Below are positions 1 through 37,719 of a stretch of DNA of 37,719 nucleotides, one piece after another. The position numbers and the translations under genes were made by a program. Within the stretch, counting starts at the first letter, position 1. Each line of letters opens with the position of its first letter. The DNA comes from a virus, in IMG/VR virus record IMGVR_UViG_3300007609_000046, positions 1-37,719 of that record. One strand, written 5' to 3'. The notes below the pieces were generated by a model. It saw nothing but the letters and a program-made list of their open reading frames with translations, made no database searches and was not told the DNA's origin.

Positions 1-1
1 A

Positions 2-32
2 CAAAGATACATATTTAATTCTAATCTACAAT
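2..32 (-). promoter_or_regulatory. Leftward Bacteroidota-type promoter at the window edge
   Basis: On the minus strand TATCTTTG (2-9) matches the TAnnTTTG -7 element, and a TTG lies about 19-20 nt upstream near position 30. The layout is the same as at the other phage promoters in this window. It would drive a gene lying left of the window, so the leftward block probably continues past the edge. Confidence 0.45.
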
Positions 33-207
33 AGTTTTATTTGTTAATTTTTTGTTAATTTTTATAATATGTTGATAATCAACTAATTACAGCATAAAAA
101 TAATCAAACTTTTTTCGATTATTATTTAAGTTGTTGATATTCAGAAAGTTATAATAATATACCTTTATTCTATATAAAGAACGCACGCACGTATATAAGA
201 ATAAGTC

Positions 208-318
208 AGAATACCAAGTAAAAAAGTGAAAAGTTTTGAACAAGTTACTAACAAATAATTACATAGTAAAATAAACTAGAATAGCAAGTAAACAAGCAAA
301 TAAAGTTACCAACAATAA
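208..318. repeat. Two-copy direct repeat, period about 70 bp
   Basis: AGAATAnCAAGTAAAnAAG occurs at 208-226 and again at 278-296. Each copy is followed by a related motif beginning AGTTAC and containing AACAA, near 243-258 and 304-318. No gene overlaps the repeats. Confidence 0.5.
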
Positions 319-410
319 AAATAGTCAGTGTTAATAACTTTTTCAAAAAAACTTACTGGAAATTTGCAAAAGTGAAAAATTTTAGGGGGTGCAGCCAAAA
401 AGTTGTGCGA

Positions 411-470
411 TGGGGGGATCAGTTTCTAATAGGTATGTGCTTCTCTCATGGGGATAAGCTGATTCCCCCA
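411..470. repeat. 12-bp inverted repeat with 36-nt loop
   Basis: TGGGGGGATCAG (411-422) and CTGATTCCCCCA (459-470) are reverse complements except for one position. The right arm ends one base before the iteron-like array. No T-run follows on either strand, so it is not a standard terminator. Confidence 0.55.
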
Positions 471-471
471 G

Positions 472-646
472 CCGAACTTTTTAGGGAGGGCAACCGAACT
501 TTTTAGGGAGGGCAACCGAACTTTTTTATGGACTAAAACCTAACTTTTTAGGGAACCCCCAAACCGAACTTCCTTGCACTATCGAACTACTCAGTGATCG
601 AACTTTGTCACATAGCCATACTTCTTTGTACCCCCTAACCGAACTT
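472..646 (+). repeat. Iteron-like CCGAACTT array
   Basis: CCGAACTT begins at 472, 494, 516, 564 and 639, with degenerate copies near 539 (CCTAACTT), 582 and 598. The first spacings are 22-23 bp, about two helical turns, so a protein binding the copies would sit on one face of the DNA. The first copies share a longer unit continuing TTTAGGGAGGGCAA. Regularly spaced repeats of this kind are typical of replication-initiator or regulator binding sites; the binding protein is unknown. Confidence 0.55.
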
Positions 647-774
647 AGTAGGATATCCTGGCTTTTTTACCTAACCTATCTTGTATGGGTTCCTTGTATA
701 ACTTCTATATGGTAATAGGGAGTGGAGACTTTGTTATGTGTATTATACTGGGGTTGTTTAGTTGGCTTACTTGT

Positions 775-816
775 AGGTGGGGGGTGGGGTTTTTGTGTTT
801 GTTTGGGTGGGGGAGG
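775..816 (+). other. G-rich tract, possible G-quadruplex
   Basis: The plus strand carries G-runs of 6, 4, 3 and 5 within about 42 bases, separated by loops of 1, 18 and 1 nt. This could form a two-hairpin G-quadruplex. It is strongly purine/pyrimidine-skewed against the AT-rich surroundings and lies downstream of the last leftward gene. Confidence 0.35.
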
Positions 817-867
817 TTTTTTAGTATAAGTATCATACTTTTCTCTTGCGGGAAAATTGATATTTTC

Positions 868-1119
868 TTAGCTGGTGAATACCACATGTTGCATGCCATC
901 ACTTTTGATTTTTTGGTATTCACTTTCTTTCTCTTGTTCAACCCAAAAGTCAAACAGGTATATTCCTCCTGACATTGGGCCTATTGGGGGACCGTAGGCA
1001 GAGGCTATGTTAGATATGACACTTTCTAGTTTGTGCAGGCTTGCTTTTTTGTATGTTGTTGCCTGGTGGTAAATTAGTGGATCTCCTTCAAATTGGTATT
1101 TACCTATTTTGATTTTCAT
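868..1119 (-). CDS. Hypothetical protein, 83 aa
   Basis: I do not recognise this protein. It has a charged mixed alpha/beta composition and no signal peptide or membrane segment. Its ATG overlaps the stop codon of the upstream gene (1116-1439) in an ATGA arrangement, which suggests translational coupling in a two-gene unit and supports both genes as real. It is the last leftward gene before the repeat-rich gene-free region. Confidence 0.6.
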   Translation of the reverse strand: MKIKIGKYQFEGDPLIYHQATTYKKASLHKLESVISNIASAYGPPIGPMSGGIYLFDFWVEQEKESEYQKIKSDGMQHVVFTS

Positions 1120-1439
1120 TTTTCTATGTTTTCCTCTACGTACTTCATTGCTTCTTTTTCTTCGAGTAGCTCAACGTGTTCATTTTCTGCAATAGTTGAT
1201 AAGGTCATTTTGTTGTGTAGGCCTATTACTCCGTGTCCTTTTTTTGGGCACCGGTAAATGCTTCCGCTGTATCCGTGGAAGAGGTAGTTATCATCTTTTT
1301 CTGTTATGCGTTCTATTCCGCTGTTTAGTCTCCACCCTTTTCCGAATGGATACTCATTTGGCCATGACGCAAAGAGTTTGTAATACTCTTGGTCTTTCAT
1401 TTTAATTTTTAGTATGCTCCAATAGTCTGCGTTGTACAT
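1116..1439 (-). CDS. Hypothetical protein, 107 aa
   Basis: The protein has a core containing WRLNSGI and FHGYSGSIYRC, reminiscent of small unassigned proteins common in Bacteroidota phages, and a Glu/Lys-rich C-terminal helix. I cannot assign a function. The stretch before its ATG ends in ATAACTAAATT, like the leaders of the recA, ssb-like and groES-like genes, so it may start its own unit. The start is the first ATG after a non-coding stretch that holds the conserved cassette-closing element. It is coupled to the downstream 83-aa gene by ATGA. Confidence 0.65.
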   Translation of the reverse strand: MYNADYWSILKIKMKDQEYYKLFASWPNEYPFGKGWRLNSGIERITEKDDNYLFHGYSGSIYRCPKKGHGVIGLHNKMTLSTIAENEHVELLEEKEAMKYVEENIEK

Positions 1440-1474
1440 AATTTAGTTATTTATCTTTCGTGAAAATTTTAGTA

Positions 1475-1539
1475 GTTAAACTTACAGTGGAAATTAAAGT
1501 TTGCTCTGCGGGACGCTTAATTTTAGTTGCGTGTTTACC
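1475..1539 (-). other. attC-like element, conserved family copy 1
   Basis: The plus strand reads TTAAAGTTTGCTCTGCGGG, then GCTTAATTTTAGTTGCGTGTT. Near-identical copies lie near 6091-6141 and 10501-10554, and a diverged copy at 13123-13187. The minus-strand gene ending at 1535 has its stop codon inside the element, and TTAAAGTTT can pair imperfectly with the TTAATTTTA arm. It separates the cassette-like gene 1535-1864 from the 1439 gene. Confidence 0.5.
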
Positions 1540-1864
1540 CACAGTACGGATTTTGTGAGCTTTCAATCATTTTAGTTTCCATTTCTGTTTTATAATTCCA
1601 CTTTTCGTAATTGGTTTCTAGCTTATCACCTACTGTCATAAATAGACCACCAGTAAAAGGACTACATATTAAAGTTAGTATCCCTACACCAATTGCAATA
1701 CCTTCTGCTTCTTCGCCTGTTGTCATTAGTAAATCAGGGGAAATTAAGTGTATTAAAATAGGTAGTGGTACTAAAGCTATTGGAATCATCATTACGTTTC
1801 CAAACCAAGTTTTAGCAAAGAAAAACCAAAATGGGTACAGTGTTGTCAATAATATTTTTTTCAT
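1535..1864 (-). CDS. Small membrane protein, 109 aa, cassette-like gene
   Basis: Starting from MKKILL, the protein has a hydrophobic N-terminal segment (about residues 8-40) and a second one containing IAIGVGILTLICSPFTGG (about 60-80), followed by a charged C-terminal tail. It is probably an inner-membrane protein with two or three helices. The ATG at 1864 is preferred to the upstream TTG at 1897, which would begin inside the attC-like hairpin. The gene is flanked on both sides by attC-like elements, as expected of an integron cassette. Function unknown. Confidence 0.6.
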   Translation of the reverse strand: MKKILLTTLYPFWFFFAKTWFGNVMMIPIALVPLPILIHLISPDLLMTTGEEAEGIAIGVGILTLICSPFTGGLFMTVGDKLETNYEKWNYKTEMETKMIESSQNPYCG

Positions 1865-1898
1865 TTTATCAAAGTTTTTGCTTGTCAGTCCATACAAT

Positions 1899-1992
1899 GG
1901 GTAACAATGTGTATAAAAATAGCCTGATTAAGTTTTGTAATAATTCCAAACGTCTGTGCATGGGCTACTTTTCATACGCTCGTCCGTTAGGC
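1899..1992 (-). other. attC-like recombination site, 94 nt
   Basis: Read on the minus strand, the site opens with GCCTAAC, an exact match to the attC R'' consensus RYYYAAC, just after the stop of the 2003-2233 gene. It closes with GTTACCC. The inner arms GTATGAAAAGTAGCC and GGCTATTTTTATAC pair almost perfectly, with one unpaired G like an extrahelical base. Unpaired spacers lie between the outer and inner boxes. The loop is about 40 nt. Confidence 0.65.
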
Positions 1993-2002
1993 ACAATAAA
2001 AA

Positions 2003-2233
2003 TTACTGAGCCAATTCTTCACACCAATGTCCCCATCCAGTAAACTCGCCTTTTTTTAGGTATGCTTCGTAACTACCATAAATTCCTTTCATATCTATAT
2101 CCCTGTATTTTGTGTTCCATATCCACATAGCTTCACCAATACTATTCGCTTTAACTATTTTTGGCTCTTCCAAGGCAAGTCCACCTTCTGTTTCCATTCC
2201 TTTGTAAGCATACCAACAAATAAATCGTTTCAT
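2003..2233 (-). CDS. Hypothetical protein, 76 aa, cassette-like gene
   Basis: A small soluble protein rich in aromatic residues (WYAYKG, WIWNTKYRD, GWGHWCEE). The N-terminal part resembles short beta-rich domains in which an enzyme-like WYAYKG strand is followed by an AxSIGEAM helix, but I cannot name a family. The ATG lies about 20 nt after an attC-like site and the stop is about 10 nt before the next one, so the gene fills a complete cassette unit. No promoter of its own is apparent. Confidence 0.6.
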   Translation of the reverse strand: MKRFICWYAYKGMETEGGLALEEPKIVKANSIGEAMWIWNTKYRDIDMKGIYGSYEAYLKKGEFTGWGHWCEELAQ

Positions 2234-2253
2234 AACCGTAATTTTTACATGAT

Positions 2254-2382
2254 ACCTAACAATTTATATAGCAAAGTGGGGCATCGTTCCAAATCGCTAC
2301 TTTAGTACTTTTAATTTAGTTTGTTGTAGCTTGATAGGTCAACACTTTTAAACCCACCTTGCCATAAACTCGTCCGTTAGCA
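2254..2382 (-). other. attC-like recombination site, 129 nt
   Basis: On the minus strand CTAACGGACGAG opens at the stop codon of the 2377-2610 gene and the site ends in GTTAGGT, an exact match to the R' consensus GTTRRRY. Inner arms TTTATGGCAAGGTGGG and CCCCACTTTGCTATATAA pair with small bulges. The opening motif CTAACGGACGAG is shared with the neighbouring site at 1899-1992, so the sites are related. The long loop could form a secondary hairpin (AGCTAC/GTAGC). Confidence 0.65.
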
Positions 2383-2610
2383 CCCATTGAAGAAATCAAG
2401 AGTAAAGCTAACTGTTACTATTCTACCATCATATCTAAATTGGTGATTAATGTACTTATCACCTTTTTCAATCTGTTTGCCCGTACCGTAGCATTGTCGC
2501 TTTCTATTACTTGTTCGCTCAGTCGTAGAACGTACATTATGAAAAACAACTGGGGCTAACAATGTATATAAATCATTGCTTGGTTGTAGTTTCTCGTTAG
2601 TAAATGCCAT
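2377..2610 (-). CDS. Hypothetical protein, 77 aa, cassette-like gene
   Basis: The C-terminal half contains CYGTGKQIEKGDKYI followed by two probable beta strands (HQFRYDGRI and TVSFTLDFF), resembling small beta-barrel or zinc-ribbon-like modules, but only one Cys pair is possible (positions near 40 and 77). No named family is recognised. The stop codon lies inside the opening box of the attC-like site at 2254-2382, the standard position for a cassette gene. Confidence 0.6.
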   Translation of the reverse strand: MAFTNEKLQPSNDLYTLLAPVVFHNVRSTTERTSNRKRQCYGTGKQIEKGDKYINHQFRYDGRIVTVSFTLDFFNGC

Positions 2611-2639
2611 TTTATTAAGTTTTAATTATTATTAAATCT

Positions 2640-2692
2640 TAGTGCTTTCTATACGCAACGCTTCATATACTCAACGTTGTGGTGCATTAGCC
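2640..2692 (-). other. Degenerate attC-like end
   Basis: On the minus strand CACCACAACGTTGAGTATAT follows the stop of the 2704-2940 gene. The same CACAACGTTGAGT opens the well-formed site at 7206-7258. I cannot find a good matching right arm before the next gene, so this may be a decayed or truncated site. Confidence 0.35.
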
Positions 2693-2703
2693 TACTGCTC
2701 AAT

Positions 2704-2940
2704 TTAGCCTTTTAATTGTTCAAATCTTTCAGGTGTTACTATTATCCTTTGTGGTGTGTTTTCAATCGCTCTTTCAAGTGATTTGAAGAGTTCTTTTTTA
2801 CTCTTACATAAATGTTCTATTGCTTCGTAAGGAGTTAAACCTCTTGTCATGCTTTCAAATATGCTTCTAAACTCTGCATCAAATTGGAACTCTTCAAAGA
2901 ACTCTTCTGTAAATTTTGATTTTAAATCAAATTGGTTCAT
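2704..2940 (-). CDS. Hypothetical alpha-helical protein, 78 aa, cassette-like gene
   Basis: The protein is predicted mostly helical (FTEEFFEEFQFDAEFRSIFE, then LTPYEAIEHLCKSKKELFKS) and ends in a Pro/Arg-containing tail. The ATG at 2940 (MNQFDL) is chosen because longer versions would run back into the attC-like hairpin at 2954-3083. There is no signal peptide or membrane segment. Function unknown. It occupies one unit of the cassette block. Confidence 0.6.
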   Translation of the reverse strand: MNQFDLKSKFTEEFFEEFQFDAEFRSIFESMTRGLTPYEAIEHLCKSKKELFKSLERAIENTPQRIIVTPERFEQLKG

Positions 2941-2953
2941 AATAAATAACGCA

Positions 2954-3083
2954 CCGTAACAATTTGTATAAGTAATAGCCTTTGCAGTGCTTGTTTTTAA
3001 GACTATTACCATTTATTAAGTTAGTTTCTAATCCGATACTTTTTCTTTTTAATCGGCTAATAATCATACAATAGACGTTAGCA
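2954..3083 (-). other. attC-like recombination site, 130 nt
   Basis: On the minus strand the arm from TGCTAACG through TTGTATGATTATTAGCC pairs with GGCTATTACTTATACAA followed by TGTTACGG. The outer boxes are TGCTAAC and GTTACGG. Length and organisation match the site at 2254-2382. A second short hairpin (GTAATAG/CTATTAC) nests against the right arm. Confidence 0.6.
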
Positions 3084-3084
3084 T

Positions 3085-3171
3085 TCATAGTATTTGCCTT
3101 TCTCCTATTAATTTTTCACAATCAATACAGTAAGGTCTACTATGTTTATTGTTATCTCTACCTTTAGCTTG
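3085..3171 (-). pseudogene. Start-less open fragment with a CxxC motif
   Basis: A minus-strand frame of 28 codons between two stops (TAA at 3172-3174, TGA at 3085-3087) encodes KGRDNNKHSRPYC followed by IDCEK, which looks like the C-terminal part of a small zinc-binding protein. No ATG, GTG or TTG start is available. It lies between TGCTAAC motifs at both ends, where a full cassette gene would be expected. I read it as the remnant of a cassette gene. Confidence 0.35.
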
Positions 3172-3189
3172 TTAGCATTGGCAAAACAA

Positions 3190-3378
3190 TTAAATGCTGA
3201 CATCATGAATATTTAATGCTTTCTTTATCGCTCTAAATTCGTCCAGCATATCTTGTCCGTAATCACTTAAGTCCTTTGTTCTTTCCATAAGACTAAGTCT
3301 TTCAATTTCGTTATCTAAATGTTTTGTTTGTGGTTGTAATACTGGTTTTTCACACTCACATTTTTCTTGTTCACCCAT
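3190..3378 (-). CDS. Hypothetical protein, 62 aa
   Basis: A small charged protein with an N-terminal CEC cluster (EQEKCECEKP) and two probable helices (NEIERLSLMERTKDL and MLDEFRAIKKALNI). The ATG at 3378 lies 4 nt after the stop of the upstream 68-aa gene; a longer start at 3405 would overlap that gene by 23 nt and is less likely. Function unknown. It is the last gene of the unit driven from 3607-3637 before the cassette-like block. Confidence 0.6.
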   Translation of the reverse strand: MGEQEKCECEKPVLQPQTKHLDNEIERLSLMERTKDLSDYGQDMLDEFRAIKKALNIHDVSI

Positions 3379-3382
3379 ATCT

Positions 3383-3589
3383 TTAAACGTTAAGTTTTTT
3401 GACAATTTTCTTCATAGCTTTATACTCCCCCCAAGTCAACTGAAACCTGGTGCTGAGTTTGCTGACTATTTCAACGTCAAAACCTTCTCCATTCTTCCAC
3501 TCGGTTACTTCGATAAAATCTCCATCACCAGACAAATAGTCGTACTTTTTTAGCTTACTAAAAATTGATTTCCTATTGTATTTTTCCAT
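3383..3589 (-). CDS. Small conserved phage-type protein, 68 aa
   Basis: The sequence contains DFIEVTEWKNGEGFDVEI and LTWGEYKAMKKIVKKL, a pattern I associate with small unassigned proteins in Bacteroidota phages and mobile elements (a beta hairpin followed by a helix). The ATG at 3589 is the first after a clear promoter at 3607-3637; the longer frame to 3637 would start inside that promoter. It heads a transcription unit that includes the 62-aa gene and probably the cassette-like genes downstream. Confidence 0.65.
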   Translation of the reverse strand: MEKYNRKSIFSKLKKYDYLSGDGDFIEVTEWKNGEGFDVEIVSKLSTRFQLTWGEYKAMKKIVKKLNV

Positions 3590-3606
3590 GATTGTTTTGT
3601 TTAAAG

Positions 3607-3637
3607 CAAAAATAGTCAAAATCGGTTTAAACGCCAA
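3607..3637 (-). promoter_or_regulatory. Leftward promoter, TTTG-N20-TATTTTTG
   Basis: On the minus strand TTTG (3634-3637) and TATTTTTG (3607-3614) are separated by 20 nt, the Bacteroidota -33/-7 layout. The predicted start lies about 10-15 nt before the ATG at 3589. The strong terminator at 3649-3689 lies just upstream, so this promoter starts a separate unit. Confidence 0.65.
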
Positions 3638-3648
3638 ACTTTTAACAA

Positions 3649-3689
3649 AGAAAAACCCCCCAAGTCACAATTAAGTAACCTTGGGGGGG
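3649..3689 (-). terminator. Rho-independent terminator
   Basis: CCCCCCAAG (3656-3664) and CTTGGGGGG (3680-3688) form a perfect 9-bp GC-rich stem with a 15-nt loop. On the minus strand it is followed by TTTTTC. It ends the long leftward operon that starts at the groES-like gene and finishes with tRNA-Arg. Confidence 0.8.
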
Positions 3690-3709
3690 ATATGAAACAC
3701 AGGAAATAG

Positions 3710-3783
3710 TGATCTTGACAGGATTCGAACCTGTGACCTACAGTTTAGGAAACTGTTGCTCTATCCTGCTGAGCTACAAGACC
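3710..3783 (-). tRNA. tRNA-Arg (anticodon CCT)
   Basis: The minus strand folds as a complete cloverleaf of 74 nt including the discriminator A. The 7-bp acceptor stem is GGTCTTG/CAAGATC with one G-T pair, the D stem is GCTC/GAGC, the anticodon stem is ACAGT/ACTGT with loop TTCCTAA, and the T arm is ACAGG-TTCGAAT-CCTGT. The anticodon CCT reads AGG. No CCA is encoded. AGG is a frequent Arg codon in the phage late genes, for example in the terminase and portal genes. It is the last feature of the groES operon. Confidence 0.93.
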
Positions 3784-3789
3784 ATATAA

Positions 3790-4155
3790 TCAAGCGTGTG
3801 TTCTGTTGTCTACTTCTTGTTCTTCCTCTAAGAAATCGTGTAGTTTTGTATCAGGATGGTAAGTTATTTTGGGGTCGAATAGTACACTTGTGATACCTTT
3901 TAATGGATCCAACATTTGCTCTTTGTCCAAAACAAAACACCCTTTTATTTCGTCTAAGTAGTTCATTTGATATATGTTCATTATATCTACTGATGTTGAA
4001 ATTGCTATATTGGGGTAGTCAGGCTTACTTTGATTTAATATGGTTTCGCAGAAAACTTTAGACAGTGCGTCCTGAAGTTTACTAAGGTTTACATCATAGA
4101 TATCTATAATAGATTGTCCCTCCTCTTGTAACTCTTTAGTTGTCCACCCTATCAT
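3790..4155 (-). CDS. Hypothetical protein, 121 aa
   Basis: I do not recognise this protein. It has an N-terminal helical region (TTKELQEEGQSIIDIYDV), a central part with hydrophobic strands, and a C-terminus rich in acidic residues. The ATG at 4155 overlaps the end of the upstream gene by 20 nt; a TTG at 4161 would add two residues. It lies six bases upstream of the tRNA-Arg gene in the groES operon. Confidence 0.6.
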   Translation of the reverse strand: MIGWTTKELQEEGQSIIDIYDVNLSKLQDALSKVFCETILNQSKPDYPNIAISTSVDIMNIYQMNYLDEIKGCFVLDKEQMLDPLKGITSVLFDPKITYHPDTKLHDFLEEEQEVDNRTHA

Positions 4156-4495
4156 ACTCAAGTATTAAATCATTCATAAAGGTTATCACTATCTTATCAC
4201 CCGACCAACTAAAGTTAAACATGTCTATGTTGTCAGATACAAACTCTCTTGTTCTTTTTATTGTAGAAGTGTTCATCGCTTCTTTTATGGAGTACATTAT
4301 AGAGTCGTCCATAATTATGTCATACAGATTAACCCTACAAGACTCACAGAAACCCCTGTAAAACTGAGTTACACCCCTCTCCTCTTGTATGAACACCTCA
4401 TACTTGTTTGAAGTGTCGGATATAATCTTTGCTCCAGATTTAACATTTGAATCGTTACACTCTACCCATCCTGAACCACTTATCCACTTTTCCAT
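4136..4495 (-). CDS. Hypothetical protein, 119 aa
   Basis: A soluble protein beginning MEKWISGSGWVECNDS, with a Cys-containing central segment (FYRGFCESCRVNLYDI) and a beta-rich C-terminal end (FSWSGDKIVITFMNDL). The CESC pair could bind metal, but no further ligand pair is evident. The start lies six bases after the preceding lipoprotein gene region in the same leftward operon. Family unknown. Confidence 0.6.
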   Translation of the reverse strand: MEKWISGSGWVECNDSNVKSGAKIISDTSNKYEVFIQEERGVTQFYRGFCESCRVNLYDIIMDDSIMYSIKEAMNTSTIKRTREFVSDNIDMFNFSWSGDKIVITFMNDLILEYDRVDN

Positions 4496-4500
4496 CTCAT

Positions 4501-5001
4501 CTATTTTTTGAATCTAAGGAGTAACTCTCTAAATAAGAACCCCATTATAAACGCTATTATACTAAACCAATTTGACAGTATTGACCTGTTATTAGACTTT
4601 TCTACTTTTGCATTTTGTCTTGCTTTTACTTTTGCTAAAGATGTAGTATCTCCAGAGACAGCTCTATCTGTTTTTCCCTCTTGCCTGATCTCTACTTTTT
4701 TTGCTGAAGTGCTGTCTTTTGACTCTCTTCTTTCTGTCCTGCCTTCTTGTCTTTGCTTAACTCTTTCTGTCTTATTATCTGAAAGTCTAATTATGACGTC
4801 TCCGAGAGTGGGAGCATTGTATGTAACTGGTTTTGGTTTTAGTATGTACTCTCTACAGTTAGTATCTGCCTCTGGTATAAGGCTGTCAAGATATGTATTA
4901 AGTATCAAAGGGTCTTTTTTTACAGCTCTGTTTACTAATCTAACCGGTGAACAGGAAACAGACAAAATGATTATTGTTAAGAAGAATAGTATTTTAGTCA
5001 T
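4501..5001 (-). CDS. Lipoprotein with C-terminal membrane anchor, unimolecular spanin candidate
   Basis: The first 17 residues form a lipoprotein signal ending in the lipobox LSVSC (Cys17). A hydrophilic charged region follows, with about two and a half imperfect 22-residue repeats (RQEGRTERR, RQEGKTDRA, RQNAKVEKS; roughly 80-140). The protein ends in a transmembrane helix near 146-163 and a basic tail. An outer-membrane lipid anchor plus an inner-membrane helix is the architecture of unimolecular spanins such as phage T1 gp11, which fuse inner and outer membranes at lysis. It lies in an early-type operon, away from the late lysis genes, so another envelope role is possible. Start overlaps the upstream stop by 4 nt. 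Confidence 0.5.
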   Translation of the reverse strand: MTKILFFLTIIILSVSCSPVRLVNRAVKKDPLILNTYLDSLIPEADTNCREYILKPKPVTYNAPTLGDVIIRLSDNKTERVKQRQEGRTERRESKDSTSAKKVEIRQEGKTDRAVSGDTTSLAKVKARQNAKVEKSNNRSILSNWFSIIAFIMGFLFRELLLRFKK

Positions 5002-5351
5002 TGTAGTGGCTTAAAGGTTCCATAGTGTATTGTACTCATTGTTTCCATTGTTGCAAATGTCGACTCCTTACTTATGGTGAATATAACATTTGCTCCGGAA
5101 CCCAACTCAACAATGAACCTGAAAAAGTCCTCTCCGTCGTCTCTTGTAAGGTTTACTATGTCAAATCTGTATATGTCACCATCTTCTTCAACGTACATGT
5201 CTCCACTCTCAAAGTCTATAAGTACTTTTTCATTGTCTTGTTGGAAAGACCTATCACCTAAAACACGTGACACATCACCAACAAATTGAGCTGTTTGACC
5301 GAGTGCAGATAAAGAGATTAAAGCTGCTATTATTAATACTAAATTTCTCAT
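4998..5351 (-). CDS. Secreted or periplasmic protein, 117 aa
   Basis: Residues 1-19 form a Sec signal peptide (MRNLVLIIAALISLSALGQ) with likely cleavage after ALG. The mature part is acidic and beta-rich (KVLIDFESGDMYVEEDGDIYRF, abbreviated here by its key DFESGD and DGDIYRF segments). The gene overlaps both neighbours by 4 nt (ATGA), so it is translationally coupled between the 103-aa gene and the spanin-like lipoprotein. An envelope role at exclusion or lysis is possible but not shown. Confidence 0.65.
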   Translation of the reverse strand: MRNLVLIIAALISLSALGQTAQFVGDVSRVLGDRSFQQDNEKVLIDFESGDMYVEEDGDIYRFDIVNLTRDDGEDFFRFIVELGSGANVIFTISKESTFATMETMSTIHYGTFKPLQ

Positions 5352-5659
5352 ACTGAAAGCTCTTCTTCTATTAATTCATCTTCCTCTACAGCTTCACTTA
5401 GAGCTTTTGATAATACATAGTCGTCCCACATAGCAAAACGATTAGCTGAAAAACCTGCTTCAAGGTACCCATCTAGCTGTGAGTCGTAATAAACTTTGTT
5501 TTTCAGTTCTTCTAGCAGAACTCTGTGTCCAGTGCCTGTAGACTCCATTCTTCTAATTGTGTATGTACTGTCTTTCTTAACCCAGTTAGGAAACAACTCC
5601 ATGTCTACTTGTGGGTTTAAACTGTCATCTGTGCAAACTACTTTATCTCCTGGTTTCAT
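5348..5659 (-). CDS. Small phage protein with KPGDKVVCTDDS start, 103 aa
   Basis: The sequence MKPGDKVVCTDDS, then FPNWVKKDSTYTIRR, is a pattern I associate with small beta-barrel-like proteins common in Bacteroidota phages, whose function is unassigned. The C-terminal tail is strongly acidic (EAVEEDELIEEE). The start follows the groES-like gene by 5 nt and the stop overlaps the next ATG. It is expressed from the promoter at 6020-6050. Confidence 0.65.
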   Translation of the reverse strand: MKPGDKVVCTDDSLNPQVDMELFPNWVKKDSTYTIRRMESTGTGHRVLLEELKNKVYYDSQLDGYLEAGFSANRFAMWDDYVLSKALSEAVEEDELIEEELSV

Positions 5660-5664
5660 ATTTT

Positions 5665-6003
5665 CTAAGGTATTATTATTTGTGATGGTCTTTGAGTTAT
5701 TATCTTGCTTGGTGATTCTGGTTCCGGTTGCTTTGGAATTTCATTTCCTTCTCCAACAACACCATAAACTGCATCATCTAGGCACACTCCATACTCCTCA
5801 TTCTCTATCTCAACAGATTTAACTGTTAAGTGATTTACAAGGACATGATCGCCTGGTTTGATATCCTCTACTCCCTCACCTACTGCTAGAACCTCTCTTA
5901 GGTCCCTTGCTTTTGAGTCCACTGAAGTTTGTATTCCAGAGGATGTTAAATTTTCAACAGATTGTCTTAGTAACACTCTGTTTTTTCTCATTTTTACTTT
6001 CAT
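5665..6003 (-). CDS. groES: GroES-like cochaperonin
   Basis: The protein matches the GroES/Cpn10 fold: the opening KNRVLLRQ strand, a TSSGI mobile-loop-like segment (about residues 20-25), then VLAVGEGVEDIKPGDHVLVN and EEYGVCLDDAVYGVVG, which parallel the conserved VGxGV, KxGDxVL and ED/VxAV elements of GroES. Length is 112 aa, with a Pro/Ser-rich tail of about 22 residues beyond the usual end. Phage cochaperonins such as T4 gp31 cap host GroEL to fold the large capsid protein. No GroEL is seen here. It heads its operon, behind the promoter at 6020-6050. Confidence 0.72.
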   Translation of the reverse strand: MKVKMRKNRVLLRQSVENLTSSGIQTSVDSKARDLREVLAVGEGVEDIKPGDHVLVNHLTVKSVEIENEEYGVCLDDAVYGVVGEGNEIPKQPEPESPSKIITQRPSQIIIP

Positions 6004-6019
6004 AATAATTAGTTTTTTG

Positions 6020-6050
6020 TAAAGTTAGTGAATCATTGTTTATTTTCCAA
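6020..6050 (-). promoter_or_regulatory. Leftward promoter of the groES operon
   Basis: On the minus strand TTG (6048-6050) and TAACTTTA (6020-6027) are 20 nt apart. The leader ACAAAAAACTAATTATT before the ATG is almost the same as those before the ssb-like and recA genes. The conserved cassette-closing element lies directly upstream. Confidence 0.65.
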
Positions 6051-6075
6051 GGAAATACTGAATATTTTTGTTTTT

Positions 6076-6141
6076 GTTATTTACAGCAGCACTTAAAGTT
6101 TGCTCTGCGGGCCGCTTACGCTTAATTTTAGTTGCGTGTTA
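6076..6141 (-). other. attC-like element, conserved family copy 2
   Basis: The plus strand has TTAAAGTTTGCTCTGCGGG, GCCGCTTACGCTTAATTTTA and GTTGCGTGTTAG in succession, nearly identical to the copies at 1494 and 10501. The minus-strand CTAACACGC overlaps the stop codon of the 6139-6357 gene. The arms AAAATTAAGC and GCAAACTTTAA pair imperfectly and the loop contains the palindrome GCGGGCCGC. It lies just upstream of the groES promoter. Confidence 0.55.
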
Positions 6142-6357
6142 GTATTCATGCAGAACATACCAGCGTTTTCCTAAGCATCTAAAATTCTCCTTTCCATCAA
6201 ATATTATATCATTGTAAGTAAACACTTCTTCACAAAAGACAATCTTAATACATTTTTTGCTGTTAAATAGTAAATTGTAATTTCTATCATAGAAAGCAAG
6301 AATGCTAACAAAAGATATAGCAAATGCCTTTCTTAGTTTTTGGATAACTCTTTTCAT
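6139..6357 (-). CDS. Hypothetical basic protein, 72 aa, cassette-like gene
   Basis: Beginning MKRVIQKLRKAFAISFVSIL, the protein has a basic amphipathic N-terminus that could be a short membrane-associated helix, then a Cys-containing region (KCIKIVFCEEVF) and an aromatic C-terminus. The ATG at 6357 is preferred over 6384. The stop lies inside the conserved attC-like element. Function unknown. Confidence 0.55.
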   Translation of the reverse strand: MKRVIQKLRKAFAISFVSILAFYDRNYNLLFNSKKCIKIVFCEEVFTYNDIIFDGKENFRCLGKRWYVLHEY

Positions 6358-6384
6358 AATTTTAGTCTTTAGTTTTTTAATCAA

Positions 6385-6426
6385 GTTCTGTGATGGAACT
6401 TTCCATATTTAAACCGTTGTGTGTAA
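6385..6426 (-). other. Degenerate attC-like end
   Basis: On the minus strand ACACAACGG, close to RYYYAAC, follows the stop of the 6427-6639 gene. A perfect ATGGAA-CT-TTCCAT hairpin lies within it. No complete right arm is seen before the next gene. Confidence 0.35.
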
Positions 6427-6639
6427 TTAGTAGTCATACTCATGCCCCATATTAAATGATAGTCTTTCAAAAGCTGGGAAAAATGATTCAAAAGGTTTTT
6501 TAACACCAAGTACATAAAATATTGGTGATACGATCAAGGCTATCAATCCAACTGTTACACTCATCAACAAAAGCCTAACTACACACAACAACATGTACAG
6601 TGAATGGCCTAGTAAGTTTGTATTTTTAAGTTTCTGCAT
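6427..6639 (-). CDS. Small membrane protein, 70 aa, cassette-like gene
   Basis: The protein carries one long or two closely spaced transmembrane segments (SLYMLLCVVRLLLMSVTVGL and LIALIVSPIFYVLGV, about residues 13-46) and a polar tail ending in GHEYDY. There is no lipobox or cleavable signal. The ATG is the first after the preceding intergenic site. It has no recognisable family and sits in the middle of the cassette block. A role at the membrane is all that can be inferred. Confidence 0.6.
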   Translation of the reverse strand: MQKLKNTNLLGHSLYMLLCVVRLLLMSVTVGLIALIVSPIFYVLGVKKPFESFFPAFERLSFNMGHEYDY

Positions 6640-6663
6640 TTTATTAATTTTTTACTTGTTCGA

Positions 6664-6717
6664 TAATTTGGTTTTATTTATACGCCACGGAACCATACAC
6701 TAGGCACGTTGTGACTA
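6664..6717 (-). other. Degenerate attC-like end
   Basis: On the minus strand GTCACAACGTGCC overlaps the region right after the stop of the 6715-6915 gene and is followed by GTATGG and GCGTATAAA. The motif order resembles that after the 2704-2940 gene (CACAACG, GTATA, GCGTATA). The right arm is not evident. Confidence 0.35.
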
Positions 6718-6915
6718 ATTTCGAACAAACATTGAGTTGTCTTCTGCAATAGCATTTAACAATTCTACTGCGGTGCATATTTTATCCCACTCACCTTCAT
6801 TGTCATTATCATTTTTTTCAACAGCTTCATTTATGCAAGTGGCTATTTTATGCAACATAGGCACAACATTATCTATATGTAATGCCTTATCTTTTAAGTT
6901 CTGTTCTTTGTTCAT
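6715..6915 (-). CDS. Hypothetical helical protein, 66 aa, cassette-like gene
   Basis: A short acidic, helical protein (LKDKALHIDNVVPMLHKIA, then an Asp/Asn/Glu-rich turn, then WDKICTAVELLNAIAED) that looks like a two-helix hairpin. No catalytic motif is seen. Stop is TAG. It occupies one unit of the cassette block between attC-like ends. Confidence 0.6.
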   Translation of the reverse strand: MNKEQNLKDKALHIDNVVPMLHKIATCINEAVEKNDNDNEGEWDKICTAVELLNAIAEDNSMFVRN

Positions 6916-6985
6916 AATTTCTTCCTTGTTTCTTAGTGTAGTAATTTATTAAGGGTCGGCACTACACATAGCCAAACCGTTACCC
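6916..6985 (-). other. attC-like hairpin, partly degenerate
   Basis: On the minus strand GTTTGGCTATGTGTAGT pairs with ACTACACTAAGAAAC across an 18-nt loop, starting just after the stop of the 6980-7180 gene. The outer motif ACGGTTTGGCTATG recurs at 11355-11373. The right-hand GTT box is not recognisable. Confidence 0.4.
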
Positions 6986-7180
6986 TCCATACTCAATAAC
7001 GTGAGGATAGGTCTGCACTTGTTCGTTTTGTATTGCTTTTGTCTCTTTTTTGCCGTTTAATGTATATTCAGCAATCACATAAGTCTCGTGTTCTTCAATC
7101 ACTTTAGCTCTTATTTGCTTTTCTTTAACTACTCTGTTTTCAAGCTCTTTGTACTTAATGTATATCGCTTTTATTCTCAT
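6980..7180 (-). CDS. Hypothetical basic protein, 66 aa, cassette-like gene
   Basis: A small lysine/glutamate-rich protein with an N-terminal helix (KELENRVVKEKQIRAKVIEE) followed by two beta strands (TYVIAEYTLNGKKETKAI). No named family is recognised. The ATG lies about 25 nt after the well-formed attC-like site at 7206-7258, and the stop touches the next hairpin, so it is a complete cassette unit. Confidence 0.6.
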   Translation of the reverse strand: MRIKAIYIKYKELENRVVKEKQIRAKVIEEHETYVIAEYTLNGKKETKAIQNEQVQTYPHVIEYGG

Positions 7181-7205
7181 ATCTTTTATATTAAATCCGT
7201 ACTAT

Positions 7206-7258
7206 GCACAACAATATGTAACAGGCATTAAAACGACCTGTTACACTCAACGTTGTGT
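7206..7258 (-). other. attC-like recombination site, best formed copy, 53 nt
   Basis: On the minus strand the site reads R'' ACACAAC, spacer of 7 nt, L'' GTAACAGG, loop TCGTTTTAATG, L' CCTGTTAC, spacer of 5 nt, R' GTTGTGC. R'' and R' each match the consensus RYYYAAC / GTTRRRY at 6 of 7 positions and are complementary over CACAAC/GTTGTG; L'' and L' are perfect complements of 8 bp. Unequal unpaired spacers between two paired boxes are the hallmark of integron attC sites. It follows the tRNA-Leu-like gene and precedes the 6980-7180 gene. Confidence 0.75.
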
Positions 7259-7268
7259 GTGATAAAAG

Positions 7269-7398
7269 TGCGGGAGGCAGGATTCGAACCTGCAAGCCCA
7301 AGAGCTAGCGTTTATTTTATTGTGGAACTGCCAAACCACTGACGACTTTAGGGCACTTCCGTCAATCTGCTGCCGTATACCAATTCCGCCACTCCCGC
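7269..7398 (-). tRNA. tRNA-Leu-like gene with about 45 extra nt in the anticodon region
   Basis: The minus strand has a perfect 7-bp acceptor stem (GCGGGAG/CTCCCGC) with discriminator A, a Leu-type D arm (GGCGGAATTGGTATACGGC), a variable-arm-like hairpin (AGCT/GGCT) and a perfect T arm (GCAGG-TTCGAAT-CCTGC). Total length is 130 nt against about 85 for type II tRNAs. Between D arm and variable arm lie about 64 nt that do not fold as a normal anticodon stem; instead GGAAGTGCC pairs with GGCAGTTCC. No group I intron core is visible. It may contain an insertion or be a recombined, non-functional tRNA. No anticodon can be assigned. Confidence 0.55.
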
Positions 7399-7436
7399 AT
7401 ATTCTTTGTCTTTATGTTTCATTGATACAAACGTTT

Positions 7437-7679
7437 TCACTCTTTTAATAGCTGGTCAATTTCCATTTCCCACTCAAAAGACTTGTCGGAACTACAATAC
7501 ACCCTACTGCTTCCAAACTTTGTCTTGATCTGAGAGAAAGTGAAGCCTTCGTTATTTTTGACTTCCTTCTCAAACTCTTTGTCCAAGTATTCGATAACTT
7601 TAGGGTTATCAATAGCCATTCCATAGTGACCATATTCCAAATACGATTTCCACTTCTCATTAAACTCTCCTGTTGTCAT
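7437..7679 (-). CDS. Hypothetical protein, 80 aa
   Basis: A small acidic protein starting MTTGEFNEKWKSYLEYG and containing a helical stretch (KVIEYLDKEFEKEVKNNEG). I do not recognise a family. The ATG lies directly after the TAG of the metallophosphoesterase gene, so it is likely translated from the same message. It is the last protein gene of the ssb-like operon before the tRNA-Leu-like gene. Confidence 0.6.
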   Translation of the reverse strand: MTTGEFNEKWKSYLEYGHYGMAIDNPKVIEYLDKEFEKEVKNNEGFTFSQIKTKFGSSRVYCSSDKSFEWEMEIDQLLKE

Positions 7680-7680
7680 A

Positions 7681-9243
7681 CTAAAAAAGATTTGTGAATT
7701 TACCATTTACATAAATTAGGTGCTGAAACTTACCTAACTCATTAACAACTCCGTGACTCTTAGTCCAGGAAGATAGCCCCCTATTATAACCCATTTGTTT
7801 TTTTGTTGATATGCCTACTCCTCTTGCACCATCTATTGTGTATAAGAAATGCTTATCTCCTGATACTATTTTTACATTCAGCTTTTTAAACGTGTTTGAG
7901 GTACCTCTTGCTCCGTTTGCACCCAAGTCACCATGGTTATTAAGCTCAAAACCTTTTCTCTTAAATGATTCAAACCTATCCATTGTTATTACCCCCTCAG
8001 TGTGCTGCTGTATATAGTGTGCCACTAAACCTTCCGGGGCCTCTTGGTTAAACAAAATCCTCCTGAACTCATTGTACAACATTGCGTTTTTGACGTCGTT
8101 TGCACCACCACTTAAACGTACCCACTTGTCTAACCAATCGTTATGGTTACTTGGTATAACAACAATCTCCCAGATATCATTTTGATTAGACTTTATCCAT
8201 TCAACCATTTGATCTAGTTCTCTTTGTAATGTTACACCCTCTCTGTCATTTATAACTTGAGATACAAAGTCTTTCTTCTCGTGGTGATTTATAGATCTCC
8301 CATCGAAAATATCATGTGTTACTAGGTAGTAAGGCCTTGCTATTTTAGCCAGCCTAAAAGTTTCTTTTAACATATCTTCGTCATGATGCCCCAAGTGTAA
8401 ATCACCCAATATCAAACTATCCCACTTTCCGTCGTCGGTTACCTCTCCGTCCACAACTTTGTAAATTAAGTCTTGGAATGACCCGTCCTTCTTAGCTGAA
8501 ACATGTCTAAAAGTAAAATCGTCTTTGTCGAAAATCTCCACGAATAAGAAGCCAGGCACATGGTGGAACTCTGCCTTTTTACCTACCCTTGCTTTTCTGT
8601 AGTTAGGCACTGTTATGGATCCGGTAGTAGCCATGATTTTATCCCTGCTGTTTGGTAAAGTTGGTACAACTTCCATGTGCTGCCTTGGGTGACCTATTAT
8701 ACTAGACTCCTCTCCTGTTATAGCTTCAAATCCACGTAAAGGGCGTGAGGCTGTAGGTAGGACATTCGCATCACTGATTATAGTAAGATAATTATTTAGT
8801 TTTGAGTGTCCTGCAAACAAATACTTGTCAAATTCATCATGCCATCCTGTTTCATACTCAGGAAACTCTGAGTGTGGATTATGATAAGTTCCCGGAATAA
8901 TGACTATCTCAGCATCTACTTTTTTTGCGTAAACTTTCATTTTTTCCCATAATTGTTTGTATATAGGGGTATTTACTTGAGCAAAAGTAATCATGTAATT
9001 CTTGCTCTTCTTTAGCTTTTTAGTTTTTGCCTTTATGTAAGTATCTGTCTGTTGAACCGGTTTTGTTGCAGATTTTAAATTTAGCTTTGCAACAATTTTA
9101 CTTATGTTCTTCCTTACATTTTCGTGATAATCTATTCCTATAGCATCACAGTATTTTTTAGCTATAGTTGTTACGTTCCTGTCTTTTACACGCTTTGCAA
9201 CTTTCTTTACAAGTGCGTAATCATATTTTAGTTTTTTACCCAT
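7681..9243 (-). CDS. Metallophosphoesterase with N-terminal HTH-like domain
   Basis: The C-terminal half carries the calcineurin-like metallophosphoesterase motifs in order (numbering from MVETMGK): GDLHLGH (283-289), THDIFDG (313-319), SNHND (369-373), NNHGDLG (439-445) and GDKH (466-469). These supply the Asp, His and Asn ligands of a dinuclear metal site. Residues 8-60 look like a basic helix-turn-helix domain. Size and order recall the A1 DNA-transfer protein family of T5-like phages, which carries a similar domain, but the link is tentative. A nuclease or phosphodiesterase role in DNA metabolism is inferred from its operon with the SSB-like protein. Start at 9243 follows the upstream stop. 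Confidence 0.72.
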   Translation of the reverse strand: MGKKLKYDYALVKKVAKRVKDRNVTTIAKKYCDAIGIDYHENVRKNISKIVAKLNLKSATKPVQQTDTYIKAKTKKLKKSKNYMITFAQVNTPIYKQLWEKMKVYAKKVDAEIVIIPGTYHNPHSEFPEYETGWHDEFDKYLFAGHSKLNNYLTIISDANVLPTASRPLRGFEAITGEESSIIGHPRQHMEVVPTLPNSRDKIMATTGSITVPNYRKARVGKKAEFHHVPGFLFVEIFDKDDFTFRHVSAKKDGSFQDLIYKVVDGEVTDDGKWDSLILGDLHLGHHDEDMLKETFRLAKIARPYYLVTHDIFDGRSINHHEKKDFVSQVINDREGVTLQRELDQMVEWIKSNQNDIWEIVVIPSNHNDWLDKWVRLSGGANDVKNAMLYNEFRRILFNQEAPEGLVAHYIQQHTEGVITMDRFESFKRKGFELNNHGDLGANGARGTSNTFKKLNVKIVSGDKHFLYTIDGARGVGISTKKQMGYNRGLSSWTKSHGVVNELGKFQHLIYVNGKFTNLF

Positions 9244-9248
9244 AGTTT

Positions 9249-9449
9249 CTACCAATAGTCTTCGTTGAAATATTCATCTTCATCTTCATCTAAAAAATTA
9301 AACGGATCTGAATTAATAATATCTTCATTGTTATTATAATCGCTCATGAACTTCTTTTTGTCTTTTTCCCACTCTCCAGACATGCCTGTTGGAAGCATTC
9401 CTGCCGACAACAAGTTCATGTAAATATCTCTCGCTACATTTTCGCTCAT
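9249..9449 (-). CDS. Hypothetical acidic protein, 66 aa
   Basis: The C-terminal third is strongly acidic and ends in aromatic residues (FLDEDEDEYFNEDYW), while the N-terminal part forms a probable helix (ENVARDIYMNLLSAGM). Such DNA-mimic-like acidity is noted, but no function can be claimed. The start overlaps the upstream stop (ATGA) and the stop lies six bases before the metallophosphoesterase ATG. Confidence 0.6.
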   Translation of the reverse strand: MSENVARDIYMNLLSAGMLPTGMSGEWEKDKKKFMSDYNNNEDIINSDPFNFLDEDEDEYFNEDYW

Positions 9450-9664
9450 TTTTTACTTAGAATTTGACCTCTGATACGTTCTATGTCAGAGGATGTCCAA
9501 GACATGTTTTTGACTACGGGCAGTAAGTAACCCTTACCATTGACGTTAGCTTTGATACAGTAACCCTTACTTTTAGATTGATATAATGAAAGAAAGGTCA
9601 CCCAATTAGGCAACTCTTTCTTCATTATTTTTATTACTGCTTTATGCTGATTAGAGTAATCCAT
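9446..9664 (-). CDS. Hypothetical protein, 72 aa
   Basis: A basic alpha/beta protein (HKAVIKIMKKELPNWVTFLS, then GYCIKANVNGKGYLLPVV) that could be a small nucleic-acid-associated domain. The order helix, beta hairpin, helix is apparent. No family is recognised. It begins two bases after the stop of the ssb-like gene and ends overlapping the next ATG, so it belongs to the same tightly packed operon. Confidence 0.6.
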   Translation of the reverse strand: MDYSNQHKAVIKIMKKELPNWVTFLSLYQSKSKGYCIKANVNGKGYLLPVVKNMSWTSSDIERIRGQILSKK

Positions 9665-9665
9665 A

Positions 9666-10424
9666 TTAGAAAGGTAAATCGTCGTCCTCTACTTCAGACT
9701 CTACTTCTTGTTCTACAACAGCTTCTTCTTTGACAGGTGCTTCTGTTGACTGAGGTGTATTATTACCTCCTTTTGATGCGTAGTCAGCCGATGTTACGTT
9801 GTATCCCTCAATGCCACTTGAAAAGTCTGCTTTATGCTCTTCTTCTGCCTCTTCTACTAGGTTATCTATAACCTCGTCTCTCTTAGCAGCAGCTACTTTA
9901 TCTAGCTCCCACTTTCCACTTTTTTTCTGTTTGAACTCTAAAGGTGGAATATCTCCATCTACTAACTCCCTGTCTTTACCTTTACCTTTGTAATAAGCTA
10001 AGCTTGTACCTCTTTCTAAAGGATTATTGTTTTCATCTTTGATGCTTACACCAGTTTTCTCGTACTTCTCTCCTTTTGGGGTGAATCTGTATGGTTGCAT
10101 TAGGTATGTTTCGCCTAACTCCATGTTCTTTAGGTACTGAATAAAAGGTACAAAGAAGTCATTATCGTAGTAGCTACCAGATTTAGTGTTCATGCACACT
10201 ATAAAAGTGGTACCATTGTCCTCTAAACCAATTTTTACTTGCTCACCGAAGTTCCCCTCCTCAATCTTTAAACCTTTGTATACTCCACGTACACCTTTTA
10301 AGTAATAGTTACGGTAAGATATATTTCCATCCTTTGTGGAGTATTTCTCAAACCCTGGTTTTTCTTCTTTTGAGTACTCGAAAATTCTTCCTGTTCCGTA
10401 CTCTAAACTTAAATACTTTTTCAT
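9666..10424 (-). CDS. ssb: Single-stranded DNA-binding protein
   Basis: From MKKYLSLEYGTG the protein has a beta-rich region of about 150 residues consistent with an OB fold (YYLKGVRGVYKGLKIEEG, IGLEDNGTTFIVCMN), then a flexible Pro/Glu-rich linker, ending in the acidic tip DDDLPF. An acidic tail ending in hydrophobic Pro-Phe is the signature of bacterial and phage SSB proteins, which use it to recruit replication and repair partners. The 252-aa length is longer than E. coli SSB (178). The ATG at 10424 follows a clear promoter and leader; the longer frame to 10562 would run through the promoter. First gene of its operon. Confidence 0.75.
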   Translation of the reverse strand: MKKYLSLEYGTGRIFEYSKEEKPGFEKYSTKDGNISYRNYYLKGVRGVYKGLKIEEGNFGEQVKIGLEDNGTTFIVCMNTKSGSYYDNDFFVPFIQYLKNMELGETYLMQPYRFTPKGEKYEKTGVSIKDENNNPLERGTSLAYYKGKGKDRELVDGDIPPLEFKQKKSGKWELDKVAAAKRDEVIDNLVEEAEEEHKADFSSGIEGYNVTSADYASKGGNNTPQSTEAPVKEEAVVEQEVESEVEDDDLPF

Positions 10425-10442
10425 TCTAATTAGTTTTTTCTG

Positions 10443-10474
10443 TAAAAATAGTGTTTTTCTTTTAATCCACCAAA
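10443..10474 (-). promoter_or_regulatory. Leftward promoter of the ssb-like operon
   Basis: On the minus strand TTTG (10471-10474), a 20-nt spacer and TATTTTTA (10443-10450) are followed by CAGAAAAAACTAATTAGA and the ATG. The spacer end and -7 region (AAAAACACTATTTTTACAG) are identical to the recA promoter. Confidence 0.7.
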
Positions 10475-10481
10475 TTTTTAA

Positions 10482-10557
10482 GTTAAATAATCTACAATAG
10501 GGCTTAAAGTTTGCTCTGTGGGGTCGCTTAACGCTTAATTTTAGTTGCGTGTTATGT
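10482..10557 (-). other. attC-like element, conserved family copy 3
   Basis: The plus strand has TTAAAGTTTGCTCTG, then GCTTAATTTTAGTTGCGTGT, as in copies 1 and 2. The minus-strand ACATAAC, close to RYYYAAC, includes the stop codon of the 10552-10752 gene. The inner arms pair imperfectly. It sits immediately upstream of the ssb promoter. Confidence 0.5.
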
Positions 10558-10752
10558 GGCATTATAAGAAAGAACCTTAGCTCTCATAGGTATCCACCCA
10601 AAACCTATTTCTCCATTTGTCTTTGTTAAGTCATATACACATGTACCCCATTTGTAAGCACCTGTCTTAGAGTTGTAAATTCCATCACCTTTTTGCTGTT
10701 CTATTGATTTTTGTCTTTTTGTCTCGTCTTTTTCTACTTTGCTTAAATCCAT
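10552..10752 (-). CDS. Hypothetical basic protein, 66 aa, cassette-like gene
   Basis: The N-terminal third is a charged helix (SKVEKDETKRQKSIEQQKGD), followed by a Trp/Gly-rich beta region (YKWGTCVYDLTKTNGEIGF, WIPMRAKVLS). No family is recognised. The stop codon lies in the opening box of attC-like copy 3. Confidence 0.55.
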   Translation of the reverse strand: MDLSKVEKDETKRQKSIEQQKGDGIYNSKTGAYKWGTCVYDLTKTNGEIGFGWIPMRAKVLSYNAT

Positions 10753-10907
10753 AATAAATTAAATCGCCACAACACAGTATAAAATCAAGCGGGGTTGTAG
10801 TGTCTTTTTGGCCGCCTCGGCTGCTTATTTATTTTTTGCTATCGAGAAAGTGTTTGCCGTTCATTCCCTGCCTGGTCTATATCTCTTACTTATAACAGCA
10901 AATAGGC
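10753..10907 (-). other. Intergenic region with weak attC-like ends
   Basis: On the minus strand CACTACAAC (10790-10798) and GTTGTGG (near 10767) face each other across about 20 nt, as in a minimal attC-like site. Further upstream GCAGCCGAGGCGGCC forms a short GC-rich hairpin in otherwise AT-rich DNA. I see no gene here. Confidence 0.35.
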
Positions 10908-11075
10908 TCAATTTTTAGGTTTTGATTGTACTATGTTTAACCTATTTTGTAAAACTATAAGCATTTGCTCTGATGTATATTTATCATTCTGTAACCTTGG
11001 TATTAACTCATTCAATGTTTCCAACTGTTTTTCGTGAAACTCAATATCTAATTTTATTTCTTCAACTTCTTCCAT
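10908..11075 (-). CDS. Small coiled-coil protein, 55 aa, cassette-like gene
   Basis: A 55-residue protein beginning MEEVEEIKLDIEFHEKQLE and continuing with heptad-like leucines (TLNELIPRLQNDKY, SEQMLIVLQNRLN). It is predicted to be almost entirely helical, probably a helical hairpin or dimer. It is bounded by attC-like ends and by other tiny genes, and reads in the same direction as recA. Function unknown. Confidence 0.5.
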   Translation of the reverse strand: MEEVEEIKLDIEFHEKQLETLNELIPRLQNDKYTSEQMLIVLQNRLNIVQSKPKN

Positions 11076-11102
11076 AATCTTTCTGATTTTTAGTTATATA
11101 AT

Positions 11103-11145
11103 CGCCTAAAAACTGAGCGTATTTACAAGACGTTGTGGTGTAATT
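11103..11145 (-). other. Degenerate attC-like end
   Basis: On the minus strand ACACCACAACG, then TGTAAATACGC, follows the 52-aa gene by about 40 nt. It resembles the element after the 2704-2940 gene (CACCACAACG). A matching right arm is not clear. Confidence 0.3.
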
Positions 11146-11180
11146 AAAAAAGTACACAAAATATAAATAATAAAAATTAC

Positions 11181-11339
11181 TTACTTCTGCCTTAATTTGG
11201 AAATTGCTTTATTTAATGTCGCTCTGTTCATTTCGTAAACACCCTCTAAACTTCGCACATAATCTTGTACTATTTTAGGGCATTTCTTCAACTCGGCTTT
11301 CGCTTGGTTAGTGTCTATACTTTTAACTTCTATACTCAT
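11181..11339 (-). CDS. Hypothetical protein, 52 aa, cassette-like gene
   Basis: A 52-residue basic helical protein (MSIEVKSIDTNQAKAELKKC, then EGVYEMNRATLNKAISKLRQ). The C-terminal part could be a helix-turn-helix-like segment, but this is weak. It is preceded on the minus strand by the ACGGTTTGGCTATG motif shared with 6960-6980. Short, same-strand, and framed by attC-like ends. Confidence 0.5.
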   Translation of the reverse strand: MSIEVKSIDTNQAKAELKKCPKIVQDYVRSLEGVYEMNRATLNKAISKLRQK

Positions 11340-11423
11340 AATCGTAATTTTTAAAATTCATAGCCAAACCGTTTTTGTCACAAATAATGATAGATTTTGA
11401 TACAGAAATAACGTGAGTTCACT
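11340..11423 (-). other. Intergenic region with a shared cassette-end motif
   Basis: The minus strand carries ACGGTTTGGCTATGAATTTT near 11350-11370, sharing ACGGTTTGGCTATG with the hairpin at 6916-6985. GTTTGGC matches GTTRRRY at 6 of 7 positions. No complete hairpin is evident. No gene is seen. Confidence 0.35.
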
Positions 11424-11618
11424 CTACTTAAACTTGTTGTCGAGGTAGTTAAGAACTTGTTTAACACCGTCTTTAGGGTGCATTCCCATAGTAGCCATCC
11501 AAACAGAAAACATCGTATTAAAATGAGACAAACTTTCTACTTTGCCCCCCTCTTCCTTGAAGTATTCATACAAGAAAGTATTATTACCTCTTATTTTTTT
11601 GTACGTATCTTTGTTCAT
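11424..11618 (-). CDS. Hypothetical protein, 64 aa
   Basis: A small soluble protein (MNKDTYKKIRGNNTFLYEYF, then HFNTMFSVWMATMGMHPKDG and a C-terminal VKQVLNYLDNKF helix). It starts 3 bases after the GIY-YIG-like gene, so it probably belongs to the recA operon rather than to the cassette block. Family unknown. Confidence 0.6.
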   Translation of the reverse strand: MNKDTYKKIRGNNTFLYEYFKEEGGKVESLSHFNTMFSVWMATMGMHPKDGVKQVLNYLDNKFK

Positions 11619-11621
11619 ATA

Positions 11622-12095
11622 TCAATTAATATCTCTTCCGTAGAACTTACCTAAAATATTGTCATTGTAGTAGTCCGAAGACTCTAATACATTATAGTGG
11701 AACATCCACTTAAGTTCTAAGTATGTTAGTTGTTTTTTACTGAAAGCAAAATCAATTATCTCCTTACTTACACCTTTTAGTTTCTTCATCTCCTTGTTGG
11801 AGCCTTGATAACTTTTCCAGTTTGATTCTTTTACCACTACTTTTCGGTAATCCCAAACAACAGAACCTTTTTTTGACTTCTTTTTGTTCTTGGTCTTTTT
11901 TACTGTATGGCCATCTCTTTTCAACTTCTCGTAGTTAGATTTAGAGGTAACAATATTTCTAGTAGAGAATAATGATTTTTGACCTATGTAGCACTTACCT
12001 GTATTATCACAAACTTTGTATATAAAGCCTATACATCCTTCCGGAAAGAACGATACATCGTCTACAATCTCTCCTTTATGCGTCCAACTGCTCAT
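11622..12095 (-). CDS. GIY-YIG-type endonuclease-like protein
   Basis: The N-terminal part reads GFIYKV (about residues 23-28) and CYIGQKS (about 35-41), which correspond to the GIY and YIG elements of the GIY-YIG nuclease fold; Lys/Arg-rich segments and SYQGSNKEM follow. The C-terminal [20 protein letters not shown] segments are typical of the Seg-like phage proteins I know from marine T4-like phages, annotated as putative homing endonucleases. At 157 aa it is a free-standing short form. It overlaps the end of recA by 20 nt and is therefore co-transcribed with it. Confidence 0.65.
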
Positions 12096-13059
12096 ATACT
12101 TTGTTTTTTAACTCTTCGCATAACTCTGGGTTATCTCTGAGCAACTGGACAACGTTTACTCGTCCTTGGCCTAACTTAGTATCTCCGTATGAGTACCAGG
12201 AACCTCCTTTACTCGCTACTCCATACTGAACAGCGTAGTCTAGTATTTCCCCTACTGTATCAATTCCTCTTCCATACATTATATCGAACTCAGCGGTTCT
12301 GAATGGTGGAGCAAGTTTATTTTTTACAACCTTCAGTTTTGTCTTATTACCAAGAACTTCATCTCCATCTTTTATCTGAGATGATTTTCTTATTTCAACT
12401 CTAACAGATGCGTAAAACTTTAATGCGTTACCGCCTGTTGTGACGGATGGATCTCCCCATTGTACGCCTATTTTCATTCTAAGCTGATTTATGAATATAA
12501 CACAGACGTTATTTTTCTTAACTTTAGAAGTTATTTTACGCATAGCTTTTGACATAAGTCTCGCTTGCAAACCCATTTGATTGTCGGACATCTCCCCGTC
12601 AATCTCTGCACGTGGTGTAAGTGCTGCTACGGAATCCACTATTACAAGGTCCACTTGTGGAATTTCGCAAATCTTATCTAACATCTCTAAAGCATCTTCT
12701 CCAGAGTCAGGTTGGCTAAATATCAAGTTATCTGTATCAACACCTAGTTTTTTAGCGTACACTGGGTCAAAAGCGTGTTCTGCGTCAATAAAAGCAGTTA
12801 CTCCTCCTTGAGCTTGACACTCTGCTATTGAGTGTATTGTAAGAGTTGTTTTTCCTGACGATTCTTGACCAAAAACCTCTACTATCCTACCTTTAGGAAA
12901 TCCACCTATACCTAAAGCATTGTCTATTGACATACTTCCCGTCGGTATAATATCTATGTTTTGTACCGGAGCGTCACCCAGTTGCATTATAGAGCCTACG
13001 CCAAACACTTTTTCTATGTCTTTTAGTGAGTCTTTAAGTGATTTTTCTTTACTAGCCAT
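12076..13059 (-). CDS. recA: RecA recombinase
   Basis: A bacterial-type RecA of 327 aa. The Walker A motif GQESSGKTT is at about 64-72, the DAEHAFDP segment at 92-99, Walker [17 protein letters not shown] at 138-153, and the loop 2 region [10 protein letters not shown]...TTGGNALKF at about 190-215. It catalyses ATP-dependent homologous pairing and strand exchange on ssDNA, here in phage recombination and replication. The C-terminal domain is slightly shorter than in cellular RecA (about 350). It is first in its operon behind the promoter at 13074-13104. Confidence 0.96.
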
Positions 13060-13073
13060 TAGTTATTTTTCTG

Positions 13074-13104
13074 TAAAAATAGTGTTTTTATTTTAATTAA
13101 ACAA
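13074..13104 (-). promoter_or_regulatory. Leftward promoter of recA
   Basis: On the minus strand TTG (13102-13104), 20 nt, then TATTTTTA (13074-13081), followed by CAGAAAAATAACTA and the ATG at 13059. The predicted leader is only about 10 nt. Confidence 0.7.
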
Positions 13105-13122
13105 GTTTTTAATGTAAATAGT

Positions 13123-13187
13123 TTCTAACAGCACTTAAAATTAACCCTTCGGGTCGCTAAACACTTAATTTTAGATGCGTGTTAGGC
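13123..13187 (-). other. attC-like recombination site, conserved family copy 4, 65 nt
   Basis: On the minus strand GCCTAAC, an exact RYYYAAC match, overlaps the stop codon of the 56-aa gene. The site continues with spacer ACGCATC, L'' TAAAATTAA, a loop containing CCCGAAGGG, L' TTAATTTTA, a spacer and R' GTTAGAA. R and L boxes pair and the spacers differ in length, as in true attC sites. It is immediately upstream of the recA promoter. Confidence 0.7.
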
Positions 13188-13352
13188 AACATTATTCAAT
13201 ATAAATGCTAATAAAGAACCATCTAATGCTATACCTGTACTTTTAGCATAATAATCAAATAACCTTTCTATTCTTTCTTTAGTGTAAACATTAGCATTTT
13301 CTGCTAACTTTAATTGTCGTTCTAATTCTTGTATTCTAATTTTATCTTCCAT
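13182..13352 (-). CDS. Small helical protein, 56 aa, cassette-like gene
   Basis: A 56-residue protein, MEDKIRIQELERQLKLAENA at the start, then YTKERIERLFDYYAKSTGI. The first half is a coiled-coil-like helix. Between two well-formed attC-like sites (13363-13421 and 13123-13187) it forms the cleanest single cassette in the window: site, 10-nt leader, ATG, stop inside the next site. Function unknown. Confidence 0.6.
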   Translation of the reverse strand: MEDKIRIQELERQLKLAENANVYTKERIERLFDYYAKSTGIALDGSLLAFILNNVA

Positions 13353-13362
13353 AATTGACGTT

Positions 13363-13421
13363 ACCTAACAAATTGTATAAGCAATAGCTGTTAGGATTTT
13401 TAACTATTGCAACCGTTTAAT
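13363..13421 (-). other. attC-like recombination site, 59 nt
   Basis: On the minus strand ATTAAAC (6 of 7 to RYYYAAC), GGTTGCAATAG, a loop, CTATTGCTTATACAATTT, then GTTAGGT, an exact GTTRRRY match. The perfect GCAATAG/CTATTGC stem is the inner pair. The right part TATACAATTTGTTAGG resembles the right end of the sites at 2254 and 2954. It lies upstream of the 56-aa cassette gene. Confidence 0.6.
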
Positions 13422-13439
13422 TTTCCGTAAAGATAATGT

Positions 13440-13690
13440 TTAAATTCTGATTTAGAAAACTTTTTGTAGGCTATTTTTTGTTGATTTACTCCCCCACCGA
13501 ACACTCTCCCATTTCCCAACTTTGCATAACATCCCTATTCCTTGGATACTTCTGAGAGCACCGAAGTTACCCTAAAACCCTTTTATATATTATTTATATT
13601 ATATACCTATATTTTATATTATATAGGGGATTTTGGGTCTGGCGTTTAAGCATTTGTCCCTTGTACGCAATTCACGTATTTGTGATACTC
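13440..13690. other. Gene-free AT-rich region with long inverted repeat
   Basis: No gene is seen. Between about 13571 and 13638 an almost pure A/T stretch is enclosed by ACCCTAAAACCC on the left and GGGGATTTTGGGT on the right, which form an imperfect inverted repeat continuing into the AT core. ACCGAA motifs at 13497 and 13561 resemble the iteron-like repeats at 472-646. An easily melted region with flanking repeats is compatible with a replication origin; this is inference. Confidence 0.4.
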
Positions 13691-13696
13691 CTAGAC

Positions 13697-13882
13697 TCAC
13701 AAAGTTTTGACTCGACTATTTTTTCGTCTACCTTTCGGTTTCCAAGGACCATGTTGACAGATGTTAAGGTCATTGCATGGATTTTTAAGTCGTCTTAAAA
13801 CACCCACGGCACGGTTTATTGACGTGTTTTTTGTAAAGGGATTCCACGTAGATCCCACGTACCAGTTATTTTCAATCTGCAA
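13697..13882 (-). CDS. Hypothetical protein without a clear start, about 61 aa
   Basis: The reading frame contains NNWYVGSTWNPFTKN, then INRAVGVLRRLKNPCNDL and ICQHGPWKP, followed by a basic tail. It looks like a real protein (Trp/Cys-containing, basic) but I know no family. No ATG precedes it; a TTG at 13882 is the first usable start. The frame is open back to the TGA of the upstream 13913-14125 gene and is in the same frame as that gene, so a readthrough product or a split gene is possible. Confidence 0.45.
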   Translation of the reverse strand: MQIENNWYVGSTWNPFTKNTSINRAVGVLRRLKNPCNDLNICQHGPWKPKGRRKNSRVKTL

Positions 13883-13912
13883 TATTAAGCAATTAAATTC
13901 AATTTTCCAAAT

Positions 13913-14125
13913 TCAACGGACACCAATTTTCAACAAAGACGTAAAAAAGTTCACAATCATCACTCTGGCAAGGTCAGTACTGATCCTTCCATCCTGATCG
14001 TGTAAACGAAATAAGTCGTAAGTTGTTGATTCTATCAGTTCAGAGTTCCTGTTCCGGTACTCGTTTGATATTGTGTGAGTAGGTACATTGGACCACACTT
14101 CGTAGAAATATTCTTCAAAGTCCAT
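13913..14125 (-). CDS. Hypothetical protein, 70 aa
   Basis: The protein begins MDFEEYFYEVWSNVPTHTIS and ends in a helix (LARVMIVNFFTSLLKIGVR). It is the first gene transcribed leftward from the divergent promoter region, which in phages is often where early regulators lie, but no DNA-binding motif is obvious. The ATG at 14125 follows the promoter by about 15 nt; the longer frame to 14170 would start inside the promoter. Confidence 0.6.
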   Translation of the reverse strand: MDFEEYFYEVWSNVPTHTISNEYRNRNSELIESTTYDLFRLHDQDGRISTDLARVMIVNFFTSLLKIGVR

Positions 14126-14139
14126 AAAATTAGTTTTTA

Positions 14140-14171
14140 CAAAAATAACGAAGCTTCGTAAATCAAGCAAA
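14140..14171 (-). promoter_or_regulatory. First leftward promoter with palindromic operator candidate
   Basis: On the minus strand TTTG (14168-14171), a 20-nt spacer and a perfect TATTTTTG (14140-14147). The spacer contains the perfect 12-bp palindrome ACGAAGCTTCGT (14148-14159), adjoining the -7 element. A repressor bound there would block RNA polymerase. The site lies in the divergent gap between the leftward early and rightward late blocks. Confidence 0.65.
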
Positions 14172-14221
14172 TAGGTACCAAAAATAAAAATAAGTTAATA
14201 AATGTTAATTAATTTGGATAA

Positions 14222-14662
14222 GTGAAACTTAGTGTGTATTTTTACAAAAAAATTAATTTCTCCTTGGAAAAAGATATCTACTTTTTAGAGCCGGTTAAGC
14301 CAAAAGATGACTTGGAGATGCTTCATCACTGCATATTCTTGTACTCCTGTTACAGGAAAATGTGTGGTAAAGTAAGCAATCCATTAGCACACAAACCGAC
14401 AGTTCTTCTTTCGCTTTACGTTCAGAATGGGATATCAGATGAAACCAAGAAAATGGCCAGGGACTTTTTTGGTGCTTCAGACAAGTATATGAACAGTTTG
14501 AATTACACGTTGAGGCAGGGAGGTTACTTAGAAAAAGACAGGTTCAACGAGCGTAAGAGTAATCTAAATGATTCTTTAGAGAAGTTGAGAGAATACTACC
14601 TGAAAGACCCCAAAAACATTGCTTACTTCTTGGTTCAGTTTAAAATAGACTATGGAGAGTAA
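14222..14662 (+). CDS. Hypothetical protein, 146 aa, possibly DNA-binding
   Basis: The first rightward gene, with a GTG start at 14222. The middle part (HKPTVLLSLYVQNGISDETK, then RDFFGASDKYMNSLNYTLRQGGYLEKD) has the helix-turn-helix, Gly-turn and charged wing order of a winged-helix domain, so a transcriptional role is plausible, but no family is recognised. The stop overlaps the ATG of the next gene by 11 nt. The position at the head of the late block would suit a late regulator. Confidence 0.55.
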   Translation: MKLSVYFYKKINFSLEKDIYFLEPVKPKDDLEMLHHCIFLYSCYRKMCGKVSNPLAHKPTVLLSLYVQNGISDETKKMARDFFGASDKYMNSLNYTLRQGGYLEKDRFNERKSNLNDSLEKLREYYLKDPKNIAYFLVQFKIDYGE

Positions 14663-15092
14663 TCAATCAAGCATAGCGTTTACAAAAGACATAGCTAGAA
14701 AGCTAGCTAAGAGAATGGACATGCCTGTTGAAAAAGTAGAAGCGAACATAAAAACGATTATGGACGTAATGGCTATAAAAGCTGAGGACCCAAAGAGGGC
14801 TTCGATGTATCTTCCAAAACTAGGTACTATGTATTTCAGAGTTCACTATGCAAGGAAAGTTGTGGAGAGGTTGGACAGACAAGGTAAGAAATTGTCCAAG
14901 TTCACTCAGTCGATAAAAGACAAGATGGAGTTACATCTGCCCATAGTCGACTACAAGAGGATAGGGGAATTGCAGTTAAAAAGGCTTACGCATCGTTCAA
15001 GACGTTTGAACAAGGGCATGAGTCTAAAGGAGATAGAGTCTTTTCAAAATAAAAAATACAATGAGTTCAAGAAAGATCAAGAATATAGTTAA
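14652..15092 (+). CDS. HU/IHF-like DNA-binding protein
   Basis: Residues 8-70 follow the HU/IHF pattern: two N-terminal helices (TKDIARKLAKRMDMPVEKVE, IKTIMDVMAIKAE), then a short beta segment LPKLGTMYFRVHYARK, equivalent to the GFGTFxVRxRxAR region. The remaining 80 residues are basic and helical and not part of the classic fold. HU/IHF-like genes near the terminase are known in crAss-like phages. The role would be DNA bending or compaction; the assignment rests on pattern only. Confidence 0.5.
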   Translation: MESNQSSIAFTKDIARKLAKRMDMPVEKVEANIKTIMDVMAIKAEDPKRASMYLPKLGTMYFRVHYARKVVERLDRQGKKLSKFTQSIKDKMELHLPIVDYKRIGELQLKRLTHRSRRLNKGMSLKEIESFQNKKYNEFKKDQEYS

Positions 15093-15711
15093 GGGCTTTA
15101 CGACTGCTGAACCTACGGAGCAGGACTGGTATAAGCATAGGATGTCTGTTTGTGGCAGTTGTGAATACAACACTGAGAACATGGAGGAAAGTTCTGTTTC
15201 TACTGCAAACAGATTGAAGGTCAACTCTATTTGTGGTGGAGGTGGAGTGTGTAATGCTTGCGGTTGTTGCATAAGTAAGAAAGCACGTGTCGAGGAGAGT
15301 GTTTGTGGTTTAGTTGAGATAGGAAAGGAGCCAAAGTGGACTGCTGTTGTAGAGACAAACCCCACCGATAAACGTTTATCAGTTACTTGTTTAGACTCAA
15401 CGTTTAAAGTATATAGAGAGTTACCAAGGATAGTTTTAGAAAGGGAGTTCACGGAGGACGAAAAGAAAGTAGAGTTTGAGTTGTTGTTTAGTCACAAAGA
15501 CAAGTTTTCTATTTCAAGGTCTGACTCTAGTTGTGGTTGTACCGTTCCAACTGAGGAGAAAGTAGACGAAAGAAACTCTAAACTTGTTGTTCAGGTGTCT
15601 ACTGTTGGTTTTAGAGGTAAAGTGTCTGAGAGGTCGCTCTCTGTGTTTTATGATGTAGGTGTAGGCACATACAAAAAAGTTTCTATTAAGTTAAGGTTCA
15701 AAAAAGTTTAA
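15061..15711 (+). CDS. Cys-rich protein with C-terminal DUF1573-like domain
   Basis: The N-terminal half has many cysteines (CGSCEYN near 31-37, then ICGGGGVCNACGCC near 59-72, and VCGL), suggesting one or two metal-binding knuckles. The C-terminal half (about 125-216) resembles DUF1573/ASPM-SPD2-like Ig folds: KKVEFELLFSHKD, the signature SSCGCTVP near 155, and ERSLSVFYDVG. DUF1573 proteins are common in Bacteroidota. A virion or assembly role is suggested only by position, between the HU-like gene and the terminase. Overlaps the previous gene by 32 nt. Confidence 0.6.
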   Translation: MSSRKIKNIVKGFTTAEPTEQDWYKHRMSVCGSCEYNTENMEESSVSTANRLKVNSICGGGGVCNACGCCISKKARVEESVCGLVEIGKEPKWTAVVETNPTDKRLSVTCLDSTFKVYRELPRIVLEREFTEDEKKVEFELLFSHKDKFSISRSDSSCGCTVPTEEKVDERNSKLVVQVSTVGFRGKVSERSLSVFYDVGVGTYKKVSIKLRFKKV

Positions 15712-15712
15712 G

Positions 15713-15946
15713 ATGGAAGATTACAACAATTACAAAGCGTTTTGTACACAAAAAATAACTGAGTTTATGGAGGCGTATCCGTCTTATACATTTGGTCAGG
15801 CCATCCATTGCATAAAGTATTTTTTAAGGAGAGATTCTGACAAGAGTTTTTTCGAAGCAACTGATGCACAAATTTATAGGGCTATATCCATAGCTATTGA
15901 GAAAGAAGAGTCCAACAGAAGAGAAATTAAATTTAAGGGTTTATGA
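15713..15946 (+). CDS. Hypothetical protein, 77 aa
   Basis: A small helical protein (NNYKAFCTQKITEFMEAYPS, AIHCIKYFLRRDSDKS, AQIYRAISIAIEKEES). The helical pattern, small size and place upstream of the large terminase make a DNA-packaging accessory role possible, but nothing specific is recognised. It starts one base after the previous stop and overlaps the next ATG by 4 nt. Confidence 0.6.
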   Translation: MEDYNNYKAFCTQKITEFMEAYPSYTFGQAIHCIKYFLRRDSDKSFFEATDAQIYRAISIAIEKEESNRREIKFKGL

Positions 15947-16419
15947 GTGAAAATTTAGAAAATTACGTTAAAGGAAGGTTGTCCAACCTTATTGAGACTT
16001 CTATTGCTTTTGAAAAAGAAGTGGTTGATTCTGAGAAATCTATACAGAGAGACCAGTTAGAACTTAAGTCTAGGAAGAAAGACAATCCAGATTTAAAGCC
16101 AAGTGATATTAAAGATGAGATACTTGATATCAACAAAAGGTTCTACCGGATGCAATTGTTAGATCAAAACTTAAGGAATACTGCTTGTGCTATAACAGAG
16201 CTATCTATTCTATCTAAGTCTCTAGGCTTAAATATAGAGTTTGATGGTAAGTCGCAAGAGGTTTATGAGTTACTCTCACATGACAATAGGGATTTGTTTA
16301 TTTTGGAGAAAGGAGAAGTGGTTCCTATTGATGGAAGTGAATACAGTAACCTAGAAGGGGTAATGCTTGATAGGGCTTCAAGTGAGGAATCACTTCAAAA
16401 CAGCTTCAACTTAATATAG
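15943..16419 (+). CDS. Hypothetical coiled-coil protein before terminase, 158 aa
   Basis: Residues 1-100 are mostly helical with charged heptads (FEKEVVDSEKSIQRDQLELK, IKDEILDINKRFYRMQLLDQ), followed by an acidic C-terminal part. It directly precedes the large terminase by 3 nt, the usual place of a small terminase subunit. No helix-turn-helix is evident, so a TerS assignment is only positional. Confidence 0.55.
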   Translation: MSENLENYVKGRLSNLIETSIAFEKEVVDSEKSIQRDQLELKSRKKDNPDLKPSDIKDEILDINKRFYRMQLLDQNLRNTACAITELSILSKSLGLNIEFDGKSQEVYELLSHDNRDLFILEKGEVVPIDGSEYSNLEGVMLDRASSEESLQNSFNLI

Positions 16420-16422
16420 GGC

Positions 16423-18522
16423 ATGAGTAAATTCGAAGTGCTAAACTCAAAGGAGTTATTTATCAACATTGATAAAAAACTAATCCCCAGGTGGAATCCT
16501 GCTAAGCATTTCTACGAGCAATCAAGTGAAGTTATTGCCTTTTGGCAAGAGGAGTTTAAAAAAATATCCTTCGGTGTAAACATCGGGGGTTACTTTTTTC
16601 ATCCTTGGTTATATTTCCACATCAATTTTTTCAAAACTCCAATACCTGTATTAGAGAAAGGAAGGAAGAAACCGGTTGAGAGGACAATGACTCCACCGCT
16701 AGATGATTTATTCTTATTAATAGTAGACTCCTATCAAGAAGCGGAAGACTTAGATAGGGGTCTTTTCTTGTTTGGCACACGTGGTTCTACAAAATCCACT
16801 ATTCTCGCCTCTTATAGCCATTGGACTTTGCTTACAAAAAATGACGGTGTACATTCTATAATGGGAGGAAGCGACCCAGATTTAAAAAACATTATAAGAC
16901 TACTTCAACACAGTTTCAACAATATTGCACCTGCACTAAATCTGCCTAAGCTACGTGGAGAGTGGGACTCGGAGGTTACATTTGGTATAAAGCAAAAAGC
17001 AGGCGATGATTTAGTACACTCTAGTTTAAGTGTAGTTAACGCCAACTCATCCAGGAAGAGTTCAAGTGAGAAAGGAGCAGGTCTAAGCCCTGTCGGGTAC
17101 ATATTTGACGAGGTAGGTAAGCACAATTTTTGGAAGTCTTATGAGTCAGCTCTACCATCTTTTAGGACTCAATATGGATATAAGCTAGTACCTATTTGTT
17201 GTGGTACAGGTGGTAACGCAGAGTTATCTATTGATGCACAGAAAGTTATGGAAGACCCGGAAGGCCACGAAATGCTACTGTGTAATTGGGACAGGTTAGA
17301 GAGAGGTGTACCAGAAGAGTACATAACTTGGACTGAGGGTAAAAAACAGAAATTTGCCACTTTTATACCTGGCCAAATGTCTTATCGTTTAGATGTTCCT
17401 AAAAAGGAGGTGAAGTTCACAAAGTTCCTAGGTATAAATTGTGCTGCATTAAACTATCTGCACATAAGTGTTACTGATTGGCCAAAGGCTACAAAAAGAG
17501 TAAAGGAGTTAACATCTGAGGCGATTAAAGACGAAGACAGTAGGAACCGTAACAGGATGTATTATCCACAAGACATATCTGATTGCTTTTTAACAGACTC
17601 TGAGAACCCTTTCCCTAAGAAGATGATAGAGCGTCATATAAGAAAGCTTAAGGAAGAGGGAAATGTAGGTAAGAATATAGAGCTTTATAAACAAGACGGA
17701 AAACAAAAGTTTGAGTTTTCAAATAAAACAAGGTCTAAAATAAGGCACACAGGTGGGGTATCTGATGCACCAATTGTCGCACATATGGATCCACCAGAAG
17801 AACTTCCACCAGACCACATATATGTAGCAGGCTTAGATGGTTATAAGATTGATGTTTCTCAGACAGACTCCCTAGGCTCAATGTATTTACTTCGTAGGAG
17901 GAACCTTGAACTAGGTAGCCCTTGTGAAACAATAGCAGCTTCCTATTCAGCAAGGCCAGACAAAATGAGGTATTTCAACACTAACTGTGAAAAAATTCTA
18001 AAAGCTTGGAATGCTACTTGTTTGATAGAGGCTGTAGATATGGGGTTCCAACAGTATCTAGAGAATAAGGGTGAAGCACAGGATTTACTTGCTAGGTCAT
18101 TCACTCTTAGTGGTAACAAGGGTGCAAACTCTAAGCTCAAGACTACCTATGGGGTATACCCAACAGTAGGTAATCAAGAGTACATGTTCAATTTGGTTGT
18201 TGAGTTTACCAAGGAGGAACATGTTATGGGTATTGATGAAGAAGGTAATCAGATAATAAAGACTGGCGTGGAGTTTATAAATGATATCGAACTTCTTCAA
18301 GAAATGCTTTTCTACTATAAAGGGGGTAACTTCGATAGAATAGATGCTTTTAAACATGCTTTGACTCATGCAAGAGAATTAGATAAGAAAGGGTATGTTC
18401 CAAAGCAAGAGAAAGGTTCCAGGTCTAAAATAAACTCTCTTGTGAAACAAAGTATAGATGAAAAATTAAGGAGTAGTAAGTACGGAAATTCATCACTTAG
18501 AGGTAGGATGAATAAGTACTAA
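16423..18522 (+). CDS. terL: Terminase large subunit
   Basis: The packaging ATPase-nuclease, 699 aa. Walker A is GTRGSTKST (118-126) and Walker B with the catalytic Glu is GYIFDEVG (225-232). The C-terminal RNase H-like nuclease offers acidic residues in VAGLDGYKID (near 466), LIEAVDMGF (near 534) and FDRIDAF (near 637). The enzyme cuts phage DNA and pumps it into the prohead through the portal. The length is above the 450-600 usual for many phages, with an N-terminal extension. It is followed by a promoter and then the portal gene. Confidence 0.87.
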   Translation: MSKFEVLNSKELFINIDKKLIPRWNPAKHFYEQSSEVIAFWQEEFKKISFGVNIGGYFFHPWLYFHINFFKTPIPVLEKGRKKPVERTMTPPLDDLFLLIVDSYQEAEDLDRGLFLFGTRGSTKSTILASYSHWTLLTKNDGVHSIMGGSDPDLKNIIRLLQHSFNNIAPALNLPKLRGEWDSEVTFGIKQKAGDDLVHSSLSVVNANSSRKSSSEKGAGLSPVGYIFDEVGKHNFWKSYESALPSFRTQYGYKLVPICCGTGGNAELSIDAQKVMEDPEGHEMLLCNWDRLERGVPEEYITWTEGKKQKFATFIPGQMSYRLDVPKKEVKFTKFLGINCAALNYLHISVTDWPKATKRVKELTSEAIKDEDSRNRNRMYYPQDISDCFLTDSENPFPKKMIERHIRKLKEEGNVGKNIELYKQDGKQKFEFSNKTRSKIRHTGGVSDAPIVAHMDPPEELPPDHIYVAGLDGYKIDVSQTDSLGSMYLLRRRNLELGSPCETIAASYSARPDKMRYFNTNCEKILKAWNATCLIEAVDMGFQQYLENKGEAQDLLARSFTLSGNKGANSKLKTTYGVYPTVGNQEYMFNLVVEFTKEEHVMGIDEEGNQIIKTGVEFINDIELLQEMLFYYKGGNFDRIDAFKHALTHARELDKKGYVPKQEKGSRSKINSLVKQSIDEKLRSSKYGNSSLRGRMNKY

Positions 18523-18544
18523 CTATTTTTCATTTTATAACCTA

Positions 18545-18576
18545 TTTGCCTATTCTCCCACTGTTTCCTATCTTTG
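18545..18576 (+). promoter_or_regulatory. Rightward promoter, TTTG-N20-TATCTTTG
   Basis: TTTG (18545-18548), a 20-nt spacer, and TATCTTTG (18569-18576), with the ATG at 18600. It lies between the terminase and the basic-protein/portal genes. Confidence 0.6.
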
Positions 18577-18599
18577 TCTGTTAGTGAACATAGACCACT

Positions 18600-18977
18600 A
18601 TGACAAAGAAATTAGGACGTACTGCAACATACTATAAATACGGAACAACTGTACCCCATAAAAAAGGTTCTAACACCAAGAGGGCTAAAGATGCGAGAAA
18701 GAAAAAAGCTGAAACATCTAAAAAAAGTATGACAGGAGAACGTTACTAAAAAAGAAAAAAGTTCGAACGTGACAAGTACAAAAAGAAAGGTAATTCAAGG
18801 AAAAAGAATCCCAAAGGAAAAGACTACTCCCATACAAGTAGCGGATTAAAACTTAAAAAATCATCTTCTAACAGAGGGTCTAAGTCTGATATGCCTGGTG
18901 ACAGAAGAGCTAGGTCAAAAGGACGTAAGAAAGGTGCAACTAATGGTTCCGATGGCAGGAAACGAAGAGGTAATTAA
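18600..18977 (+). pseudogene. Basic phage protein gene interrupted by an in-frame TAA
   Basis: The frame from ATG 18600 reads 49 codons (MTKKLGRTATYYKYG...MTGERY), meets TAA at 18747-18749, then stays open in the same frame for 75 codons to the TAA at 18975. The second part (RKKFERDKYKKKG, GKDYSHTSSG, SSSNRGSKSD, GDRRARSKG) matches a Lys/Arg-rich small phage protein family in which GKDxSHTxxG and NRAR-type motifs follow a basic helix; the TAA falls within that helix. No start codon lies just after the TAA. It may be readthrough, a true pseudogene or a local mutation. The portal ATG follows 3 nt after the final stop. Confidence 0.6.
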
Positions 18978-18980
18978 ACT

Positions 18981-21725
18981 ATGAGTGTTCAATCAAGCTG
19001 GATTAATAATGTATATAGGTCGGAAACTCTTCCTCCTATGCACGTGTCCAAGAAAATAAAAGAGTCTAAGAAATGGCAAAAATCTGTTTTGGACTCTTTT
19101 GAAAACTTGGGCGTAAAACAATTAAGGGAAAACTTAGATTTCTACGACTACTACAGAATGGTAGAGAATGAGATATCCTATCAAGAGTTTTCAGAGGTGG
19201 CACCTCAAATGGATAAACTGGAGGACTTACTAGATGGAGTAGGTATACCCTCTTTCATAAAACATTACGATATAATGGGTCTTATTATAAGGGCCATTGT
19301 AGGTAAGTACATAGATTTACAGAATAAGTTTCACGTAACAGACACAGGGGAAGTTGCTGAAAACGAGTTTTTACGGTTCAGAAATGATGAGATAAATAAG
19401 GTCATCACAAAAGTAATAGACAACCGTGTAAAACTTGGGTTAGCTGAGAGGGGTATTGACCCCAACAACCAACAATTCCAATCAGAAGAAGAGCAGAGAG
19501 CTTTCATACAACAACTAGAGGAGGAGAAAAGAAAGCTTATACCACAAGATTTAGACAGGGACGTAAAGACAACTTTTAAGTCTAAAGGTCGTGTATGGGG
19601 AGAATCCACTATCGAAAGAGATAGGGAGATGTTTAACATGGAGTACCTCAAAAAAGAGGAGCTAAAAGACAAGCTTATATCAGGAAGGTATTTCAGAGAA
19701 TACATAATAAAAGGAGATTCTTACAAGCCAGTAAGATGGTCACCCAAAAACACTTTTTTCTCTAAAGAGACCGGTTCTCATTTACCTCAAAAAGGTGAGT
19801 ATGTAGGACGTGTTCATGTAATGACACCTGCTGAGGTAGAAGAAAAATACGGTCATGAGATGGATACCAAGACAGTTAGAAATCTACTTGGGGGAAATGA
19901 CAAGTGGAAAAGTTTTGCAGAGCAAGGTCAATACACTGGAAATATTGAATCTGCATTAAGATCTAATTTCCTAAAGACTCAAAGGGTACCATTCTCCAAC
20001 TTTTATGACTATAACTTCTACCTAGGTCTTCAAGATGAAACTGGTTTACCTATGGGAGAGTATACCGATGCAAAGACAGGAGAAACTAGAGACAGTTACC
20101 TATCTAGGATGCATGGGGATAGTCACGGTAGGTATGTAAACCAAGCCAGGATACTTAGAGACGACTTTATTCCTAGAGAAGACTTGTGCCAAGTAACAGA
20201 AGTTTATTTCAGGGCTTATGACCTTATTGGGTACTTAACTTACGAGAATGACTTTGGAGCAGAAGTTACAGAAATTGTAACCGAGGACATATTAGATGAG
20301 TTTATAAAGGACAGGGGTATCAAGGCTACACTAAAGCAAAGTAGGGTAGAGGCAGTAGAAAACTTTGAGATGAATACTATCAAGTGGGTTTACAGGCCAT
20401 ATTCTTATGAAGGGGTAAAAATAAACTCACCTAACATAAAAGAGTCAATCTACCTATACTGTAGGAAAACAGAGTTTCAAATAAGAGGGGACAATGATTT
20501 TGAAAGCTTGTTGCCAGTTGGCGGTTATATAGGAAAATCTTTCGCTAAAAGAATAGCACCTTACCAAGGTTCATTTAACTTATGTATGAACCAGATAACC
20601 TCAATGTTAGAAAAGGAAATAGGTATGTTCTTCTTGTTTGACGTTAATTTAATACCGTCAGAATATCAAAATTATGGAGATGTTACTGACGCACTAGTTA
20701 ATGTTAGGAATTTAGCTAAAGACATTGGTATAATGCCTACTGCTACATCCGGAGACGCACAGAAAGACAGCACTCATTTTAATCAATTCTCAGTTCACGA
20801 CATAAGTTATTCTAAACAAATACAGAGTCGTATGCAACTTGCAGAGTATTATCAAGGTAAAGCGTATGAAGCTGTTGGTATAACCAGGCAAATGCTAGCT
20901 GAACCAACAAAGTACGAAACTGCCAAAGGTGTTAAGACTACACAAGAAGCATCTTTTGCACAAATATCAGAGATATACGAAGACTTTGAGATAGGCAATA
21001 AAGGCGTACTAGAGTTACATTTAGCTATTTCTCAGTTCTGTCAGACTGCTGGAAAAGACCAATCACTGATGTATACAAAAAGTGACTCAAGCATTGAGTT
21101 TTTGAGATTATCTGACCCAGAACTTCCATTTAGGAGACTAGGTCTTATACCAGCAGCTAATTCTAAGAAGAGGAAAGAACTAGAAGAGTTTAAGGCTTAC
21201 TTGATGCAAACTAACACTCTTGGTGCAGATACACTTGAGGTTGCTAGGTTAATCTCATCTGATGTGATGTCTGAAGCGTTAGAGATAGCAAGGATAGAAA
21301 GAGAGAAACGTGAAGAGCGTGAAGAACTTGCTCACAAAAGGCAGATGGAGGCTCAACAGCAACAAGCTTCTATAGAGCAGGAGAAAAAGTCTCAAGAATA
21401 CCAGATGCAAGAGGAGTCCAAAGAAAGAGACAGACAGGCCAGAAAAGATATTGAATATATCAAGGCGGCAGGTATTGCGTCAGGAGATGAAACATCTGAC
21501 AGTGCATACAAGGAGTTAGCTAAGATAAGGGAGGAGTCAAGAAAAGAAAAGAGTTTGAACAATCAATATGAGAAGGATGCTAAGACTTTTAATCTAAAGG
21601 AAAAAGAACATGAGCAGAACAGAAAGCAGAGGGAAGAAGAACTAAAACTCAAAGCCGAGGAATTGAAGCTCAAAAATAAACAGATTGAGGCTCAGATATA
21701 CACGTCTCAAATAAACAAGAACTGA
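18981..21725 (+). CDS. Portal protein
   Basis: A 914-aa protein directly after the terminase module, at the usual portal position and size for crAss-like and related large podovirus-type phages. The central part is a mixed alpha/beta domain with WVYRPYSYEGVKINSPNIKE and YQGSFNLCMNQITSMLEKEI, consistent with the portal stem/clip region. The C-terminal ~170 residues form a long Gln/Glu/Lys-rich coiled coil (REEREELAHKRQMEAQQQQ), as in the extended barrel of such portals. It would form the dodecameric DNA entry ring. Named by position, size and general pattern. Confidence 0.68.
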   Translation: MSVQSSWINNVYRSETLPPMHVSKKIKESKKWQKSVLDSFENLGVKQLRENLDFYDYYRMVENEISYQEFSEVAPQMDKLEDLLDGVGIPSFIKHYDIMGLIIRAIVGKYIDLQNKFHVTDTGEVAENEFLRFRNDEINKVITKVIDNRVKLGLAERGIDPNNQQFQSEEEQRAFIQQLEEEKRKLIPQDLDRDVKTTFKSKGRVWGESTIERDREMFNMEYLKKEELKDKLISGRYFREYIIKGDSYKPVRWSPKNTFFSKETGSHLPQKGEYVGRVHVMTPAEVEEKYGHEMDTKTVRNLLGGNDKWKSFAEQGQYTGNIESALRSNFLKTQRVPFSNFYDYNFYLGLQDETGLPMGEYTDAKTGETRDSYLSRMHGDSHGRYVNQARILRDDFIPREDLCQVTEVYFRAYDLIGYLTYENDFGAEVTEIVTEDILDEFIKDRGIKATLKQSRVEAVENFEMNTIKWVYRPYSYEGVKINSPNIKESIYLYCRKTEFQIRGDNDFESLLPVGGYIGKSFAKRIAPYQGSFNLCMNQITSMLEKEIGMFFLFDVNLIPSEYQNYGDVTDALVNVRNLAKDIGIMPTATSGDAQKDSTHFNQFSVHDISYSKQIQSRMQLAEYYQGKAYEAVGITRQMLAEPTKYETAKGVKTTQEASFAQISEIYEDFEIGNKGVLELHLAISQFCQTAGKDQSLMYTKSDSSIEFLRLSDPELPFRRLGLIPAANSKKRKELEEFKAYLMQTNTLGADTLEVARLISSDVMSEALEIARIEREKREEREELAHKRQMEAQQQQASIEQEKKSQEYQMQEESKERDRQARKDIEYIKAAGIASGDETSDSAYKELAKIREESRKEKSLNNQYEKDAKTFNLKEKEHEQNRKQREEELKLKAEELKLKNKQIEAQIYTSQINKN

Positions 21726-21785
21726 TATTTTTAGGTTACAAATAAAAAAATATCTAGTCCTTAATAATTATATCAAAATAACCAA

Positions 21786-21817
21786 TTTGTAAAAATCAAT
21801 AATCTAAAATATATTTG
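21786..21817 (+). promoter_or_regulatory. Rightward promoter with its -7 element 2 nt from the ATG
   Basis: TTTG (21786-21789), 20 nt, TATATTTG (21810-21817), then CA and the ATG at 21820. Given the usual distance from TAnnTTTG to the start point, transcription should begin at or within the start codon, giving a leaderless message for the scaffold-like gene. Confidence 0.6.
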
Positions 21818-21819
21818 CA

Positions 21820-22998
21820 ATGGCGAAAGAAGAAAACGAATCGCAGATAATCTCATTGGAGTCTTTAATGGCAAATACGCCAATTGACGAAAAGGGAGAA
21901 GAAGAGCGTCTAAACGAAGACCTCGAAAAATCTTTGAAAAACGAAAAAGAGTCTACTGACCTAGTCGACCAATATCTTGAGGAGGAAGGAATTTCTACTG
22001 AAGAAGAGGTAGAAGAGGTAAAAGATGTAGAAACAGATGAACCTGTTGAAGAGGGTAATCAAGAAGAAGGTGAAGAAGAAACACCATCTCAGGAAGAACC
22101 CGAACCAAACAACTTCTATAAGGACACCGTAAAAGAACTTTTTGGGGAAGACCAAATGTTCATACAGGAAGACGAAGATGGTAATGAAGTTGAAGTATCT
22201 ATAGATGATTTAGATGTAGATGCTTCTACGTTCAAGCAACTTATCGAAAACAAGATAGATTCAGAAAAGGAAAAAGCTCTTGAGGGTAAAATATCATCTG
22301 AGGGAATATCCGATATCACAAAAGACCTTATAGAAATAGACAGGAATGGAGGTAGCATAAGAGATTTACTTGAGTACAAAGATGCTTACACTGACCCTTT
22401 AGACTCGATTGACTTGACTTCTGAACAAGGTCAGATAGCAGCAATAGAGTTGTACTTGAGAGGCAGGCAAGAGCCAGAAGACGAAATTTCTTTGAGGATA
22501 GATGCTTACAAGAAGAACGGTTTACTTGAAGAAAAAGCAAAACAGTTTGACAGTTCAATACGAGAGTCGGTAAAAGCTTTGACAGAGAAGAGAAAAGAAG
22601 AGGCACTTGAGCAAAAAAAGCAGAGAGAAGAGCTTTTCAAGAAGTATAGAAAAGACCTTGGGGAACAGATAAAGTCAAAGTTTGACATGAAAGAATCTGT
22701 CAGAAAGAGATTGGTAGATAATGCCACCAAGAAAGAAGAAGACGGAGAGTACAGAATTGACAAGTTATATAAGCAAGCAAGGAGCAATCCAGAAGATATG
22801 GCACTCCTATCGTTGTTTTTTGAGGACAGAGAGGAGTTCTTTAGGCAGACTACTTCAAAAGATTTAAACAAAAGACGACTTCAAGACCAAAAAGCTATAA
22901 GGATTGGAGCTAAATCCAATAATAAGTTTGAGGGAAGCAAGAAAGGAAAAGACCCTAAAAAGAGCAATGTAATCTCTTTTGAGGAATTAGGAATATGA
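21820..22998 (+). CDS. Scaffold-like acidic coiled-coil protein
   Basis: A 392-aa strongly acidic protein. Residues 1-100 are Glu-rich and probably disordered (EEEVEEVKDVETDEPVEEG), a central part contains short strands and helices, and residues 230-330 form Lys/Glu-rich coiled coils (SVKALTEKRKEEALEQKKQR). The C-terminus is basic (NKFEGSKKGKDPKKSN). Acidic helical proteins with a basic C-terminal tail, encoded between portal and major capsid, are usually capsid scaffolds. No protease motif is seen. It has its own promoter. Confidence 0.65.
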   Translation: MAKEENESQIISLESLMANTPIDEKGEEERLNEDLEKSLKNEKESTDLVDQYLEEEGISTEEEVEEVKDVETDEPVEEGNQEEGEEETPSQEEPEPNNFYKDTVKELFGEDQMFIQEDEDGNEVEVSIDDLDVDASTFKQLIENKIDSEKEKALEGKISSEGISDITKDLIEIDRNGGSIRDLLEYKDAYTDPLDSIDLTSEQGQIAAIELYLRGRQEPEDEISLRIDAYKKNGLLEEKAKQFDSSIRESVKALTEKRKEEALEQKKQREELFKKYRKDLGEQIKSKFDMKESVRKRLVDNATKKEEDGEYRIDKLYKQARSNPEDMALLSLFFEDREEFFRQTTSKDLNKRRLQDQKAIRIGAKSNNKFEGSKKGKDPKKSNVISFEELGI

Positions 22999-23025
22999 AA
23001 TTAAACTTTAACTAAAAACAGAACA

Positions 23026-24729
23026 ATGCCACAAAATGAATTTGACATTAGGCAGTCGATTAATTCTGATTCAGTAATCGGTTTCACGTCCGCAAAGGCG
23101 ATGAAAACTGCTGGATGGATGGATTCAAACAAAGTACATGCCTACTTAACAGACGGGAAGGATTCTCACAAGAAACACCTTGGTCTAATCAACTTATTTA
23201 ATACTACTCACAATGTTGAAGTTCCTTTTATGAGGGATTTATTCTCAGATGCAGCAGTATTAGAAGTAGAGGAAGGACAAACTGTAACTTATGATCTGCC
23301 TGTAAACAGGAAAGAATCTAAGTGCTACACAGCAGAGGACATGTCTTCTTACACGGATTTTCCGGGTATAGATGGAAACGTGTTCAAGATTGTATTATCT
23401 CACGAGTTTACTAAAGGAGATATTTTAACTTACGACCCACAGTTCGGAGAAAACCTTATGGTATCTGAAGAGCATGAAGTGGAGAGAGTAGGAGATAACT
23501 TCTTGCACTATGTGACACTTAATACCAACGATAAGACTAAGTACTTCCCGAAGGAAAAACTTATGCCGGGTATTCAGTATATGAAGATAGGCAATGCTTT
23601 AGCTGAGTACAGTACTGCATTCTCTGGAATCAATATGATAAAGAACCCTACTGGGTCAATCACTAATGAGTTTATTCTTGGTTCTCCTAGGGGTGTTCAG
23701 ACTTTCTATACAGCCAAAGCTGCTAAAATGCAATCCCCAGGATTGAAGCAATTCTCAGCAGACATGATGGACTCTGCACAGGAAAAACTGGACGCATTAG
23801 GCGGTAAGGACAAAGGAATGTTCTTTATGGCTAAGAAGTCAGCAGATGGTAAAGGTATCAACAAAGATACCATGAAGATAGGTTTCACATTAGAGTACTT
23901 AGCTCTTATGGAACTTACAATGATGGAAGCACACTCACTTCTTTTCGCTAGGGCTGCAACAGTTCAAACTTCTAACGGAGTTAAGCGTATAAATGAAGGT
24001 GTTTGGCATCAAATGAGGAGAGGTAAGTTAATTAAGTACTCTAGGCCTGGAGGAATTACACTTAACCACATCCACGAAGCTGCGTCTTATATTTATAAGA
24101 ACAGTAGGATGACTCCTTCTAAACGCATTATTAAGTTTAAGGCAGGATGGTTCGCATATCAAAATGTTTTACAGTTGTTCAGAGAAGAAGCTGTTAATCA
24201 GTTGAACTCTCTTCCAGCAGGTATGTTGGGTAACGATAACCAGTTTGACGGTCCGTTGCTTACAGGTTCTCTTGATAACTTGAAGATGCAAGCCGTGATG
24301 ATTAAAGGGGTTACTTTCCCTGGTATCGGTATGGTTGAAGTAGAGCATGATGAGTCATTAGACTACATGCCACTTGCAGACAGGTTCAGTGCAGGAATGT
24401 TCGGAGAAGGTAAAGCTTGGACATCACACTCTTTAGTTATGTGGGATGTTACAGATAGCAAGTACTCTAACGTAAACGATAAAGTGAATAATGCTTCTCT
24501 TATCGAAGGAGGTAACGAATCAAAGAACATCTACTATGTTAAGCCTAGCGAAGGACAACTTACCTACGGTTATGCTCAAGGACGTATGCCTGATTCAGGG
24601 CAGTACGAGAATGTACAGTCTACATTGAAAGTTATGGGACGTGAGTTTTGGGCTACATCTCAATCTGGAGCACTAGTTTTAGATACCACTAGATTTGTCA
24701 CTATCGAGCTAGATAGGGAGCGAAACTAA
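23026..24729 (+). CDS. Major capsid protein candidate
   Basis: A 567-aa protein after the scaffold-like gene, followed by a strong terminator, as expected for the most highly expressed structural gene. It has a mixed alpha/beta composition with many Gly/Met/Phe residues, an N-terminal arm (SINSDSVIGFTSAKAMKTAG) and domains compatible with an HK97-like fold (VPFMRDLFSDAAVLEVEEG, DYMPLADRFSAGMFGEGKAW). The size is close to the ~500 aa of crAss-like capsid proteins. No signal or membrane segment. The phage GroES-like protein could assist its folding. Confidence 0.72.
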   Translation: MPQNEFDIRQSINSDSVIGFTSAKAMKTAGWMDSNKVHAYLTDGKDSHKKHLGLINLFNTTHNVEVPFMRDLFSDAAVLEVEEGQTVTYDLPVNRKESKCYTAEDMSSYTDFPGIDGNVFKIVLSHEFTKGDILTYDPQFGENLMVSEEHEVERVGDNFLHYVTLNTNDKTKYFPKEKLMPGIQYMKIGNALAEYSTAFSGINMIKNPTGSITNEFILGSPRGVQTFYTAKAAKMQSPGLKQFSADMMDSAQEKLDALGGKDKGMFFMAKKSADGKGINKDTMKIGFTLEYLALMELTMMEAHSLLFARAATVQTSNGVKRINEGVWHQMRRGKLIKYSRPGGITLNHIHEAASYIYKNSRMTPSKRIIKFKAGWFAYQNVLQLFREEAVNQLNSLPAGMLGNDNQFDGPLLTGSLDNLKMQAVMIKGVTFPGIGMVEVEHDESLDYMPLADRFSAGMFGEGKAWTSHSLVMWDVTDSKYSNVNDKVNNASLIEGGNESKNIYYVKPSEGQLTYGYAQGRMPDSGQYENVQSTLKVMGREFWATSQSGALVLDTTRFVTIELDRERN

Positions 24730-24740
24730 ATCATAAAGTA

Positions 24741-24777
24741 TAGGGAGGGGTTTGATAACACCTCTCCCTTATTACTA
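24741..24777 (+). terminator. Rho-independent terminator after the capsid gene
   Basis: AGGGAGGGGT and ACACCTCTCCCT form a GC-rich stem with a 6-nt loop, followed by TTATTACTATTTTT. Confidence 0.72.
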
Positions 24778-24790
24778 TTTTTGTTATCAA

Positions 24791-24822
24791 TTTTTAAAGT
24801 TCTCTTTTTTAGCTTATTTTTG
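24791..24822 (+). promoter_or_regulatory. Rightward promoter ahead of the 24838 gene
   Basis: TATTTTTG (24815-24822) matches TAnnTTTG; a weak TTTT lies 20 nt upstream. The ATG is at 24838. The preceding GTTATCAATTT also occurs before the promoter at 28864-28895. Confidence 0.5.
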
Positions 24823-24837
24823 TGTAAAATAACCAAC

Positions 24838-25812
24838 ATGAAAGAGAAAAAATTATTGTTTGAAGTAGATGGTTTTAAGGTCTACGATAACACAAACTAC
24901 ACCGTTAGAGATAAGATTGACTATGATGCGCCATCAGGTTATGTAGAGAGAGGCGTATCAAGATTACCTTCTGACGGAGTTGGAGACACATTTACTTGTG
25001 GCTTTTCATCAATAGATGAGATGAGCAGTGAAGGAGTTTGGAATACTGGTTTCTACCCAAGCTCAAAGTGTTACAACAACATACAGTCTGATAAAGCTAT
25101 AGCCAGTTTGGTTAAATTAGCTGTTGAGAATGTAAAGAAGCCATACCAAAAACGTCTAGGATTACCTGACGACACTAAGTTATCTCAAGAGGGAAGTAAT
25201 ACTTATTGGGACAACAAGACATTCAAAGTGTATTCCGGGCAAGTAATGAACACACGTAAGATAGAGGACAGGGTAAACCTATACTTCGCACTTCTTACCG
25301 GACATCTTACACCAGAAGAGCATAAAGGAAACTCATCTTATTCTAAGTCAACTTATATCGTAATTGATATAGATAAAGGCATAAAGAGGAAAGATGAGAA
25401 AGCACGTGATAAGTTTGAAGCCATTTATTCCTTTATGGACATGGTGAAAACAGATAAGAAAAGGGTTATCTCAGTTTTAGATTACATAGGTCTATCAATG
25501 TCAGATACAGCAGAAGTGTCAACCATGATGTCCATGTTTGAGGAGTTTATAGAAAAAGACGAGTCTAAGTTAAAACTTTATAACTCTACTATGGATGAAA
25601 CTGATACACCTAAAGGCAGAGAGAAAATAGAAATTTACACAAAACTAAAATCTAGGTTCCCTACAAAAGGAGTTTCAAAGTCAGCAAATGGAGTTTACTT
25701 CTTTAATGGAGAGGAGATAGGGGGAGACCTTAAAACAGCCGCTGCTAACATATCATCTCAGAAACACTTCAGTGATATTAAGAAAGAGCTTCTAATAGGT
25801 GACCAGGATTAA
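24838..25812 (+). CDS. Virion-associated protein, unknown, 324 aa
   Basis: The ATG at 24838 (MKEKKLLFEVDGFKVYDN) is chosen because it follows a promoter; a TTG at 24781 would start inside it. The N-terminal part is beta-rich and the middle contains helices (RKDEKARDKFEAIYSFMDMV, TMMSMFEEFIEKDESKLKLY). It lies between the capsid and the connector-type gene, so a head-completion, decoration or cargo role is likely. I do not recognise a family. Confidence 0.6.
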   Translation: MKEKKLLFEVDGFKVYDNTNYTVRDKIDYDAPSGYVERGVSRLPSDGVGDTFTCGFSSIDEMSSEGVWNTGFYPSSKCYNNIQSDKAIASLVKLAVENVKKPYQKRLGLPDDTKLSQEGSNTYWDNKTFKVYSGQVMNTRKIEDRVNLYFALLTGHLTPEEHKGNSSYSKSTYIVIDIDKGIKRKDEKARDKFEAIYSFMDMVKTDKKRVISVLDYIGLSMSDTAEVSTMMSMFEEFIEKDESKLKLYNSTMDETDTPKGREKIEIYTKLKSRFPTKGVSKSANGVYFFNGEEIGGDLKTAAANISSQKHFSDIKKELLIGDQD

Positions 25813-25822
25813 ATAATAAGAT

Positions 25823-26500
25823 GTGGACATAAAAGATGCTTACCTAACATTCCTAAACCTAGTAAACAGGAATGCTACCAATAACAATGTGAACGTAGAC
25901 AAAGCTAGGTTCATAATGTTGTTCAGGGACGTCGAGCTTCGTTTCTATGACTTTGTGCTTAAAAACAGGCATAACGACACGATAAGATTAGTTAGGCATC
26001 TTTTAGTTCCACGTAAAGAGTTGAAAAAGTTTTCGTCAGAAGATTCCTACAACACTTACCAATTACCAGAAGACTACTTTGATATATCTAGTCTACATGT
26101 ACTAGCTAGTAGCGGTTCATGCAAAGACAACCTAAAAACAGAGGAGGTTAAGACGGAGAACTTAGAAGACGTCTTATATGACTGGAACACAAAACCAAGC
26201 TTTGATTTTCGAGAGACACTTTATCACTTATCTGACAAGGATAGGGTTACAGTGTATAAAGATGATTTCACAATAGACAATGTAAGTATTACTTACTACA
26301 GAGAACCGGTTCAAGTTTCCATCTCTGGATACACAAAATCAGATGGGTCAGAATCAACTCAAGATATAGACCCAGAGTGGGACGAAAAAACCACTTATAA
26401 AATACTGTTAGCTATGGCAAAAGAGTTCTCAGCTATGAACTCGGACCCAAACAACTACCAGTTGAGTAAAGATTCTTTATTTGAGAGTCTTCAACAGTAA
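25823..26500 (+). CDS. Head-tail connector-like protein
   Basis: A 225-aa protein with a GTG start at 25823 (an ATG at 25821 leads straight to a stop). The N-terminus is helical (VDKARFIMLFRDVELRFYDF), followed by strands ending in VSITYYREPVQVSISG and a C-terminal helix (DEKTTYKILLAMAKEFSAMN). This helix, strand, helix layout and the place after the capsid genes are typical of head-tail adaptor (ring) proteins. The assignment is by pattern and position. Confidence 0.52.
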   Translation: MDIKDAYLTFLNLVNRNATNNNVNVDKARFIMLFRDVELRFYDFVLKNRHNDTIRLVRHLLVPRKELKKFSSEDSYNTYQLPEDYFDISSLHVLASSGSCKDNLKTEEVKTENLEDVLYDWNTKPSFDFRETLYHLSDKDRVTVYKDDFTIDNVSITYYREPVQVSISGYTKSDGSESTQDIDPEWDEKTTYKILLAMAKEFSAMNSDPNNYQLSKDSLFESLQQ

Positions 26501-26538
26501 CAATCAAGTAAATATAACAATCAAATAACAATTTAACA

Positions 26539-28791
26539 ATGGGAGCAAACAGAGCGTTTGATAGGCCATTTATGGTCATGGGCGGTTCAGTAAGGACGTC
26601 CGGAGGTTCAAATCTATTGGTTAAAGGTCAGTTAGCGTTAATAAACAATAAGACAACCACTAAAGATGGTGTAGGTATTGTTTCAACCACTGCTGGAGCA
26701 CCTAAAGACCAAAAACTTTTCGAACTTCGAACTGGTATCAAAGAGATTGATACTAATAGGTCAAGAAATAACTTTAGCGAGTCAACTAAGCCATTCTCTT
26801 TGAATGAAGTAGTTGGGTTAAAGGTTTCAGCACCTTCTATTACAGAACAAAAAGTAGACGAGTTAATTATCGGATATGATGGTTTTGATGATTCAAGGGC
26901 TTTCAGTTTTAAGCCAGAAGATTCTTACTTCAGAGTTACAGTTGAGTTAACAGGTGGTCTTTTAGATTATCGTGGTGGAGGAATGTGCACAGAACTAGTT
27001 TCAGTTAACATTCAGGTTCCAAATTGCGATATTTTTGAAAACTGTGAGACTTGCGACGGATGTGAAAATTATGATTGCCGTGATATCGTAAACGAAGCTA
27101 TTGAAACACTTCGAAGACGTCAGCTTACAGGTGGTATTAAAGTAGAGGAAGTAGTTGATATTACTCCTGTTTACTCTTGTACTACTCAGACAGGAGATAC
27201 GCCATACGATTTCTATAAGTTAGAAGTATGTGATACTGGTACAGATGAAGCTCTTGCAGCAGTTGGTGCTCAGTATGACTTTAAAGTAGAACGTGTTGAC
27301 CGTAAAGGTGCGACATCAGTTTACCAAGTACTTTTACCTCAATCAGCAGGTGCACCATCAGACTATGACCAAACAATTGGTTCAGTTATTAAAGGGTGTT
27401 CAGATTGTCCTGCGGGATACTCAGAAGAAGTCGGTGGTTACTTGTACGCATTTACAATAGAAGATGATGGTACGGACTTAAGTGCTGTATTTACGGCTCT
27501 TCCAAATTACGTTGCCAACTCTATCGTGAAGTCTGGTAATGATAATGGAGTAGGTTATTACACTGCTATTTATTCGCAACCTCTTACATCAGCAAATATA
27601 TCAGCTTTATTGGCTGGGGCTGTTCCTAGAAACACTGCTACAGTAGCGTTAATTGGAGATGTAGAGTCTATTTGTAGTAATGGTACAGTTACATCTACTA
27701 GTTGGGTGAAAGGTGAAACATGTAGTGCAACAGCACATACATACACTATTGTACTTCCTGACAATGAGTGCGGACAAGACAGACTTGCTGAAATCAATGG
27801 TGCTTACACAGACTTGACAGTTGTGATAGCAGATTCAGAAAACTCTGAGTTAACAGCCACAGTTGATACTGGCTCTGGTACACAGACCTCAAATGTTGAT
27901 GTAAACGGTACTGACTACCAAATTGCATTTGACACTGATTTCACAACTACAGCATCAAACTTTGTTACTGCACATGCAGCAGCTATCTTAGCTGACTCAG
28001 GTATTACAGTTACATCTGATGGTGCTGATTTAGTATTTAATGGTTCAACTGCAATTGTAGACGCAATAACAATCACAGGTGATGTTGATTGGACAGCTGT
28101 ATCAGCAGTTCTTCCGGACAGGAAAGCTTGTCAGACTAAATACCAGACAACTGTACTTACTAACATCGTATGTGATGAGTGTGACGATGTATTCTTAGAT
28201 TACTTCAAGTCAGAAGCTCCAGAGAGCTATGATCTAAACGAGTGGGCTAAGGTTACAACTGAAGCTAAAGAGCCAGGATGTCTATGTGGTATCAAGTTCA
28301 AAGCTAAACCTTTTGTTTTATCAGGAGAAGAAGCTTTGAGAGATCAAATCGGATTTACTGAGACAAGTACACAAGTACGTGTTGCAGCTGATTACCCAGA
28401 AGAAGTTCGTGAGGGTATTGGTATCCTTCCAAAGTCTACCGCACCGGTTAAGCAACTTTCTAAGCAAGTTCACAGAACTCACTTAGGCGGTAACTTAAGA
28501 GACTTAGAGAACGAGGGACGTTCATACTTCCGTGACATTAGTCACCAGTACAACTACTTAGGTAGAATACTTACTGGAACTACTTCAAACATTGAAGACC
28601 AGTTCAAACAGTATGTACACTATACTCTTCAAGTTCGTCACAACTCTTTGACACAAGGATTTGCGTCAGAGACACCTGAGAATATAAACTACGATGTGTT
28701 TGTAGAATTAGGTAAACACAAAGACGTAGAGAACTTACTAAATGACATCGCTGCTAATGCAGGTGTCAGTACAGTATCTGCTACGGCATAA
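26539..28791 (+). CDS. Large Cys-rich structural protein with inserted module
   Basis: A 750-aa beta-rich virion protein. A Cys cluster (NCDIFENCETCDGCENYDC, about 162-180) and scattered CxxC pairs (CSDC, CDEC, CLC) are unusual for a phage tail protein. Residues about 430-530 (VNGTDYQIAFDTDF, FVTAHAAAILADSGITVTSD) form a repeat-like module also seen inserted in other phage structural proteins. The C-terminus has a conserved-looking FRDISHQYNYLGRIL segment. It is followed by a strong terminator. A tail tube, sheath or abundant head/tail protein is likely; the exact role is unknown. Confidence 0.6.
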   Translation: MGANRAFDRPFMVMGGSVRTSGGSNLLVKGQLALINNKTTTKDGVGIVSTTAGAPKDQKLFELRTGIKEIDTNRSRNNFSESTKPFSLNEVVGLKVSAPSITEQKVDELIIGYDGFDDSRAFSFKPEDSYFRVTVELTGGLLDYRGGGMCTELVSVNIQVPNCDIFENCETCDGCENYDCRDIVNEAIETLRRRQLTGGIKVEEVVDITPVYSCTTQTGDTPYDFYKLEVCDTGTDEALAAVGAQYDFKVERVDRKGATSVYQVLLPQSAGAPSDYDQTIGSVIKGCSDCPAGYSEEVGGYLYAFTIEDDGTDLSAVFTALPNYVANSIVKSGNDNGVGYYTAIYSQPLTSANISALLAGAVPRNTATVALIGDVESICSNGTVTSTSWVKGETCSATAHTYTIVLPDNECGQDRLAEINGAYTDLTVVIADSENSELTATVDTGSGTQTSNVDVNGTDYQIAFDTDFTTTASNFVTAHAAAILADSGITVTSDGADLVFNGSTAIVDAITITGDVDWTAVSAVLPDRKACQTKYQTTVLTNIVCDECDDVFLDYFKSEAPESYDLNEWAKVTTEAKEPGCLCGIKFKAKPFVLSGEEALRDQIGFTETSTQVRVAADYPEEVREGIGILPKSTAPVKQLSKQVHRTHLGGNLRDLENEGRSYFRDISHQYNYLGRILTGTTSNIEDQFKQYVHYTLQVRHNSLTQGFASETPENINYDVFVELGKHKDVENLLNDIAANAGVSTVSATA

Positions 28792-28812
28792 ACGACTTAA
28801 TTAAAAGTTGAT

Positions 28813-28846
28813 GGTGGGGTTCCGAAAGGTTCCCCACTTTTTAATT
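28813..28846 (+). terminator. Rho-independent terminator
   Basis: GTGGGG and CCCCAC enclose a TTCC/GGTT inner part and a GAAA loop, followed by TTTTTAATTT. It ends transcription of the large Cys-rich structural gene. Confidence 0.78.
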
Positions 28847-28863
28847 TCTGAAAAAGTTATCAA

Positions 28864-28895
28864 TTTCGATATCTGATAAATAAGTTTTATTTTTG
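28864..28895 (+). promoter_or_regulatory. Rightward promoter ahead of the fibre genes
   Basis: TTTC (28864-28867), 20 nt, TATTTTTG (28888-28895); ATG at 28918. It follows directly after a terminator, so it opens a new late unit. Confidence 0.55.
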
Positions 28896-28917
28896 CTAAA
28901 ATTCCACCTTAAAGACT

Positions 28918-29289
28918 ATGTACACAAAATTATCTCCAAGTTACCTTAAAAAACTAGATAGCATTTACAATGCTATTTGCAAATCAAAAGAGGAGCTTCC
29001 ATTAAATATACAAACTTCTTTAAACAATCTGTCTAAAGGAATAGTACCTACACTTTTAAGAACTAATGGGTCCGGCACAATAAACACAGACATCTATGAC
29101 ATTTCCGTTAAAAATGTAGGTTCATCGCAGGGTCTATTTAACGGTGTACCACTGAAGCCAGATGAGGGTGTGGATTTTAACGCTGGAGTACTTAATAATG
29201 TGTACGCTTCTGGAACTTTTACGTTTGACGCTACGGATACAGAATTTATAATCGCTGTTAATTCAGAAACAGCTATAACTATTGTTTGA
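28918..29289 (+). CDS. Hypothetical virion protein, 123 aa
   Basis: The N-terminal third is helical (PSYLKKLDSIYNAICKSKEE) and the rest is Gly/Asn/Thr-rich beta sequence (DISVKNVGSSQGLFNGVPLK), like small tail- or fibre-associated proteins. Its stop lies 2 nt before the ATG of the beta-helix-like gene. No named family recognised. Confidence 0.58.
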   Translation: MYTKLSPSYLKKLDSIYNAICKSKEELPLNIQTSLNNLSKGIVPTLLRTNGSGTINTDIYDISVKNVGSSQGLFNGVPLKPDEGVDFNAGVLNNVYASGTFTFDATDTEFIIAVNSETAITIV

Positions 29290-29291
29290 TT

Positions 29292-30446
29292 ATGGGAAGT
29301 ACAAGAATAACTAAGTCTTCAAAAGGAGTTCAGGAATGGCACACAGTAGGCACAACAGAAGCAGACTATACAACCATTCAAGCAGCAGTTGACGACGGAA
29401 AATCAAAACTAAAACTTATTACAGATATTACAACTTCTGCGGATGTAACGTTACCTGCTGACTATTGTTTAACAATTGACCTTAATACAAAGATAGCAAC
29501 TTTTGCTCCTGATGTTCGAATCTTAAACGGATATTCAGTTGAAGTAATTGATAATACTGGATATCGAAAGGGTGAAGTTAATTTCAGCACTACAAACACA
29601 ACTGGTTTTCAGGGCATAACAGCTACATATTCAATAGCTAGAGGCATTGTTGTTAGGAATATAACAACCACATCAGGATTCTCATTCACAACAAATCCAA
29701 CTCAATTTTTTAAACAACATAAAGATTGTAATATTAATTTTTCAAATACAAGTTTGAATAGAATAGAGTATGCACATAATTGTATTCTTATAGGTGGAGG
29801 TACTTCCTGTTCAGAACTTTTTGCACAGAATACTAATTATGAAGTTCAGATTAAAAACTGTGTATTACAAAACGATTTTAGAAGTTCAAGTTTTTTAGGC
29901 AAAGCATCTTTTAGTAATGTTAAAGGCAGTTTTACTTTACTAATGTTTCTTCGTATTTATGGCAATAATGATAACATACAACTTACTAACTGTAATGTCA
30001 TTATTGAAGACCCGTCAACAAATATAAACAATATAACTTGTAAAAACATTGATATTATTTCTAGCAACTGCATATTAAACAGTGTGAATGTTGAAGGAAA
30101 TTTTAATCTTTATTCTGGTAGCAAACAGAAAATCTCTAATATAAAAGTAAATAATGATTTATATTTGGGAAGCTTTTTTGGAGCAGAGGTCTCAAACTCT
30201 TTATTTTCAAATATAGAAGTACTTGGTATGATATATGTTATTGATTCTTCGATAACTCTTTCAAATGTAATGGCAAATTTATTTTTGATCGAAGGAGATA
30301 ATTGTAATTTGTCTAATGCTTATATAACAACTAACTTAAATATCTACTCACAAGCAGATAAAACTTCAATTATAAACACGAGAGTTGGTGGCACTGCGAC
30401 AGATAATGGTACAAATACTTTAATTTGGGAAATCTTTACAATTTAA
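29292..30446 (+). CDS. Beta-helix tail fibre or spike-like protein
   Basis: Starting at MGSTRITK, the N-terminus (EWHTVGTTEADYTTIQAAVD) is typical of parallel beta-helix tailspike and pectate-lyase-like proteins, in which a YTTIQAAVD element precedes the helix. The remaining 320 residues are Asn/Ile/Ser-rich short repeats (NCNVIIEDPS, NCILNSVNVEGNFNLYS) consistent with stacked beta coils. It is probably a receptor-binding or surface-polysaccharide-binding virion protein. No catalytic triad is evident. ATG at 29292 preferred over the TTG at 29286. Confidence 0.62.
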   Translation: MGSTRITKSSKGVQEWHTVGTTEADYTTIQAAVDDGKSKLKLITDITTSADVTLPADYCLTIDLNTKIATFAPDVRILNGYSVEVIDNTGYRKGEVNFSTTNTTGFQGITATYSIARGIVVRNITTTSGFSFTTNPTQFFKQHKDCNINFSNTSLNRIEYAHNCILIGGGTSCSELFAQNTNYEVQIKNCVLQNDFRSSSFLGKASFSNVKGSFTLLMFLRIYGNNDNIQLTNCNVIIEDPSTNINNITCKNIDIISSNCILNSVNVEGNFNLYSGSKQKISNIKVNNDLYLGSFFGAEVSNSLFSNIEVLGMIYVIDSSITLSNVMANLFLIEGDNCNLSNAYITTNLNIYSQADKTSIINTRVGGTATDNGTNTLIWEIFTI

Positions 30447-30450
30447 AAAT

Positions 30451-30972
30451 ATGAAAAAACTATACAATAAAACAACAGGACAAGTAGCAGAGATAACAAA
30501 GATTAATGTTAACTCTAATCTAGTAGCGTACAATATTATTGACGCTGAAAATGCTGAACTAACAGCAGGAGAAACGAAAGTGCATCAGTTTAAGAACTTC
30601 ACTATTGCAGATGAGTTTGACAATGTAGTGAGCATTAGAGAAAAATGCCTAGAAGCTTTACAAGCTGAATTACTTACAAATTTCACCTTAGAAGCACCGA
30701 GCCAAAACTGGATAGTATCTAATACCATAGTTCGTATGTTCTTAGATAAGAACTGGATTATAAACGATGTGTTAATCAAAGAAGAACACGCTGACTTAGC
30801 TGCCATAATTAATCGAGAACAAGCTGAAAACGCAGGTTCAACAGAAAAGTTTATCTTTGTAGGAGATAAATATACAACAGCTTACTTTACCTCTGTCTTA
30901 GCTGAGGATTACAGCACTCTTGAACCGTATTTAGCGAGTGGGCAGATTATAATAGAAACTAAAAATGTGTAA
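30451..30972 (+). CDS. Hypothetical virion protein, 173 aa
   Basis: A soluble acidic protein beginning MKKLYNKTTGQVAEITKINV with several probable helices (IREKCLEALQAELL, DLAAIINREQAENAG). It lies in a run of tail-fibre-type genes with 2-4 nt spacing. I do not recognise it; a fibre chaperone or a baseplate component would fit the place. Confidence 0.55.
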   Translation: MKKLYNKTTGQVAEITKINVNSNLVAYNIIDAENAELTAGETKVHQFKNFTIADEFDNVVSIREKCLEALQAELLTNFTLEAPSQNWIVSNTIVRMFLDKNWIINDVLIKEEHADLAAIINREQAENAGSTEKFIFVGDKYTTAYFTSVLAEDYSTLEPYLASGQIIIETKNV

Positions 30973-30974
30973 TA

Positions 30975-31397
30975 ATGAGTTTATCTAAGTACATACAAGA
31001 CATATTTTCATTTATTGGGAAATTTGGCGTAGGCACAGATAATCCTCAATCAGCATTTGACGTTCAATCAACAGAAAGAGGTTCCACTCCTTTCCCTAGA
31101 ATGACGGCAGCCCAAAAGAACGCAATAGCTTCTCCAGTAGAGGGAGAGACGATTTACCAAACAGATGGTTTAATTGGGGTTCACGTTTTCAAGAGCGGAA
31201 GTTGGGAAAAAGAGAGCGGTAAATTTATAGAAATAGATGGATATGAATTTACATACATTCCAATAGTAGGTAATGATGGAAGTTCTTTGCAAGTAGGTGA
31301 TTTAGCTATGAACGGCAGGCTACCAAATGGAAATCTAGGTAGATTACTAAAATGGAATGGTACTACTTGGGATGTATTAGACGAACAAAATATATAA
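30975..31397 (+). CDS. Tail-fibre-type protein with PRMTxAxxxAIASPxEG motif
   Basis: Contains FPRMTAAQKNAIASPVEGET followed by IYQTDG, a segment characteristic of Bacteroidota tail-fibre and surface proteins (usually FLPPRMTTAQRDAI...GxxIYNT). The N-terminus has a short hydrophobic helix and GKFGVGTDNPQSAFDVQ. The same motif recurs in the next gene, so the two share a domain. Likely part of the adhesion apparatus. Confidence 0.62.
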   Translation: MSLSKYIQDIFSFIGKFGVGTDNPQSAFDVQSTERGSTPFPRMTAAQKNAIASPVEGETIYQTDGLIGVHVFKSGSWEKESGKFIEIDGYEFTYIPIVGNDGSSLQVGDLAMNGRLPNGNLGRLLKWNGTTWDVLDEQNI

Positions 31398-31415
31398 TTT
31401 TAAAAACAAAGTAAA

Positions 31416-32309
31416 ATGAAAAAAATGAAAAAAGTAATTTTAACACTTGTCCTTTTGATAGGGACAACAATGTCCTTTACACAAATTGGTATTGGAACAA
31501 TAAACCCCGATGTTTCAGCTGAACTAGACATTTCGAGTTCAACTAGAGGGTTTTTACCTCCACGGATGACCACAGCCGAACGGGATGCCATTGCTTCTCC
31601 AGCAGAGGGATTAACCATTTACAATACCGAAAACAACTGTTTAGAAACTTGGAACGCTACAGATTGGATCAGCATCTGTGATGGGAGTATAGTTACAACA
31701 ATACCAAGTTCGAACTGCCCCAATACAATTACCACTGTAGTAGATGTAGTGGCTGCTGGAAACACTTGGATGGACCGCAATTTGGGTGCCAGCCAGGCAG
31801 CTACTAGCTCTACTGACGCCGCAAGTTATGGCGATTTATACCAATGGGGGCGTTGTGGCGATGGACACCAGATACGTACCTCCAACACTACCAGTACCAA
31901 TGCTACTACAGCAGTACCTAATGCTGGCAATAGTTGGGATGGCCTATTTATTACAGAGGGTAACTCCCCTTTTGACTGGTTGGCTACACAAGACAATAGC
32001 CTATGGCAGGGTGTATCGGGCACCAACAACCCCTGTCCAGCGGGTTATCGGGTACCTACAGAAGCTGAGTTGGCTGCTTTGAATGTATCGAATGCTACTG
32101 AAGCCTTTGGCTCCCCACTCAAATTGCCCGTGGCGGGCGGCCGCGACGGCAGCGTTGGTACGTTCCCCAATGTTGGGTCTAGCGGCTACTATTGGTCAAG
32201 TACGGTTAGTGGCACCAGTGCCAGGTACCTCGACTTCGCTAGCAGCTTTGGCAGCATCATCACCAGCAACCGAGCAAACGGACTCTCTGTTCGTTGCCTT
32301 AAGGATTAA
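31416..32309 (+). CDS. FISUMP-domain adhesin-like protein, candidate DGR target
   Basis: A 297-aa protein with a signal peptide (MKKMKKVILTLVLLIGTTMS, cleaved near SFT), a GFLPPRMTTAERDAIASPAE segment (about 47-70), and from about 110 a FISUMP domain (WMDRNLGA, YGDLYQWGR, DGHQIR, NPCPAGYRVPTEAE) ending in GYYWSSTVSG and RANGLSVRCLKD. The C-terminal segment matches the C-type-lectin-like variable region of diversity-generating retroelement targets. GC content and codon choice differ sharply from the neighbouring genes, suggesting acquisition. Cell-surface or virion-tip binding role inferred. No reverse transcriptase is in the window. Confidence 0.75.
   Translation: MKKMKKVILTLVLLIGTTMSFTQIGIGTINPDVSAELDISSSTRGFLPPRMTTAERDAIASPAEGLTIYNTENNCLETWNATDWISICDGSIVTTIPSSNCPNTITTVVDVVAAGNTWMDRNLGASQAATSSTDAASYGDLYQWGRCGDGHQIRTSNTTSTNATTAVPNAGNSWDGLFITEGNSPFDWLATQDNSLWQGVSGTNNPCPAGYRVPTEAELAALNVSNATEAFGSPLKLPVAGGRDGSVGTFPNVGSSGYYWSSTVSGTSARYLDFASSFGSIITSNRANGLSVRCLKD
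32184..32306 (+). other. Candidate DGR variable region
   Basis: The last 41 codons of the FISUMP gene hold about 21 codons ending in C (GGC, ACC, AGC, ATC, TAC, GAC and others), whereas the phage otherwise prefers codons ending in A or T. Runs of NNC codons are what adenine-directed mutagenesis of AAC codons in a template repeat produces. It ends in RANGLSVRCLKD, like known variable regions. No template copy is found in this window. Confidence 0.5.
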
Positions 32310-32328
32310 AAGATAATTAAAAAAGATT

Positions 32329-32709
32329 ATGAAAAAGATAATATTATTTACAATAGCAATGGTTTCTTTCGGGGCTTTAGCACAAAGAAACGTTAGATAC
32401 GATTTAGATTTTCAATCAGAAAACGAAATCAAAAACGCATTGATTAACCCATTTGCAGATAAGGCAACAATGGAAGCATTCTCGACATCAGAAAGCTACT
32501 CAGTAAATCAGAATGGTGTGTTGGCAACAACTCAAGATGATGGTAAACTGTACGTTTGGAATGACCCTAATTGGATAAATATAGGCAGTAGCGATGTATT
32601 TAGAGATTCAACAGGTGTACAGCCTGCAAGTGGATTCAATCAAACAATTAGACATGATGGCGGTTTGATAATCGAAACGCCAAATTCACTATTTTACTTA
32701 AAAAAATAA
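32329..32709 (+). CDS. Secreted protein, 126 aa
   Basis: Residues 1-18 (MKKIILFTIAMVSFGALA) form a signal peptide with likely cleavage before QRNVR. The mature protein has short beta segments (GKLYVWNDPNWINIGSSD) and an LIIETPNSLFYLKK end. It follows the FISUMP gene by 20 nt. It may be a surface-exposed partner of that protein; no family recognised. Confidence 0.6.
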   Translation: MKKIILFTIAMVSFGALAQRNVRYDLDFQSENEIKNALINPFADKATMEAFSTSESYSVNQNGVLATTQDDGKLYVWNDPNWINIGSSDVFRDSTGVQPASGFNQTIRHDGGLIIETPNSLFYLKK

Positions 32710-32713
32710 AACG

Positions 32714-32932
32714 ATGAGATTTAAGGAAAAAATTAGTACTACAATAGGTTTAGTGTTATGCCTATTCTCAATAGCACTTTTGTTTATAGAAACAAATTAC
32801 GATCTCCCACTATGGGGAATAGGGTTAATATTTGTAGTTGGTGTACTACTTATCAATGCAAAAGATAAAGTAGTGGACATCTTTACTTTAGGGCTGTCAA
32901 GATTTGTTAAAGATGTAACATCTAAGAAATGA
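32714..32932 (+). CDS. Small membrane protein, 72 aa
   Basis: Two transmembrane segments (TIGLVLCLFSIALLFIE, LWGIGLIFVVGVLLIN) connected by a short loop, and a basic C-terminal tail. Size and topology suit a holin or antiholin, and it lies at the head of the lysis gene cluster, but a stronger holin candidate follows at 33704. Stop overlaps the next ATG. Confidence 0.58.
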   Translation: MRFKEKISTTIGLVLCLFSIALLFIETNYDLPLWGIGLIFVVGVLLINAKDKVVDIFTLGLSRFVKDVTSKK

Positions 32933-33348
32933 ATTACCAACCATACATCAATTGGAATCGTCAAGAAATGTTCATTCATCTAAAGCGCACAGCGGTTAAT
33001 AAGGTTATGCCGTTGGAAGTTATCGAGATGCTCAAAAAAGCGTGTTTTGATAAGCGGTGGCATCCGATTGAGGATTACGATGGTTGTAGCTGGGTTCAAG
33101 ACCCTACTCACCCAACAGTAGCGTGTTTTATTCACGATTATTTGTATAAAACGGGTCAAGGTGGTAAAGATGCTGATAAAGTTTGGAAGTGGCTGTTTAA
33201 AATTGAATCGGGCAGCAAATTTAAAAGTAAGATATTCTACCACTTTATTCGAATAGGTTGGATATGTTATTACAAGTGGGTACATTTGGCAAATAGGAAT
33301 GTAAATAAAAACGATAAAGAGTTTAATAATTTAATACGAATAATATGA
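32929..33348 (+). CDS. DUF1353-like protein
   Basis: The central part FIHDYLYKTGQGGKDADKVW (about 65-84), followed by FYHFIRIGWICYYKW, resembles DUF1353, whose core is HDWLYRTG followed by an RxxADxIF helix and an aromatic helix. DUF1353 proteins are common near phage lysis genes and their function is uncertain. At 139 aa the length is typical. It overlaps its neighbours by 4 nt on both sides. Confidence 0.6.
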   Translation: MNYQPYINWNRQEMFIHLKRTAVNKVMPLEVIEMLKKACFDKRWHPIEDYDGCSWVQDPTHPTVACFIHDYLYKTGQGGKDADKVWKWLFKIESGSKFKSKIFYHFIRIGWICYYKWVHLANRNVNKNDKEFNNLIRII

Positions 33349-33671
33349 GTAAAAATAAAAGCATAACTCAAGACCTAGTAGATAGTGGAGAAATTAAAAA
33401 ACTTGGAAAAGATAAATATTTCGACCACCCAGTAGCAGGAGCTGCAATAGTAGCTACAATGATGCTCGTTTTTATGGTAATTTTTCAAATCAATTATGAT
33501 TGGTCTGCATTAATATCAATGAGTTCTTTGCTAATTATAGCAATATCTTGGGAATATGTAAGAAAAAGATTTAAAGGCACTCCAATTAGTTTAGACGACA
33601 TCTTGTTTACTATGTTAGGAGGAGCAGCTCCCTTAGTAATATTTTTAATGCTAAAAGGGTTATTTGGATAA
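33345..33671 (+). CDS. Membrane protein, 108 aa
   Basis: The N-terminal 30 residues are polar and charged. Three hydrophobic segments follow (GAAIVATMMLVFMVIFQI, ALISMSSLLIIAISWEYV, FTMLGGAAPLVIFLMLKG). It could be a holin partner or an inner-membrane superinfection protein. It lies between the DUF1353-like and holin genes, with no motif naming it. Confidence 0.58.
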   Translation: MSKNKSITQDLVDSGEIKKLGKDKYFDHPVAGAAIVATMMLVFMVIFQINYDWSALISMSSLLIIAISWEYVRKRFKGTPISLDDILFTMLGGAAPLVIFLMLKGLFG

Positions 33672-33703
33672 TTTTTTTAGTTTAGAAATTTAATAAAGTC
33701 AAT

Positions 33704-34138
33704 ATGAAAGAAAGTGCATTTGCATTAATCGGTTTACTTGTAGTGTTTTTTACTCCAATAGCTCCATTAATGATATTAGTAGCAGGCTTTATAATGGTCG
33801 ATACAATTATCGGGGTAGCCAAAGTAGTAATTTTAAAAAATCAATTCACGAGCCACAAGTTAAGTAGATTGATATTTAAGATGTTTCTTTATGAAATTGT
33901 AATTTGTCTTTTATTTCCTATCGACATTTATTTAATTGGTCATGATCTATTTGGGTATGAATTTTTCGCAACAAAAGTAGGTACATTTGTTTTAATATTT
34001 GTTGAATCACTAAGCATTGAGGAGAATATAAAAGCTATTAACAAAGGTAAAGGATTTCAATATTACTTTTTAAAATTGGTCAATACTGTAACTTCATTTA
34101 AAGAAAAAGTCGTAAAGATTAAAAAAGAAATGAAATAA
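33704..34138 (+). CDS. Phage holin (holin_4 family-like)
   Basis: A 144-aa protein with three or four hydrophobic segments (ALIGLLVVFFTPIAPLMILV, MFLYEIVICLLFPIDIYLI) and the pattern FIMVDTIIGVAKVV, then SHKLSRLIFKM, then VESLSIEENIKAINKGKG. This order, D-x-I-x-G in a helix followed by a basic S-x-K-L segment and an E-x-x-S-I-x-E-N helix, is that of the toxin-secretion/phage-lysis holins. It would form membrane lesions that release the endolysin. The amidase gene follows directly. Confidence 0.68.
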   Translation: MKESAFALIGLLVVFFTPIAPLMILVAGFIMVDTIIGVAKVVILKNQFTSHKLSRLIFKMFLYEIVICLLFPIDIYLIGHDLFGYEFFATKVGTFVLIFVESLSIEENIKAINKGKGFQYYFLKLVNTVTSFKEKVVKIKKEMK

Positions 34139-34170
34139 TAGTGCCAAAGAACTTTACATTATAATATTAA

Positions 34171-34680
34171 ATGAAAAAAGCAATAATAATAGGACATAAC
34201 ATAACAAATAGAGGGGCTTTCTCTGCAACATTGAACAAGTACGAGTGGGATTTCTATATGGATATGATTCAGGAACTAAATAAGTTAGGAGAGGTTTTCA
34301 TACACGACGAGGATATAAAAAGCTACACGTCTAGGATGAAGGACACAGCTAAAAAGATAAACCAAAAAGATTTTGACATAGTTGTGGCACTGCACTTTAA
34401 TGCTTTCAACGGAACAGCTAGCGGTTGCGAAGCACTTTATTATCACACAAATAAACAGGGTAAAGCTAAATCATCTATCTTCTGCGAAAAATTCTGTCAG
34501 GCTACAGGTATAAAAAACAGAGGTGCTAAACCTTTAGATAGTTCAAGGGACAGAGGTTTTGGAGAAATTGCTTACACTAAAGCTACAACTTTAATACTGG
34601 AACCTTTTTTTGGCGACAATGATAAAGACTGCAAGAAATACTCTAAAACAGCTCTTTTAGAAGCCATTAAATCACTTTAA
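34171..34680 (+). CDS. Endolysin, N-acetylmuramoyl-L-alanine amidase
   Basis: A single-domain amidase_3 enzyme of 169 aa. Zinc ligands and catalytic residues are in place: His9 (IIIGHN), Glu25 (NKYEWDF), His75 (VALHFNAF) and Glu144 (LILEPFF). It cleaves the amide bond between muramic acid and L-alanine of peptidoglycan at the end of infection. No signal peptide or wall-binding domain is present, so it depends on the neighbouring holin. It starts 30 nt after the holin gene. Confidence 0.87.
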   Translation: MKKAIIIGHNITNRGAFSATLNKYEWDFYMDMIQELNKLGEVFIHDEDIKSYTSRMKDTAKKINQKDFDIVVALHFNAFNGTASGCEALYYHTNKQGKAKSSIFCEKFCQATGIKNRGAKPLDSSRDRGFGEIAYTKATTLILEPFFGDNDKDCKKYSKTALLEAIKSL

Positions 34681-34681
34681 T

Positions 34682-35206
34682 ATGATAAGCATAGATTACA
34701 ACATAACTAGCAACCCCTATTGGATACGTGTATCGGATCACTCATCTTGGGGACTTATTTCACAAGAACCTTCTATAATAGAGGTTTATAAACCTGGATA
34801 TGAAACACCGGTTACGCATTATTATGACAAAGACAAAACTAACAGTTTTAACTCTGTTAACCTAAGAGTAAACTGTACGGACGGTGATTGTCCAGAGGTA
34901 GACAATGTTACATTACCTGATGGTATATACAAAATTATTGTTAAAGGCTCTCCGTCAAAATACAACAGAGAGAGGCAATATCTTAAGACTGACTTGTTAG
35001 AAATGGACATAGATAAAATAATAATTACATCTATCGAGAATGGAAGGTACTATGACATAGAAAAGCAACTTGTGGAGATAGATATGTATTTTGCAGGAGC
35101 ACACTCTAACTTAAGGTTAGACAGGATAAGAGAGGCTAGTGCACTATATGAATCAGCAAGGAAAGCCGTAGATAAGCTTCTTAACTGTAAAAACTGTTAT
35201 GACTGA
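34682..35206 (+). CDS. Virion-type protein, 174 aa
   Basis: The N-terminal half is beta-rich (YWIRVSDHSSWGLISQEPSI, LPDGIYKIIVKGSP) with a CTDGDCPE loop, and the C-terminal half is helical and ends in KLLNCKNCYD, with a CxxC motif. The order suggests an adaptor or fibre-attachment protein. It begins one base after the endolysin stop and opens a run of small, Cys-containing, closely packed genes. Not recognised. Confidence 0.6.
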   Translation: MISIDYNITSNPYWIRVSDHSSWGLISQEPSIIEVYKPGYETPVTHYYDKDKTNSFNSVNLRVNCTDGDCPEVDNVTLPDGIYKIIVKGSPSKYNRERQYLKTDLLEMDIDKIIITSIENGRYYDIEKQLVEIDMYFAGAHSNLRLDRIREASALYESARKAVDKLLNCKNCYD

Positions 35207-35418
35207 TGGGATGTAATTGTAACTCAGTAGAGTGCGAAAAGTCCCACAAGAAGAATGTGAATAACTTGATAGCTAGATTAAACACACTAAAAGTGTTAAA
35301 CCCAAGTGGTGTGGTTGAATATAACTCCCTTTTAGACTCTCTGAGGGGATGTCCAGAAAAACAATACTTCTCAGAAGTAAAAATATACGTATACAATGAG
35401 TACGCAAAATATACTTGA
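35206..35418 (+). CDS. Hypothetical protein, 70 aa
   Basis: Starts MGCNCNSVECEKSHKK, a Cys-rich opening that could bind a metal, then a helix (NNLIARLNTLKVLNPSG) and an aromatic tail. It overlaps both neighbours (1 nt before, 23 nt after). Part of the same Cys-containing gene run; function unknown. Confidence 0.57.
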   Translation: MGCNCNSVECEKSHKKNVNNLIARLNTLKVLNPSGVVEYNSLLDSLRGCPEKQYFSEVKIYVYNEYAKYT

Positions 35419-35653
35419 TAAGAACAACCTAAGTACCAACAGAGCCATGTCTGAATACTTAGCGTCAGAGTCTATAGAAATGTTAAAGAAAAGACGTTTT
35501 GACGTAGGCTGTCCGAATATAAAACAGCACAGACTTATGTTAACCTTGTACAGGTTATCTTGCGAGGATTGGTGTTCTTCTGATAGTGAACAACGAGATA
35601 GCATAAGAGAAGAAGTAATACTTAGAACAGCCAAAAAAATAACAGAATTATAA
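35396..35653 (+). CDS. Hypothetical helical protein, 85 aa
   Basis: A charged helical protein (NNLSTNRAMSEYLASESIEM, RLMLTLYRLSCEDWCSSDSE) with a CEDWC pair. It overlaps the previous gene by 23 nt and the next by 1 nt, indicating tight coupling in the fibre module. Family unknown. Confidence 0.57.
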   Translation: MSTQNILDKNNLSTNRAMSEYLASESIEMLKKRRFDVGCPNIKQHRLMLTLYRLSCEDWCSSDSEQRDSIREEVILRTAKKITEL

Positions 35654-36117
35654 TGGGAAATTGCAAAGATAAAATAGAGTATTCTTGCGGTAAAAAGGTG
35701 AATGCAAGATGCGTGGATTATGAGGGAAATCTATCAGAATGCACTGATTTAGGAGATTGCCCAAGTCAAAACTTGCACAATGTTTTAGAAGACATGAACA
35801 GGCAGTTAACTGAGCACTGCAACAACCTTAACCTGGACAACTCAGATGTAGATTGTTTATACACACCGGGTGTTAGACCAACTGATTTAACTCTTCCAGA
35901 GTTACTCACAAGTATGTCTACTATGATATGTCAAATAAGGGATTCTTTACCTTCTGATGGAGATTGTAACTCTGTCTATACAGACCCAATAGACTGTGCT
36001 AATCTAGATTACAAGTGTTTATTAGATGAATGTGGAGACTCAGCAGCACCCCAAAACTTAACTGAATTACTACAGTTAATGATTAATCAAATATGTAACA
36101 ACGTAACAGTACCTTAG
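35653..36117 (+). CDS. Cys-rich virion-type protein, 154 aa
   Basis: Cysteine is frequent throughout (about 15 in 154 residues), for example CKDKIEYSCGKKVNARC, and LTLPELLTSMSTMICQI, then LTELLQLMINQICNN. The pattern of a helix LTELLxxMxxxIC following a Cys-rich loop occurs twice, and again in the next gene as LTTLLSRLCDVI, so these proteins share a repeated short domain that may be an oligomerisation stalk. Unknown family. Confidence 0.58.
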   Translation: MGNCKDKIEYSCGKKVNARCVDYEGNLSECTDLGDCPSQNLHNVLEDMNRQLTEHCNNLNLDNSDVDCLYTPGVRPTDLTLPELLTSMSTMICQIRDSLPSDGDCNSVYTDPIDCANLDYKCLLDECGDSAAPQNLTELLQLMINQICNNVTVP

Positions 36118-36119
36118 AT

Positions 36120-36794
36120 ATGGCAGAAGAATGTAACGATATAAATGTACCAACAGTCAATGAGGACTCAATAGAGTGTTGTGATTTATATTCAACCAAT
36201 TGTATAAAATTAGCAGAAGCAGTTCCTTGTTTGGCTTCTGGGAAAGGAGAGACATTAACAACACTACTTAGTAGGCTATGTGACGTCATCCTAAATCAGA
36301 ACACTATTGTAACTGGTTCAGATGGCATAGGTATAGACAGTACCACTGTCGACGGTATAACTACTTACAATGTCTCACCGCCTATAAGCGTTTACTTAGA
36401 GGTTGTGCCTGAATCAGATTCAGACATATCTGTATCTGCTCCTTCACCTGGTCCAACGGACTACTTTTTTCCTGTCGGATATGAGACTTTAACTTACACA
36501 AACAGTTCCACTGACACAAAGTCTTATAAAGTACACGCTTCGTTTGACACTCCAAAGACATCAGCTTTGGAAATAAACGTTGTTGATGCGGGTATAGTTA
36601 AGACGGTATCAGGAGTTGACACAATAGAATACGAGATGGGTATATTTTCGAATGAAGAACCAGCAAACGCAAGCTTTTTCAAAGTTGTAACATTAGCACC
36701 ATCAGAAACAGTTTCACTCAAGTTCAAGACTACTGGATCAGATCAATCTATCATAAGGAATGCTCAATTATTAATAGAAGAAACAAAAATTTAA
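36120..36794 (+). CDS. Virion-type protein with beta C-terminus, 224 aa
   Basis: The N-terminal 60 residues are Cys-rich (NEDSIECCDLYSTNCIKLAE) ending in the LTTLLSRLCDVI helix shared with the previous gene. The remainder is beta-rich (GITTYNVSPPISVYLEVVPE, SLKFKTTGSDQSIIRN), like fibre or hub domains. It is followed 3 nt later by the collagen-like fibre gene. Probably part of the fibre assembly. Confidence 0.58.
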   Translation: MAEECNDINVPTVNEDSIECCDLYSTNCIKLAEAVPCLASGKGETLTTLLSRLCDVILNQNTIVTGSDGIGIDSTTVDGITTYNVSPPISVYLEVVPESDSDISVSAPSPGPTDYFFPVGYETLTYTNSSTDTKSYKVHASFDTPKTSALEINVVDAGIVKTVSGVDTIEYEMGIFSNEEPANASFFKVVTLAPSETVSLKFKTTGSDQSIIRNAQLLIEETKI

Positions 36795-36797
36795 GTT

Positions 36798-37719
36798 ATG
36801 GCAGAATGTGAAGGATGTAATCAGTACGACCCATGCAACCCAATAGACAACTGTTGTGAGGAGCAGGATTGTGGATGTACTTACACAACTGACTCTGAGT
36901 GTGTGAGGTATACAGATAAAGACTTGGAATGCCTAGGTTTACCTAAAGGTTCTACTGTGGAAGAAATATTGACTGCAATAGACGAAAGATTATGTAGTGT
37001 TTTGGATGGGTCTGATGGACTGTCAGCTTACCAAGTAGCTGTTGTTAATGGCTACACTGGTACAGTTGAAGAGTGGCTATCTTCACTAGTAGGTCTTTCA
37101 GGTGACTCCGCATACCAGGTATGGCTAGACGCAGGTAACACAGGCACTGAACAAGACTTCTTAGATAGTTTGGTAGGTGCTGACGGCCTAAATGGAACAA
37201 ACGGAACTAACGGTTCTAACGGACTATCTGCCTATCAGATATGGATCAATGAGGGTAATACTGGCACAGAACAAGACTTCTTGAACAGCTTAGTAGGTTT
37301 GGATGGGGCTGACGGGTCGGATGGAAAGTCTGCTTACCAGATATGGATAGACGCAGGAAACACTGGAACACAGCAAGATTTCTTAAATAGCTTGAGGGGC
37401 GTTGATGGTACAAATGGAGTAGATGGTACAACAGGAGACTCTGCTTATCAAACATGGCTTTCTTTAGGGAATACCGGTACTGAACAAGATTTTATAAACT
37501 CTATGTCAAATAAATCTGGCATAGCTGTCTATAAAGACACACAGTACACTCAATTGGAACCTTTTAGTGTATCAGCAGATACTGACACAGTTCTACCAAA
37601 CAATAGTGAGACAGTAGTAGATGACCAAAAACCAGATGATATATCGTCTTTTGTATCAGTAGTACCTTCATCTACACCTGGACTAGGCTATGACCATACT
37701 CAAGTACTAGGCAGAAGAG
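36798..37719 (+). CDS. Collagen-like tail fibre protein (3' end outside window)
   Basis: The gene is open to the right edge (307 codons seen). The N-terminal 60 residues are Cys-rich (CEGCNQYDPCNPIDNCC) and have an LPKGSTVEEILTAIDERLC helix like the preceding two genes. Then five repeats of the SAYQxWxxxGNTGTEQDFLNSLVG type are joined by Gly-rich collagen-like spacers (DGLNGTNGTNGSNG). This arrangement is typical of phage fibres made from trimeric coiled collagen-like rods. The C-terminal receptor-binding part is not in the window. Confidence 0.75.
   Translation, partial: MAECEGCNQYDPCNPIDNCCEEQDCGCTYTTDSECVRYTDKDLECLGLPKGSTVEEILTAIDERLCSVLDGSDGLSAYQVAVVNGYTGTVEEWLSSLVGLSGDSAYQVWLDAGNTGTEQDFLDSLVGADGLNGTNGTNGSNGLSAYQIWINEGNTGTEQDFLNSLVGLDGADGSDGKSAYQIWIDAGNTGTQQDFLNSLRGVDGTNGVDGTTGDSAYQTWLSLGNTGTEQDFINSMSNKSGIAVYKDTQYTQLEPFSVSADTDTVLPNNSETVVDDQKPDDISSFVSVVPSSTPGLGYDHTQVLGRR
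37023..37500 (+). repeat. Five coding repeats in the fibre gene
   Basis: Repeat units begin at 37023, 37107, 37227, 37329 and 37440 (28, 40, 34 and 37 codons apart). Each starts S-A-Y-Q and contains GNTGT (GYTGT in the first) and a DFLxSL-type end; length variation lies in the Gly-rich linker. Recombination between units could change fibre length. Confidence 0.75.

Follow-up and report, generated by a model that had tools for sequence, protein, structure and literature searches.

The C terminus of a FISUMP (Fib_succ_major) protein from an environmental crAss-like phage is most probably a genuine variable repeat (VR) of a diversity-generating retroelement (DGR), carried on a C-type lectin-fold domain; we put the probability of this reading at roughly 85%. 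The window, meaning the whole stretch of DNA analyzed, is a 37,719-base viral contig (IMG/VR record IMGVR_UViG_3300007609_000046). The open reading frame at 31416–32309 on the plus strand encodes 297 amino acids and was assigned to the DGR-target type from its Pfam match and homologues. Codon alignments show that the VR retains the third position of AAC/AAT template codons, whereas positions one and two have been randomized, as in a homologue with a proven template (TR). An environmental crAss-like phage would thus join the carriers of DGR-diversified lectin proteins.

Architecture of the protein and codon pattern of its C terminus

The protein begins with MKKMKKVILTLVLLIGTTMSFTQ, which, read by eye, resembles a Sec signal peptide of about 23 residues (31416–31484), with a Lys-rich start and a hydrophobic core followed by IGIGT; the leader noted in the original prediction looks Sec-type, and it is similar to those on other late phage proteins. 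Next comes an N-terminal domain (31485–31685), carrying the pattern GIGTxxPDVSAELDISSSTRGFLPPRMTxAERDAIASP, which recurs in the upstream phage gene at 30975–31397 and in bacterial FISUMP proteins. The FISUMP domain lies at 31755–32306. The motifs noticed earlier correspond to Pfam Fib_succ_major (PF09603), which matches amino acids 114 to 296 with an E value of 1.2e-10 and 42.4 bits, above the gathering cut-off of 33.9, and the open reading frame closes with the previously described ending GYYWSSTVSG...RANGLSVRCLKD.

A virion protein that is assembled in the cytoplasm would not be expected to have a signal peptide, yet similar leaders recur in the late region; either a set of proteins is exported by these phages, or the Sec-type leaders have another purpose. 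Such leaders were seen on late (tail) region proteins at 32329–32709 of the window and on phage contigs L095 (7133–17290 and 17281–17973), L096 (7171–9612), and L101 (4733–9787, 9791–10480, and 10501–11367). The leader-bearing late proteins of Bacteroidota-type phage contigs often lie beside FISUMP proteins or are themselves FISUMP proteins.

An AlphaFold2 model of 31719–32306 built with 96 relatives reached a mean pLDDT of 95.8, compared with 38 when 12 sequences were used, and confidently predicts a C-type lectin-fold variable domain at the C terminus. The structural matches had Z scores of 5 to 7, which are moderate (Z < 8), and the top of the match list was dominated by C-type lectin-fold proteins. 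They included the C-terminal domain of Legionella Lcl (8q4e), the Bacteroides fimbrial protein 4eps, C-type lectins, and the DGR protein Mtd (1yu3; Z = 5.3).

Scanning 84,980 species genomes yielded 66 loci with relatives of the gene, and a complete DGR stands beside a homologous FISUMP gene in the Bacteroidales MAG T1Sed10_123 (locus L006/L077). Its FISUMP target, about 64% identical to the protein of the window, ends in a VR. The TR is located some 2.7 kb further downstream, and a reverse transcriptase (RT) with the motifs GxxxSQ and YVDD stands between the two. TR and VR of this locus share 186 bp with 21 mismatches, all 21 of which face TR adenines. The C-terminal region of the window's gene aligns to this TR without gaps and codon by codon, which places its VR at 32123–32306; in the window, unlike in the Bacteroidales MAG, RT and TR are not found on the same contig. 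The segment proposed originally, 32184–32306, lies within the VR but is too short, the first variable codon being at 32139. By analogy with the Bacteroidales locus, the constant 3' end SVRCLKD (32286–32306) would be the place of initiation of mutagenic homing (IMH).

Opposite the AAC codons of the proven TR stand 15 diversified codon columns spanning 32139–32285, with codon starts at 32139, 32145, 32148, 32166, 32181, 32187, 32217, 32226, 32232, 32238, 32259, 32265, 32268, 32277, and 32283. There the window reads GGC GAC GGC CCC AGC TAC AGT TAC GAC GCT ATC AGC AAC AAC CTC. All 15 columns thus conform to NNC (13) or NNT (2), and only two still encode Asn, in line with the AAC-to-NNC conversion that had been proposed for this C terminus. 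Among 23 DGR-like homologues, defined by a C3 (fraction of codons with third-base C) of at least 0.8 at the template columns and counting the window, 12 to 15 of the 15 columns carry the signature. Their first and second codon bases are highly mixed, and the third base is C nearly throughout apart from two columns, where NNT occurs in 9/23 and 8/23; these are exactly the two NNT columns of the window. Since the group was picked by its C3 score, the agreement at the two NNT columns is the more telling observation. Across 96 domains, the scores form a continuum with the window at its upper end, so the score alone cannot classify every gene. In four MAGs, the variation of VRs with 68 to 75% DNA identity falls on the same codons.

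The enrichment of third-base C at the template columns is significant against phage late genes (p = 2.5e-9), the rest of the gene (p = 8e-7), and the other columns of the VR (p = 0.0026). The earlier remark that about half of the last 41 codons end in C was accurate in its count (21/41), but C sits at specific template columns and is not evenly spread. A rival view is that this is not a VR: the lectin fold would conserve the residues, and codons ending in C would stem from a GC-rich donor. The motifs YWSST, RAxG, and SVRCxKD do occur in FISUMP proteins without the NNC signature, and the domain as a whole is rich in C3. However, C3 is 0.867 at the template columns and 0.391 at the other codons of the same VR, control columns gave 0.41 in the comparison with the proven TR, the NNT exceptions fall in the NNT columns of the family, and the pattern is missing from non-DGR homologues, including the six FISUMP paralogues of a Flaviramulus tandem array (2 to 4 of 15). 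This view is already disfavored, and we regard it as very improbable. The paralogues of that array (L004, 2639–8900) have diverse C termini and were presumably diversified by some other route.

Phage identity and origin of the FISUMP domain

The capsid protein of the window shares 54 to 69% identity with those of 15 IMG/VR contigs, as well as 37% with csAssE-Sib and 34% with Cellulophaga phage phi4:1 over 97% of its length. The portal, terminase, and adjoining structural genes also match csAssE-Sib in the same order. On the basis of this homology and gene order, the window belongs to the Crassvirales and is a fragment of an epsilon/Cellulophaga phi4:1-type crAss-like phage; the carrier of the FISUMP gene is a crAss-like phage of Bacteroidota. 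The genomes of its relatives measure about 120 to 160 kb, of which the window would represent around a quarter. No near DNA match was present among 50,697 phages, and no second copy of the phage was found; a single-sequence search of IMG/VR gave no close relative of the whole protein, a scan with the constant 3' end gave none, and a portal-based search returned no match. Elsewhere in the window, an Rfam tRNA match of 130 bases and 33 bits lies on the minus strand at 7269–7398; it was not called by ARAGORN and is perhaps an interrupted or degenerate tRNA.

The composition of the gene differs from that of its surroundings. GC content between 31501 and 32500 is 0.46, compared with 0.29 to 0.41 elsewhere in the window, which bears out the impression that the gene is GC-richer than its neighbors. 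The last 41 codons have a C3 of 0.512 versus 0.155 for 6,508 codons of other late genes (p = 1.3e-7), and the best 41-codon stretch reaches 0.56 in this gene and 0.37 in any other late gene. C3 rises from 0.087 in the signal peptide to 0.224 in the N-terminal domain and 0.265 in the FISUMP domain before the VR, the last again above the 0.155 of late genes (p = 8e-4). The excess is therefore partly common to the whole FISUMP domain; given this gradient, the entire domain looks foreign, with a further excess at the template columns.

A FISUMP domain was found at none of 69 capsid-related phage loci, searched 10 kb to each side of the capsid gene, nor was a FISUMP gene present near the capsid gene in any of the 15 closest relatives. 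A tree built from the sequence preceding the VR places the window together with three FISUMP domains of another phage contig, L095, and one Bacteroidales gene (94/87); this group is nested in a starred set that also contains Flaviramulus genes. The nearest nonphage kin are Flavobacteriaceae and Bacteroidales genes. The placement is in keeping with horizontal exchange between Bacteroidota and their phages, and codon usage suggests that the domain was captured from a Bacteroidota family of DGR-target genes.

It is conceivable, albeit somewhat unlikely, that the capture was the end of the process: an already diversified FISUMP gene or domain would have been taken from a Bacteroidota DGR target by a phage that has no cassette, and its sequence would now be fixed like that of any adhesin. 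The absence of the domain from capsid-related loci, the bacterial kin, the codon usage that has not ameliorated, and the lack of a hairpin after the VR all speak for such a frozen repeat. Against it, the window groups with the FISUMP domains of another phage, and not one of the 15 columns departs from the NNC/NNT rule, implying little decay since the last homing event.

Possible sources of diversification

The variation was probably made by mutagenic retrohoming, in which an error-prone RT would have copied a template RNA and misread its adenines, with the resulting cDNA replacing the VR. The 15 varied residues may form a changeable ligand-binding face, and the product, exported via its signal peptide, could act as an adhesin or receptor-binding protein.

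Neither an RT nor a TR-like copy was found in the window, as the original prediction had stated. The RT search, which detects known DGR RTs including that of csAssE-Sib, covered 31.4 kb upstream and 5.4 kb downstream of the gene; the best other places for a template were only 0.71 to 0.74 consistent. A GC-rich hairpin follows the VR of phage DGRs at a distance of 4 to 34 bp (PMC3240598). None was seen directly after the VR of the window, but this is not diagnostic, since the proven Bacteroidales DGR also lacks one within 34 bp. A scan of IMG/VR with the TR pattern returned six matches, all of them poly-A tracts that satisfy the pattern trivially.

The phage may well have a TR and an RT of its own in the portion of its genome that lies outside the sequenced fragment, with the VR as a remote target, although we rate this at somewhat below even odds. 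The window covers only about a quarter of a genome whose relatives reach 121 to 160 kb, the epsilon crAss-like phage csAssE-Sib, whose capsid, portal, and terminase are homologous, carries a DGR downstream of the tail genes (PMC11054128), and one VR of the Bacuni phages is remote from the RT (PMC8143477). However, the 15 closest phage relatives all lack an RT, among them contigs of 121, 124, and 130 kb, relative L001 shows none in the 13.5 kb after the region matching the right end of the window, and the VR of csAssE-Sib lies in a protein without a FISUMP domain. Likewise, no RT was found on the other viral contigs with FISUMP genes (L095 to L101). The absence of a cassette in the relatives of the phage and the combination present in this phage group are new points. 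In a distant crAss-like relative (L200, G1217), a DGR-type RT bearing GxxxSQ and YMDD lies near short, diverged repeats and probably belongs to a separate DGR.

Diversification in trans by a DGR of the bacterial host is a further, rather improbable source. The skeleton of the window VR is related to chromosomal VRs, with up to 81% identity outside the variable bases; the same N-terminal domain occurs in chromosomal FISUMP proteins, as on a contig shared with lipA and dnaK (L003); and several MAGs have two to five FISUMP genes that bear VRs, so that a single cassette might act on targets at scattered sites. Against this, none of the genomes sampled contains a TR or VR skeleton approaching 100% identity with that of the window, and the literature searched gave no precedent. 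With the inferred template as a probe, 36 genomes of one order gave mainly further coding VRs and no clear TR. RTs in the genomes with the nearest bacterial homologues are mostly of group II intron or retron types; among the homologue genomes, DGR-type RTs occur at L077, L085, L089, and L090. The full scenario, in which the host DGR diversifies in trans a host-derived exported FISUMP protein that lacks its own cassette, so that the cell's machinery rewrites a phage protein, we hold to be more doubtful still. There is also a small chance, comparable to that of action in trans, that none of these accounts applies and that the VR reading is wrong or incomplete. If the cassette is truly absent, whether host DGRs act on phage genes becomes a testable question.

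Comparison with known DGR targets

Reported DGR targets already include Fib_succ_major domains, both in gut metagenomes (PMC4159848) and in Bacuni phages (PMC8143477), and DGRs occur in epsilon crAss-like phages (PMC11054128). The Bacuni phages of Bacteroides uniformis, with Fib_succ_major/DUF1566 targets, resemble the window phage as Bacteroidota phages with a Fib_succ_major target and a VR at the 3' end of the gene; however, they are siphoviruses whose genomes include RT, Avd, and TR, whereas the window phage is crAss-like and neither RT nor TR was seen (PMC8143477). The variable gut-metagenome proteins share the domain, the C-terminal VR, and, in the cited example, a signal peptide, but that example is a lipoprotein with an Mfa2 domain, whereas the window holds a phage gene without a lipobox (PMC4159848). 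The csAssE-Sib DGR (OR575929) belongs to a related phage group, lies downstream of tail genes, and has a C-type lectin-like target; unlike the gene studied here, this target lacks a FISUMP domain and has RT and TR adjacent, the RT carrying GxxxSP (PMC11054128).

Mtd of Bordetella phage BPP-1 is a tail protein of the virion, and its RT, Avd, and TR lie next to it. Mtd has the C-type lectin fold and a C-terminal VR in common with the window protein, but no sequence similarity between the two was seen.

A VR can be recognized without its own template through third-base conservation against a homologous TR. Orphan or remote VR targets are missed by surveys that require a nearby RT, and such misses are stated for the method of PMC8144416 itself.

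Several further FISUMP loci were noted. The MAGs G453 (L107, L110, L112, and L113) and G457 (L106 and L109) contain two to five FISUMP genes with VR-like ends that differ mainly at NNC columns; no DGR-type RT was found in these MAGs, and they possibly hold dispersed target sets. Multiple long FISUMP proteins with VR-type C termini lie on different contigs of one genome, Balneolaceae ANBcel3 (L018 and L036). Moreover, the 3,386-residue phage protein of L095 (7133–17290) combines a signal peptide with four FISUMP domains, of which domains 2 and 3 carry NNC at 12 and 10 of the 15 template columns and domains 1 and 4 at 0 and 4.
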